Below, one piece after another: positions 1 to 42,603 of a stretch of DNA of 42,603 nucleotides. Origin of the DNA: a virus. Each line of letters starts with the position of its first letter. Position 1 is the first letter of the stretch. The position numbers and the translations under genes are program-made. Location of the stretch: positions 1 to 42,603 of IMG/VR virus record IMGVR_UViG_3300037560_000179. One strand, written 5' to 3'. The notes under the pieces were generated by a model. The model was given only the letters and a program-made list of their open reading frames with translations, did not search any database and was not told where the DNA came from.

Positions 1-1510
1 CGAAAGGAATGGAGGTACAAATTAAACCCAGGGAATTATCTTCAAAGGATTTTATTGCCCGTACATTATCGTCATTTATGGCAACAAATTTCTTTCCTTC
101 ATATTTTTTTGACTTGGTGAAAAATTGCCTAGAAAGATCACTTCTGTAAAGTTCTGAATTCAAACCAAACTTTCGGATTATGGCAGTCATTTCGCTTTGT
201 AAAGTCAGATGATTATGCCATTTCTTTTCAAGCGCTTTCATAATAGCCTCCTCCGCATCCGTGAAGATGATATCAATTATACATTTCTTATCCTGGAGGA
301 ATCTATAAATCCTGTGTATGGCTTGAATGAAATCATTAAACTTATAATTGATTCCGACAAATACAGCCCTATGGCAATGATATTGGAAGTTGCAACCACT
401 TCCGGCAATTGTAGGCTTTGTGCTCAGCCACGGAATTTTGCCGTCTGAGAAATCGATTATAATTTTTTCTCGCTGATCATAATCTTGCTTTCCGTAAACA
501 CTTTTACATTTTTCGCCTAACGCTTTTTGTATTGCCTCGCGCTCTCGCTCCAAATCGTGCCATATGATGAAATGATCATCTTTGCTTTTATTGACAATCG
601 ATTGCATTTTTTCAACCCGAACCTCTAAAGATTCTCTCTTTTCCTTCGCTGCCGCTTCAAGACTTTTAGACGAATCAGGATACATTTTTATTTGGCTATC
701 CCGCTTATCCTTGATTACACCCCGATCAAACGAGACCATATGACGGTTAATTTTCAAGGCCGGTAAATTATATCCCTCATCAGAATATCCTAAATCGGAA
801 GGTTTGGTAATGAAGCATGCCCAACTACTCATCCACATCCAGAATTCTTTTTCACGGCGCTCAAATAAAGTGAGGTTACCGGCTGTTGTGGAATCTCTTT
901 GAAAGAATCTGGTAAGTATTTGCCCCCGGTCCATGATGCCTAAATAGTCCGCGTAATGGGTAAGCTCAAGGTACCGATTTGGTGAGGGAGTTGCTGTATA
1001 AACAAATCTAAAAGGAATAGATTTGAATTCACTCATGATCATATCTGTTGTTTGAGTATCCAAACCTCTAAGAATTGATGCCTCATCCATTCCGATGTAA
1101 ATAAACTTATCAGGGTCAATATCACCTTTTCTTATGCGCTCATAGTTGGTGATATAGTAATCTTGATCATCTGTCACATAACTTGAATTAGTTAGGTATT
1201 CAATATGATCTATTCCAATTTTTTTCCCATCTCTATAAAATTCCTGTTTAACTCCCAATGGACAAACAATCAGTGCTTTTTTACCAGGATATTTTTTAAG
1301 TATCTGCTTTGCTGTCTCAAGGTTAATAACAGTTTTTCCAAGTCCAAAATTTAGGAAATCAGCCCGACATCCTCCACTTACATTCCAAACTACAACTTCT
1401 TTTTGGTGTGGCTTTAAAAATGGGTGTATATCTGAAATCTTAATTTCAAAGCCGGTTTTTTCTGCAATCTTGATTTTGTTGTTTAAAAAATCTTGATATT
1501 CTTCCTTCAT
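1..1510 (-). CDS. SF2 helicase fused to a DNA methyltransferase (partial, runs off the left edge)
   Basis: I translated this frame from ATG at 1510; it is open to base 1 (503 codons) and has no stop in the window. Visible helicase motifs: LKPHQKEVV near residues 32-40, a P-loop FGLGKT at 55-60, a DEAS box at 142-145, TATP near 174, and QAIHRIYRF near 405, which fits motif VI. This is the SNF2-like DEAD/DEAH layout. The last visible residues, NDDNVRAIKSF then LICTSIPF, resemble the start of an N4-cytosine/N6-adenine methyltransferase, where a GDNV-like stretch precedes the catalytic SPPY/SIPF-type motif. The reading is therefore a helicase-methylase fusion that probably modifies or remodels phage DNA. 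It follows the 63-aa gene at 1515-1706 after 4 bp, at the distal end of the early operon. The helicase part is secure; the methylase part rests on about 25 residues. Confidence 0.82.
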   Translation of the reverse strand, partial: MKEEYQDFLNNKIKIAEKTGFEIKISDIHPFLKPHQKEVVVWNVSGGCRADFLNFGLGKTVINLETAKQILKKYPGKKALIVCPLGVKQEFYRDGKKIGIDHIEYLTNSSYVTDDQDYYITNYERIRKGDIDPDKFIYIGMDEASILRGLDTQTTDMIMSEFKSIPFRFVYTATPSPNRYLELTHYADYLGIMDRGQILTRFFQRDSTTAGNLTLFERREKEFWMWMSSWACFITKPSDLGYSDEGYNLPALKINRHMVSFDRGVIKDKRDSQIKMYPDSSKSLEAAAKEKRESLEVRVEKMQSIVNKSKDDHFIIWHDLEREREAIQKALGEKCKSVYGKQDYDQREKIIIDFSDGKIPWLSTKPTIAGSGCNFQYHCHRAVFVGINYKFNDFIQAIHRIYRFLQDKKCIIDIIFTDAEEAIMKALEKKWHNHLTLQSEMTAIIRKFGLNSELYRSDLSRQFFTKSKKYEGKKFVAINDDNVRAIKSFEDNSLGLICTSIPF

Positions 1511-1514
1511 AATT

Positions 1515-1706
1515 TTAAGCGTTAATTAGTTCTTTTCTTACTTCCTTTAAGATTTCAGGATATACGGCCGTAAACTGAGCCTGACATAATTCATTGAATT
1601 TTTTCTGCAATGAATCCGGCAAAGCCTTCATATTAGTGTCCGTTCGGTTTAGCGCGATTAGCTCGCTCATTTCGTCTGTTGATTCTAGTGTTGTGTTAAC
1701 TGCCAT
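1515..1706 (-). CDS. Hypothetical protein, 63 aa
   Basis: This is a small acidic N-terminus and helical C-terminus protein with no motif I recognise. The start ATG lies 10 bp after the stop of the DnaB-like gene, and the stop is 4 bp before the helicase start, so it belongs to the same operon. Residues 30-63 (DSLQKKFNELCQAQF onward) look like an amphipathic helix. Its place between two ATPase genes suggests a small replication accessory protein, but that is only position-based inference. Confidence 0.6.
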   Translation of the reverse strand: MAVNTTLESTDEMSELIALNRTDTNMKALPDSLQKKFNELCQAQFTAVYPEILKEVRKELINA

Positions 1707-1716
1707 GATTATTTAT

Positions 1717-2724
1717 TTAAAATGGTGCTTTATCTTCTTTTGTTTCGGTATTTGAATTTAAATGTGCTCTTTCAATAGGATCAGATCCTCCAAAATAAAA
1801 CCTATATGTATTCGGATCGAATGTTACCAAATCATACATGCCCCTTATCCCAATTAAGTGTTGTTTCCTGATCTTATGTGAGTGCCATTCTGTATGATCA
1901 TCTAATCTTCTTAACGATATAATAACATCCATTGAATTAAACCACGCCGCGCCCCCATTTAAATCAAATGGAGTTATTACTCTAAAATTTCCATCTGGGT
2001 CTTTATAATCTTTCAATGATTTTGGATGAACAATATAATTCATGATTGAATTCGTCTCCAATGAAAAGGTTTTGAAATCCATCAGAGCATCCTCAAGCCA
2101 TAAGTCAGCTCGTTTATCCATGTTTTGCTTAACTGATTTCCATGGATCAATTAAGTAACCATCTACTTTGTGTTTATCATTTATGTACGCAAATCCTTCC
2201 ATTATACCTGCAGGAGTCCGGTCGCTAAGATGAAGAAATTTAAAATGATCGCACACCCATCCGTACAATGAGGATTTATCATCTTCAGTTAATAATTCTA
2301 TTCCATGATTCTTTGCATAAAACTCATAAGGTGTTTTTCCAGCAATCGACCAAATCAATGTAAATATCAAGTCTTTAGCGTGATATTCAATTGCGCCCTC
2401 GTTAAGATAAGAATCCTCCATTTCAGGCGACCATATACACCACTTATAGCCATATTTAAGTGACATAATAAGGTAAATATAAAGTACCATAGTTGTTTTT
2501 CCTGTGTTTGGAGATCCTGTAAAAAGATAGCTCATTCCTTTTTTCCAAGAAAATATATTTGATATTTCATGGATGCCGCAATATTTACCTGGAGAATCTT
2601 TAAGGTGTTTTACGTCATCATATTTTTTACCTATCTCCTGAATATCTTTTTTGTCCGATATCGTTTCGGGGCCAGGTAAGTTGTACCTTAGATTTTTTAT
2701 GATATTATCTATCTTATTATTCAT
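1717..2724 (-). CDS. DnaB/RecA-fold replicative ATPase (phage helicase)
   Basis: The 335-aa protein has a clear Walker A, GSPNTGKTT, at residues 70-78 and a hydrophobic strand ending in Asp (VDGYLIDPW, near 187-195) that fits Walker B. A later Asn/Gln-rich segment and the motif GGAAWFNSMD are consistent with the DnaB C-terminal or AAA_25 (RepA-like) hexameric helicase fold. The N-terminal DnaB primase-interaction domain is absent, so it is a short phage version. It probably unwinds DNA at the phage fork with the replication organiser encoded at 3214-3849. The start overlaps the preceding stop by 8 bp. A recombination ATPase of RecA type is the alternative; the family assignment is good, the exact role inferred. 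Confidence 0.72.
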   Translation of the reverse strand: MNNKIDNIIKNLRYNLPGPETISDKKDIQEIGKKYDDVKHLKDSPGKYCGIHEISNIFSWKKGMSYLFTGSPNTGKTTMVLYIYLIMSLKYGYKWCIWSPEMEDSYLNEGAIEYHAKDLIFTLIWSIAGKTPYEFYAKNHGIELLTEDDKSSLYGWVCDHFKFLHLSDRTPAGIMEGFAYINDKHKVDGYLIDPWKSVKQNMDKRADLWLEDALMDFKTFSLETNSIMNYIVHPKSLKDYKDPDGNFRVITPFDLNGGAAWFNSMDVIISLRRLDDHTEWHSHKIRKQHLIGIRGMYDLVTFDPNTYRFYFGGSDPIERAHLNSNTETKEDKAPF

Positions 2725-3217
2725 TCGTCGCCTTTTTTACCTCTGAATCCAATTGTTTGAACATGTGTTTTTGATAATCACGAACAATAATTCTTAAATC
2801 ATGAAGTGATTTGTCCATTTTATCGGTATTCATTCCTTTTTCATTTGCCAATTTTATAAAAGTTTCAGTCAGTACTAAATCAAGTTTACAATCATATGTA
2901 TAGGCTGCTTTTAAATCTTCAATTAAATCTAAAATCTTAGCTCCATTATTTGATAATTTAGCTTGATTATCAATTATTTTTGGAATTGATTCCATTTTGC
3001 TATAAGTCCTGGACCAGAATAAAAGGATGTTCTCAAAGAACTTTATTTCATCATCACATTTATTGATTGCTTTTTGAATCCATTCTTTCGGATCTTGATC
3101 AAACCTATGAATCAATTTGTTTTTCTGATTGTTGATCTCTTTTACCTTAGCCATGATACCGCACCATTCAGGCTGTTTCTCTAACCAAGATAATTCTATT
3201 TCTATATCAAATATCAT
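2717..3217 (-). CDS. Hypothetical helical protein, 166 aa
   Basis: I chose ATG at 3217 because it overlaps the upstream TGA as ATGA; an upstream in-frame TTG at 3226 lies inside the previous gene and is unlikely. The product is highly charged, mostly helical, without a signal peptide or membrane segment, and without a motif I recognise. It sits between the replication organiser and the DnaB-like ATPase, the position where phages often carry a helicase loader, but no P-loop is visible. A helicase-loading or adaptor role is inference from position only. Confidence 0.62.
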   Translation of the reverse strand: MIFDIEIELSWLEKQPEWCGIMAKVKEINNQKNKLIHRFDQDPKEWIQKAINKCDDEIKFFENILLFWSRTYSKMESIPKIIDNQAKLSNNGAKILDLIEDLKAAYTYDCKLDLVLTETFIKLANEKGMNTDKMDKSLHDLRIIVRDYQKHMFKQLDSEVKKATNE

Positions 3218-3849
3218 TGTATCCAAAGGTCTTTATCTGAAACTTTTTGTTTTGGTTGTTCTTGCATTTTTCCAGGCTCCACAAATTGAAGATTTTTCCA
3301 ATTTCCTAAAATGTTACGTGAAAGGCATTGAATTTTATCATTATTGGATTTATACCATGAATCTAAAAGTCTTGAAGCTTGTTCTATTTGCATATGTCCA
3401 ATACTTCTACCGTGATCTTTTTTCAGGTATTCGAAATATTCGAACAGCTCATTTTTTATTTCACTTTTATTTATAATTTCATTTTCATTTACATCTTCCA
3501 TATGATTGCTCATATGACCTGATTTTTGATCTTCTTTTTTTGCTTTTTTAGAGTACTGATTTTTACCTGAAACATTATTTCTTCTACTTTCAGTAAAGTT
3601 TTTACGCTTTTCCTTTTCAATCTCAAGCCTCTTATTGAAATACAGTCCTTTAGAATCAACTTGAAATTTGTCCTCAATGTTGACCCATAGTTGACCTACC
3701 GTTTGACCTATCATATGTTTGGTCATATGACCTCTATTAAATTGCATCATAAGAAGTTCAATATATGCTCCTTTTTCCTCGAAAGTCATTCCAAGTGTGC
3801 CGCCTAACCAATCATTAGGATAAAATAAAAATGCCGGATCTTTAGCCAT
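3214..3849 (-). CDS. Replication initiator/organiser protein (DUF1376-like N-terminus)
   Basis: The N-terminus DPAFLFYPNDWLGGT, followed by MTFEEKGAYIELLMMQFN, is the winged-helix pattern of phage replisome organisers of the DUF1376/Lin1244 type. The N-terminal 90 residues are probably DNA-binding; residues 95-125 are a basic, low-complexity linker; the C-terminal part (SIGHMQIEQASRLLDSWY) is helical and may contact the helicase. It is followed with overlap by a helical protein and a DnaB-like ATPase, the usual organiser-loader-helicase order. A 16-bp inverted repeat lies 15 bp upstream of the start (3864-3879) and may control it. The family is a reasonable match; the origin, often inside such genes, was not located. 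Confidence 0.68.
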   Translation of the reverse strand: MAKDPAFLFYPNDWLGGTLGMTFEEKGAYIELLMMQFNRGHMTKHMIGQTVGQLWVNIEDKFQVDSKGLYFNKRLEIEKEKRKNFTESRRNNVSGKNQYSKKAKKEDQKSGHMSNHMEDVNENEIINKSEIKNELFEYFEYLKKDHGRSIGHMQIEQASRLLDSWYKSNNDKIQCLSRNILGNWKNLQFVEPGKMQEQPKQKVSDKDLWIQ

Positions 3850-3863
3850 ATTTATTAAAATAT

Positions 3864-3879
3864 GTTAAGTCTTTTTAAC
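3864..3879. promoter_or_regulatory. Operator-like inverted repeat, copy 1
   Basis: GTTAAGTCTTTTTAAC has GTTAA/TTAAC arms around 6 bp. It matches the repeat at 4076-4091 at 14 of 16 positions and lies 15 bp upstream of the replication organiser start. The pair flanks the Cro-like gene, which suggests that its product binds here. No convincing promoter box was found next to this copy. Confidence 0.5.
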
Positions 3880-3898
3880 CTATTTAGGCAAAAAAATA

Positions 3899-4063
3899 TT
3901 AATTGATTAATTGATTAATTTTGATTTCAAGATCAGGTGAAATTTCCCTATGCGCATTAAGCACATAACTCAAATGAACTTCAGATACATTCAGCTTTTC
4001 AGCAATCTTCTTTTGCTTAATGCCAGTTTCCTCAATGTATATTTTTAATTTTCTTAATAACAT
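3899..4063 (-). CDS. Cro/XRE-type helix-turn-helix regulator, 54 aa
   Basis: The protein shows the XRE helix-turn-helix pattern GIKQKKIAEKLNVSEVHLSY, with the recognition helix SEVHLSYVLN, and is barely longer than the domain itself. ATG at 4063 is preferred; the only longer frame would start with TTG inside the putative operator. Such minimal domains are typical of phage Cro-like or copy-control repressors. Inverted repeats GTTAAGT-N2-4-TTTAAC lie immediately upstream (4076-4091) and upstream of the next gene (3864-3879), so autoregulation and control of the replication genes are likely. It may switch replication on or off in the early operon rather than act as the main lysogeny repressor, which is not in view. 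Confidence 0.78.
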   Translation of the reverse strand: MLLRKLKIYIEETGIKQKKIAEKLNVSEVHLSYVLNAHREISPDLEIKINQLIN

Positions 4064-4075
4064 TTTGCTAATTAC

Positions 4076-4091
4076 GTTAAGTATATTTAAC
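4076..4091. promoter_or_regulatory. Operator-like inverted repeat, copy 2
   Basis: GTTAAGTATATTTAAC sits 12 bp upstream of the Cro-like start. On the minus strand it lies in the 20-bp spacer between TTTG and TAATTAGC, a partial match to the Bacteroidota promoter form, so a bound dimer would block that promoter. Its close match to the copy at 3864-3879 supports a real binding site. Confidence 0.5.
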
Positions 4092-4112
4092 AATCAAAAC
4101 TTTTCATAAAAC

Positions 4113-4421
4113 TTATTCAATAATCTTCACATCTTCAGGAAGGACATGGACTGGATTACGGTGGACATTAAATACAACTATGTAGGCTTTGAAAAATCTT
4201 TGTGGCGTGTATATTACATTTCCTCCATCCTCATCAGGCCCGACCTCCCATTCATTATATCCATCTGAAAGAGTTCTTTCACCAATCACATGACCATTAA
4301 AAATACTTTCCAACCTAACCCACTGTTTATTGCAATTATCATCTTTTGCCCTTTTGGCTTTTACGACATATTTCCTTTCGATAACCCCTGAGCACTCTAC
4401 TTTTTTAAGAAACATATTCAT
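4113..4421 (-). CDS. Hypothetical protein, 102 aa
   Basis: The start overlaps the previous stop as ATGA, marking it as part of the early operon. The composition is mixed alpha/beta with several aromatic strands (EWEVGPDEDGGNVIY, FFKAYIVVFNVH). No cysteine pair, membrane segment or known motif is seen. I do not recognise the family. Confidence 0.6.
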   Translation of the reverse strand: MNMFLKKVECSGVIERKYVVKAKRAKDDNCNKQWVRLESIFNGHVIGERTLSDGYNEWEVGPDEDGGNVIYTPQRFFKAYIVVFNVHRNPVHVLPEDVKIIE

Positions 4422-4609
4422 AATACAACTGAGTTTATATACACAATTTCAAAACCTGGGAACTGTTTTTCTGCATTTTCTGTAGCTACTGAAATAGCAT
4501 GGTCCTTATTTAAGGTTTTAACAACCCCCTGAGTGAGTCGCTCTTTGGTAATGATAGAATCACCTATGTTTACGATTTTTCGGCAAAATATAGCTATGCA
4601 GTAGGTCAT
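4418..4609 (-). CDS. Hypothetical protein, 63 aa
   Basis: Start and stop both overlap their neighbours by ATGA, which supports a translated gene. The short protein begins MTYCIAIFCRK and is predicted mainly beta, with KERLTQGVVKTL as its one clear helix-like stretch. No family is recognised. It accompanies the 102-aa gene in the same order and may be a small host-interaction protein, but nothing in the sequence shows a function. Confidence 0.55.
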   Translation of the reverse strand: MTYCIAIFCRKIVNIGDSIITKERLTQGVVKTLNKDHAISVATENAEKQFPGFEIVYINSVVL

Positions 4610-5067
4610 GTCGGAAACTCTTTATGATGAGCTCCATCCAATTCACTACCGGATTTTGATCTTCTCAAAAATTGGCCCTTTTTATTTCTGCCTCTTTCTG
4701 CATTGTGTAAAGAATTATGAAATGATCGTGTTTGTATTTCGAGATTCTCTAAACGATTATCCGTTTTGCCTTTCTTATGATGAATAAGCTTTCCTTTTAT
4801 GGCATCAATACCATATGCAGAAGCAACGACTAATTTATGCTCATAACAGTATCCGTTTGGATCAGCTAATGGATGCGTTTTTCCAACTCTAATTTTTACA
4901 TACCCTTCTGTGGAAATAATTTTATTATTGTTCCATCTTCCGGCATTTATGCTTTTAGCGTGATTTCCCATGCCCCTCAAGTCAGGTAAATCATCCACGT
5001 TGCACCCAAGGTCTTTTGCTCTTTTTTCTCGCCTACGACTTTGCGTTTTAGAATATTCTTTTTTCAT
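4606..5067 (-). CDS. HNH endonuclease (homing-type, HNH_3)
   Basis: The C-terminal half carries the HNH pattern: YCYEHKLVVASAYG near 73-86, then KLIHHKKGKTDNRLENLEI at 93-111, with His96, His97, Asn104 and Asn108 as the probable catalytic and metal-binding set. The N-terminal 45 residues are very basic and likely bind DNA. Free-standing enzymes of this kind are typical phage homing endonucleases that cut alleles lacking them. It is embedded with ATGA overlaps on both sides and has not disrupted a recognisable neighbour. A structural, non-homing nuclease role is possible. Confidence 0.8.
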   Translation of the reverse strand: MKKEYSKTQSRRREKRAKDLGCNVDDLPDLRGMGNHAKSINAGRWNNNKIISTEGYVKIRVGKTHPLADPNGYCYEHKLVVASAYGIDAIKGKLIHHKKGKTDNRLENLEIQTRSFHNSLHNAERGRNKKGQFLRRSKSGSELDGAHHKEFPT

Positions 5068-5978
5068 AATCTTGGAAATTCATTCATTCTTAGATCAACA
5101 GGAAATGAATCTCTATTTTTGAAATCTTTAAAATCATGTTGAGACATTTGTTTGAAAAAGAAAGGAGTGCCGGCCTCTTTGCATTGATCCCTAATTGATC
5201 TTACCCAATCAGGATGCATTGGCCGGGCGTTGTGACCGCTCTCTCCGCCACAGATCACCCAATCCAAGCACACTTCCCTAGGATCATGACAAATACAACC
5301 TATTTCGTGCCTGACTTCATTGCAATCTGAATCATGTAAATAATCTGAAATATCCATTCCAGCAAGCATCGGCTCAATACTTACAAAATGTACTGATGCC
5401 GGAATTTTCAATAAATCATCTATTCGTTTTTTATAATCAGGATCCTCAACCGTGGTACCTATCCAAATGTTTTCAAGAGGTGAATAATAATGCAATGGAT
5501 CATCTGACTGAGAGGGAACTGAATCAAAACCGATTTCTTTTATCTGATTACCAAACCATTTAAAAAATTCAAGAGCTCGTTTAGGTCGCTTGGTGAGCAA
5601 AATGTATTTATGTTGTGGCGTTTGCGAAAATATTCCAAATACTGAATCAATATCTTTAAACGAATTATTTTCATGGAATAGATCCGACATAGAGCACACA
5701 AATATCATTCGTGGTTTTTTCCAATGAAGAGGTTTTTCGAGTGCAGGTTCTACGAATTCTGTTTTACCATTCCATTTGCCCCAACTAATTACATCAACGT
5801 AATAATCTAAAGCAGTTGGTTTATTTTTAGTTAACGCTATATTTGAAAGTCTAAAAGCCATCTTTTCAGCATAGCAATTTTTACATGCAGGAGATACCTT
5901 GGCGCACCCCACAAAAGGATTCCACGTTTCGCCTTTAAAGCTTGGCATGTTCAGCCAATCAATTTTATGTTTTTCCAT
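5064..5978 (-). CDS. Phage Gp37/Gp68 family protein (DUF5131)
   Basis: The protein matches the DUF5131 (Gp37/Gp68) family: WNPFVGCAKVSPACKNCYAE at residues 20-39 gives Cys25, Cys32 and Cys35 (CX6CX2C); later IWIGTTVEDPDY, HFVSIEPMLAGMDI and DWVICGGESGHNARPM are the family's conserved blocks; FFFKQ closes the core. The cysteine cluster suggests an Fe-S or zinc site, and remote relation to radical SAM TIM barrels has been proposed for the family; its reaction is not established. It lies between a helical protein and an HNH nuclease in the early operon. The length (304 aa) is usual for the family. Confidence 0.85.
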   Translation of the reverse strand: MEKHKIDWLNMPSFKGETWNPFVGCAKVSPACKNCYAEKMAFRLSNIALTKNKPTALDYYVDVISWGKWNGKTEFVEPALEKPLHWKKPRMIFVCSMSDLFHENNSFKDIDSVFGIFSQTPQHKYILLTKRPKRALEFFKWFGNQIKEIGFDSVPSQSDDPLHYYSPLENIWIGTTVEDPDYKKRIDDLLKIPASVHFVSIEPMLAGMDISDYLHDSDCNEVRHEIGCICHDPREVCLDWVICGGESGHNARPMHPDWVRSIRDQCKEAGTPFFFKQMSQHDFKDFKNRDSFPVDLRMNEFPRL

Positions 5979-5988
5979 GGTTTAAAAA

Positions 5989-6360
5989 TTAAAACGGTTG
6001 ATCGTGCATATCATCGTCGTAATCCCAGGATAATTCCCAATCTCCGTCTTGCAAAGCTTTTACTTTTGCTTTTTCTTCTGGGGACCATCTTGTTTCTGGT
6101 CGTTCTTTTATTTGATCAACCTCAAGCTCAAGCCGTCTTTTTTCACCTCGTAATTCAATTCTTTGGCTTTCAATATTTTTTGCAGCTTTATACTGGCGTA
6201 TAGCTTTATCGCAAAGCCTGGCGCAAGTTTTACGGGCCTCATCAATTTCCTTTACGGTTAAGCCCTCATCATTTTCAATGAGAATTGAGGATTCAAAATG
6301 ATTGTAATCATAGGATAGCATGACCTTTACCGTTGATGATTTTAAAATAGTTTCTGACAT
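5989..6360 (-). CDS. Hypothetical coiled-coil protein, 123 aa
   Basis: An N-terminal beta part (KVMLSYDYNHFESSILIEND) precedes a long charged helix (residues about 45-95) and an acidic tail (SWDYDDDMHDQPF). Acidic C-terminal tails occur in phage single-strand DNA-binding proteins, but no OB-fold signature is evident, so that is only a suggestion. It starts just after the NinG stop and ends 10 bp before DUF5131. Confidence 0.6.
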   Translation of the reverse strand: MSETILKSSTVKVMLSYDYNHFESSILIENDEGLTVKEIDEARKTCARLCDKAIRQYKAAKNIESQRIELRGEKRRLELEVDQIKERPETRWSPEEKAKVKALQDGDWELSWDYDDDMHDQPF

Positions 6361-6361
6361 T

Positions 6362-6799
6362 TTAGTAGTTTTTAGATTTCTTTAATTGCTTTGCTTTCTG
6401 AGAATAGGCTTCAATGATGTCGATCAATTCAGACCTATCCCATTTGAAATTATCCCTTCCTGCCGCTTTATTTTCCAATACTTCAAAGTCATAAATTCCA
6501 ATCTTTTCAATGAGATTTTTTTTATAACCTATCAGATGATTTGGATCATGGAAATTGCACGAATGACATTCTGCGTTTAGATTTCTGTCGTCAAACCTGA
6601 CAATTGAAATTGTTTTGGAGAAATAATGACCTGCATCACACTCATGTCTTGGTTTTATACCACCGCATGATATACACCTGAAATAACCATTATCATCAGA
6701 ATCCCTAAGTCGGACATATTCATTTACAAATTTTTCAGCCTTTTTGACAAGTTTATTGGTAGATACACTACCGTATTTGTTGATTGTTTTTGCTTCCAT
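6362..6799 (-). CDS. NinG/Rap-like recombination nuclease
   Basis: ATG at 6799 follows the ACP stop by one base; an upstream ATG lies inside the ACP gene. Conserved NinG features are CISCG at 42-46, DAGHYFS at 55-61, RFDDRNLNAECHSCN at 68-82, which gives two zinc-binding cysteine pairs and a His of HNH type. In lambda, NinG (Rap) promotes focused recombination and cuts branched DNA structures. Here it is in the same operon as RecT and an SbcC-like ATPase, which fits a recombination role. The length of 145 aa is slightly short for the family. Confidence 0.8.
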   Translation of the reverse strand: MEAKTINKYGSVSTNKLVKKAEKFVNEYVRLRDSDDNGYFRCISCGGIKPRHECDAGHYFSKTISIVRFDDRNLNAECHSCNFHDPNHLIGYKKNLIEKIGIYDFEVLENKAAGRDNFKWDRSELIDIIEAYSQKAKQLKKSKNY

Positions 6800-6800
6800 A

Positions 6801-7037
6801 TTATTTCTTTGCATTTATGTAATCCCCACAAGTCTTGACAATATCATCAATTGTTTGCCATGATGATGCATCATCATCATTGATTGAGATATCATATTCA
6901 CGCTCCATACACATAATGATTTCAACATGATCTAGGGAATCGAAACCTAAATCATCATACAAATTGCCGTCTTCATTTATAAGATTGAAGTCAATTGCCA
7001 GCTTATCCTCAATTATTGCTTTTATCCTGTTTTTCAT
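6801..7037 (-). CDS. Phage-encoded acyl carrier protein
   Basis: The 78-aa protein is a whole acyl carrier protein: acidic, four-helix pattern, with the 4'-phosphopantetheine attachment motif DLGFDSLD and Ser34 as the attachment residue; LDHVEIIMCMEREYDI is the following recognition helix and SSWQTIDDIV matches helix III. I use ATG at 7037, overlapping the preceding TGA; three codons upstream there is another ATG. Host ACP carries acyl chains for lipid and lipid A synthesis and contacts several other proteins. No fatty-acid enzyme is nearby, so it probably uses host phosphopantetheinyl transferase and partners. Its role in a phage early operon is unknown. Confidence 0.85.
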   Translation of the reverse strand: MKNRIKAIIEDKLAIDFNLINEDGNLYDDLGFDSLDHVEIIMCMEREYDISINDDDASSWQTIDDIVKTCGDYINAKK

Positions 7038-7177
7038 GATGTCCATTTATCGATAAGTACAAAAAATAGAGTCGCTAATAATCCAGCCAATGACACTACA
7101 AAATTATAAATTGATCCCTCAACTTGCTTTCTTGATTTGCCTTGGTATTCGCTTCGATTCCAGTTTTCTTTTTCCAT
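7034..7177 (-). CDS. Small membrane protein, 47 aa
   Basis: The start is ATG at 7177; an upstream GTG-initiated extension would translate the GC-rich hairpin region and is not preferred. A charged N-terminus (MEKENWNRSEYQGKSRKQ) is followed by one membrane span, about residues 22-43 (YNFVVSLAGLLATLFFVLI). The stop overlaps the ACP start (ATGA), so the two are translationally coupled. Function unknown; a partner of the ACP at the inner membrane is possible. Confidence 0.5.
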   Translation of the reverse strand: MEKENWNRSEYQGKSRKQVEGSIYNFVVSLAGLLATLFFVLIDKWTS

Positions 7178-7301
7178 TGTAATTGGGTTTATTTTTCCAG
7201 CATTTAAAGAACGTTTTGCCCTCCGCTGACGAGGACTGAGAACCGGCGCGATGCCGGTCAATCTAAACACCCAAAACTGTTATCCTCGTTTGAGGATTTA
7301 T
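7178..7301 (-). other. Non-coding GC-rich stretch with stable hairpins
   Basis: This 124-bp gap is far more GC-rich in its middle (about 7196-7260) than its surroundings. It holds perfect hairpins ACCGGC-GCGAT-GCCGGT near 7242-7258 and ATCCTC-GTTT-GAGGAT at 7282-7297, plus a CCTC/GAGG stem near 7220. It contains TTTTGGGTGTTTAG on the minus strand (7263-7276), also present at 15505-15518. No poly-T run follows a hairpin, so it is not a simple terminator. It could be a structured leader or small RNA; a GTG frame through it is the alternative. Confidence 0.4.
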
Positions 7302-7484
7302 TCAACAATTATTATTCTGTTTCTTAATTATATCATCAATCCGATTTTTAAATTCGGGAGTCATGTAAGAATCAAGCTTGGCAGATACTTCTTTAAAGTA
7401 CACCTTAAAAGCCGGGCTTTGATTTTTTGGTTTAACCCTTGACATTGATGAGGTTATTGCAATTAGTTCAATTCTTGATTCCAT
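7302..7484 (-). CDS. Hypothetical protein, 60 aa
   Basis: The start overlaps the upstream stop as TAATG. The short basic, helical protein (FKVYFKEVSAKLDSYMTPEF, then RIDDIIKKQNNNC) has no recognised family. Its stop lies directly before the hairpin at 7282-7297. It is coupled to the 139-aa gene. Confidence 0.5.
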   Translation of the reverse strand: MESRIELIAITSSMSRVKPKNQSPAFKVYFKEVSAKLDSYMTPEFKNRIDDIIKKQNNNC

Positions 7485-7903
7485 TACATATATGGTTTAC
7501 ACGCTTCAATTTCATTTTCATATTGCATCCAGTTCCGGCGGTAATCGTCTGGGGATGGAATGAATACCCCGTTCATTGAGGCGTAATTACGGATCCATTC
7601 TATCCAATCTGTCATTTTCTTTGTGTCGTCTGATATTTCGGTAGTACTAATAAGTCGGACATATTTTCTATATGTCTCATGCATGAAAGGACACTCAAGT
7701 TTTAAATGTATTTTTGCTATCTCCAGGCTTTCGCCAACATAAATTGCATACATGTTATAACAGACATGAAGATATCCCCATTGGCTCAATGATTTTAATT
7801 CTCTCTTTACGGTCAGTTCAATCTTTAACCGTTTGTCCAAAACATGCTTTGATCGCTTTTCGAATAATTCACGGTCGAACTGAAGGTTTAGGTCAAATAG
7901 CAT
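7484..7903 (-). CDS. Conserved-looking phage hypothetical protein, 139 aa
   Basis: Start (TAATG) and stop (TAATG) overlap both neighbours. The sequence is helical and aromatic: ELKSLSQWGYLHVCYNMYAI, then HLKLECPFMHETYRKYVRLI, and WIEWIRNYASMNGVFIPSP near the C-terminus. No catalytic motif is visible. It sits downstream of RecT, MBL and zinc-ribbon genes, so a role in DNA recombination or replication is possible but not shown. Confidence 0.6.
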   Translation of the reverse strand: MLFDLNLQFDRELFEKRSKHVLDKRLKIELTVKRELKSLSQWGYLHVCYNMYAIYVGESLEIAKIHLKLECPFMHETYRKYVRLISTTEISDDTKKMTDWIEWIRNYASMNGVFIPSPDDYRRNWMQYENEIEACKPYM

Positions 7904-8208
7904 TATGCGGTTTCAGATAAAATTTCTTTCATTTCTTTTTCAGTTGGAATCCTCTTTTTACCGCAACTTTTACATTTCATTTTTGTAAATTTCTTTGGAT
8001 AACAAGTTTGTGCCTTCCAAATATGTTCACCATCATTTAGACAATCGGCTTTTTCAGACTCGAAATAAAATGAAATAGATGTTTCAAATACAAATGATTT
8101 TCCACAACTGTCGCATTCCATTTCATGCTTTACGCCTTCCTCATATCCAAATCCATCATCATGACAGATTTCTAATTCTTTTTCGCAATAAGGGCATTCT
8201 AAATCCAT
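7903..8208 (-). CDS. Zinc-ribbon protein, 101 aa
   Basis: ATG at 8208 is chosen; longer frames run back into the MBL gene. Three CXXC pairs are visible: CPYC at 5-8, CDSC at about 32-35, and CKSC at about 80-83, with further Cys and His residues (CLNDGEHIW, TCYPKKF) between them. This pattern predicts two small zinc-binding units. Such proteins in phages bind nucleic acid or act as adaptors. It lies between the MBL hydrolase and a helical hypothetical protein in the recombination cluster. Confidence 0.65.
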   Translation of the reverse strand: MDLECPYCEKELEICHDDGFGYEEGVKHEMECDSCGKSFVFETSISFYFESEKADCLNDGEHIWKAQTCYPKKFTKMKCKSCGKKRIPTEKEMKEILSETA

Positions 8209-8224
8209 AGTATTTATATTAAAT

Positions 8225-8947
8225 TTACAATTCAATTTCAAATCCTTCTTCAGCAATATAAACCGGCTTTCCGGTTTTCTTTTTAATGGCATCTTTGAAC
8301 ATTTCACGGTCTGAATTACCTGAAGAAAGATGTATTAGAACAATGTTCTTTGTGCCAGAATACACATTATAACCGCATGTAAATTCACACTCTTTCAGGC
8401 TCATATGAGACTTCTCAAGGCGCTCTATATTATTGAATGAGTTCGGATTATTGATATTGTTTTCATTAACAATATCATCATCATAATTGGCCTCAATCAA
8501 TAAATGGTTTATGCCTTTGAATTCATATTTGAAGCTGGCCGTATCGGTTATGAATAACATTCTGCCAATTTCCGGATGTTCAATTAAGAAAGCGGCAGGC
8601 TGTACGGCATCATGAATTATCTCAAAGGCAGTGACCTCGAAATTTCCCATACTTTCAGCCTTTCTATAAACCATTGCATTTCTGAAATCATGAAATTTCA
8701 ATGATTTGTATAATGTTCCTTTGGTGCCATAAACTTCTATTCCTGAATTAAACATTTCGAGCGCGGCTTTGGCATGATCGCTATGCTCGTGAGAAACAAG
8801 GCACCCAACGACTTTTGAAATATCAAATTTTAAAGCTTCTTTGACCTTTGAAAATTTTACACCAGCCTCAATTATGAGGGTTTCATTATCTCCGATAAGG
8901 AGATAGCAATTGCCCTTACTTGACGATCCCAAACATTTTAATTTCAT
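8225..8947 (-). CDS. MBL-fold metallohydrolase (YycJ/WalJ-like)
   Basis: The HEHSDH motif (residues 53-58) within VGCLVSHEHSDHAKA is the metallo-beta-lactamase metal-binding site; GSSSKGNCYLL at the N-terminus, FITDTASFKYEF and the later LIEANYDDDI and HLSSGNSD complete the fold. It resembles the YycJ group of MBL hydrolases, related to nucleases. It overlaps the RecT gene by one base. RecT homologues normally need a partner exonuclease; none of RecE or lambda Exo type is seen, so this enzyme is the best candidate to process DNA ends. The fold is secure; nuclease activity is inferred. Confidence 0.85.
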   Translation of the reverse strand: MKLKCLGSSSKGNCYLLIGDNETLIIEAGVKFSKVKEALKFDISKVVGCLVSHEHSDHAKAALEMFNSGIEVYGTKGTLYKSLKFHDFRNAMVYRKAESMGNFEVTAFEIIHDAVQPAAFLIEHPEIGRMLFITDTASFKYEFKGINHLLIEANYDDDIVNENNINNPNSFNNIERLEKSHMSLKECEFTCGYNVYSGTKNIVLIHLSSGNSDREMFKDAIKKKTGKPVYIAEEGFEIEL

Positions 8948-9786
8948 CAGAAATCAGGGGTTTCGCCTTTCTTATCTGCTTTTTCTTCTACTGGTTTTTG
9001 GATTTTCTCAACTACCTCCGGCTTGCTTGCCTCGATTTCAATAGTCTCAACTTCCTGGGCATCTTCTAATTTTCCGGTACTCGATTTTTCTTCAAGCCCT
9101 AAATGCTTATCGTCAGAAGACGCAAGGGCAATTTTTACCGCTCTGTTCATTACGGTTTTGATGGCCATTTGATCTGGGAAATTCTTATGGGCTGGAGAAT
9201 TGCCCTTTGCAGAACCTTGATTCCATGCAATGCGAATATCTTTCATGGCCATTATTTCCATGTCCGAAGTCCCATCTTCATTAATTACAATTGCATAAGC
9301 TCCAGCAATTTTATTATTATCAATACTATCAAAACTTGGTGCATGTGAAATTAGCTTTTTACGTCCCGAATTTAAATCAACCTCATACTTAAATCCTTTC
9401 TTATCCCCCTCGTAAATAACCGCGCCTTTAACCGCTTTTATTCCGCAAATTCTTTTTGCGAGTGCCAGATTTCCAAAATATGATTTTTGACATTCCAATT
9501 TAGTACCATACGCAATAAAGTAGCATTGCTTTTTTACTACTGAAAGCCCTTCAATAACCATTTCGAAAAGAGCATTTGCAATGCTCGTATTATCACAAAC
9601 CTCCAAAACAGGCTTTTTATTTTTGTCTTGAGCCGACTGAAGATATAACCAAGCCCCCTTTAGCGCATTTTCGGCACTGTAATCTTTGGGGATATCCAAG
9701 CCCCCGGCTTCTTGCAATTGATTTACCCTCACTAAAACATTGTTGGCAATGTCCTTTTGTTTGTTTTTTTCTGATTCCGCACTCAT
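8947..9786 (-). CDS. recT: RecT family single-strand annealing protein
   Basis: The 279-aa protein matches RecT: ALFEMVIEGLSVVKKQCYFI, then GTKLECQKSYFGNLALAKR, and IAWNQGSAKGNSPAHKNFPD followed by QMAIKTVMNRAVKIAL. These are the family's characteristic core blocks. The tail from about residue 235 is acidic and lysine-rich, typical of the disordered C-terminus that contacts SSB. RecT coats single strands and anneals complementary DNA. It is preceded (ATGA overlap) by an SbcC-like ATPase and followed by an MBL hydrolase, forming a recombination cassette. Confidence 0.9.
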   Translation of the reverse strand: MSAESEKNKQKDIANNVLVRVNQLQEAGGLDIPKDYSAENALKGAWLYLQSAQDKNKKPVLEVCDNTSIANALFEMVIEGLSVVKKQCYFIAYGTKLECQKSYFGNLALAKRICGIKAVKGAVIYEGDKKGFKYEVDLNSGRKKLISHAPSFDSIDNNKIAGAYAIVINEDGTSDMEIMAMKDIRIAWNQGSAKGNSPAHKNFPDQMAIKTVMNRAVKIALASSDDKHLGLEEKSSTGKLEDAQEVETIEIEASKPEVVEKIQKPVEEKADKKGETPDF

Positions 9787-11750
9787 GATATTTTTAGTTT
9801 TTGTCCTTCGATTACTGTCATGTTAAAAATTTGTGATTTGGTTTTCGGGATTTCAATCACTGATTCCCTGTTGTCGATCAGGATCGGAGCGGTCACATTG
9901 TAATAATCGCTCAGTACATTTATGATCTGAATACCGGCCTGAATTCTGGCAGCTGTATTTGCTGCATTGTAAGGAACTCCGTTGATTAGGATTACACACG
10001 TAGGCTTTATGCCCTGGTTGATCTGAGTTTCAAACATTTTAAATGAAATACCCTGGAATCTGGAATTAACTTTAGTTTCAAGATCGCTCATTAATGCTTT
10101 TTCATATTTCTCTGTCTGGAATTCCCAACCTTCCAGGGAAACGATTTTTTGAGCTAATTCCTTGAATCTTGTCTCATAGATTCCAATGCTTTTGCTTGCC
10201 TTATTGATTGTATCTCTTTTAGTTAACCTCGCTCTAAGGGCGTCTATTTCGATTTGTACGGCTTGCTTTTCTTTGGTGAATTCTGATGCATCCACGGAAG
10301 GCGCTTTCTGCAGAGTAAGTTTTTCAATTTCAATATCTATATCCGTATAAGCATTAAGTTCTTTTGCTTCTGATTCCAAGTCATCAAGATCAATTGAGGA
10401 ATGATCTTTTTTCAATGAAGTGGCCTCGGTTTCAGTATCAATTATTTTAAAATTTAATCCTTCAATATTTTGATTCAATCTCAAAATTTTTGCATTTGCC
10501 TCTTTGATTACATTTTCATCAAATTCAGTGCTTTTAATGAGTGGTTTATTTTGATCAACAATTGACAATAGATTATTTGCCTTATCAAGATTGAACTTTT
10601 CACGTAACTTTTCAATTTCATCATAAGATAAAATGATGTCTTGGCCACATGACCCACACTTACCATCTTCAGGTTCCTTGAATTCAGATTTATTTAAGGC
10701 CTCCCATTTCTTCTTATTTGCTTCGCGTTCTTTTGCAAAATTGTTAATTCTTTCGGTTTTTGAGGAAATGAATTCTTTATTTTCTTCAATTGATCTTTCT
10801 GCTTTTTTGACATTTATCTTTATAAGATCGATATCAATTTCTATTTTCGAAATCTCAGTTTGCAATTTTGATTTTTTATCCCTTTCGTTTTTAGTCCAAT
10901 TATCAATAAACGTTTGTTTTTTTTGATTCCATACCCTGACTTTTTCAGCGTTCTTTTGTAGCGTTTTATTATACTGATTCAACACGGCAGATTTGTTAGT
11001 GATCTTTTTTTCAATCATTTGAATCTCAACTTTCTTAACGTTGATATCTCGTTCAATTTCGGTCCAATCCTCAGCGCCTTCAAGGAACTTCTGAGAGGCT
11101 TTTATACCCTCCGGAATGCGGTCTTTTTCATCCTTGTAACCTTTCTTTTCACGAGCAATAACCAGTCGGTAATCTTCAATTTTTCTCCCATTGAGTTTCT
11201 CAACCAAGTCGGCAAAGTCCTTATTGACTTTTGCAACGTCAACATCCCCGACAATCGAAGTGATGATATCGCGGCGTTTCTTCCATTCCAAGGAGGCGAA
11301 ATATGAAGGTAACGTAATGCAACGAAACACATCTTCATTGCATAAATCGTTTACATGTTCCATGAAATCTTTTTGTTTCATTGGAACACCATCAACAAAG
11401 TATTCCGATTCACATGATCCATCAAAGATTGCCGTTTCTTGACCGCGTTTCTTTATCCATTTTTGTGTCATTACGCGCTTGAAGGTTTTGTTTCTTCCAT
11501 CAATATCGAATTCCAATAATACGGTTGGTTCCATTTGTGGGACCATGATATTATTTGCATCCAATGGCATGATCTCAAAGTTTGTACGGCCTTCGATATC
11601 CTTTCCGAACAGGCACCAAATGATTGCGTTTGCTATTGTTGTTTTACCGCATTCATTACCGCCCGAAACATTGACGATATCATTTAGATTTGGTTCATTC
11701 AAAGACATTATGCCCTTGAATTGAATGATTAGTATTCCTGTAATTTTCAT
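9783..11750 (-). CDS. SbcC/Rad50-like ATPase with zinc hook
   Basis: Residues 30-38 are GGNECGKTT (Walker A), following MKITGILIIQFKGIMSL, the usual N-terminus of SMC-like ATPases. Long coiled coils (about 190-355 and 380-545) flank DGKCGSCGQDI near 365, a CXXC zinc-hook signature as in Rad50. The C-terminal lobe has NGVPYNAANTAARIQAGIQI, in the position of the ABC signature but without a canonical LSGG, and Walker B APILIDNRES near 621-630. The split-lobe arrangement is that of T4 gp46, T5 D13 and SbcC. No SbcD-type nuclease gene is in view; the MBL hydrolase downstream might serve. It is the largest early gene. Confidence 0.85.
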   Translation of the reverse strand: MKITGILIIQFKGIMSLNEPNLNDIVNVSGGNECGKTTIANAIIWCLFGKDIEGRTNFEIMPLDANNIMVPQMEPTVLLEFDIDGRNKTFKRVMTQKWIKKRGQETAIFDGSCESEYFVDGVPMKQKDFMEHVNDLCNEDVFRCITLPSYFASLEWKKRRDIITSIVGDVDVAKVNKDFADLVEKLNGRKIEDYRLVIAREKKGYKDEKDRIPEGIKASQKFLEGAEDWTEIERDINVKKVEIQMIEKKITNKSAVLNQYNKTLQKNAEKVRVWNQKKQTFIDNWTKNERDKKSKLQTEISKIEIDIDLIKINVKKAERSIEENKEFISSKTERINNFAKEREANKKKWEALNKSEFKEPEDGKCGSCGQDIILSYDEIEKLREKFNLDKANNLLSIVDQNKPLIKSTEFDENVIKEANAKILRLNQNIEGLNFKIIDTETEATSLKKDHSSIDLDDLESEAKELNAYTDIDIEIEKLTLQKAPSVDASEFTKEKQAVQIEIDALRARLTKRDTINKASKSIGIYETRFKELAQKIVSLEGWEFQTEKYEKALMSDLETKVNSRFQGISFKMFETQINQGIKPTCVILINGVPYNAANTAARIQAGIQIINVLSDYYNVTAPILIDNRESVIEIPKTKSQIFNMTVIEGQKLKIS

Positions 11751-11753
11751 GAT

Positions 11754-11849
11754 TTATAATTTGAGTTTTCTTACTATTAAAACAGTTGTCAATATGACTA
11801 CCGTTAAGGTTATTGCAGCTACAACGATTTCAAAAATTTCATTTTCCAT
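11754..11849 (-). CDS. Micromembrane protein, 31 aa
   Basis: From ATG at 11849 the frame gives MENEIFEIVVAAITLTVVI and ends RKLKL. A single membrane span (about residues 7-26) with acidic outer and basic inner ends predicts a type III/N-out protein. The start is one base after the stop of a 32-aa protein of the same design. Such a length is at the limit of prediction; tandem arrangement and tight packing support it. Confidence 0.45.
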   Translation of the reverse strand: MENEIFEIVVAAITLTVVILTTVLIVRKLKL

Positions 11850-11850
11850 T

Positions 11851-11949
11851 TTATTCCGTTTTTGGTTTTGGGAATTGATTTAAAATAATGAGTATTATAC
11901 CAATAACAACAATAAATACCGCTATCGGCTGAGTGATTATATCGATCAT
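11851..11949 (-). CDS. Micromembrane protein, 32 aa
   Basis: ATG at 11949 overlaps the upstream stop as ATGA. The product MIDIITQPIAVFIVVIGII then LIILNQFPKPKTE is almost entirely one membrane helix with a Pro/Lys-rich tail. It precedes another one-helix microprotein. Roles such as host membrane modulation or superinfection exclusion are typical of such phage products, but none is shown by the sequence. Confidence 0.45.
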   Translation of the reverse strand: MIDIITQPIAVFIVVIGIILIILNQFPKPKTE

Positions 11950-12221
11950 GGTTTTGATTTAAGTAAATCATCAAGTTCTTTTTTACTTCGCTCAATTCGC
12001 TCAAACTTAGGTTTAGAATCCTCAATGATTTTACCTGATTCGATTATGTGTTTTTGGCGTTTGCAGAATTCGTCAACCGTCATATTAGGCCATTCAGTTT
12101 TGAATTCACCGCCTTTAAAAACCTTAGTGATTCCGGTGTTTAAATCGGTTTCTGAAATGATTTTACCGGAATAGGCAATGATCATTTTATTGTCACTTGT
12201 GAATGTAGTTTCAACCCTCAT
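11946..12221 (-). CDS. Hypothetical protein, 91 aa
   Basis: ATG at 12221 is preferred because it follows the upstream TAA by one base; a longer frame overlaps the 56-aa gene. The N-terminal half is beta (MRVETTFTSDNKMIIAYSGK), with repeated short strands around ISETDLNTGITKVFKGGEF; the C-terminal 30 residues are a charged helix. No family is recognised. It is second in the early operon. Confidence 0.6.
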   Translation of the reverse strand: MRVETTFTSDNKMIIAYSGKIISETDLNTGITKVFKGGEFKTEWPNMTVDEFCKRQKHIIESGKIIEDSKPKFERIERSKKELDDLLKSKP

Positions 12222-12222
12222 A

Positions 12223-12393
12223 TTATTTCGTTTTGGTGTATTTTTCGGCCCAATTGTCACAGAAGTTTTCAAGTTCTTCAATGGCATGTTGTTTATCTTG
12301 ATCCTTTACTTTTCGGCCTTTCCTTAAATGTTCTTTGGAAAATCCAAGTCCTTTGCCTACTACATTATACTTAATAATATCCTTGCCGTTCAT
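12223..12393 (-). CDS. First early-operon gene, 56-aa basic protein
   Basis: ATG at 12393 opens a 56-codon frame not longer than usual for early phage proteins: MNGKDIIKYNVVGKGLGFSK, a lysine/arginine-rich centre (EHLRKGRKVKDQDK), and ELENFCDNWAEKY at the end. It is the first gene downstream of the divergent control region. The basic centre suggests nucleic-acid binding. No family is recognised. The direct adjacency to the next ATG supports translation. Confidence 0.55.
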   Translation of the reverse strand: MNGKDIIKYNVVGKGLGFSKEHLRKGRKVKDQDKQHAIEELENFCDNWAEKYTKTK

Positions 12394-12537
12394 AACATTT
12401 TTTTGTCAATACTACAGATTACTGTTTTGTTATGCAAATATTATACGACATATTTTTGTTATTTATAATGAATATTAATAACAGTTTATTGTAAAATAAT
12501 TGCTTCATTGTTTGGTGGCTTAACAGAATCCTGTTAT
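12392..12537. promoter_or_regulatory. Divergent control region with TGTTAT half-sites
   Basis: The gap separates the leftward early operon from the rightward plus-strand genes. TGTTAT occurs at 12428-12433, 12457-12462 and 12532-12537, and its complement ATAACA at 12392-12397 and 12478-12483, with a near copy TTAACA at 12520-12525. Two are parts of 9-bp direct repeats TTTTGTTAT at 12425-12433 and 12454-12462. TAACAG-AATC-CTGTTA (12521-12536) is a full inverted repeat. A TATAAT-like box faces left at 12440-12445. A regulator binding several sites is inferred. Confidence 0.5.
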
Positions 12538-12542
12538 ATTTG
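12511..12542 (+). promoter_or_regulatory. Rightward Bacteroidota-type promoter
   Basis: TTTG at 12511-12514, 20 bp, then TATATTTG at 12535-12542, an exact fit to the Bacteroidota -33/-7 form (TTTG and TAnnTTTG). The inverted repeat at 12521-12536 fills the spacer and overlaps the -7 box, the classic position for repression. The -7 box ends 3 bp before ATG 12546. Confidence 0.65.
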
Positions 12543-12545
12543 TAT

Positions 12546-12794
12546 ATGTCAAATGAGAAACTAAAACAAAAAATCATGACAATATCAAACGGAACAAAAT
12601 ACGAAGAGAAGGTAATAAGAGTTAAAGGAAATGATTGGTCAATTATGCTTGTATCAGGAAAAATTAATTATGTAGAAGTTTTTAAATTGACAAATAACCC
12701 TTATGGAATCACCGGAAAAAGATTCGACAATATGGATGCTGCGATAGACAATTACAAAACAATCGCAATGAAAGCAGCATTGATGCAATTATAA
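12546..12794 (+). CDS. Hypothetical protein, 82 aa (or 72 aa), rightward
   Basis: The ATG at 12546 starts 3 bp after the -7 promoter box, so the transcript would be leaderless or lack that codon. ATG at 12576, giving MTISNGTKYEEKVIRVKG, follows an A-rich leader typical of Bacteroidota translation starts and may be the true start. The protein is a small alpha/beta domain (DWSIMLVSGKINYVEVFKL) ending in a helix (AIDNYKTIAMKAALMQL). No family is recognised. It is the first of three genes that point against the rest of the window. Confidence 0.55.
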   Translation: MSNEKLKQKIMTISNGTKYEEKVIRVKGNDWSIMLVSGKINYVEVFKLTNNPYGITGKRFDNMDAAIDNYKTIAMKAALMQL

Positions 12795-12800
12795 ACTTAC

Positions 12801-12817
12801 GGGGCTTCTGCCCCTTT
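12801..12817 (+). terminator. Short hairpin after the 82-aa gene
   Basis: GGGGC-TTCT-GCCCC is followed by only three T residues. The stem is perfect but the tract is short, so it is at best a partial terminator or attenuator that reduces expression of the two following genes. Confidence 0.4.
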
Positions 12818-12830
12818 AAACTTGAAAATT

Positions 12831-12962
12831 ATGAATATCAAATTAGCAAAAGTACTTTATAAGATAGCCCTGAAACAAGGTGACGTAAAAATGGCTGGCA
12901 AAATTTATGATGATGCAAAAGAGTCCGGATTTAATATTGATAAATCAATTAAAAATCGATAG
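12831..12962 (+). CDS. Small protein, 43 aa
   Basis: ATG at 12831 is preceded by CTTGAAAATT, an A-rich leader. The product MNIKLAKVLYKIALKQGDVK ends DKSIKNR and is predicted as two basic amphipathic helices. The stop is 2 bp before the start of the PP-loop gene, so the two are probably co-translated. No family is recognised. Confidence 0.45.
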   Translation: MNIKLAKVLYKIALKQGDVKMAGKIYDDAKESGFNIDKSIKNR

Positions 12963-12964
12963 CT

Positions 12965-13972
12965 ATGAAAATTAATAGATCAAAAATTATGCTAGATGCG
13001 TGGGATGTTTATAGAAAATATAATATATCTTTTTCAGAAGCATTAAAATGGTCTTGGGATTATTCAAAAGGTATAAATATGGATAAATTTAAAAAAGAAG
13101 AATTAGTAATAGCTTGGTGGTCTGGTGGCGTTACTTCTGCTGTAGCATGTAAATTGGCGCTTGACTTATACCCAAATGTTGAGGTCGTAATGATTGACAC
13201 CCATTATGAGCATTTAGATACATACAGATTTAAAGATGATTGTGAAAAATGGTATGGGCAGAAAATAAAGATTATATCTGCTATCCCAGATAAATACAGT
13301 TGTATTGATGATGTATGGGACAAATATACTTCCCTGAATGTTGCCCATGGAGCTATCTGTAGTACTGAATTAAAACGCGAAGTTAGAGAAGCTTATCAGG
13401 AAAGAATATCATTTAAGCATCAAGTGTTTGGTTTTGATATTGACGAGCCAAAAAGGGCTAAAATGCTGGCTAAAAATCACCGTGACGCTAAGGCAATATT
13501 TACACTTTTATTGCATGGTTTATCAAAGCTTGATTGCATCAATATAATTAAGCTTGAAGGAATTGAAATTCCCGAAGGTTATAAGCTTGGATTTCATAAC
13601 AATAATTGCCTTGGAAAGGATGAGGATGAGGGCGGGTGTGTTCAGGGAGGTATTGGATATTGGCAATTATTCAGGATATATAAACCAAAGGCATTCTATA
13701 ATAGAGCTATGAAGGAGCATGAATTAACTGACATAAAAGGTAAACCAGTCACTATGTTAAAGGATCAGTCAAAAGCCGCTAAGAAAAGTGGAAAATTTCA
13801 AGTGTTCTTACTCCCTCATCCTGATTACCCAGATTATAAGGATTTATCAATGATGGAAGGCAGGGAGCCGAAACCGCTTATGGAATGTAACGGATTTTGC
13901 GGTACAAATGATCTATTGCCAATTAATGAAACTGAAAAAGAAATTAATTTTCAAATAGATATTTTTAATTAA
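12965..13972 (+). CDS. PP-loop ATPase, PAPS reductase-like phage protein
   Basis: Residues 51-58, WWSGGVTS, are a PP-loop (SGGxTS) of the adenine nucleotide alpha hydrolase superfamily; EVVMIDTHYEH follows the first helix as in PAPS reductases, and AICSTELKRE near 133-142 aligns with their Cys-containing substrate region. The C-terminal half has clustered cysteines: FHNNNCLGKDEDEGGC then VQGGIGYW, and MECNGFCG near 312-319, possibly metal or Fe-S ligands. The N-terminal 40 residues form a separate helical domain. Relatives include sulfate-reduction, tRNA-thiolation and DndC-type DNA-sulfur enzymes; the substrate here is unknown. It converges on gp45, with a 4-bp overlap of the stops. Confidence 0.72.
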   Translation: MKINRSKIMLDAWDVYRKYNISFSEALKWSWDYSKGINMDKFKKEELVIAWWSGGVTSAVACKLALDLYPNVEVVMIDTHYEHLDTYRFKDDCEKWYGQKIKIISAIPDKYSCIDDVWDKYTSLNVAHGAICSTELKREVREAYQERISFKHQVFGFDIDEPKRAKMLAKNHRDAKAIFTLLLHGLSKLDCINIIKLEGIEIPEGYKLGFHNNNCLGKDEDEGGCVQGGIGYWQLFRIYKPKAFYNRAMKEHELTDIKGKPVTMLKDQSKAAKKSGKFQVFLLPHPDYPDYKDLSMMEGREPKPLMECNGFCGTNDLLPINETEKEINFQIDIFN

Positions 13973-14475
13973 GGCATCTTAATTTCATCAATCTTTGCGG
14001 GGGAAATATCCCCCGTACTTGGTTGCGCTGGAATTACACTTGGCACCGGAGTTGGCGGTGCTCCTGATGATGCATGTACATGTTGATTAAAAGCAGATAC
14101 CAGATCATTAAATTTCCCCTTCAATTCATTATATGCATCCTCAAGCTTAGAATATCTTACAGCATTATCCTCCCCGGAGTTAAAAATTAACTCCCCTGCA
14201 TTATTAAAAAGTAGATCAAAAACTAAAGCTCCCTCCTGATCTGTAGCGTACAATCTTGTTTCTCCTTCTTGTGTCTCAGAGAATAATTTTACATAGCCTA
14301 GTACAACGTTCTCCCCATCTCCGGTAGTATTTGCCGTCACTGCTAAATCCTCCTTTACAGGCTTTGAATCTAAGCCGTGCGGCAAAACTGGTAGAGGTGT
14401 TTGAACATCATCTTTTCCAAATCGAAGAACTTTTATAAATTCATCTGTAGCTTGTTTGACTCTGGAAAATATCAT
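13969..14475 (-). CDS. Baseplate spike/puncturing protein (Mu gp45/P2 gpV-like)
   Basis: The protein starts with an OB-fold-like segment (about 35-100) and continues to a beta-rich shaft (LFNNAGELIFNSGEDNAVRY), a short coiled coil (KLEDAYNELKGKFNDLVSAF), and the sequence NQHVHASSGAPPTPVPS. Such His-X-His endings occur in membrane-piercing spikes, where they can bind iron; Pro-rich tails are common. It is coupled by ATGA to gp44, in the Mu order gp44-gp45, and closes the tail operon. It probably sits at the centre of the baseplate and pierces the outer membrane. Confidence 0.75.
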   Translation of the reverse strand: MIFSRVKQATDEFIKVLRFGKDDVQTPLPVLPHGLDSKPVKEDLAVTANTTGDGENVVLGYVKLFSETQEGETRLYATDQEGALVFDLLFNNAGELIFNSGEDNAVRYSKLEDAYNELKGKFNDLVSAFNQHVHASSGAPPTPVPSVIPAQPSTGDISPAKIDEIKMP

Positions 14476-15449
14476 AGTAATTTTTTGACAGGATCTAAAC
14501 TATAAACATCAGGCAAAACACACTTATTTGTGTATCTGATTTTTGAAACGGTTCCTTTAATTTCGGTTTCCTCCACAAAGAAGTCAATTGAATTAACCTT
14601 TTCAGTTTGAACATTTACCAGGCTACCAGGTAGTATTAATTTTGTTGTCTCAAATATCAAAGAGATATTTCTTAGCTCGTTTCCGAGCTCAATTCTTGCG
14701 GCTGTTTCAGTATTAAAAATGGTTCCTGAATTAAGGATTTTTGTAGTTGGTCTAAATACCGAAATATAAGGATTATTGATTGTGCTTTGGCCGGCGTCTG
14801 GGTTTTTGCTAGAAGCCTGTTTTATGATGGTGATTTCAGAGTGCATTGATTGACCGTTTTTATTTAAAACAGCATTTTCAAAACCCGGTTTCCCTTCAAT
14901 CAAATTTGCGACTGTTGGCAAATTGGCCACATCAATTTTGGTGAAGATAATTTTTCCATCTGGATCATTTGTCAAAATCAATCCTCTTTGACTGGCTAAC
15001 TTTTGAAAGTAAGATTTGATTGATTCAGTCGGATTGGCAATTGACTTTTCAATTTGTTGATTCCAAATATCTAAAATATCTGAATCGGCATTTAGTCCAA
15101 ATGGCTCAATAAATTTTTCTACTATCTGTTTTAGTGAGAGCTTATCAGATTGCAAAGGATATGAGCTCACTGGAACGGGGCAATCCTCCAGTACTCCTGC
15201 CAATCCATATCCTGAAGCTGTTATGCTATCCGGATAAGGTGTAATTGTCGTAGGTTGATTTAAAATGGTTCCCGTTAAAAGCTTTTGATTATCATCTGTG
15301 AGAATTTCAACTAATGGATATGTCAAGTTTTCAGGAAAGAAATCTTCTTTTCCGACTAATTGAAATGATCCTGCAATAGAATTATAAATCAGATTTACAG
15401 TGAAGGACTGAAAATGTTTGAATGATTCATTATTGATGTTGATTTTCAT
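14472..15449 (-). CDS. Baseplate hub protein (Mu gp44/gpP, gpD-like)
   Basis: The 325-aa protein matches hub proteins of the gp27/gp44 group: N-terminal beta domain, the segment PDSITASGYGLAGVLEDCPV near 75-94, a helical domain around IVEKFIEPFGLNAD, and SYFQKLASQRGLILTNDPDG near 145-164, which are recognisable blocks of phage late-control/hub proteins. It would form the trimer below the tube that holds the spike. It overlaps gp45. The 160-bp gap upstream contains a terminator pair that separates it from the preceding secreted-protein gene, so it likely has its own promoter, not identified. Confidence 0.78.
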   Translation of the reverse strand: MKININNESFKHFQSFTVNLIYNSIAGSFQLVGKEDFFPENLTYPLVEILTDDNQKLLTGTILNQPTTITPYPDSITASGYGLAGVLEDCPVPVSSYPLQSDKLSLKQIVEKFIEPFGLNADSDILDIWNQQIEKSIANPTESIKSYFQKLASQRGLILTNDPDGKIIFTKIDVANLPTVANLIEGKPGFENAVLNKNGQSMHSEITIIKQASSKNPDAGQSTINNPYISVFRPTTKILNSGTIFNTETAARIELGNELRNISLIFETTKLILPGSLVNVQTEKVNSIDFFVEETEIKGTVSKIRYTNKCVLPDVYSLDPVKKLL

Positions 15450-15487
15450 TATTGCAATTTACAAAATAATTCGTATTTTTAGATGTA

Positions 15488-15552
15488 GTTTTTTCATTCT
15501 ATAATTTTGGGTGTTTAGGTTTTAAGGGAGTTCGCACAGCTCCCTTTTTTTT
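15488..15552 (+). ncRNA. Candidate small RNA opposite to the tail operon
   Basis: On the plus strand, TTG (15452-15454), 19 bp, TATTTTTA (15474-15481) resembles a Bacteroidota promoter, and a terminator closes the interval 70 bp later. No open frame of useful length lies between, although TTTTGGGTGTTTAG is shared with 7263-7276. A transcript of about 65 nt is inferred, not seen. Confidence 0.28.
15524..15552 (+). terminator. Intrinsic terminator, plus strand
   Basis: AAGGGAG-TTCGCACAG-CTCCCTT leads into eight T residues (15545-15552). The T-tract exists only on the plus strand, although no plus-strand protein gene lies within 1.5 kb upstream. Confidence 0.65.
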
Positions 15553-15558
15553 GTACAT

Positions 15559-15585
15559 AAAAAAACCTCTCGATTGAGAGGTTTT
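15559..15585 (-). terminator. Intrinsic terminator of the secreted-protein gene
   Basis: AAAACCTCTC-GATT-GAGAGGTTTT is a perfect 10-bp stem. On the minus strand the GAGAGG arm is followed by seven T residues, so it should end transcription from 15610-16038; it may also work weakly on the plus strand. Confidence 0.75.
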
Positions 15586-15609
15586 AAATTCTTTGTCCCT
15601 TAAAGGTTT

Positions 15610-16038
15610 TTATACATATAAACTCAGTTGGGAAACCTGTTCATATCCGGTTTCAATTCCCGGCACCCCATGCTTATTTACCTGTATAGTACATTGATTG
15701 TAATCATTTGTAAGTCTCATGTCATACAAAATATGATTGAACGCGCATGGGCTATTGGTAATTGTTGCATTATTAATAATACATTTTGAATCTTGCCGCC
15801 AAAGTCTTAAAGTATATAAACCCCCTCTTTTTATTTCCATTTTAAGGATCATTGCCGAGGTTAATACCGACTCATTTGCATTTGATTCAAGATTAAATAC
15901 TACAACAGACACCCCTTCAGGCATTTCATATTGCATTTCAATTCCAGGCGGTGAATGATCTTGATCAATGGCGCTTACTGAATTGCCAACGAACAGCAAA
16001 AGAGAAAAGCAAAGCATAAAGTTTAATAGGTTTTTCAT
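15610..16038 (-). CDS. Secreted protein inserted among tail genes (moron-like), 142 aa
   Basis: MKNLLNFMLCFSLLLFVGNS, then VSA before IDQDHSPPG, is a type I signal peptide with cleavage near residue 23; the Cys in the hydrophobic stretch is not a lipobox. The mature part is beta-rich with two Cys (SKCIINNATITNSPC) that could form a disulfide. It lies between gpN and gp44 but has a strong terminator downstream and 68 bp of leader, so it seems to be an independently expressed cargo gene rather than a tail part. Surface or periplasmic action such as blocking superinfection is a common role of such genes; not shown here. Confidence 0.72.
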   Translation of the reverse strand: MKNLLNFMLCFSLLLFVGNSVSAIDQDHSPPGIEMQYEMPEGVSVVVFNLESNANESVLTSAMILKMEIKRGGLYTLRLWRQDSKCIINNATITNSPCAFNHILYDMRLTNDYNQCTIQVNKHGVPGIETGYEQVSQLSLYV

Positions 16039-16058
16039 GTTACTTTTTTTTAATGAAA

Positions 16059-16072
16059 ATAAGACATCTTAT
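16059..16072. promoter_or_regulatory. Inverted repeat upstream of the secreted-protein gene
   Basis: ATAAGA-CA-TCTTAT lies 21 bp upstream of the ATG at 16038 in the only gap before that gene. It may be an operator or part of a promoter; no clear -33/-7 pair was found around it. Confidence 0.3.
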
Positions 16073-16106
16073 AAATGCGAACCCTAATTACGTGATTTTT
16101 TTTGAA

Positions 16107-17288
16107 TCAAACAAAATAAATTATCTTTCTCCCTTTCCTTACGAGTAGATATTCATCCAAAGTAATTTCATTCTGCTCAATAAATCTATCCAAATTATCA
16201 TCACCAGGGCCATAGAATTCATGTGAAAGAGTTACAATATTATTATCTTTTTCGACTAAAAATGTGCGCTCCTGTTTTGCGTCAAAAGCGATATCAAAAA
16301 GGTTTCCAAGGGCTGAATTTACGATATTATCTAAGTTCAGTGCATTTTCATCATTTTGGTTGTAAGGAAATGAATCATAAAATATAAACAAATCATCATA
16401 CATTGAACTTATTTTATCAATCACATCCAATACTTCATTTCTGTTTTGATAATCATTTGCGCCGGGATCCGTGGCAATCCTACAAGATTCCGAAATCAAA
16501 GTATTCGCCTGAACTTCTAAAGAAATAGGATCATTCGAAAAAATAGAGAACAAATCATCATAAGCATTTACGACTGCATTTATTTTATTGGAAATATTAT
16601 TTTCAATAGTAAAAGGCAGATTGATTAAATCCTGTGTTCTTTGGGCGTATCTTAAAGGATTTTGTATGATCTCCAGGGCCGCACTGCTTGCGCTATTAGC
16701 CGCATCTTTTAATTTGGTAGCATCTTCTACCGTTACCGTTATAGTGTCGTATCTGGCCTCTGTTGACTCTACAGCTATACCGGCCGGTTCAATACTTAAA
16801 GGAGTTGGACTTATAAGGTTTTCAAAAATTAACGCTGAATTTGTATCTAAAATTGATTTTAGAATTTGAATTTCTTTACCTGGCAAGATTTCCGATGTTG
16901 GGAATTTTTCAGCTAATGTCTCCCATAGGATTCCGGTAATTTTAGTTACGTTATATTGGGTATTATCAAAATTCAAGCTTAAAGGTTGGGCCGTTATCTC
17001 ATCGTAAAATGGATGTGTAATTTTCCATGGCCTTGAATCAGCACTTGAAATATTAAATTCTCTCGATATGTCCAAATGATTTTCACCCTGAAAATAAAAA
17101 GTTAATGGGAATTGCCTGCCCTGTCTTTTTTTCCGATCAATCAAAGTGCCTGGAATGTCAACAAAATCTGTTCCTTCAGAGTTGAATTTTATATTAAATT
17201 GCGCATCTCTCCAAAGTGGTTTGAATTCTTTTCCATCTCCGGTGATAATGGTAAATTCTATGTTGTCAAGTCTGTCTTGCCAGTTCAT
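16107..17288 (-). CDS. Mu gpN-like DNA circulation/baseplate protein
   Basis: The N-terminus follows the DNA_circ_N pattern: PLWRDAQFNIKFNSEG near 24-39, IDRKKRQGRQFPLTFYFQGE near 50-69, and WKITHPFYDEITAQPL near 87-102. In Mu, gpN belongs to the baseplate, and family members are named for DNA circularisation. The remaining 290 residues are helical with weak similarity. It overlaps the preceding stop (GGATGA). The position between the fibre-like genes and the hub fits a baseplate role. Similarity is at pattern level, so I am fairly but not fully sure. Confidence 0.62.
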   Translation of the reverse strand: MNWQDRLDNIEFTIITGDGKEFKPLWRDAQFNIKFNSEGTDFVDIPGTLIDRKKRQGRQFPLTFYFQGENHLDISREFNISSADSRPWKITHPFYDEITAQPLSLNFDNTQYNVTKITGILWETLAEKFPTSEILPGKEIQILKSILDTNSALIFENLISPTPLSIEPAGIAVESTEARYDTITVTVEDATKLKDAANSASSAALEIIQNPLRYAQRTQDLINLPFTIENNISNKINAVVNAYDDLFSIFSNDPISLEVQANTLISESCRIATDPGANDYQNRNEVLDVIDKISSMYDDLFIFYDSFPYNQNDENALNLDNIVNSALGNLFDIAFDAKQERTFLVEKDNNIVTLSHEFYGPGDDNLDRFIEQNEITLDEYLLVRKGRKIIYFV

Positions 17289-17941
17289 CCGAATGCTTTT
17301 TTAATTCTTCGCTCTGCTTGTTTTACGTAAAATCCTGCAATTAACTTTGAGGAAGCTTCACCAGCAGGTCCTACAAATGGCTTTTTAGGTATCCTAACAT
17401 TTGAAGAATGATATAATGTCTTCCATTTACCACCTTTTTCAACCATTAGTAAACTAGACTTTGTCTTTACAAATGTCCTCTTAACCCTCCGTTTTACCTT
17501 TTTTCCTTTTTGAGCAGGAAATTGCCCCAATGATTTATCTTTGAATTTCCTGAACCAAAACATTGCTTTTTGTTTTGATGCTTTGTCGCCTCCCCTGGTT
17601 TCTAAAGTTGGAACATCCCTATCAGAAATTGAACCTCCTTTTTCCTGTAATTCTAATTGATCTCCGGCAAATGATTTTCCCTGAATTATACCGGCACTTG
17701 ATTCCATTTTATTTATATCAAAAGTATTTGGGCTTTTATTTACCGATGTGTGTGATCGTATAAATGTTGGTCGTCTGATTGTAAAGTTATCACTGAACTC
17801 TCTGCCAAGTGTCTTTTTTTTCATATCAAATGCCGCATCATTGAGAGCTCCGCGCACACTGACCGGAATAGCCGACCTATGTATCTTGTCGAGCGTATTA
17901 GTAAGCTTTATTACCTCATGATTATTGACATTGAAACTCAT
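17285..17941 (-). CDS. Basic tail-associated protein (minor tail protein Z-like?)
   Basis: The segment VRGALNDAAFDMKKKTLG near 24-41 resembles the start of phage minor tail proteins of the gpZ/gp10 type, which carry an ALN-X2-A helix. The centre is basic (QKGKKVKRRVKRTFVKTKSS), and the C-terminus (YVKQAERRIKKAFG) is an amphipathic helix. It overlaps both neighbours. In the usual order such a protein would stand near the head-tail connector; here it lies among baseplate genes, so the name is tentative. Confidence 0.45.
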   Translation of the reverse strand: MSFNVNNHEVIKLTNTLDKIHRSAIPVSVRGALNDAAFDMKKKTLGREFSDNFTIRRPTFIRSHTSVNKSPNTFDINKMESSAGIIQGKSFAGDQLELQEKGGSISDRDVPTLETRGGDKASKQKAMFWFRKFKDKSLGQFPAQKGKKVKRRVKRTFVKTKSSLLMVEKGGKWKTLYHSSNVRIPKKPFVGPAGEASSKLIAGFYVKQAERRIKKAFG

Positions 17942-18579
17942 TGTAATGCTATGAAATTGAATCTTCCATCAAATTGGACATTATTTTCATCAGTCATTTT
18001 TATACGAAATGTTGTATTCGTTTTATTAAAAGCATCGGCAGATACTATAAGATCAGTTGTTTTTGAGGTGGCCATAACAATCAAATCTTGAGTATTTAAA
18101 GAGTGTGTTATCTCATATATTCCGGTTGAAATTTTAGCAGATGACCATGATCCTATATCAGTAATTCCGCCATCTTCAGATCCATCAGCTATTACACCCC
18201 CGCCTAATTTGACATTATTTGAAATTAACGCATCGGTTTGTGATGTTGAATAAACATCAAGATTTGATCTTGCGGTAGCTGCATTATCCAAATCACTCAA
18301 ATTATTAGCCTCATCCAAAAATCTATCATTTGCCTCTGTTTTTGTATAAGCCTCTGAATTGATTAATGATATCAAGGCTTGCAAAAGCTGGTAACCGTTC
18401 GCTTCATTATCTTGATTATCATTAGCCACTATAGACGCCAAATCCATAAGTTTTTGATGGAGCTGGATAATATCTTGATGAATATCTTCTTTTACTAAAG
18501 TGACTAATTCAACAATTTTACCATTGACATAATTAGGATCAGTATTATCTATTCCAGGTACATTGCTTAAATCTTTCAT
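17938..18579 (-). CDS. Tail fibre/collar-like protein, 213 aa
   Basis: NLSDLDNAATARSNLDVYS near residues 93-111 is the short repeat motif found in many tail fibres (NLSDL-X-N-X2-AR-X-NL). The N-terminal 70 residues are helical (VTLVKEDIHQDIIQLHQKL) and may bind the baseplate; the C-terminal 80 residues are a beta domain. It directly follows the gp48-type protein, the fibre's usual docking partner in Mu. It is short for a full fibre, so it may be an adaptor carrying other receptor-binding parts. Confidence 0.6.
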   Translation of the reverse strand: MKDLSNVPGIDNTDPNYVNGKIVELVTLVKEDIHQDIIQLHQKLMDLASIVANDNQDNEANGYQLLQALISLINSEAYTKTEANDRFLDEANNLSDLDNAATARSNLDVYSTSQTDALISNNVKLGGGVIADGSEDGGITDIGSWSSAKISTGIYEITHSLNTQDLIVMATSKTTDLIVSADAFNKTNTTFRIKMTDENNVQFDGRFNFIALQ

Positions 18580-20069
18580 TACACGTAATTTATAAGTAAT
18601 GTTCCAGCCGTTTGCGCTGGCTTCAATTTCAAAATTAATTCTCTAAATTCAGATTTCCTATTTGCGGGAACATCTGCGAAATCACCAAAATTCAGACCTC
18701 CTATTACAAATGTAGCCCTAATATTAACTTCTTCACCAAAATCAAATGCAGAATCTTTATCTTCTTCAATATGATTAGCTATTAAAGATCCTCCCTGAAT
18801 TCCTGATTGTCCATATGGTAATTGTCCATAAGTGAATGCTCCATAATATGCTGCCGTGGCCACTGATGTGCCAGCGAAAACATAAACATCAAATCCAGCG
18901 TCTTGCAATTGACCTTGGATATATTCAATGCTTTGTCTTGCCTTGATGTCTCCGGGGAATTTCATTTTTCGCAAAATCGCTGTTTTACGATCTTCAAGAT
19001 CAAGTGAAGGATTTATAATTAATCCTAACGCGCTTTCCCAATTTGCAGCATCATCAGTATCAAAAATGTCATTATCTGGAAGAATTCTAAATAATAAATT
19101 CCTTGCATCTTCATACGCCCTGGCTTCTGAATAAGACAATCCTTCATGCAATTTATCAAATACGCCTCCTAACTTTTGCCACCATGCCCGGCCCTCCGGA
19201 TATAGTGTTTTGGTTAGTTTTCTGATTATTCCAGAAAAGATAGGCACATCCTCATCAACTATAAATTCATAAAGTTTTATCTTGTGATTTCCAGAATCGA
19301 CAACATAAAGATTTGTATTTGCCTGGTCATAAAAAGTAAATGCTGGGAAAAAGAATTCATCCTGCCCGGCTCCCTGACTTCCAAAGGTAGAAATCAATTT
19401 TAAATCCTGATCTAAAAAAACAAGTTGATTTCCTTGCTGATCGGAAGTAACCAGGATCCCTTCAGCCTCGGTTATACTTGTAGGGTATGCGTAATTAAAT
19501 GAACTATCACCAACCTGGGTAATTCCCTGAAAAATCTTTATTTCCTTATTGGCTGAATCCGAAACCGCTAAAAGGGAATTTATAATATCTGAGCTTTCGG
19601 GAAAATTGAAGCCTGTCAATTCTGAAATAAACGTACCGGTAAGTGAATGAACTTTTATACGCCCGTTTACCTTATCAGCTATGTAAAGATTTCCATTTAA
19701 AAACTTTATACCTACAGGATATTCAAATTCATCATTACCATTTCCGCGACTGCCGAACTCTAAAAGGAAAGTGCCATCTATTTGATGTTTTTTAATCCTG
19801 TGATTTGATCCATCGACTACATAAAGATCGGTTCCATCTGTTGTGATTCCATCAGGAAAGAAGAAATTATCATTTCCTAATCCTTGCGTTCCGAATTTTC
19901 GTAAAAAATTACCGGCCAAGTCAAATACTTGTATTCGATTATTTTGCCGGTCACATATAAAAACTTCTGAATCAAGTATTACTATCCCTTTCGGGTATCT
20001 GAATTCACCATCACCCGAACCGGATGAACCCCACTGGCCTTGAAATTCTATTTTGGAAACTACGCTCAT
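18579..20069 (-). CDS. NHL beta-propeller fused to Mu gp48-like (DUF2313) protein
   Basis: Residues 5-270 contain five or six NHL repeats, each with a turn such as GSGDGEFRYPKGI, GLGNDNFFFPDGI or GNGNDEFEYPVGI followed by LYVVDGSNHRIKKH-like strands. From about residue 280 the sequence changes to the DUF2313/YmfQ fold: KTLYPEGRAWWQKLGGVF, RNLLFRILPDNDIFDTDDAA and NWESALGLI. In Mu, gp48 links the baseplate to tail fibres and is about 190 aa; here the propeller roughly doubles it. It lies in the exact Mu order after gp46 and gp47. The propeller probably displays or holds a ligand-binding surface at the baseplate. Confidence 0.8.
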   Translation of the reverse strand: MSVVSKIEFQGQWGSSGSGDGEFRYPKGIVILDSEVFICDRQNNRIQVFDLAGNFLRKFGTQGLGNDNFFFPDGITTDGTDLYVVDGSNHRIKKHQIDGTFLLEFGSRGNGNDEFEYPVGIKFLNGNLYIADKVNGRIKVHSLTGTFISELTGFNFPESSDIINSLLAVSDSANKEIKIFQGITQVGDSSFNYAYPTSITEAEGILVTSDQQGNQLVFLDQDLKLISTFGSQGAGQDEFFFPAFTFYDQANTNLYVVDSGNHKIKLYEFIVDEDVPIFSGIIRKLTKTLYPEGRAWWQKLGGVFDKLHEGLSYSEARAYEDARNLLFRILPDNDIFDTDDAANWESALGLIINPSLDLEDRKTAILRKMKFPGDIKARQSIEYIQGQLQDAGFDVYVFAGTSVATAAYYGAFTYGQLPYGQSGIQGGSLIANHIEEDKDSAFDFGEEVNIRATFVIGGLNFGDFADVPANRKSEFRELILKLKPAQTAGTLLINYV

Positions 20070-21208
20070 ACATTTATAACTGTGTTTGCGAATGGAATTT
20101 TATCATCTTCAAATTGAAAGAAACTTACTATTAAATTACTGTCAACTTTTACAGCAACATCATCGAAAGTGGCGTTGATTCCAATGACACCCCGAACAAC
20201 ATTTACCACATCTGCGACATATAATTTGTCTTTGTTTCTACTATTCGGATCATCAGCCCCGTCAATAAATGGCCTAATCTCAAAAAGAACAGGAATAAGA
20301 GCGTTTTTAATCGGTGTCAGAAATGAAAGGTCAGAAAGATTTAAAATCTCAACATCAACCGCCAAAGGAATAACCGGAAGATAATTAATATCAAAAGTTC
20401 CCATTGGAATTTTTGAAGGTTCAATTTCTGCCTCCACATCATCCAAAATACTTTGAGGCGGGGTTCCATTCCCATCGGTTGAATCTGCCGGATTTGCTTC
20501 AATGAATAAATCAATTACGCCGGCTTCACCATCCTTCACATAAGGATATGAATCTCTCACGCCTGGCACATCTCTTGCCCATGCTTTATAATCAACCCTT
20601 GCGCCGCCTTGCGGTTCCTCCCTATAAGCCTGAATAACTGTATCTCTGTATTCTTCCTCTGATTCTGCTTCTGTTGGACTAGTTTCGATTGTGGCCACAT
20701 CGGCAAATGAATCAACATTACCAATTGGCGCCGTGACTTGCAATTGGTCCGCAACTTCTAATCTAGCTGTTGCACCTAAATCTAAAGCTCTAATTTCAAT
20801 TATTCCGGATGTTGTTGTAAAAATAAAAGATGCATCATTTACAAATAAATGATCTGGCGAGGTTGATGAATCGAGACTTTTCCAGGTTGTACCGGCTGCG
20901 ATTGTTGCGGCTATTTCTCCGGTGACATTTATTTTATAAACTCCTGCGGTGGCCGGCGTTGGTAATCTGTCTAATTTTACAACTCCAAATCTTTCAAGTG
21001 TACCTCCAAGGCTTTCGGGATCGGCCTGATCCGGGAAAATGTTTTTATAAACTTTAGCATTGGAAAGATAGTATAGTTTCAGTTTTGCCGCCTGGACCAA
21101 GGCAAATGCATTCAAAACTACCTTACCGATAATGGAAGTTATGCCTAATTTATTTCTTAGGTCAGCCTGAATGCTTGTAAATAATTCGTTAAAAGTTGGA
21201 ATTGTCAT
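20066..21208 (-). CDS. Baseplate wedge protein (Mu gp47/P2 gpJ family)
   Basis: Family features: MTIPTFNELFTSIQADLRNK at the start, SEEEYRDTVIQAYREEPQGG near 178-197, the conserved ARDVPGVRDSYPYV near 206-219, and IDLFIEANPAD in the following strand. This is the baseplate_J pattern; the protein builds the wedge of the contractile baseplate with gp46 and gp48. It overlaps both neighbours (ATGA). The length of 380 aa is usual for the family. Confidence 0.88.
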   Translation of the reverse strand: MTIPTFNELFTSIQADLRNKLGITSIIGKVVLNAFALVQAAKLKLYYLSNAKVYKNIFPDQADPESLGGTLERFGVVKLDRLPTPATAGVYKINVTGEIAATIAAGTTWKSLDSSTSPDHLFVNDASFIFTTTSGIIEIRALDLGATARLEVADQLQVTAPIGNVDSFADVATIETSPTEAESEEEYRDTVIQAYREEPQGGARVDYKAWARDVPGVRDSYPYVKDGEAGVIDLFIEANPADSTDGNGTPPQSILDDVEAEIEPSKIPMGTFDINYLPVIPLAVDVEILNLSDLSFLTPIKNALIPVLFEIRPFIDGADDPNSRNKDKLYVADVVNVVRGVIGINATFDDVAVKVDSNLIVSFFQFEDDKIPFANTVINV

Positions 21209-21669
21209 ATCGATCTCCTTTCAATCAAAGTTCCCCGGGTGCCATCCCATAGGAATTTTATTTTTGTACTCAAATTATTTGGCTCAATCAAATCTACAAT
21301 TAATTCTAATTTTCCCACACCTGTAATGCTTCCATTTACTTCAATATCTGCAAATTCTTCTAAAAACTTTAAATCTTCTTTGGCTGCATTTTCCAACTCT
21401 TGAAGTCCTGAGCTACTTAAGGCGACTTGTTTTAATTTCTGCTCAAATATAGAATTGAATTGGTTTTCTTTTTCTAAATATTCATTTCCCCACCAATCAC
21501 CTCTTTTGTCAAGCTCGCTTAAGCTATCATCGGTTGATTGTCGATTACCACCAAAAAGAGCAAGATAAACTTGGTTTGTCAATCCTTCAATAGTATTCAG
21601 ATCGTCATTTAGTAGATCTAAATCACCGCCGTCACCGCTTTCAAATATCGTTAAATCTAAGATGGCCAT
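21205..21669 (-). CDS. Baseplate protein (Mu gp46-like)
   Basis: GDLDLLNDDLNTIEGLTNQV near 14-33, LALFGGNRQSTDD near 36-48, and RGDWWGNEYL near 56-65 match the Mu gp46 family, which has a leading acidic turn and a WW pair. It forms part of the wedge next to gp47. The ATG overlaps the end of the tape measure gene by 13 bp, and the stop overlaps gp47. Confidence 0.82.
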   Translation of the reverse strand: MAILDLTIFESGDGGDLDLLNDDLNTIEGLTNQVYLALFGGNRQSTDDSLSELDKRGDWWGNEYLEKENQFNSIFEQKLKQVALSSSGLQELENAAKEDLKFLEEFADIEVNGSITGVGKLELIVDLIEPNNLSTKIKFLWDGTRGTLIERRSI

Positions 21670-23468
21670 GAGTTCGTGTTTGTAAGATTGATGGGTATTG
21701 CCTGCAAGTCTCCGCCTAATTTCGCGTCCAATCCAGAGTTATTATTTATATCTAAACTTATCTTACTGTTATTGGTTCGTTCGATTCTTTCAGTTCTGAC
21801 TTTTTCAATTTCAGCCTCCGCATTTAATGGTCCTTCGGATTCTTCGCCAACATTCAAACCTAATCCTTCTCTAAATCCTTGAATCTTTGTGACTGCCGGC
21901 GCGATTTTGTCGCCAATAACCGGAAGCTTTGAAAGTAATTCTAAAAGCTTTTGAATTGGCAGCAAAAGAGAATCGAATAATACTTTTCCAATTGCCTTTA
22001 TTCCTTCTAAAATACCTCCTGTTTTAAATGCTTGTTTGACCATTTCCCAATTACGGATAAATGAAGCTACTATAGAAACAAGCAAAGCTATTGCAGTCAC
22101 AACTAAAGTAATAGGAGACAATAATACTTGCATTGCCAAACCTCCTGCGGTAACCGCAGCATTCATTAACCACTGAACGACTGTATAAGCTTTTACCGCT
22201 ATTGCATTAGCTCCTAGTGTAATGGGAACTGTTTTTTGAAATGCCCAGTAAATCCCCTGAATTATTGAACTTGCAGTCATGACAATATTGAATCCAATCA
22301 TCATGGCTTTGTAAGCAATAAAGGCACCTAATAAAGTGCCGATAACCCCAATAATAGATTCCATATTATTGGCTACAGATTCAAGTATTTTCTTGGCTGC
22401 ATTCATTGCAACATTGTTTGAATCAGTTGTACTTGTCGCATTTTTGAAAGCTGCTGTAACTTCCTTTAATTTTGTGCCCAAAGTGGATGTCTGAATACCT
22501 GCCTGGGCTTGCGCATTTCCAACTTCATTTAAATTCCCTGTTAAATCTTGAACGGCTTTATTTTGATTAATAATGGTTGTCAGCCACTTCGCTCCCCGGA
22601 CATCAGTTAATTTTATCAAATCGGTATAAGATAAATTAGCTTTTGCAAGATTATCTATAATATCCGTTGCTTTGGTAAATTGAGGATTGAAATTTTTATT
22701 TTGTACCGTTGAAAGTTTAGCTAAAATTCCAGCTAATTGGGTGCCCGCTTCGCTGGCCGGAACTCCTGCCTTTGCAAATCCTTCCAAAATAGCAACCGTA
22801 TCGGCAAATGAATTTCCAAAAGCCTTCGAAGTACCTCCGGCATTTACCATGGCCTGAGATAAGAATGCAATATTGCCAGCGCCTTTTTGTTGGGCAGTCG
22901 CTAATATATCGGTAAACATCGCAGCACTATCCGCGCCCTTCATAAATTGGTTTAATGATCCGGTTAAAGCATTCACAGCTTCAACAGTCTCAAGTTTACC
23001 GGCTTTGCCTAATAGTATAGCTTGTTGAGTAACTTCTCCCAATGCTTTGGCGCTCGCTAATAATTCAGGCTTTGCACTACCAACTAACTCAAATGCCGCC
23101 GCCGTATCGGCCCCAAATATCTTTTCAGCTTTGGAAACTCTTTCGACTTGTGAAGCAAAGCTTATCATTTGCTTTTCTGTAGCCCCGGTAATGGCCTGAA
23201 GTGATGCCATGCTTTGCTCCAGGTCAATATTTGCCGTGGCAATTTGTTGAGCGATCATCAATCCTGAAAAGGCTAAACCAAGTTGACCTAATTTGCCAAT
23301 TGATTTACTGATTCCTTTTCTAAGCTTGCTTTCTGCTCTTTGTACAGATCTAAATCCAGCTACAGCCTTTTGACTAAAAGTAGTTACGCTCCTGGTCATT
23401 CGCCTGACGGCAGCTGTAACCTGGTCTTTTGCTTTAAAAGTTGTTGATACTACTAATTGTGTTGCCAT
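21657..23468 (-). CDS. Tail tape measure protein
   Basis: Start ATG at 23468 is chosen; an in-frame TTG two codons earlier lies at the T-run of a hairpin. The 603-aa product has the TP901 core: TANIDLEQSMASLQAITGAT near 81-100, QVERVSKAEKIFGADTAAAF near 109-128, then VSEAGTQLAGILAKL-type repeats, and hydrophobic segments at about 370-415 and 440-470. These are typical of tape measures, which set tail length and travel into the membrane at injection. Using about 1.5 angstrom per residue gives a tail near 90 nm. It follows the frameshifted chaperone gene. Confidence 0.88.
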   Translation of the reverse strand: MATQLVVSTTFKAKDQVTAAVRRMTRSVTTFSQKAVAGFRSVQRAESKLRKGISKSIGKLGQLGLAFSGLMIAQQIATANIDLEQSMASLQAITGATEKQMISFASQVERVSKAEKIFGADTAAAFELVGSAKPELLASAKALGEVTQQAILLGKAGKLETVEAVNALTGSLNQFMKGADSAAMFTDILATAQQKGAGNIAFLSQAMVNAGGTSKAFGNSFADTVAILEGFAKAGVPASEAGTQLAGILAKLSTVQNKNFNPQFTKATDIIDNLAKANLSYTDLIKLTDVRGAKWLTTIINQNKAVQDLTGNLNEVGNAQAQAGIQTSTLGTKLKEVTAAFKNATSTTDSNNVAMNAAKKILESVANNMESIIGVIGTLLGAFIAYKAMMIGFNIVMTASSIIQGIYWAFQKTVPITLGANAIAVKAYTVVQWLMNAAVTAGGLAMQVLLSPITLVVTAIALLVSIVASFIRNWEMVKQAFKTGGILEGIKAIGKVLFDSLLLPIQKLLELLSKLPVIGDKIAPAVTKIQGFREGLGLNVGEESEGPLNAEAEIEKVRTERIERTNNSKISLDINNNSGLDAKLGGDLQAIPINLTNTNSWPS

Positions 23469-23472
23469 AACC

Positions 23473-23501
23473 AAAAAGGGAGCTCTTATTGAAGTGCTCC
23501 C
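23473..23501 (-). terminator. Terminator-like hairpin just before the tape measure start
   Basis: On the minus strand, GGGAGC (23501-23496), a 12-nt loop, GCTCCC (23483-23478), then five T residues (23477-23473). It covers the stop of the frameshifted product (23488-23486) and ends 5 bp before ATG 23468. It could lower transcription or translation of the tape measure relative to the tube. Confidence 0.45.
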
Positions 23502-24066
23502 AAACTTTTATTTATTTCTTTGATGTATTCCTTTGCATCGTTAAACCAATATATTAAACCAAAACAATCAATTTCATCAATATAGAATTCATTTATAATT
23601 TTTGGTTCCCACTTATATAATCTTGCTATTGTTTTTATCGCGGTGTCAATTCCGCTTTCTATAAAAAATACATTACAATTGCCTGACAGATTCCATAATC
23701 AGAAGTATCCAGATTGCGAATAATACCGCCTGGTTGTCCTGTAATAGCTGAAACATAGGCCACAATTCTACCATCTCCATCATCAGATTTCACACCTTTT
23801 AATTTCGAATTCAATTCATGAACTTTTAAACGAGGCTTGAAAGTCAGCTTAGATAATTTTTCAGCTCCATTTTCATCCTCTAAAGAAACACCTAATTTAT
23901 AGGATAAATTATGATCTTTGTCAATAGACAAATCCCCCTCGCATATTGCATCAATTATTTGCTCACCAAAATCCTTATTGGATTCTTTTTTAGATGATCT
24001 GATTTTTTTAAAATCTAACCAGTTATCAAATTCTTCTTCAGCTTGAATTCTGTCTACTTTGGGCAT
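23486..24066 (-). CDS. Tail assembly chaperone, long form made by -1 frameshift
   Basis: A -1 shift at the heptamer 23662-23668 (T TTT TTA) avoids TAG at 23659-23661 and adds 58 residues, IESGIDTAIKTIARLYKWEP through KSLGALQ, for 193 aa in total. The added part has the LYKWEPKIINEFYIDEI block, similar to the extended domains of P2 E+E' and lambda gpGT (a W-X-P followed by an acidic helix), which recruit the tape measure. A 4-bp GCGG/CCGC stem (23640-23655) begins about 6 nt after the heptamer and may stimulate shifting. Position between tube and tape measure is exactly where this occurs in tailed phages. Confidence 0.8.
23659..24066 (-). CDS. Tail assembly chaperone, short form
   Basis: The zero-frame product is 135 aa and ends YGICQAIVMYFL at TAG. 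It starts with a TAATG overlap from the tube gene. The helical, charged first half (KVDRIQAEEEFDNWLDFKKI) and the beta second half (KLGVSLEDENGAEKLSKLTF) fit the gpE/gpG role of coating the tape measure during tail assembly. The ratio of short to long form is usually important for tail assembly. Confidence 0.78.
   Translation of the reverse strand: MPKVDRIQAEEEFDNWLDFKKIRSSKKESNKDFGEQIIDAICEGDLSIDKDHNLSYKLGVSLEDENGAEKLSKLTFKPRLKVHELNSKLKGVKSDDGDGRIVAYVSAITGQPGGIIRNLDTSDYGICQAIVMYFL
23662..23668 (-). promoter_or_regulatory. -1 frameshift slippery heptamer T TTT TTA
   Basis: The minus strand reads TAT TTT TTA TAG in frame zero. T TTT TTA fits X XXY YYZ and lies directly before the stop. A short GCGG-N8-CCGC stem follows after about 6 nt. 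Confidence 0.8.
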
Positions 24067-24473
24067 TACGATATTTTTTCAAGTTTACCGCTACCGGCCA
24101 ATTTCAAAGCAACCATAGCGGTGTTTAAATTTCCTTTTATATCTCCAACTGGCTTGCCTGATCCCTGGTAAATCGCGCCTGATATGTGCTCAACTGTCCA
24201 TGTGGCTTCAATGGGTGATCCTGCCATTAATCTAATCTGATGCAACTCATCCTGTCCGGTTGCATCCCAGGCGACAGTTCCTTCCGTGCTCCATGGAATT
24301 TCATTCATTTGATCGATTCTTTGACCACCGGCCATGGCGCCATCATCATCATTCGATCTTAAACCGCCCTCATCAACGGTGAAATCTTCGCCTGATTTTG
24401 TGAATAACGTACCTGATCCAATTTCAGGATGATTATAGGTCATTTCCCTTATATCGCCTGCTACGAATGTCAT
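24066..24473 (-). CDS. Tail tube protein
   Basis: The 135-aa beta-rich protein has NHPEIGSGTLFTKSGEDFTV at 14-33, then AWDATGQDELHQIRLMAGSP near 88-107 and YQGSGKPVGDIKGNLNTAMV at 103-122, the last being a familiar tube-protein ending. It lies between the sheath and the chaperone, the standard order of contractile tails, and overlaps the next ATG. It would form the inner hexameric tube. Confidence 0.85.
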   Translation of the reverse strand: MTFVAGDIREMTYNHPEIGSGTLFTKSGEDFTVDEGGLRSNDDDGAMAGGQRIDQMNEIPWSTEGTVAWDATGQDELHQIRLMAGSPIEATWTVEHISGAIYQGSGKPVGDIKGNLNTAMVALKLAGSGKLEKIS

Positions 24474-24484
24474 GCTCTTATTAT

Positions 24485-26029
24485 TTAAATGTTAAACGCA
24501 AAATCAACCTCAACATCCGTTGATACAATATCAGCCGTGGAAGTTCTTTTATATTTGGTATTAATGTCAAGTCTGGCAGGGTTACCCGCGCCAACTCCGA
24601 CAACTGTATTTTCTTTACTGAAATCAGGATCAGCAACCAAAGCTCGCGCGGCTGCATCCGAAATGAAAGTAAAGAATAATGCTTTTACTTGCTTGGATGA
24701 GGTTGTATTAATTACCCTGACAGCTACATTAGGATCAGCAATTGCCTTATCCTGAATATCGCGAACCATTATGATTCTCCATCCGTATTGAATATTCCAA
24801 TCAACAATTATATCCCTTACTTTTCTGAATTTTGGCAAAGTTTCACCATCTGGAAAATATGTTGTTTGAAAATCCTGAACGGTATATTTTCCATTTGTCA
24901 AATTCACAGTACTGGCGCCTTTTTTTGCCATGAAATCACGGGCCACATAATCGGAAAAGTCACCTATGTTTTCATCACTAGGAACTGGCATATCTGGATA
25001 AGTCACTCCACCATTTCCAAGGTGCGGAGTATTGTTTGCAACTAGTGCATAAGTCACGCACATATTTGCTGCCGCTTCCCACGTGAAACCGCTTGAATTC
25101 GGAGCTGGGCAAAGTACATTTGTGACCTGGTCTTTTCTCGCTGCCGTATTAGTGACAGCTACTACATCATCTTTGTCGCTGTCTACAGATCCAAAAAGGG
25201 CAACAAAAGGTTTGAATAATTCAGGTGCGTATCTTGCGTCTCTGGTTATCGGATCTCCGTTGAAAGCCTCAAGTGTTGCAAGCGTTGCGGCATCGTTTTC
25301 AACATAAGGATTAATTACAATAGTATTCCAGTTTTCACCGAATGCCGCTAAAGCTGCGGTTAAATCTACCGCACCGGATCCTGGAGTATTTGAGATTTCA
25401 GCGTAAACAATACCGGCAGCATTTCCGTAAGTCTCAAAACTAATATTCAATTCCGCGCCACTAACACCGGCCCATTTGGTTTCAAAATCAATATCTGAAA
25501 CACTCTGAGTAGCCGTAACGGGAGCGGAAAGCACATTACTAACAGCGTCAATTATCAATTGATCTACAGCCGCTTTATCATCGCCCAATCTGGGGAAATA
25601 ATCGAATCTTTGACCGTCGATATTGTCACGGCCATTTATAACAACTGTATGCTTGACGTTTTTAGTTACGGTAGTAGCTACTGTTGTGCTCGCTTTTAAA
25701 GTTGTGGTCGTTGCCCCACCGTCACTCGCTTGAGGATAGATAATAGTTTCTATTCCCCCAAGGATGTTTCCGGTTACTGGCCTTAGAATTCTGGCTAATT
25801 GATAAAGCGGAGATCCGTAGCCGAATTTGTCACCTACCTCTTTGGAGGATATAAATGGAAATGCTTCACCGTCTACAATTCCGGCCTGATCCGCATCATT
25901 ACCCTCTCCAAGCACTGCAATTCTCATTGGAAGGTTTGGGGATAATGGGTTAAAATTCGCTGGATTAATTGCATATCCAACTACCCTGGAAAGGGAATCT
26001 ACGCTTATTGCTGTGCTTATTGCGCTCAT
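24485..26029 (-). CDS. Tail sheath protein (Mu gpL-like)
   Basis: The 514-aa product has the sheath layout: an N-terminal beta/alpha domain with MRIAVLGEGNDADQ, a middle variable region of alanine/threonine-rich strands (about 100-190), and a conserved C-terminal half with NTIVINPYVENDAATLATL, YVARDFMAKKGASTVNLTNG and VRDIIVDWNIQYGWR. The presence of a sheath makes this a contractile-tail (myovirus) phage. It overlaps the tail-terminator-like gene and is followed by the tube after 12 bp. Confidence 0.9.
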   Translation of the reverse strand: MSAISTAISVDSLSRVVGYAINPANFNPLSPNLPMRIAVLGEGNDADQAGIVDGEAFPFISSKEVGDKFGYGSPLYQLARILRPVTGNILGGIETIIYPQASDGGATTTTLKASTTVATTVTKNVKHTVVINGRDNIDGQRFDYFPRLGDDKAAVDQLIIDAVSNVLSAPVTATQSVSDIDFETKWAGVSGAELNISFETYGNAAGIVYAEISNTPGSGAVDLTAALAAFGENWNTIVINPYVENDAATLATLEAFNGDPITRDARYAPELFKPFVALFGSVDSDKDDVVAVTNTAARKDQVTNVLCPAPNSSGFTWEAAANMCVTYALVANNTPHLGNGGVTYPDMPVPSDENIGDFSDYVARDFMAKKGASTVNLTNGKYTVQDFQTTYFPDGETLPKFRKVRDIIVDWNIQYGWRIIMVRDIQDKAIADPNVAVRVINTTSSKQVKALFFTFISDAAARALVADPDFSKENTVVGVGAGNPARLDINTKYKRTSTADIVSTDVEVDFAFNI

Positions 26030-26637
26030 GTCTTTTGTACTAAAATTTGATAACCTTTATCTGATTCATCAATTAAGAATTCAGAATAAATATCTCCTAC
26101 GTCAACCGTGGCAGGATCTGCAACCTCTTCATTTGCTATGACGTGAAATTCTACACGCCCTTTGATTGAATGAGTTCCATCACCCTGCCCTGATCCATTG
26201 TCAACTATAAAACTTTTAACCCAGCGTCTTTGGATTAATCCAGGCGCAAAATTCAAAATTGCATATTCTTCGCTTGAAAGAATGTATTGAATAACTCCGA
26301 TTAAACGACTTAATTCTTTTGATGCTAATTGGTCGCCCTGCTCCGCGTCCGTATGTTTCGCTTTCGCATAACAATCGATGAAATAAACATTTTCACCTCT
26401 TTGCACTTTCGGATTCTGATTATCATAATCTACATTATTAGTGTAAACTATGATAGCCGGGATTTCTTCTTTATCAATTGGAATAAACCTTTCAAGCCAA
26501 ACAGTTGCATTTAAAACAGTTTCAGTAGGTTGTAATGCAAATTGATTTACCAATTCATCAGCTAAAATTAAAGCAATCCTGTCTCTGATTACTTCAAAAT
26601 TACGTGCCAATATAGGATCGGTTATTTTAACTGGCAT
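26026..26637 (-). CDS. Tail terminator/completion-like protein, 203 aa
   Basis: The segment FIPIDKEEIPAIIVYTNNVD near 51-70 and ENVYFIDCYAKAKH near 82-95 resemble phage proteins of the gpU/Mu gpJ-K level, which end the tail or connect it to the head: a helix, a three-strand sheet and an acidic loop. It sits between the FII-like connector and the sheath, and its ATG lies 10 bp inside the upstream gene. The assignment rests on position and pattern. Confidence 0.6.
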   Translation of the reverse strand: MPVKITDPILARNFEVIRDRIALILADELVNQFALQPTETVLNATVWLERFIPIDKEEIPAIIVYTNNVDYDNQNPKVQRGENVYFIDCYAKAKHTDAEQGDQLASKELSRLIGVIQYILSSEEYAILNFAPGLIQRRWVKSFIVDNGSGQGDGTHSIKGRVEFHVIANEEVADPATVDVGDIYSEFLIDESDKGYQILVQKT

Positions 26638-26995
26638 CTCCCAGGATCATTACGATTAAACCTACGGTTTCATCTGGCCAAACCTCATCAATTCTGTATT
26701 GTGCGTCAACTCCTGCACTATCCGTATAATTGACTTTTCTACCTTTCATGGCTACTTCGTTGTCAGTTCTTACCGGATATCCGGCATCAATTAGAACCTG
26801 TTCTGAAATAGAGATGTGAGTATTTTTTGAATTAATAGCCGTTCCGGTATCCGGATCAACTCCGAAATGATGCTTTGTGGCTAATCCTTTCACGGTGGTA
26901 AGATTTCCTAAACCATCATCCAGGGTGATATCTGTTGAGAATTCACCCTGGGTAATAGTTTGTACATCTTGACGCGCTTGTGAAAGGAGGTCCAT
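26627..26995 (-). CDS. Head-tail attachment protein (lambda FII-like)
   Basis: The 122-aa beta-rich protein ends in YRIDEVWPDETVGLIVMILG, and GLATKHHFGVDPDTGTAINS near 38-57 resembles phage_attach/FII family members from lambda-type heads. It follows the capsid and FI-like gene and precedes tail genes, which is FII's position. The start overlaps the stop of the FI-like gene (TAAATG). It would join the completed head to the tail. Confidence 0.68.
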   Translation of the reverse strand: MDLLSQARQDVQTITQGEFSTDITLDDGLGNLTTVKGLATKHHFGVDPDTGTAINSKNTHISISEQVLIDAGYPVRTDNEVAMKGRKVNYTDSAGVDAQYRIDEVWPDETVGLIVMILGDAS

Positions 26996-27451
26996 TTATT
27001 TTTTAGCAGAAGTTAATTTTTTCTTAGCCGCTTCAACTTTCTTTTTAGCTTCTTCAGCTTTTTTAACCGCTTCATCCGCAACTATACCAAGTTCCAGCGC
27101 ATTTTCCTCTTCGGCTTTTTTATCGGCTTTCTCGGCTTTCTCGGCTTTCTCGATAGCTTCTGTTGCTTTGATGCCTGCATTTTCAGAAATTTTCAAGGCT
27201 CTTTCATATTCTGATAAAAGCTCATCAATCTGCTTAACATTTTCATATGAAAGTTCTGATTTGTCTTCAAGTCTTGCTAAGAATCCAGACTTAAAAGCCG
27301 CTTCAACTTCCTTTTTCAAAGAGAAATATTTGCCTTGTTTTGATTTTTCGCTTTTTGGGCTTACATCAAAAACCTCTTTATCCTTTTTCTCGAAATACTT
27401 GCCACCGATGCTTACACCGATGACAGATTTTTTAATTACATATTTGCTCAT
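26996..27451 (-). CDS. Lys/Ala/Glu-rich protein in the gpFI position
   Basis: The first 75 residues form a small basic beta domain (VIGVSIGGKYFEKKDKEVFD); residues 75-151 are an almost pure K/A/E coiled coil (ATEAIEKAEKAEKADKK). A 9-bp repeat in the DNA makes three KAE units. In lambda, gpFI follows gpE, is rich in Ala and charged residues, and helps packaging. The position and composition match; sequence similarity is not strong. Confidence 0.55.
   Translation of the reverse strand: MSKYVIKKSVIGVSIGGKYFEKKDKEVFDVSPKSEKSKQGKYFSLKKEVEAAFKSGFLARLEDKSELSYENVKQIDELLSEYERALKISENAGIKATEAIEKAEKAEKADKKAEEENALELGIVADEAVKKAEEAKKKVEAAKKKLTSAKK
27122..27148. repeat. Tandem 9-bp repeat inside the FI-like gene
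   Basis: Three units, ATCGGCTTT, CTCGGCTTT and CTCGGCTTT, then a diverged CTCGATAGC. They encode KAE/KAD units of the coiled coil; in-frame length change by slippage is possible. Confidence 0.7.
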
Positions 27452-27461
27452 GATTTCGAAT

Positions 27462-28541
27462 TTAAGCCAAAGCCTGCATTGTGTAAATCATATCAACGGT
27501 TACCGGTATTGCTACCGCCGCGCTCAAAATCTCAAAAGTGTGAGACTTTCCTTTTGGATCGATATAATTGTTTATCCAATATTCAGCGCTTTGCTGTTGG
27601 ATAAATTCAGGGAATTCAGCATTTCTTACATCTCGCATGATTGCTGGTACGCCAGCGTGAGCCAGGGTAAACCTTGTACCCATTTCAGGAGTCATTACGA
27701 CTTTATTTGCTGGCCAGTATCTTGTAATGGTTTTAGATGGGCCGGTTTCATAAACCTCATCATAAGTCCATACGTTAAATTGATACGCACCTGCTGAAAT
27801 CCTACCCATTAATCCCGCACCAAATGCATTCTTTTGAGGCATGGTTACATCAAGCAGAAGAACATTTTGGAAATTAGCTATAGCAGTAAAATAATTGGTT
27901 TTTTTCAAAGCCAACCATTCCGATCCTGACATTGTTAAATTAAAAATAGGACTCCCGTTTTTACCGTTATTCCTTATGAATTCCGCCCCCGCAATCAATT
28001 GCGCTTCAACATCTGTTGTGATTGTTGACCAATATCCACCAGCTCCAGTAAGATCAACCATGGATCCTGCTTTGCGTTTGAAATCTATATTGTCACCATT
28101 TACCATAGTGACAATTCCAGTTTCAAAAACCTGTGAGCACTGAAGTTCTTTTCTTCGCTCAATTTTATCTCTCAACATATTGAGTTTTTGAGCAACATCA
28201 CCGGCCAACAATCCGATGACCGAAGGTGGGGAATCGGGCTGATTGAAGCCTCGATCATAACGATCTAATGAGGTCGCATCAAAATTCTCATTATAAAACG
28301 GAGGTAAATATTCTTTCTCAGTGAATAAATCGAAAGTGTTACGCGTTCCGTCGGTTCCGCGCTGGATATCAACTGCAATTAATTCAGACCCTCTCTGAAC
28401 TTGCAATGCTATCGTTTTCGCATCGGTTGTTTCGATGTTGAAAAATGATCTCAAAAACGAAGATACAGGAACGATTTCCTTGTATGCTGCCAGGTATGCT
28501 CTGAAAAAGAGTTCTCTGGTTTGTTGAAGTGGTAAACTCAT
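27462..28541 (-). CDS. Major capsid protein (lambda gpE family)
   Basis: The family pattern is clear: LPLQQTRELFFRAYLAAYKE at 3-22, FLRSFFNIETTDAKTIALQV near 28-47, FYNENFDATSLDRY near 77-90, the helical and beta middle, and YWPANKVVMTPEMG near 268-281 with AEYWINNYIDPKGKSHTFEI at the C-terminus. It forms the HK97-fold shell. It lies directly after gpD and the S49 protease as in lambda. The 359-aa length is close to the lambda protein's 341. Confidence 0.9.
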   Translation of the reverse strand: MSLPLQQTRELFFRAYLAAYKEIVPVSSFLRSFFNIETTDAKTIALQVQRGSELIAVDIQRGTDGTRNTFDLFTEKEYLPPFYNENFDATSLDRYDRGFNQPDSPPSVIGLLAGDVAQKLNMLRDKIERRKELQCSQVFETGIVTMVNGDNIDFKRKAGSMVDLTGAGGYWSTITTDVEAQLIAGAEFIRNNGKNGSPIFNLTMSGSEWLALKKTNYFTAIANFQNVLLLDVTMPQKNAFGAGLMGRISAGAYQFNVWTYDEVYETGPSKTITRYWPANKVVMTPEMGTRFTLAHAGVPAIMRDVRNAEFPEFIQQQSAEYWINNYIDPKGKSHTFEILSAAVAIPVTVDMIYTMQALA

Positions 28542-28545
28542 AATT

Positions 28546-28986
28546 TTATTGATTATCTATTCCTGTTAATTCTTCTCCTGCCATCAACTCAAGGCCAATG
28601 TCATTAAGCCAATCTCTGAGCCTTCTTTCGTCAACTACTGTATCCAAAGTTTCCGCTCCGGCAAAATTTATTTTTGATTCTGCTATACGTCCTTTGTTAA
28701 CCAGGTTAACCGCATCAGTATCACCATCTAAAATGGTTTGACCTACTATAGCTATGCCAACTGGAATTTGACTTCCATCAACTGCGGCTGCTACTAAAGG
28801 AATTATCAAGCCTGTAGCGTGGATTCTTCCCATTACTTCGCCTTGAAGTAAAACAACGTCTGCACCGGAAGCTGCAACACTAGGCGCTGGCTGTGCGAAT
28901 GAATTGAAACCAAGCAAAAACTTGCTTAAATCAAAATTTGAAATGAGCTGATTTCTTGTCTGTAAAGTGTTAGTTATCTCGCTCAT
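28546..28986 (-). CDS. Head decoration protein (lambda gpD-like)
   Basis: The 146-aa product is mostly beta and glycine/alanine rich with VVLLQGEVMGRIHATGLIIP near 44-63 and SQIPVGIAIVGQTILDGDTD near 72-91, matching gpD (PF02924). It would form trimers that stabilise the expanded capsid. It overlaps the protease stop as ATGA and is followed after 4 bp by the capsid gene. Confidence 0.85.
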   Translation of the reverse strand: MSEITNTLQTRNQLISNFDLSKFLLGFNSFAQPAPSVAASGADVVLLQGEVMGRIHATGLIIPLVAAAVDGSQIPVGIAIVGQTILDGDTDAVNLVNKGRIAESKINFAGAETLDTVVDERRLRDWLNDIGLELMAGEELTGIDNQ

Positions 28987-30206
28987 GATTCTTTGGTTTT
29001 AACGCCCGCACTTTTCATTATGATCTCTTCTGCTTTTGCTAACTCTTTTTGATTATCAGTTAACTCTTTGTCCTCTTTTCCTTTTGCGGAAGAATCAATA
29101 TCTTCAATTGTCTCTTCTTTTGTGCCTTTAAGAGTAGCTACCTGCATTCCTTTTACCTGCATTGCTGTCATTACGTCAGCGTCAATTTCCAGACCTTCAG
29201 TAATCCCTTTTTTAACAGCTTCAGGATCGATTGATGAATAATTCATCCATGCTTTGCACCTAGTGCGCTCCTGGTTTACACCAATATCTAAAATAGATTG
29301 GTGAAGTTCAGGGTATTTGCTTTTTAGCTCCTGTAAATTCATTGATTTATTAGTTACGTTATTAGAAAGTTCTTTTACTTTTTCGACTGCTGTTGAAAAT
29401 GGGCCAATTGAATCAATCAAAGTTCCTACGACTTCATTAGCATGAAATATCTCACCTGTTAATTCAATTCCTCTGACTTTTGGCCGGTTTGATTTGATAT
29501 CTTTTTTGAATTGATCATTGTGGGGATTAAGGATCTTTTCTTTGACTGGCTTGAAATTGAAATTATTTATGGCCTCTTCAAATTCTTTATTCTTATTGAA
29601 AGAATCATCAGCATATATTCTTACGCTTCTTATTCCATCTTGATCTTCAGACTGTTTGGGAGTTCCCGTGAATTCAATCATTGTGCCGATTGAACCAATT
29701 AAATCATCTTCCCTTGATGCAACTATATGATTTGTATACGATCCGATATACATGGCAGCGCTTGCCATAATTCCATCCACATAAGTTACAATAGGCTTAC
29801 TTAGGTTTTGAATTGCATCTGCCATTTCAGGAATTGCATTTGCCGAACCTCCACCGCTTTCGATTTCAAGTATATGACCTATGACATTTTCCTTCTGATC
29901 ATTCTGAGTTAATCTTTGGGCCATTCGGCGGGTCCCTGAATGAGAATAACCGCCGTGTTTGGTGATTGGGCCGTCTATCCTGGTAACTGAAATTACCTGC
30001 TCTCTTTCTTCCGGTTCTGCTGAAATATCAGCATTTAAGACCTCATTACTTTGTGCGTCTATAAGGTAGGTTGAATTTAACTTTTTTCCTTCAGATACTT
30101 TGCCTCCATTTCTGAAATAGTCAAGCATAGGGAAATACTTTTGGAAGCTATAAGCATCCATAAACCAAGGTTCCCCGTATATCTGTCTGGCTAAAGTAAA
30201 ATCCAT
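28983..30206 (-). CDS. Head maturation protease (S49/SppA family, lambda gpC-like)
   Basis: VISVTRIDGPITKHGG near 71-86, LEIESGGGSANAIPEMADAI at 113-132 and TYVDGIMASAAMYIGS at 141-156 are S49 blocks; Ser149 in MASAAMY is the probable nucleophile, and DDLIGSIGTM follows. The C-terminal 110 residues (MNLQELKSKYPELHQSIL onward) are helical and charged, similar to scaffold domains. In lambda the scaffold Nu3 is made from an internal start in gpC; an ATG at 29342 could do the same here. It precedes gpD and gpE. Confidence 0.85.
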   Translation of the reverse strand: MDFTLARQIYGEPWFMDAYSFQKYFPMLDYFRNGGKVSEGKKLNSTYLIDAQSNEVLNADISAEPEEREQVISVTRIDGPITKHGGYSHSGTRRMAQRLTQNDQKENVIGHILEIESGGGSANAIPEMADAIQNLSKPIVTYVDGIMASAAMYIGSYTNHIVASREDDLIGSIGTMIEFTGTPKQSEDQDGIRSVRIYADDSFNKNKEFEEAINNFNFKPVKEKILNPHNDQFKKDIKSNRPKVRGIELTGEIFHANEVVGTLIDSIGPFSTAVEKVKELSNNVTNKSMNLQELKSKYPELHQSILDIGVNQERTRCKAWMNYSSIDPEAVKKGITEGLEIDADVMTAMQVKGMQVATLKGTKEETIEDIDSSAKGKEDKELTDNQKELAKAEEIIMKSAGVKTKES

Positions 30207-30208
30207 TA

Positions 30209-30517
30209 TTATTTTTTATTGACCAATGCTAAATACGCTACTTTAACTTCTTTCAACTCTTTTGAAAATCTCTTTACTCCAAGTGATAGCTCTTCGATTT
30301 CATTTTTACTAAGCTTGTTATCCTTCAAAGCTTTTTCAAACAATTCGGATATACTAACCGCCTCATCAGCTACGTCAACAACTTCTTTGATCAATTTTAC
30401 TGCTTTGGTAAATTTGCTTTTGAATTTCAGGAGAAAACCACCTCCAAATATAGCGAGTGCTGATAATATGACATTTCCAATTGAACTTGCATCGAGGTTT
30501 TGAAGGAATTCAAACAT
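30209..30517 (-). CDS. Small membrane protein (holin-type?), 102 aa
   Basis: An N-terminal span, SIGNVILSALAIFGGGFLLK near 12-31, precedes a charged helix (FTKAVKLIKEVVDVADEAVS onward). Such one-span proteins with cytoplasmic coiled coils occur in phage lysis cassettes as holins or their regulators. It is next to the DUF5675 gene cluster and before the protease. The function is inferred from position. Confidence 0.5.
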   Translation of the reverse strand: MFEFLQNLDASSIGNVILSALAIFGGGFLLKFKSKFTKAVKLIKEVVDVADEAVSISELFEKALKDNKLSKNEIEELSLGVKRFSKELKEVKVAYLALVNKK

Positions 30518-30558
30518 GGTTTTTATTTATATTGAGTCTAATTACAAGTAAATTAAAA

Positions 30559-30759
30559 CTATTTTTTTTTCTTTCGCAAAAATTGAAACCTTTTTTTCTT
30601 TGGTTCATTATTTTGAACGACATCTAAAATATTATTTCTACCTTTTACTTTTGGTCGATTGATTTCGTAATCATCACCTAAAGCAGGTTTTACCAAATAC
30701 CACATTGTGATCATTCCGCAAATGAAACCAAAGAAAATAAGTGCTATTTCATACCACAT
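30559..30759 (-). CDS. Small membrane protein with basic tail, 66 aa
   Basis: One span (residues 3-22, YEIALIFFGFICGMITMWYL) is followed by a polar linker and a strongly basic end (KKKRFQFLRKKKK). The ATG lies inside the stop region of the DUF5675 gene. It could be a spanin- or holin-like part, or an anchor. No family recognised. Confidence 0.5.
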   Translation of the reverse strand: MWYEIALIFFGFICGMITMWYLVKPALGDDYEINRPKVKGRNNILDVVQNNEPKKKRFQFLRKKKK

Positions 30760-31228
30760 TCATTTTTTCTTTTAATGTTTTTTCGTCAATGATTTCGATC
30801 TTAGCGCCATTAGTTCTTATTTCAGGAATTACTTTTTTGTAAATCTTTTCGTAGGCTAATGAACTATGTGCAACATATCTAGCTCCATCTTTTTCGGTAT
30901 GAATAGCCATGCCTGTCAGTAAACATCCGTCCGTATGTCTGCTGTGTACGCCGGGATGAATGTATATATATTTGAATTCAGGAACATCTTTCAACATAAT
31001 GTGCCATTTGAACCAGGGAAATCTTTTTCTATATTTTTCAGCGCTTGGTGACAATACTTCCCGTTCAACTAAATCATATATTCCTGCCTGAATTCTAGTG
31101 ACTCCCTTTACTTTTACATCCCTGTGAATGTCTTCTAAAATGAAGCCTGAAAATAAATTATCAATATAAAGTAGCCCAATTGTACTATCTTTTTTGTCGT
31201 CTGAAAATCTTAGCAATGTCAGTTTCAT
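30749..31228 (-). CDS. DUF5675 family protein, likely lysis enzyme
   Basis: The protein follows DUF5675: GVTRIQAGIYDLVEREVLSP near 42-61, HIMLKDVPEFKYIYIHPG near 76-93, and HSRHTDGCLLTGMA near 95-108. The order His-Gly... Gly-Cys resembles the active-site arrangement of L,D-transpeptidases (His, then S/G-x-G-C), so a peptidoglycan enzyme is plausible. It lies in a group of small membrane proteins typical of a lysis cassette. No classical lysozyme or amidase is present elsewhere in the window, making this the main endolysin candidate. Confidence 0.7.
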   Translation of the reverse strand: MKLTLLRFSDDKKDSTIGLLYIDNLFSGFILEDIHRDVKVKGVTRIQAGIYDLVEREVLSPSAEKYRKRFPWFKWHIMLKDVPEFKYIYIHPGVHSRHTDGCLLTGMAIHTEKDGARYVAHSSLAYEKIYKKVIPEIRTNGAKIEIIDEKTLKEKMNVV

Positions 31229-31473
31229 TCTTTTTCAAGTATTTTCATTAAAATATCTTTTTGTTCTGAAACAACGCCCAGAACTTTATCTACTTTTTCT
31301 CCAAGTGATCTGATTTCTAATTGCATTGTTTCAATTTGCTTATCTCTCGATTTATCTTCTGTATTATTCACTGCCTGATATTGTTCAATTAAAAAAATTT
31401 TTCTTACTACCCAGCTAAAAAATGTGAGCAATATGGTTGCAATAACTTTTGTTTCTAAAAGAATCTTATCCAT
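31225..31473 (-). CDS. Holin/XhlA-like protein, 82 aa
   Basis: A membrane span near residues 8-28 (TKVIATILLTFFSWVVRKIF) is followed by a coiled coil (IETMQLEIRSLGEKVDKVLG). This is the topology of XhlA-type phage proteins that help lysis, though in XhlA the coil comes first. It starts in the stop of the upstream secreted protein (TAATG) and overlaps DUF5675, so it is first in the lysis group. Confidence 0.55.
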   Translation of the reverse strand: MDKILLETKVIATILLTFFSWVVRKIFLIEQYQAVNNTEDKSRDKQIETMQLEIRSLGEKVDKVLGVVSEQKDILMKILEKE

Positions 31474-32984
31474 TAATTTTCAATTTCAACTCCTATATGC
31501 AAATTCATTGACTGTATAGTATTACTGCCTCCGGTTGTTATTCTAAAGAGCATGCCCTCCGGTCCATTTCCATCTATAAATTGATTTATATCAGTAATTT
31601 TCCAAGCATACCAATTGCCATTAATTACATCATCGTTTGGGCCATATGTATTTGCCCAGCTTTCAATAATTCCATCCCCTGGAGTAAATCCGGTAGCAGC
31701 ATATGTCCAACCGGTATTTTTGTGATGTAATATTTCAATATTAAATGATGCGTCACTGAAACTTACATTCAATCCCATATCAATTTCTGTAATATAGAAA
31801 TCTTTATTGCCAACATCTTCATATTTAGCGAGTCCGTAGTTAAAATCAAAACTATAGGTTGTCGGACTGCCGGACATTACTATTAATTGAAAATCAACAG
31901 CTCCCACAAATTTTTTACCTTCAAAATATTCATTTAATGCAACTGTTGTTATGTCTGTAATAATCGTATCTTCAAATGCTGAAATTACCCCGCCCGAATC
32001 ATTATAAGAAGCTCCGCTAACACTAAGCCCAATTACACCAGTGTCGACAGTGCCCGCACCTCCAGCAATTACGGACGCATGCTTTCCGTGAGGATCGTTT
32101 GCAGTTCCGTATATAACTGTTGAGGATGCTTGTGTTAAATTTGCATCTGTAGAAGGAAAATCATAATTACCACCTAGATAATACGTTCCAGATCCTATCC
32201 CCTGAGACGTAAATGTATAATCTTTCGTGACAAATGTTCTTTGTAATTCATACGATAAATTCACTAAAATTATTCCTTCTGACGCGTGAGATTTAAGGCA
32301 AATTCCTATTATAATTATTTTTGCAGGCGCAACTGGCATTGTGCTTGTTAAATCTCCATTTGTTGCTAAATAAACTATTTCGCCTACTAATAACCCTGAT
32401 GTATTTAAACTTCTAACAAATCCTCTCACATTCATAAATCCCCAGTCTCCATCTGGAATGTCTACTGTGGCCAATCCGGATAGTGCTATTGCGGTGGAAT
32501 CATCATTAGAGGAAAGTCCGATAGTTGGAATTGAATCTCCATTTGATCCGGTGAAATGAATTGCTTTTCCATTTTCAATTAATGCACCGGTATTATTATA
32601 AGCAAGCATTAAACTTTCCAGGGCTCCTTGCCAAACTACATCTCCTTTTCCTGTTTCAAATTCAAATGTCCCTTCTGATTCATTGAATCTGATAACCCTA
32701 CCGCCTATGGTTATGCTATCACCCGAAAATTTGTTTTGAATATTTATCCAATCAGAATTATTAAGACCTCCGACAAGTTGATAATTTGTAGAATCTTCCA
32801 AAACGTAAACGGTCATTCCCTCCCACCTCTGAACGTTTGGAAATGCATCCCGGGCAATTGTTGTTGCCGCCTCAAATCGTGTATCGATCGGAAGTGGTGC
32901 GCTTAGTTCAAAATTGGTTTGAATGTCAACCTGGGCACTGGCAAATGCGCTTATGAGAAATAGAAATAATAATATCTTTTTCAT
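31473..32984 (-). CDS. Secreted fibre-like protein, 503 aa
   Basis: MKKILLFLFLISAFASA, with cleavage before Gln18 (ASA-Q), is a clear signal peptide. The mature N-terminus TIARDAFPNVQRWEGMTVYV, then NYQLVGGLNNSDWINI, is a module common in tail fibres and also resembles that in the product of 35988-37553. The rest is beta-rich: ALESLMLAYNNTGALIENGK, LLVGEIVYLATNGDLTS, and a C-terminal domain from about 260. A fibre protein with a Sec signal is unusual for a phage; it may be exported to the cell surface or the signal may have another use. The function is not known. Confidence 0.7.
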   Translation of the reverse strand: MKKILLFLFLISAFASAQVDIQTNFELSAPLPIDTRFEAATTIARDAFPNVQRWEGMTVYVLEDSTNYQLVGGLNNSDWINIQNKFSGDSITIGGRVIRFNESEGTFEFETGKGDVVWQGALESLMLAYNNTGALIENGKAIHFTGSNGDSIPTIGLSSNDDSTAIALSGLATVDIPDGDWGFMNVRGFVRSLNTSGLLVGEIVYLATNGDLTSTMPVAPAKIIIIGICLKSHASEGIILVNLSYELQRTFVTKDYTFTSQGIGSGTYYLGGNYDFPSTDANLTQASSTVIYGTANDPHGKHASVIAGGAGTVDTGVIGLSVSGASYNDSGGVISAFEDTIITDITTVALNEYFEGKKFVGAVDFQLIVMSGSPTTYSFDFNYGLAKYEDVGNKDFYITEIDMGLNVSFSDASFNIEILHHKNTGWTYAATGFTPGDGIIESWANTYGPNDDVINGNWYAWKITDINQFIDGNGPEGMLFRITTGGSNTIQSMNLHIGVEIEN

Positions 32985-32985
32985 T

Positions 32986-33510
32986 TTATGGAATTTCTTG
33001 ATAGTAAATATCTGTTGAATCGTGTAAAACTTTAATCAATCTGGCTTTGTCGAATTTTCGCCCCGGATAATAATCTTTCAAAAATATCAAATCATCTTTT
33101 TGAATATCAGAGGTAATTCCTTGAAGATATCGTATGCTTTGGGTTGAATCGATGCTATATTTTAATAGCTGCATATCTTCCCATTTTCTATGAATTATAC
33201 TATCGTTTTCGCTGGTATAAGTTGACCAGGAAAGACCAGATAATATATCATTATTCAATTGCGCAGTTGGAATTTCTAGCCATATCTCAAAATCTGTGAT
33301 CTGGCAAAAATCCAATAAGGAAATTATTTCATTAATGTTTGAAAATCTGGAATCTGTAACAATTTCATTATTTTTCAAAACATAATTTTTGCCTGCAAAA
33401 AGAGTGAGTTCATATATTTGAGATCCGGTTAGGGATCCTTTATCGTATGTTATTCTTTGCGCATTGGCAAAAGAACTGATCAAAAGGAATATTAAAATTA
33501 TATTTTTCAT
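32986..33510 (-). CDS. Secreted protein, 174 aa
   Basis: MKNIILIFLLISSFANA, cleavage before Gln18, is a type I signal peptide. The mature part is mixed alpha/beta with FEIWLEIPTAQLNNDI and KWEDMQLLKYSIDSTQ. No family is recognised. It is the smallest of four consecutive secreted proteins, and its neighbours start within 2 bp of its ends, so it is translated with them. Confidence 0.65.
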   Translation of the reverse strand: MKNIILIFLLISSFANAQRITYDKGSLTGSQIYELTLFAGKNYVLKNNEIVTDSRFSNINEIISLLDFCQITDFEIWLEIPTAQLNNDILSGLSWSTYTSENDSIIHRKWEDMQLLKYSIDSTQSIRYLQGITSDIQKDDLIFLKDYYPGRKFDKARLIKVLHDSTDIYYQEIP

Positions 33511-33511
33511 A

Positions 33512-35998
33512 TTATTCTGTTATAAAGAAATCTTGTCTTGGAGTTGTATCCAAATCAACTGTACCGTCATTGCCCTGTCCTGATAAATCAACACAGGTTA
33601 AATCTCCATTGTCTGCACATTCAGTTTTGAAATAATTAGTGCCGTCCATATCCCATTCTATCTGACTAATTATTATACCACCTACATCGGTGACTATTCC
33701 TTTAAGTTTACCCGTTGCAAATCCATTTCCGGTAGATACATTGCTAGTCAAAGTTCCAAAGCTTGATTCAGGAGTTACAAATTGCCCGTCGATTTTCAAA
33801 GATATGCCCGTATCGTCTGAACTTCCATCGTAGAATACTTCAATTGTATATCTAATGCCTAGCTCAAAAACTGGGCTTGATAGTATAAATATGTCCTGAC
33901 CAACTCCCACCCCCTCTAATGAGACGAGTAATTTTTTTGCGTTTGGGCCTGAGTTATTTAAAACAATCCTAAGCCCAATCAAATCACCGGCACTATCTAT
34001 ATAAGAATTCCATATCACCCCCTCAAACGCATCATCGCCTGTTCGCTGGATAGATGCCTTTAAATAAAATGTTGATGTCCTTTCAAAATCAGGCACATCT
34101 GGAATAGTTACTTTTTCAATGCCTGAAAAATTATATATCTCATCCGTCCTTTGAATATAATTCCTAATTCTATTTCTTAAATTACTACTGCCTGAAATTG
34201 GTTCAGGAAAATTAGAATTTACAATCAAATCCCTCACTATTCCGGTTTCACTATTCCGGTAAAATCTTGTTAAATCTGCTGTTATCGAATCAAAGGTTAT
34301 GTTTTCATCAATATGAACGTTGGCAGATTCTAACGCAGGCGCATCGGCAAAATTACGATCATAAACATCTCCTGAATTGTTTATTACTTTTGGGCTACCC
34401 GGGATTAAGATATTATAAAAATCTGTCTCAATTGGGGCTTTTACGGTGTCACTTGAATTACTCCAATATCCATTTAATTGATTATAAGGATAAGCTGAAG
34501 TATCATTTCCAAAAGGATTAATTGCACTTCCATTTAGATCAATTAATAAATGATCTAAATTTACAGTATTAAAAATGGTATCTCCGGTGAATTCTGAAAA
34601 CTGATATCTATCATTATTCGATAGAATTAATTCTCGTAAATTTCCTGAAGTTAATAAAATATCATTTCCGGATTTCGAGGGTGTGGATGTTCCTTGAGAT
34701 GATGTGATTGTTATTCCTGAAAGGTCAAAATGTGTGAGTTTTATTATTCCATCAGGCACTAATAAAATTGGTTCTATTGTTGTTTCGTATCTTACTGGGC
34801 CGTGGTAGACTTTTGGAACTATGTTTCCAGAAATATCTATATTACCTTTTCCGTTTCCGGCAATAGGGATATGTGTATATTTTCCATCGTCCGTAGGTGA
34901 CCAAATCGCATCGCTATTTATAGGTGCAAATTCAGCTATATTTTGAACAGATGTTTCGTTGCCATTAATATAATTAAGATTAATTAGTTCTTTCAGTAAA
35001 TCATCATCAATAAGCTGAATTGTATAGTAATATCCTTCTGCTCTAAGCAATGAACCGGTATTTACGCTATATGCTCCAACTCTAGTGTTTGAGTTACCTA
35101 ATTGATAGAAAATACTCAAAATAACCGTCTTTGTTTCTACCTGACCGTTTAAAGTTACTTTTAATTGAGTCCCATTTTTTTCTATTTCTAAATCAATAAA
35201 TTTATTTAATTCAATAGAAATTGTACCATAAGTATATCCGATTGAAGTTGATGCATTTTGAGTAAGTATTATTCGCAATTCGTTACCTATAGTTAAATAA
35301 AATGATACGCCACTATTTAAAGATGGTTCTTGTCGTTGATTAATCGTTCCAATAATAACATTATTTGCCGTTAATATACCTTTATATTTGTATGTAAAAT
35401 TTTGAAGTTCAAATTCGCTATGATATCCAAGATTTAAGTACCGCGCCGCATCAAAATATCCTGCTTTTGAAAACCCAATTTCATTTTGAATACTAGGTAA
35501 GGAATGATTGGTGGCGTGAAATGAAATCTCCGATGATCCTCCTAAGTTTAATGATGCGTGGTTTCCGTTAAAAATATTTTGATAGCTAATAAATCCTAAC
35601 TGTTCATCACAATTATAAACATCCGTTCCGTTTATAATTATTTTTGATATTGAATCAATACCAGGTGTAAGAACTTGGCCTACCAAAAAAGAACTCAGGT
35701 CATTTCCATCTTGGTCGATTATAGTTGTAATTGATTGTGGATATGTAATAGTTTCAATTCCTGTGAAATTGTAAATTCTACCCTTTTGAATGGGTCTGTG
35801 CTTCTTTCCTTGCCCATTATCAGGCGCAAACCAAACGTTTTGAATATTTATACCGGATGTGTCTTGGTAAATTTCACGACCTCGTTTATCAAAAATATGT
35901 TGAATTAGGCTATCTTTAGGCGCATTACTCCGCTGTAAAAATTGCCCTTCCGCAAAAGAAGAAATAAATAAAAATAGAATTAATAATTTATTCCACAT
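33512..35998 (-). CDS. Large secreted protein with two lectin-like domains, 828 aa
   Basis: MWNKLLILFLFISSFAEG, cleavage before Gln19, is a signal peptide. Residues about 170-330 (YNLGYHSEFELQNFTYKYK-like start, then IDLEIEKNGTQLKVTLNGQV) and about 620-790 (FYLKASIQRTGDDAFEGVIW, YTIEVFYDGSSDDTGISLKI) fit concanavalin/LamG-type beta sandwiches. The middle (about 390-480) has short leucine-rich-like beta segments (NLRELILSNNDRYQFSEF). CVDLSGQGNDGTVDL near the end is a typical LamG terminus. It could bind a glycan on the cell surface or in the envelope. Confidence 0.65.
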   Translation of the reverse strand: MWNKLLILFLFISSFAEGQFLQRSNAPKDSLIQHIFDKRGREIYQDTSGINIQNVWFAPDNGQGKKHRPIQKGRIYNFTGIETITYPQSITTIIDQDGNDLSSFLVGQVLTPGIDSISKIIINGTDVYNCDEQLGFISYQNIFNGNHASLNLGGSSEISFHATNHSLPSIQNEIGFSKAGYFDAARYLNLGYHSEFELQNFTYKYKGILTANNVIIGTINQRQEPSLNSGVSFYLTIGNELRIILTQNASTSIGYTYGTISIELNKFIDLEIEKNGTQLKVTLNGQVETKTVILSIFYQLGNSNTRVGAYSVNTGSLLRAEGYYYTIQLIDDDLLKELINLNYINGNETSVQNIAEFAPINSDAIWSPTDDGKYTHIPIAGNGKGNIDISGNIVPKVYHGPVRYETTIEPILLVPDGIIKLTHFDLSGITITSSQGTSTPSKSGNDILLTSGNLRELILSNNDRYQFSEFTGDTIFNTVNLDHLLIDLNGSAINPFGNDTSAYPYNQLNGYWSNSSDTVKAPIETDFYNILIPGSPKVINNSGDVYDRNFADAPALESANVHIDENITFDSITADLTRFYRNSETGIVRDLIVNSNFPEPISGSSNLRNRIRNYIQRTDEIYNFSGIEKVTIPDVPDFERTSTFYLKASIQRTGDDAFEGVIWNSYIDSAGDLIGLRIVLNNSGPNAKKLLVSLEGVGVGQDIFILSSPVFELGIRYTIEVFYDGSSDDTGISLKIDGQFVTPESSFGTLTSNVSTGNGFATGKLKGIVTDVGGIIISQIEWDMDGTNYFKTECADNGDLTCVDLSGQGNDGTVDLDTTPRQDFFITE

Positions 35999-37553
35999 AT
36001 CCGGTGCCAGTTATAATCATGTTTGAAAATTGAATCGCTGTACTTTTTAAGCCCACAGCTGGAACAACTACCCTTTTTTGTGTTGTTGTAATATCAATCA
36101 AATTGAAAAATGGATCAATATCATCATCAAAATAAGCTCCTGTTGTCGCGCTCATATCAATTCCATTGTCACTTTCTTTAAGAATTACCCATGAGTAAGT
36201 TCGATTTTGAATTACACCCGTAATACTTGCGGGTGTCCAATCTACAGTTAATGCCACATCTAAAGTAATTTCAATGACATTTACATCACTATTAACAAAA
36301 AATGCATCAGAAGCATTCCCATCCAACACGGTAAATGACTGTTTTATTTCTGCGACCGCAGGAGGATTTATCTGAGTTGTAGTATCTGTTGAAAATAAAA
36401 ATGTGTACGCTTGGTCGCTTGATATAGTCGTAAGATTTGCAAGCTTATAAATTGCATAACTCTCTGTCCAGTTCTCATCTAAAGTCAATGAAGTGACATC
36501 ATTTGTTGTCCGGTCAAATGCTCCGGTGACATTCAGTCCGCTATTATCTAAAATCTTTACTAAACTTCCGTAGCTATTCGGGTATGTATAGTAAAGAAAT
36601 ATATCGCTGGCAGGTGTAAATGTTTTGGTTTTATTTCCTTTTTGCTCGACTGTTTTATTGAGTTGATTATAAACATCCGAACCGCCTCCGCTTAAATCGT
36701 TGACAGAAGTTCCGAACAGAAAAGGATAGACAGAATTTAAGGTTTTGATATCAGATGTGATTGTATCCGAAATTGAACCAACTTGCAAAGCATGGTATTG
36801 TTCTATAAGTGTTGAATCTGCTGATTGTTGAGGGAAAAATGTAATATTCGTTGAATAGCTTTGTCCACTTCCAAATGAATGGACCGTTAAGGTATCTGGG
36901 AAAATCCTCTGAACTATACCTCCACTTAAACTTGGCTCATCATTTACAATTGTTTGGCCAGTGGTTAAAATAGAATTATTTGTCCCTATCTCAAAAAGGG
37001 AATCAGCAACGTTTATATCAATTGTCGCTGAGACAAAACCAAAAAAAGCACTATCTAAAAATCCTCCGGTTGTTGAACTTCCGAAAATATCACCTAAATC
37101 TGGAATTGTTTTTATGGCTCGCGTTCCATCAAACTCGCCCCCAATGTTTAAGGTGTCAAACTTTTTTCCCTGTAAATAAAGTGCATCAATGGCAAATAAA
37201 GTATCGGCTGTCATTGTGACATAAATAGAATCAAGAGCCCCTATATCTGTCCAATTGGTATCGTTAATCCAATCAACATTTAAAGTTCCCGACCCTTCAT
37301 ATCTTTTTGTCACCCACATGGAATTCTCAAACCATGATACAGACATGCCTACTACTCTGAAATCTTGTTCAATAGCATCGCGCGCCGTCTTGTCAGCGAC
37401 CTGGTGCATTCCTCCTTGTACATCGTCAGAAAAAACCGCCGACTTTGTAGGATCAAAGTTTCTAATCCTCTCCGGTACTAGGAATTGGCTCTTCGATAAC
37501 TGTGCTGTCAGCATCAAGAGCGTCAACAAAAGTATCTGCTTTCTTAAATTCAT
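35988..37553 (-). CDS. Secreted fibre-like protein overlapping the portal gene, 521 aa
   Basis: MNLRKQILLLTLLMLTAQLS, cleavage before Gln23 (SKS-Q), is a signal peptide encoded inside the last 92 bp of the portal gene in another frame. The mature N-terminus VADKTARDAIEQDFRVVGMS, then MWVTKRYEGSGTLNVDWIND, repeats the module of the protein at 31473-32984. Later parts are beta-rich with ITITGTGYVE-like ends and Thr/Asp-rich segments. Its stop overlaps the next start by 11 bp. Fibre or surface adhesin role is inferred. Confidence 0.68.
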   Translation of the reverse strand: MNLRKQILLLTLLMLTAQLSKSQFLVPERIRNFDPTKSAVFSDDVQGGMHQVADKTARDAIEQDFRVVGMSVSWFENSMWVTKRYEGSGTLNVDWINDTNWTDIGALDSIYVTMTADTLFAIDALYLQGKKFDTLNIGGEFDGTRAIKTIPDLGDIFGSSTTGGFLDSAFFGFVSATIDINVADSLFEIGTNNSILTTGQTIVNDEPSLSGGIVQRIFPDTLTVHSFGSGQSYSTNITFFPQQSADSTLIEQYHALQVGSISDTITSDIKTLNSVYPFLFGTSVNDLSGGGSDVYNQLNKTVEQKGNKTKTFTPASDIFLYYTYPNSYGSLVKILDNSGLNVTGAFDRTTNDVTSLTLDENWTESYAIYKLANLTTISSDQAYTFLFSTDTTTQINPPAVAEIKQSFTVLDGNASDAFFVNSDVNVIEITLDVALTVDWTPASITGVIQNRTYSWVILKESDNGIDMSATTGAYFDDDIDPFFNLIDITTTQKRVVVPAVGLKSTAIQFSNMIITGTGYVE

Positions 37554-39120
37554 TTTCTGCTTTTATTAAATTTTTATCAAAATCACCTGTGTTCAAATTT
37601 TCGCTTTCCTGCTCGCCTGTGGTCAATGGAATATTACCAAACGCTTTACCTAATTTAATTCGGCTCGCATTCGCTTCTTTAACCGGATCAATATGCGGCA
37701 CAGTTGCGCCAATAAACCTGGCCAATCTATAAGCATTCAATAATTTGGTATCCTTTGCCACTAAAGCTTGAAGATATCCCGGAGCTTGAATTGTTCCATT
37801 TAAAACATTGATGTCTAACCAAAAATTATAGAATGGTTGATAATAATCATGCTGCATGATGTTTGCTCTATCCACCATCATTTTATATTCCCAACTTTTC
37901 AAAGCTGCACGGCTCCCAGAATAAGCGCCACCGAATTTATCAAAAGCAACCTCTGGAGGAATTCCGATAGTGGCATAAACAATTTCAGCATTCACACCGA
38001 AGAAATCTCCAAAATGTAAATCAGAAGATCCTTTATGCATCATCAGCTTAGATCCGATCGGCATATTATAAACGCTCTTTTCAGTCGTCTGAGCTACCTT
38101 TGTGGCTACCTGTTCACAATCATTAAAAGTCTCCTTTGCCGTTCCTTTGTCCTTTCCAAATGATTGGGCCATTTGTTTTTGCATAGGATTTTCACCATCT
38201 GAAAACTGATTATGTTCGATTGATAATGGAATCTTTGCATTTTCTTCCGCACCTCCAAGGGTTGCGGATTTGTATCTATCCATCTTGGCGACTGTTTCCA
38301 AAACAGCACTAAACAAACTCAATCCACGAACTGAGTTCAGCTTATATTTTGAGCCGTACATTAACCACGCCTGAAGCTTTTTAGTTTTTGCGCCTCTGGC
38401 TAAAACACGGGTAAATTTCAAATCATCACCAAAAACAAAAAATGCTATATGCTCGCCTCTTTTATTTATCTCAACTCCCCTAACGACTGTATTACCTCTT
38501 TTTTGAACTGCCTTCAATTCATCACTCAAGATTGGAGTATAAATTCTATTTCCATCAATGATTTGAATAGTTTCATTTTTCCCATCAAATCTTGCAATAC
38601 AAAGAACATCGCCGGCCATGATAGCATTTTTCAAAGCCGCCGCCGCCTGGAGATGTAAGCTGGTCATTCTTGAATAATCGCTTTCACGGCTTTTTGCATG
38701 AAGCCTGAAATATGATTCTGCGGAATCGGTGAATTCTTTTAATTGATCTTTTCCAAATGATGGGAATGCTTTTTTTATTATAAGTTCTTCGGGTGTGGAT
38801 TGTAGTTTTAATCCTTGCCCGACAATCCATAAACAATACTTACGAATTGCATTTTGAACTATATCACTTTCAAGATATGCTTGCCAGGTACGGGCGCGAA
38901 GTCTGTAATAATCATCATCATAATTCAATGGCGTGCCCATTTCATAAGGAGTTTTTTCGCCATCAAACGCGACCATATTTCTGCCTGACCAAAATGTATT
39001 TGATTTGCTTCCGGCTAAATGATTGTCAATTGGCCTTTCAGATTCTTCATAAACCGGGCCTGAATCAACATGAAGTTGATTGGGGAAAAAATCATTCCAT
39101 ATTCCAGAAAATATATTCAT
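37462..39120 (-). CDS. Portal protein (lambda gpB family)
   Basis: The 552-aa protein has family blocks: NYDDDYYRLRARTWQAYLES near 65-84, AAAALKNAIMAGDVLCIARF near 157-176, NAEIVYATIGIPPEVAFDKF near 387-406, GGAYSGSRAALKSWEYKM following. It forms the dodecameric ring through which DNA enters and leaves. It overlaps gpW (ATGA). The C-terminal 80 residues are acidic and overlap the next gene by 92 bp. Confidence 0.9.
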   Translation of the reverse strand: MNIFSGIWNDFFPNQLHVDSGPVYEESERPIDNHLAGSKSNTFWSGRNMVAFDGEKTPYEMGTPLNYDDDYYRLRARTWQAYLESDIVQNAIRKYCLWIVGQGLKLQSTPEELIIKKAFPSFGKDQLKEFTDSAESYFRLHAKSRESDYSRMTSLHLQAAAALKNAIMAGDVLCIARFDGKNETIQIIDGNRIYTPILSDELKAVQKRGNTVVRGVEINKRGEHIAFFVFGDDLKFTRVLARGAKTKKLQAWLMYGSKYKLNSVRGLSLFSAVLETVAKMDRYKSATLGGAEENAKIPLSIEHNQFSDGENPMQKQMAQSFGKDKGTAKETFNDCEQVATKVAQTTEKSVYNMPIGSKLMMHKGSSDLHFGDFFGVNAEIVYATIGIPPEVAFDKFGGAYSGSRAALKSWEYKMMVDRANIMQHDYYQPFYNFWLDINVLNGTIQAPGYLQALVAKDTKLLNAYRLARFIGATVPHIDPVKEANASRIKLGKAFGNIPLTTGEQESENLNTGDFDKNLIKAENEFKKADTFVDALDADSTVIEEPIPSTGED

Positions 39121-39410
39121 CTTAATCCTTGGTGTGGACGCATGACCATTTGACGGCCATTTAATTGATTGATTGCTTTATTTTTCAGCCTTTCAAATTC
39201 TACTATTGCCCTGGCTTGAGATGCCACAGTAGTATAAACAGTTTTGATTTTGGTTTGCCCATCATCGAGTTGATATTCTTCAATTCCAGCCTTGGCGGAT
39301 GTGTCGTCTAAAACAAGACTTCCGAGTGCATTTATTATCGCATCATACCTGGTAATTTTATCTCTAAGATCAGAAGCGGAATTTATATAAATTATTTCGG
39401 TACAACTCAT
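39117..39410 (-). CDS. gpW-like head joining protein, 97 aa
   Basis: Between the large terminase and the portal, in the position of lambda gpW, this protein has helices (ASDLRDKITRYDAIINALGS and ARAIVEFERLKNKAINQLNG) separated by a beta hairpin, the gpW layout, though it is longer than lambda's 68 residues. The role would be closing the portal ring before tail attachment. Sequence similarity is only at pattern level. Confidence 0.6.
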   Translation of the reverse strand: MSCTEIIYINSASDLRDKITRYDAIINALGSLVLDDTSAKAGIEEYQLDDGQTKIKTVYTTVASQARAIVEFERLKNKAINQLNGRQMVMRPHQGLR

Positions 39411-39437
39411 TATTCAAAGATTGCAAATTATTTTTAT

Positions 39438-39475
39438 AAAAACAAAAGGCACCGTGACCACAGCGATGCCTTTTT
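39438..39475. terminator. Hairpin between terminase and gpW genes
   Basis: AAAAGGCA (39444-39451), a 15-bp loop, TGCCTTTT (39467-39474) sits in the 96-bp gap. On the minus strand the tail reads TTTTGTTTTTAT; on the plus strand TTTTT. It may end part of the terminase transcripts or cap transcripts from either side. Confidence 0.5.
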
Positions 39476-39506
39476 ACTACCAACCACGAAAAATGTCTAA
39501 TCAAAT

Positions 39507-41510
39507 CTACAAATATTTTTTCATTTCTGTTACAAAATCTGCCCATGTTGAATATTTTATTCCAAGTTCTTTCATAAATAGAGTTGAAAATATATCTCTG
39601 AGCGCCATATTATAAACGAAACAATCCATATAATGATTTGGGGCAGAAGAATATTTTCTTTTCCACTTCCATCCAATAGCATCTCCTTCATCATTTTCAT
39701 CAACTACCCTTTGTTCGTTTTCGTATTGCTTGAAATAATAATCAGTATATTTGTTTTGATGATTATCCGGATTGGGAAAATTCATAAATCCCGGAGGTTG
39801 TGAAATTTCAGTTTTTTTGGACCACTTCAAAGAAATTCTTTCTGCCATATCGTCCTTGATTAAATCAGTCTGAATAATAAAAAGGTTCGGTCGCTCCCTG
39901 GCTGGTTTAAATTTTGGTATATCCTGACCGGCTTTCATTTTCTTTTCTTCGCTACCTCCTTTTATTCCGACAACTGCCATGCCTTCAAATTGATCAATAA
40001 AGCCATATGCATAATGAGCATAGTATCCGGTATCAACTCCGGTCATAATTATTTTCATAGGTGGTTTATCGTCATCATCGCATGGGTATTCCTTCAATAC
40101 AATTGCATTATAAAAATGATCCCATACATTATTTTTTTCCTCATTCCTGTAGGTCCATTTTGGCCGGTCTGTTTTATCCCCTGGCTCGTAAGTTCCTACG
40201 CTGCCCTGGTCAATAGAATAAGTACTTCCGGTCATTGAATGGCCTAACACTTCATAATCTAATCTCGCATCATCAATGGTTCCATTCAGGTCGCATGCGC
40301 ATGTAAGCAATATAATTCTACCGTTCCCGTCTTTTTCGGCTAGTTCATTGGGGATTATGCCATGGTCATAAGGTCGTGTGTTTTTCATAAGTGATCCTGC
40401 CTTAATATCTGTTTTTGTTTCTTCCCAGGGTTGTCCCAAAACTAAATTTATGAAAACTTTTAGTTTTGATTTACTGGTCATTTCTTTATTATAGATCCCC
40501 GCCCATTGATGAGCGTAATGTGTCCAATCATACATAAACGGCGCGGCTGTTAAGCAATTTATGTGATATGAATAATATCCAGGTCGCGTTGTTTCTACAG
40601 ATGGGATCCATTTGCCGGAAAGATTCATTTCATATTTATGCTTTTCCTTAAAGAATGATGCACATTTTTGACAAACATAACCTACTGAGCTTTCAACTAA
40701 CTTACCGGACTTATCCAGGTCAAAAATAATACCTACCTTTTCGCCGTCTATAGTTTCGTTCCAAAGTATTTCTATAAACTCCCCGCACTCCGGACATGGG
40801 ATATTCCATTTTCTTTGGTCACCCATGAGATAAACTTTCTCAATATTGGAAGGTCTAGTTTGTGGAGTAGAAATATAATATTGTTTCATGGAATCTGCAG
40901 CCGTGCTAAATCGTTGCTGAATCAAATCAAAAATATTTCCTTGCTCTTTGTCTGAAATTGGGGCCGCATCCCAATCATCAAAGAATCCAAACTTAAGCGA
41001 TCTTTGTTTTCCTAACTTGTCAACCGATTTTAGCCCGCCAAAAAATGCCCGCCCTCCTGCGAATTCTTTACTTTTTGATGTGTCGCCAGTTCTTACGTTT
41101 CTTCTTCGGATTGTATTTGGTCTGATAAGATGATGAATTCCGCAACTTACAATTCCCTGATCCAATCGAGATTCTACCATTTCTTTAGATAAATCATCAT
41201 CAGCCGAAAGTGCCATAATGTTGCCTGGGTTATTTGCGATGATCCAAAGAATTCCATTTACTAAAACACCTTCCGTAAATCCTATCTGAGCACTTTTCAT
41301 TATTCCAACTACTTTAGCTGGGTGATAAGGTGAAAGCGTATCAACAATCTCGCGAATAGATGGAGTGAGATTATACTTGTATTTTCCCCGAACTTCAGAA
41401 ACGTCACTAGTCAACCTCCGGTATTTTTCGGCAAATTGAGAGGGTGACAATTCCATTTTTGTATCTGGAATTGATTGAAAGATGTCAAGGATTTGATTTT
41501 GGAGGGTCAT
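39507..41510 (-). CDS. Terminase large subunit (GpA family)
   Basis: KVVGIMKSAQIGFTEG near 66-81 is the deviant Walker A of lambda gpA, with the Lys at the start of the loop (lambda K-S-A-R-V-G-Y-S). RSLKFGFFDDWDAAP near 168-182 fits Walker B. Two CXXC pairs (CPECGEFIEILW and YVCQKCASFFKEKHK) form a zinc element. GVDTGYYAHYAYGFIDQFEG near 495-514 begins the nuclease domain, with Asp497 a likely metal ligand. The 667-aa length is close to lambda's 641. It is an ATP-driven DNA packaging motor and endonuclease. Confidence 0.9.
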   Translation of the reverse strand: MTLQNQILDIFQSIPDTKMELSPSQFAEKYRRLTSDVSEVRGKYKYNLTPSIREIVDTLSPYHPAKVVGIMKSAQIGFTEGVLVNGILWIIANNPGNIMALSADDDLSKEMVESRLDQGIVSCGIHHLIRPNTIRRRNVRTGDTSKSKEFAGGRAFFGGLKSVDKLGKQRSLKFGFFDDWDAAPISDKEQGNIFDLIQQRFSTAADSMKQYYISTPQTRPSNIEKVYLMGDQRKWNIPCPECGEFIEILWNETIDGEKVGIIFDLDKSGKLVESSVGYVCQKCASFFKEKHKYEMNLSGKWIPSVETTRPGYYSYHINCLTAAPFMYDWTHYAHQWAGIYNKEMTSKSKLKVFINLVLGQPWEETKTDIKAGSLMKNTRPYDHGIIPNELAEKDGNGRIILLTCACDLNGTIDDARLDYEVLGHSMTGSTYSIDQGSVGTYEPGDKTDRPKWTYRNEEKNNVWDHFYNAIVLKEYPCDDDDKPPMKIIMTGVDTGYYAHYAYGFIDQFEGMAVVGIKGGSEEKKMKAGQDIPKFKPARERPNLFIIQTDLIKDDMAERISLKWSKKTEISQPPGFMNFPNPDNHQNKYTDYYFKQYENEQRVVDENDEGDAIGWKWKRKYSSAPNHYMDCFVYNMALRDIFSTLFMKELGIKYSTWADFVTEMKKYL

Positions 41511-41540
41511 TAATTTATTTACTTACTTGGCATTCTAAAG

Positions 41541-41867
41541 CTAAGAATTATAAATACTGGGTATAATATTTACAAATGGTTTTTCTACTAATTCACCACT
41601 TTCGTTCACCCCATCATAATATTCACCTGTTGATAAATGACATCTTACTTCTTTGGCGCCATATTCGTAAATAGATTTATATCCAAAATAGCTACATACC
41701 TTTTCCGATTGCGCTTTATAATCTCCTTTCATTTCCTTAGTAAAAAATCCACATTTTTTCATCGGACCAAAAGGAAAGAACTCTTTCATAAAGCTTTTAA
41801 GTACCTCATCTTTTTCGTTGGCTGACAATACTGTGTTGCCAATATGATTTGATGTTTTTTGATTCAT
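41541..41867 (-). CDS. Hypothetical protein between terminase subunits, 108 aa
   Basis: ATG at 41867 is preferred; the longer frame overlaps the small subunit. The product has a helical N-terminal half (VLSANEKDEVLKSFMKEFFP) and a C-terminal beta part (LVEKPFVNIIPSIYNS) with Cys residues at CGFF, VCSYFGYKS and VRCHLST. No family recognised. It lies between the terminase genes, so a packaging accessory role is possible. Confidence 0.55.
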   Translation of the reverse strand: MNQKTSNHIGNTVLSANEKDEVLKSFMKEFFPFGPMKKCGFFTKEMKGDYKAQSEKVCSYFGYKSIYEYGAKEVRCHLSTGEYYDGVNESGELVEKPFVNIIPSIYNS

Positions 41868-41871
41868 AATA

Positions 41872-42534
41872 TTATTTTTTTTCACCTCGCGACCTGACCT
41901 CTTTATATTCTTCAACGATTCCATCAACTCCATCAATCAATTGGGATTTAACCTCACTGTAATTCTCATTTATGATTTCAGTCATCTGCTTTTGAATCCT
42001 GATTAAATCATCATGGGTGCCGTCCATCATTTTTACCATTAAAGTAGAAATGCTTTTCGCCTCCTGGAGATATTTATTTTTGAAAGTCTCAACTGAATAA
42101 AGGAAAACATTTCGAACAGCATCCACCGGGATGAGGTCGCCGGACTTTTTATCAATCTCAATCTGCTTCAATCGGTTTTCCTTCTCAAGTTTTTGAACTT
42201 TTAATTTTCTTTCCTTTAGTAATAACTTTCTTAACGCATCTCTACTTTTTGGATCGTCATCCGAATTAAGAATATCATCAATGATTGTATCATCTTCGGT
42301 ATCGTCCGTTTCCTGTTGTTGTGGCTTTTGTTTGGTGATTATACGGTTTAGGTCGAAAGTCTTTCCTCTTTGTATCTGATTCTCAATCCATGATTTGTTA
42401 ACCGGATCATCTATGTCAATGGTCTTGCCCGCCCCCACGACTAACTTAGCGCGCTTCACTGCCATACTGACAGTTGCTATGTTAACCTGCAAACTCTTAG
42501 CTAACTCACTGTATTTTAAAAGGTTTAATGCCAA
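41872..42534 (-). CDS. Terminase small subunit candidate (Nu1-like)
   Basis: The start is TTG at 42534; no ATG precedes the helix-turn-helix at residues 6-28 (YSELAKSLQVNIATVSMAVK), so TTG is needed to keep it. The Nu1-like layout is N-terminal DNA-binding helix-turn-helix, an acidic linker (DDTEDDTIIDDILNSDDD), and a coiled coil (about 98-135, LRKLLLKERKLKVQKLEKEN) followed by a C-terminal domain that would bind gpA. It is first in the late operon. It would recognise packaging sites, which were not located. Confidence 0.65.
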   Translation of the reverse strand: MALNLLKYSELAKSLQVNIATVSMAVKRAKLVVGAGKTIDIDDPVNKSWIENQIQRGKTFDLNRIITKQKPQQQETDDTEDDTIIDDILNSDDDPKSRDALRKLLLKERKLKVQKLEKENRLKQIEIDKKSGDLIPVDAVRNVFLYSVETFKNKYLQEAKSISTLMVKMMDGTHDDLIRIQKQMTEIINENYSEVKSQLIDGVDGIVEEYKEVRSRGEKK

Positions 42535-42566
42535 TGTTAATATTTTAAGTTCACAAACTTAACAAA
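42535..42566 (-). promoter_or_regulatory. Candidate late-operon control site
   Basis: On the minus strand TTTG (42566-42563), 20 bp, TATTAACA (42542-42535) has the Bacteroidota promoter spacing but a poor -7 box. The spacer is almost filled by TTAAGTT-CACA-AACTTAA (42545-42562), a 7-bp-arm inverted repeat, next to the TTG start. GTTAAC follows at 42570-42575. A binding site upstream of the late genes is the safer reading. Confidence 0.4.
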
Positions 42567-42603
42567 CAGGTTAACAGCGTTCAAATCTGTGTAATAAAAA
42601 GAG

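Follow-up and report, generated by a model that had tools for sequence, protein, structure and literature searches.

The coat proteins of inoviruses reach the virion by way of the Sec translocon, but inoviruses are filamentous and assembled at the inner membrane, whereas the phage described here is contractile-tailed and belongs to the cytoplasmic head-tail pathway; to our knowledge, the virions of tailed phages are taken to be assembled entirely in the cytoplasm. Also comparable are genes of phages that infect Porphyromonas gingivalis, also a Bacteroidota host, whose products have signal peptidase I (SPase I) sites that expose Gln and which, in the accessible part of the report, are read as modifying the host envelope, with no link to the virion made there (PMC10367356). 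A cleavage site followed directly by Gln is characteristic of SPase I acting together with glutaminyl cyclase in Bacteroidetes, where Gln occupies the +1 position in an average of 71% of SPase I substrates across 334 species (the Q-rule; PMC5837995), and an inner-membrane-associated cyclase turns the exposed Gln into pyroglutamate (PMC10653852).

Signal-bearing proteins have also been annotated as virion components. By the scoring rule described below, 12 proteins of the Cellulophaga phages phiSM, phi18:3, phi19:1, and phi10:1 carry both a Sec signal and an annotation from virion MS/MS, and 11 of these 12 have Gln after the site; MS/MS status was taken from GenBank notes, and the proteomics probably comes from a PNAS 2013 paper. 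Specifically, i) phiSM gp08, with the signal MKNYLSILFLLSSFLVLS directly before Q, is annotated "experimental MS/MS proteomics" and is encoded between portal and protease, as in the window, in a phage whose portal is related; ii) phi18:3 gp085, gp086, and gp087 have signal peptides and MS/MS annotation; iii) so do phi19:1 gp101-104, four in a row as in the locus described here; and iv) the same holds for phi10:1 gp091-094. In these phages, the other head and tail proteins with MS annotation that were tested all fail the rule. Signals are likewise absent from the fibres of phi18:1 and the proteins of phi38:1 that were tested, so the host genus does not require a Sec route. Periplasmic co-purification or an uncleaved precursor could possibly underlie the MS/MS annotation of the tagged proteins; contamination is the less likely because fibre and lyase genes that lie side by side are reported together in several phages. 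The premise of the initial annotation, that virion proteins lack Sec signals, therefore fails in Bacteroidota phages.

The portal-protease interval and its signal peptides

The window, by which we mean the whole 42,603-nucleotide stretch of IMG/VR record IMGVR_UViG_3300037560_000179, encodes a contractile-tailed phage with recognisable terminase, portal, S49 protease, major capsid, sheath, tube, tape measure, and baseplate genes. Judged by the portal, the isolated phages closest to it are those of Flavobacterium columnare (37%) and Cellulophaga phages of the phiSM type (34%). All features of the portal-protease region given below lie on the minus strand. Between the portal gene (37462-39120; PF05136, phrog_21), which forms the upstream boundary, and the gene for an S49-type head maturation protease (28983-30206; phrog_53, E 7e-37; PF01343), which forms the downstream one, we confirm the coordinates and lengths of four packed genes: g1, fibre-like (521 aa; 35988-37553; open reading frame and homologues); g2, the large one (828 aa; 33512-35998; open reading frame and signal score); g3 (174 aa; 32986-33510; open reading frame, signal score, and a weak match to phrog_12431, E 0.0035); and g4, tail-fibre-like (503 aa; 31473-32984; open reading frame, PHROG, tblastn, and blastp). 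They are followed by an 82-aa protein with a hydrophobic N-terminal stretch in a holin-like position (31225-31473), a DUF5675 protein (30749-31228; PF18925, E 3e-22) that from its position is probably a lysis gene, and a 102-aa membrane-like protein, again in a holin-like position (30209-30517); neither the 82-aa nor the 102-aa protein has a confident Pfam or PHROG family. Spacing is tight throughout: the 3′ end of the portal gene overlaps the first ~30 codons of g1, signal peptide included, by 92 nt in another frame, g1 and g2 share 11 nt, a single nucleotide separates g2 from g3 and g3 from g4, and g4 overlaps the next gene by 1 nt.

Signal scores come from a rule of our own making rather than from SignalP; with 3.9 as the working cut-off, all four proteins pass (g1 4.37, g2 5.02, g3 5.89, g4 5.62); by the same rule each has a positively charged n-region, a hydrophobic h-region, and an AXA-type site. 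Elsewhere in the window a single gene tops the cut-off (142 aa, 15610-16038). Among controls, 2 of 465 core head and tail virion proteins of relatives and 20 of 521 antisense open reading frames pass, as do 0.4-3% of N-terminal shuffles. Gln stands at +1 of the site in all four proteins, and no core virion protein (0/465) combines a passing score with the site-plus-Gln motif; the site-then-Gln pattern is found in 36 of the 37 proteins listed, some of which are near-identical to each other. The predicted signal peptides end at AEG before Q19 in g2 (35945-35998), ANA before Q18 in g3 (33460-33510), and ASA before Q18 in g4 (32934-32984), each from rule score and Gln motif. For g1 the rule chooses LTA before Q18, whereas the family alignment favours SKS before Q23 (37488-37553, inside the out-of-frame portal overlap). 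The original claim that each gene begins with a signal peptide ending directly before Gln thus stands, including the SKS site, which the alignment backs. By sequence, all four are Sec/SPase I precursors that follow the Bacteroidetes Q-rule; export and cleavage would be expected to follow.

Such hydrophobic N-termini might instead be structural helices of virion proteins, retained or else clipped (perhaps by the phage protease) as the particle assembles. The major capsid proteins of two relatives (L080 and L083) do have signal-like N-termini, and for the capsid signal peptides of P. gingivalis phages clipping by the prohead protease was proposed (PMC10367356). Nevertheless, core virion proteins lack the AXA-type site plus Gln that nearly all of the listed proteins share, and the homologous fibre N-termini described below are entirely without the hydrophobic segment, which is thus unneeded for virion attachment; we consider this explanation improbable.

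The g1 family and the modules of g4

Relatives were surveyed through a portal-profile search that yielded 80 viral loci and nine loci in cellular genomes. A g1-type gene directly follows the portal in nine divergent phages, the window and L002, L011, L013, L015, L016, L018, L021, and L022. In eight IMG/VR loci the g1 homologue begins inside the 3′ end of the portal gene (overlap 59-101 nt), so that the signal-peptide codons lie in a frame overlapping that of the portal. On sequence grounds all nine g1-type proteins keep a signal peptide followed by Gln; those of L011 and L018 fall below the rule cut-off and were recognised from the sequence itself. The mature protein usually starts Q..PE. Along their length the family members share only ~20-25% identity with g1, homology to g1 being confined to residues ~3-107, with unrelated C-terminal parts. 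The mature N-terminal anchor module of g1 (37233-37487; Q..PE...KTARdAI....R..GM.V.W...W; family alignments A4 and A6) followed by a variable C-terminus is the pattern of tail fibres, and the C-terminus of the L021 protein matches baseplate, tail-spike, and virion PHROGs.

Under a conservative tally, 5 of 68 portal-S49 intervals contain a signal-bearing protein of at least 150 aa, or six counting L011, and the other 62 intervals surveyed contain no such gene; more distant relatives, including L091 and L092 (two Allomuricauda genomes) and L093, have one to three signal-bearing proteins near the portal. The initial annotation had suggested an undescribed four-gene system and a search for the same block between portal and S49 protease in other phages. 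In relatives only g1 recurred at this place, no relatives of g2 and g3 were found, and the idea of a fixed four-gene system is not supported.

The patchy distribution would fit ordinary tail fibres that gained their signals by recombination with secreted host proteins, with little functional consequence. So would the signal peptides of g2, g3, and g4, which resemble common Flavobacteriia leaders and one another (61% over 18 aa for g3 and g4). Against this, signal and Gln are retained in nine divergent g1-type proteins despite the overlapping frame, and in phi18:3, phi19:1, and phi10:1 blocks of three to five neighbours are all tagged, so we think recombination of this kind very improbable indeed.

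Among the four proteins, g4 is the one for which known fibre or virion homologues were found. Its mature N-terminal module (32733-32933) is homologous to the N-termini of Cellulophaga phi18:1 gp60 and gp61 (phrog_25379, E 1.9e-11; tblastn, E 6e-8; phmmer, 3e-12; 43% identity to gp61 over 63 aa by blastp), and its PHROG matches, phrog_25379 and phrog_24134, comprise one tail-protein and one virion-structural family. The phi18:1 proteins (gp60/gp61, phrog_24134/phrog_25379) share this module and are virion proteins by GenBank annotation ("experimental MS/MS proteomics"); they differ in having no signal peptide and begin at the position matching mature g4. The middle domain of g4 (32250-32702; tblastn, E down to 4e-14; phmmer) is common to proteins annotated as tail fibres in unrelated phages of Proteobacteria; the CRP-6 and 1M3-16 tail fibres, the two checked, carry it without signals. 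In the g1-type proteins of L011, L015, L016, and L022 the same middle domain lies behind the g1 anchor (phmmer), a combination which implies that the genes exchange parts, as fibre genes do. An N-terminal module shared by g1 and g4, noted at the outset, is present though weak (39% over 51 aa, E 0.005).

Among the points against the Sec-made virion fibres favoured below are that the virion proteins demonstrably homologous to g4 start without a signal peptide and that the trait is patchy.

For g2 we found no relative in Pfam, in PHROG, or among the phages searched, and the lectin-like domains once ascribed to it went unsupported by Pfam, whether searched at full length or by domain (nor were LamG domains confirmed). 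Neither g2 nor g3 has a known fibre or virion homologue, pattern searches of IMG/VR with g2, g3, and g4 returned no relatives, and sequence searches of the PDB with g2 and g4 gave nothing significant. AlphaFold models of g1 and g4, built from shallow alignments, have mean pLDDT values of 34 and 31 and are too poor for use.

Comparison with the Cellulophaga blocks and with other export routes

The blocks phi19:1 gp101-104, phi10:1 gp091-095, and phi18:3 gp085-087 resemble g1-g4 as consecutive large fibre-like genes with signals; nearly all have Gln at +1, and 11 of the 12 proteins are annotated from virion MS/MS. Unlike g1-g4, they lie in the tail or lysis region and include pectate lyases, and there is no detectable sequence homology between them and g1-g4. 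The phiSM genes gp07-gp09 match the window in place, with a related portal (34% identity) on one side, the head protease on the other, and lysis genes adjoining, but differ in sequence, gp08 and gp09 having no detectable homology to g1-g4. Common ancestry of the g1/g4 N-terminal module with the N-termini of phiSM gp08, phi19:1 gp101, and phi10:1 gp091 found no support in profile comparison (hhalign probability 0.2). Since the tagged proteins detected by MS are not demonstrable homologues of g1-g4, their relevance rests on place (phiSM), block architecture, and type of signal.

Several known routes and modifications were considered for the four proteins. Searches with g1-g4 gave no NCBIfam match at all at E ≤ 0.05 and no type IX domain in Pfam at E ≤ 0.1, so the C-terminal sorting domain of type IX secretion cargo is not recognisable in them. 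They do not resemble superinfection-exclusion lipoproteins, the +1 residue being Gln rather than a lipobox Cys and the sizes (174-828 aa) not small. A need for disulphides is unlikely as a general reason for export, given 0, 3, 1, and 1 Cys in mature g1, g2, g3, and g4. The motif D[ST][ALVIMT], which we take to be that of Bacteroidota periplasmic O-glycosylation, occurs 24 times in the mature proteins against about 10.7 expected from shuffling (~2x) and is also enriched in the g1 family; it is unenriched in core proteins (0.96x) and in the MS-annotated Cellulophaga proteins. The evidence from motif counts for O-glycosylation of g1-g4 is accordingly mixed.

Two readings were offered for the locus initially: virion fibres reached by an unusual route, or an exported surface complex that alters adhesion or blocks superinfection. 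The second would have g1-g4 remain at the envelope or surface of the infected cell, masking receptors (superinfection exclusion), altering adhesion, or trimming the capsule. It is consistent with the classical Sec signals and Gln of g1-g4; with the five Q-rule genes of P. gingivalis phages, whose authors read them as host-envelope modifiers (PMC10367356); and with phiSM gp09, a GDSL hydrolase annotated as a pectate lyase, which has a signal yet falls outside the MS-based list. On the other hand, g4 and its relatives consist of tail-fibre modules, the 12 similarly tagged proteins of related phages are annotated as virion components, and no surface signal of any sort, lipobox and type IX secretion domain included, was found in g1-g4. 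We regard export alone as unlikely, and as less likely than a role as virion adhesins. The virion-fibre reading is better supported because of the fibre-like modularity, the virion homologue of g4, and the tagged Cellulophaga proteins with MS/MS annotation; for an exported surface complex or superinfection block we found no positive evidence.

A proposed route to the virion and its meaning

We favour, as somewhat the better bet on present sequence evidence, that g1-g4 are virion adhesins or receptor-binding, fibre-like proteins made through Sec and docking onto virions at lysis. On this proposal g1-g4 would be synthesised as Sec precursors and exported; signal peptidase I would cut the tag, exposing Gln, which host glutaminyl cyclase may convert to pyroglutamate; folding and oligomerisation would take place outside the cytoplasm while heads and tails are assembled within it, as usual; the neighbouring lysis genes would then open the cell, so that the exported proteins could meet virions at or after lysis; and conserved N-terminal modules would dock on the virion, leaving the variable C-termini to bind the host surface. 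The possible gains include keeping sticky or enzymatic fibres out of the cytoplasm, the stability conferred by pyroglutamate, glycosylation, and action at the host surface before release.

Whether tailed phages of Bacteroidota employ a two-compartment assembly, in which cytoplasmic heads and tails are joined at lysis by fibres and polysaccharide lyases that were exported through Sec and matured in the periplasm, is a proposition we hold to be evenly balanced. Periplasmic maturation by this route would mean pyroglutamate, perhaps with O-glycosylation, and the exported fibres and lyases might possibly act earlier on the infected cell's own surface.

Tail fibres and Q-rule signals are each already known kinds of component; in the literature searched, which covered few subscription journals, there was no report linking Q-rule signal peptides to virion proteins that MS has verified in tailed phages. 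If the Sec signals on fibre proteins do work, they would imply a second assembly compartment. If true, this would account for "secreted" phage genes currently read as host modifiers; it would make signal peptides unsafe grounds for excluding virion proteins when receptor-binding proteins are annotated; and it would be relevant to the production of Bacteroidota phages outside their hosts.

Possible glycosylation motif and signal-like N-termini

In the four adjacent fibre-like genes between portal and S49 protease (g1-g4), each encoding a signal peptide followed by Gln, the O-glycosylation motif D[ST][ALVIMT] occurs at about twice the expectation from shuffling, an excess that is absent from the core head and tail proteins, and that suggests from sequence that g1-g4 may possibly be O-glycosylated; no such excess was seen in the signal-bearing Cellulophaga counterparts. 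Among the relatives, the major capsid proteins of loci L080 (3729-4907) and L083 (6949-8160) have signal-peptide-like N-termini, and in this they resemble the capsid proteins of P. gingivalis phages, for which signal peptides are likewise reported (PMC10367356). The window also encodes a 142-aa protein (15610-16038, minus strand), flanked by two baseplate hub genes, with a good signal peptide whose site (VSA|I) lacks Gln; a search for a family match to this protein found none.

Baseplate, metabolic-type and possible lysis genes

The baseplate wedge-type protein (18579-20069, minus strand; wedge part, residues 280-496) carries an N-terminal extension that resembles NHL beta-propeller repeats and could be an additional host-binding part; phrog_22523 matches residues 20-146. 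The PAPS reductase-like gene (12965-13972; phrog_424 match), the largest plus-strand gene identified in the window, has a likeness in phage FCV-1, where a likewise annotated gene lies near the portal. An 81-aa minus-strand ORF (6801-7046), judged by eye to be acyl carrier protein-like with a GFDSLD motif, recalls the annotated acyl carrier protein of Cellulophaga phage Nekkels_1. After the DUF5675 gene, a minus-strand ORF of about 66 aa (30559-30759), read by eye as having one N-terminal membrane segment, is possibly a spanin-like lysis part.

Overlap of g1 with the portal gene

The g1 signal peptide is encoded where the start of g1 overlaps, in a different reading frame, the codons for the end of the portal protein (37462-37553). 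Such overlaps are present in all eight related loci, and could serve to gauge selection on the signal peptide.
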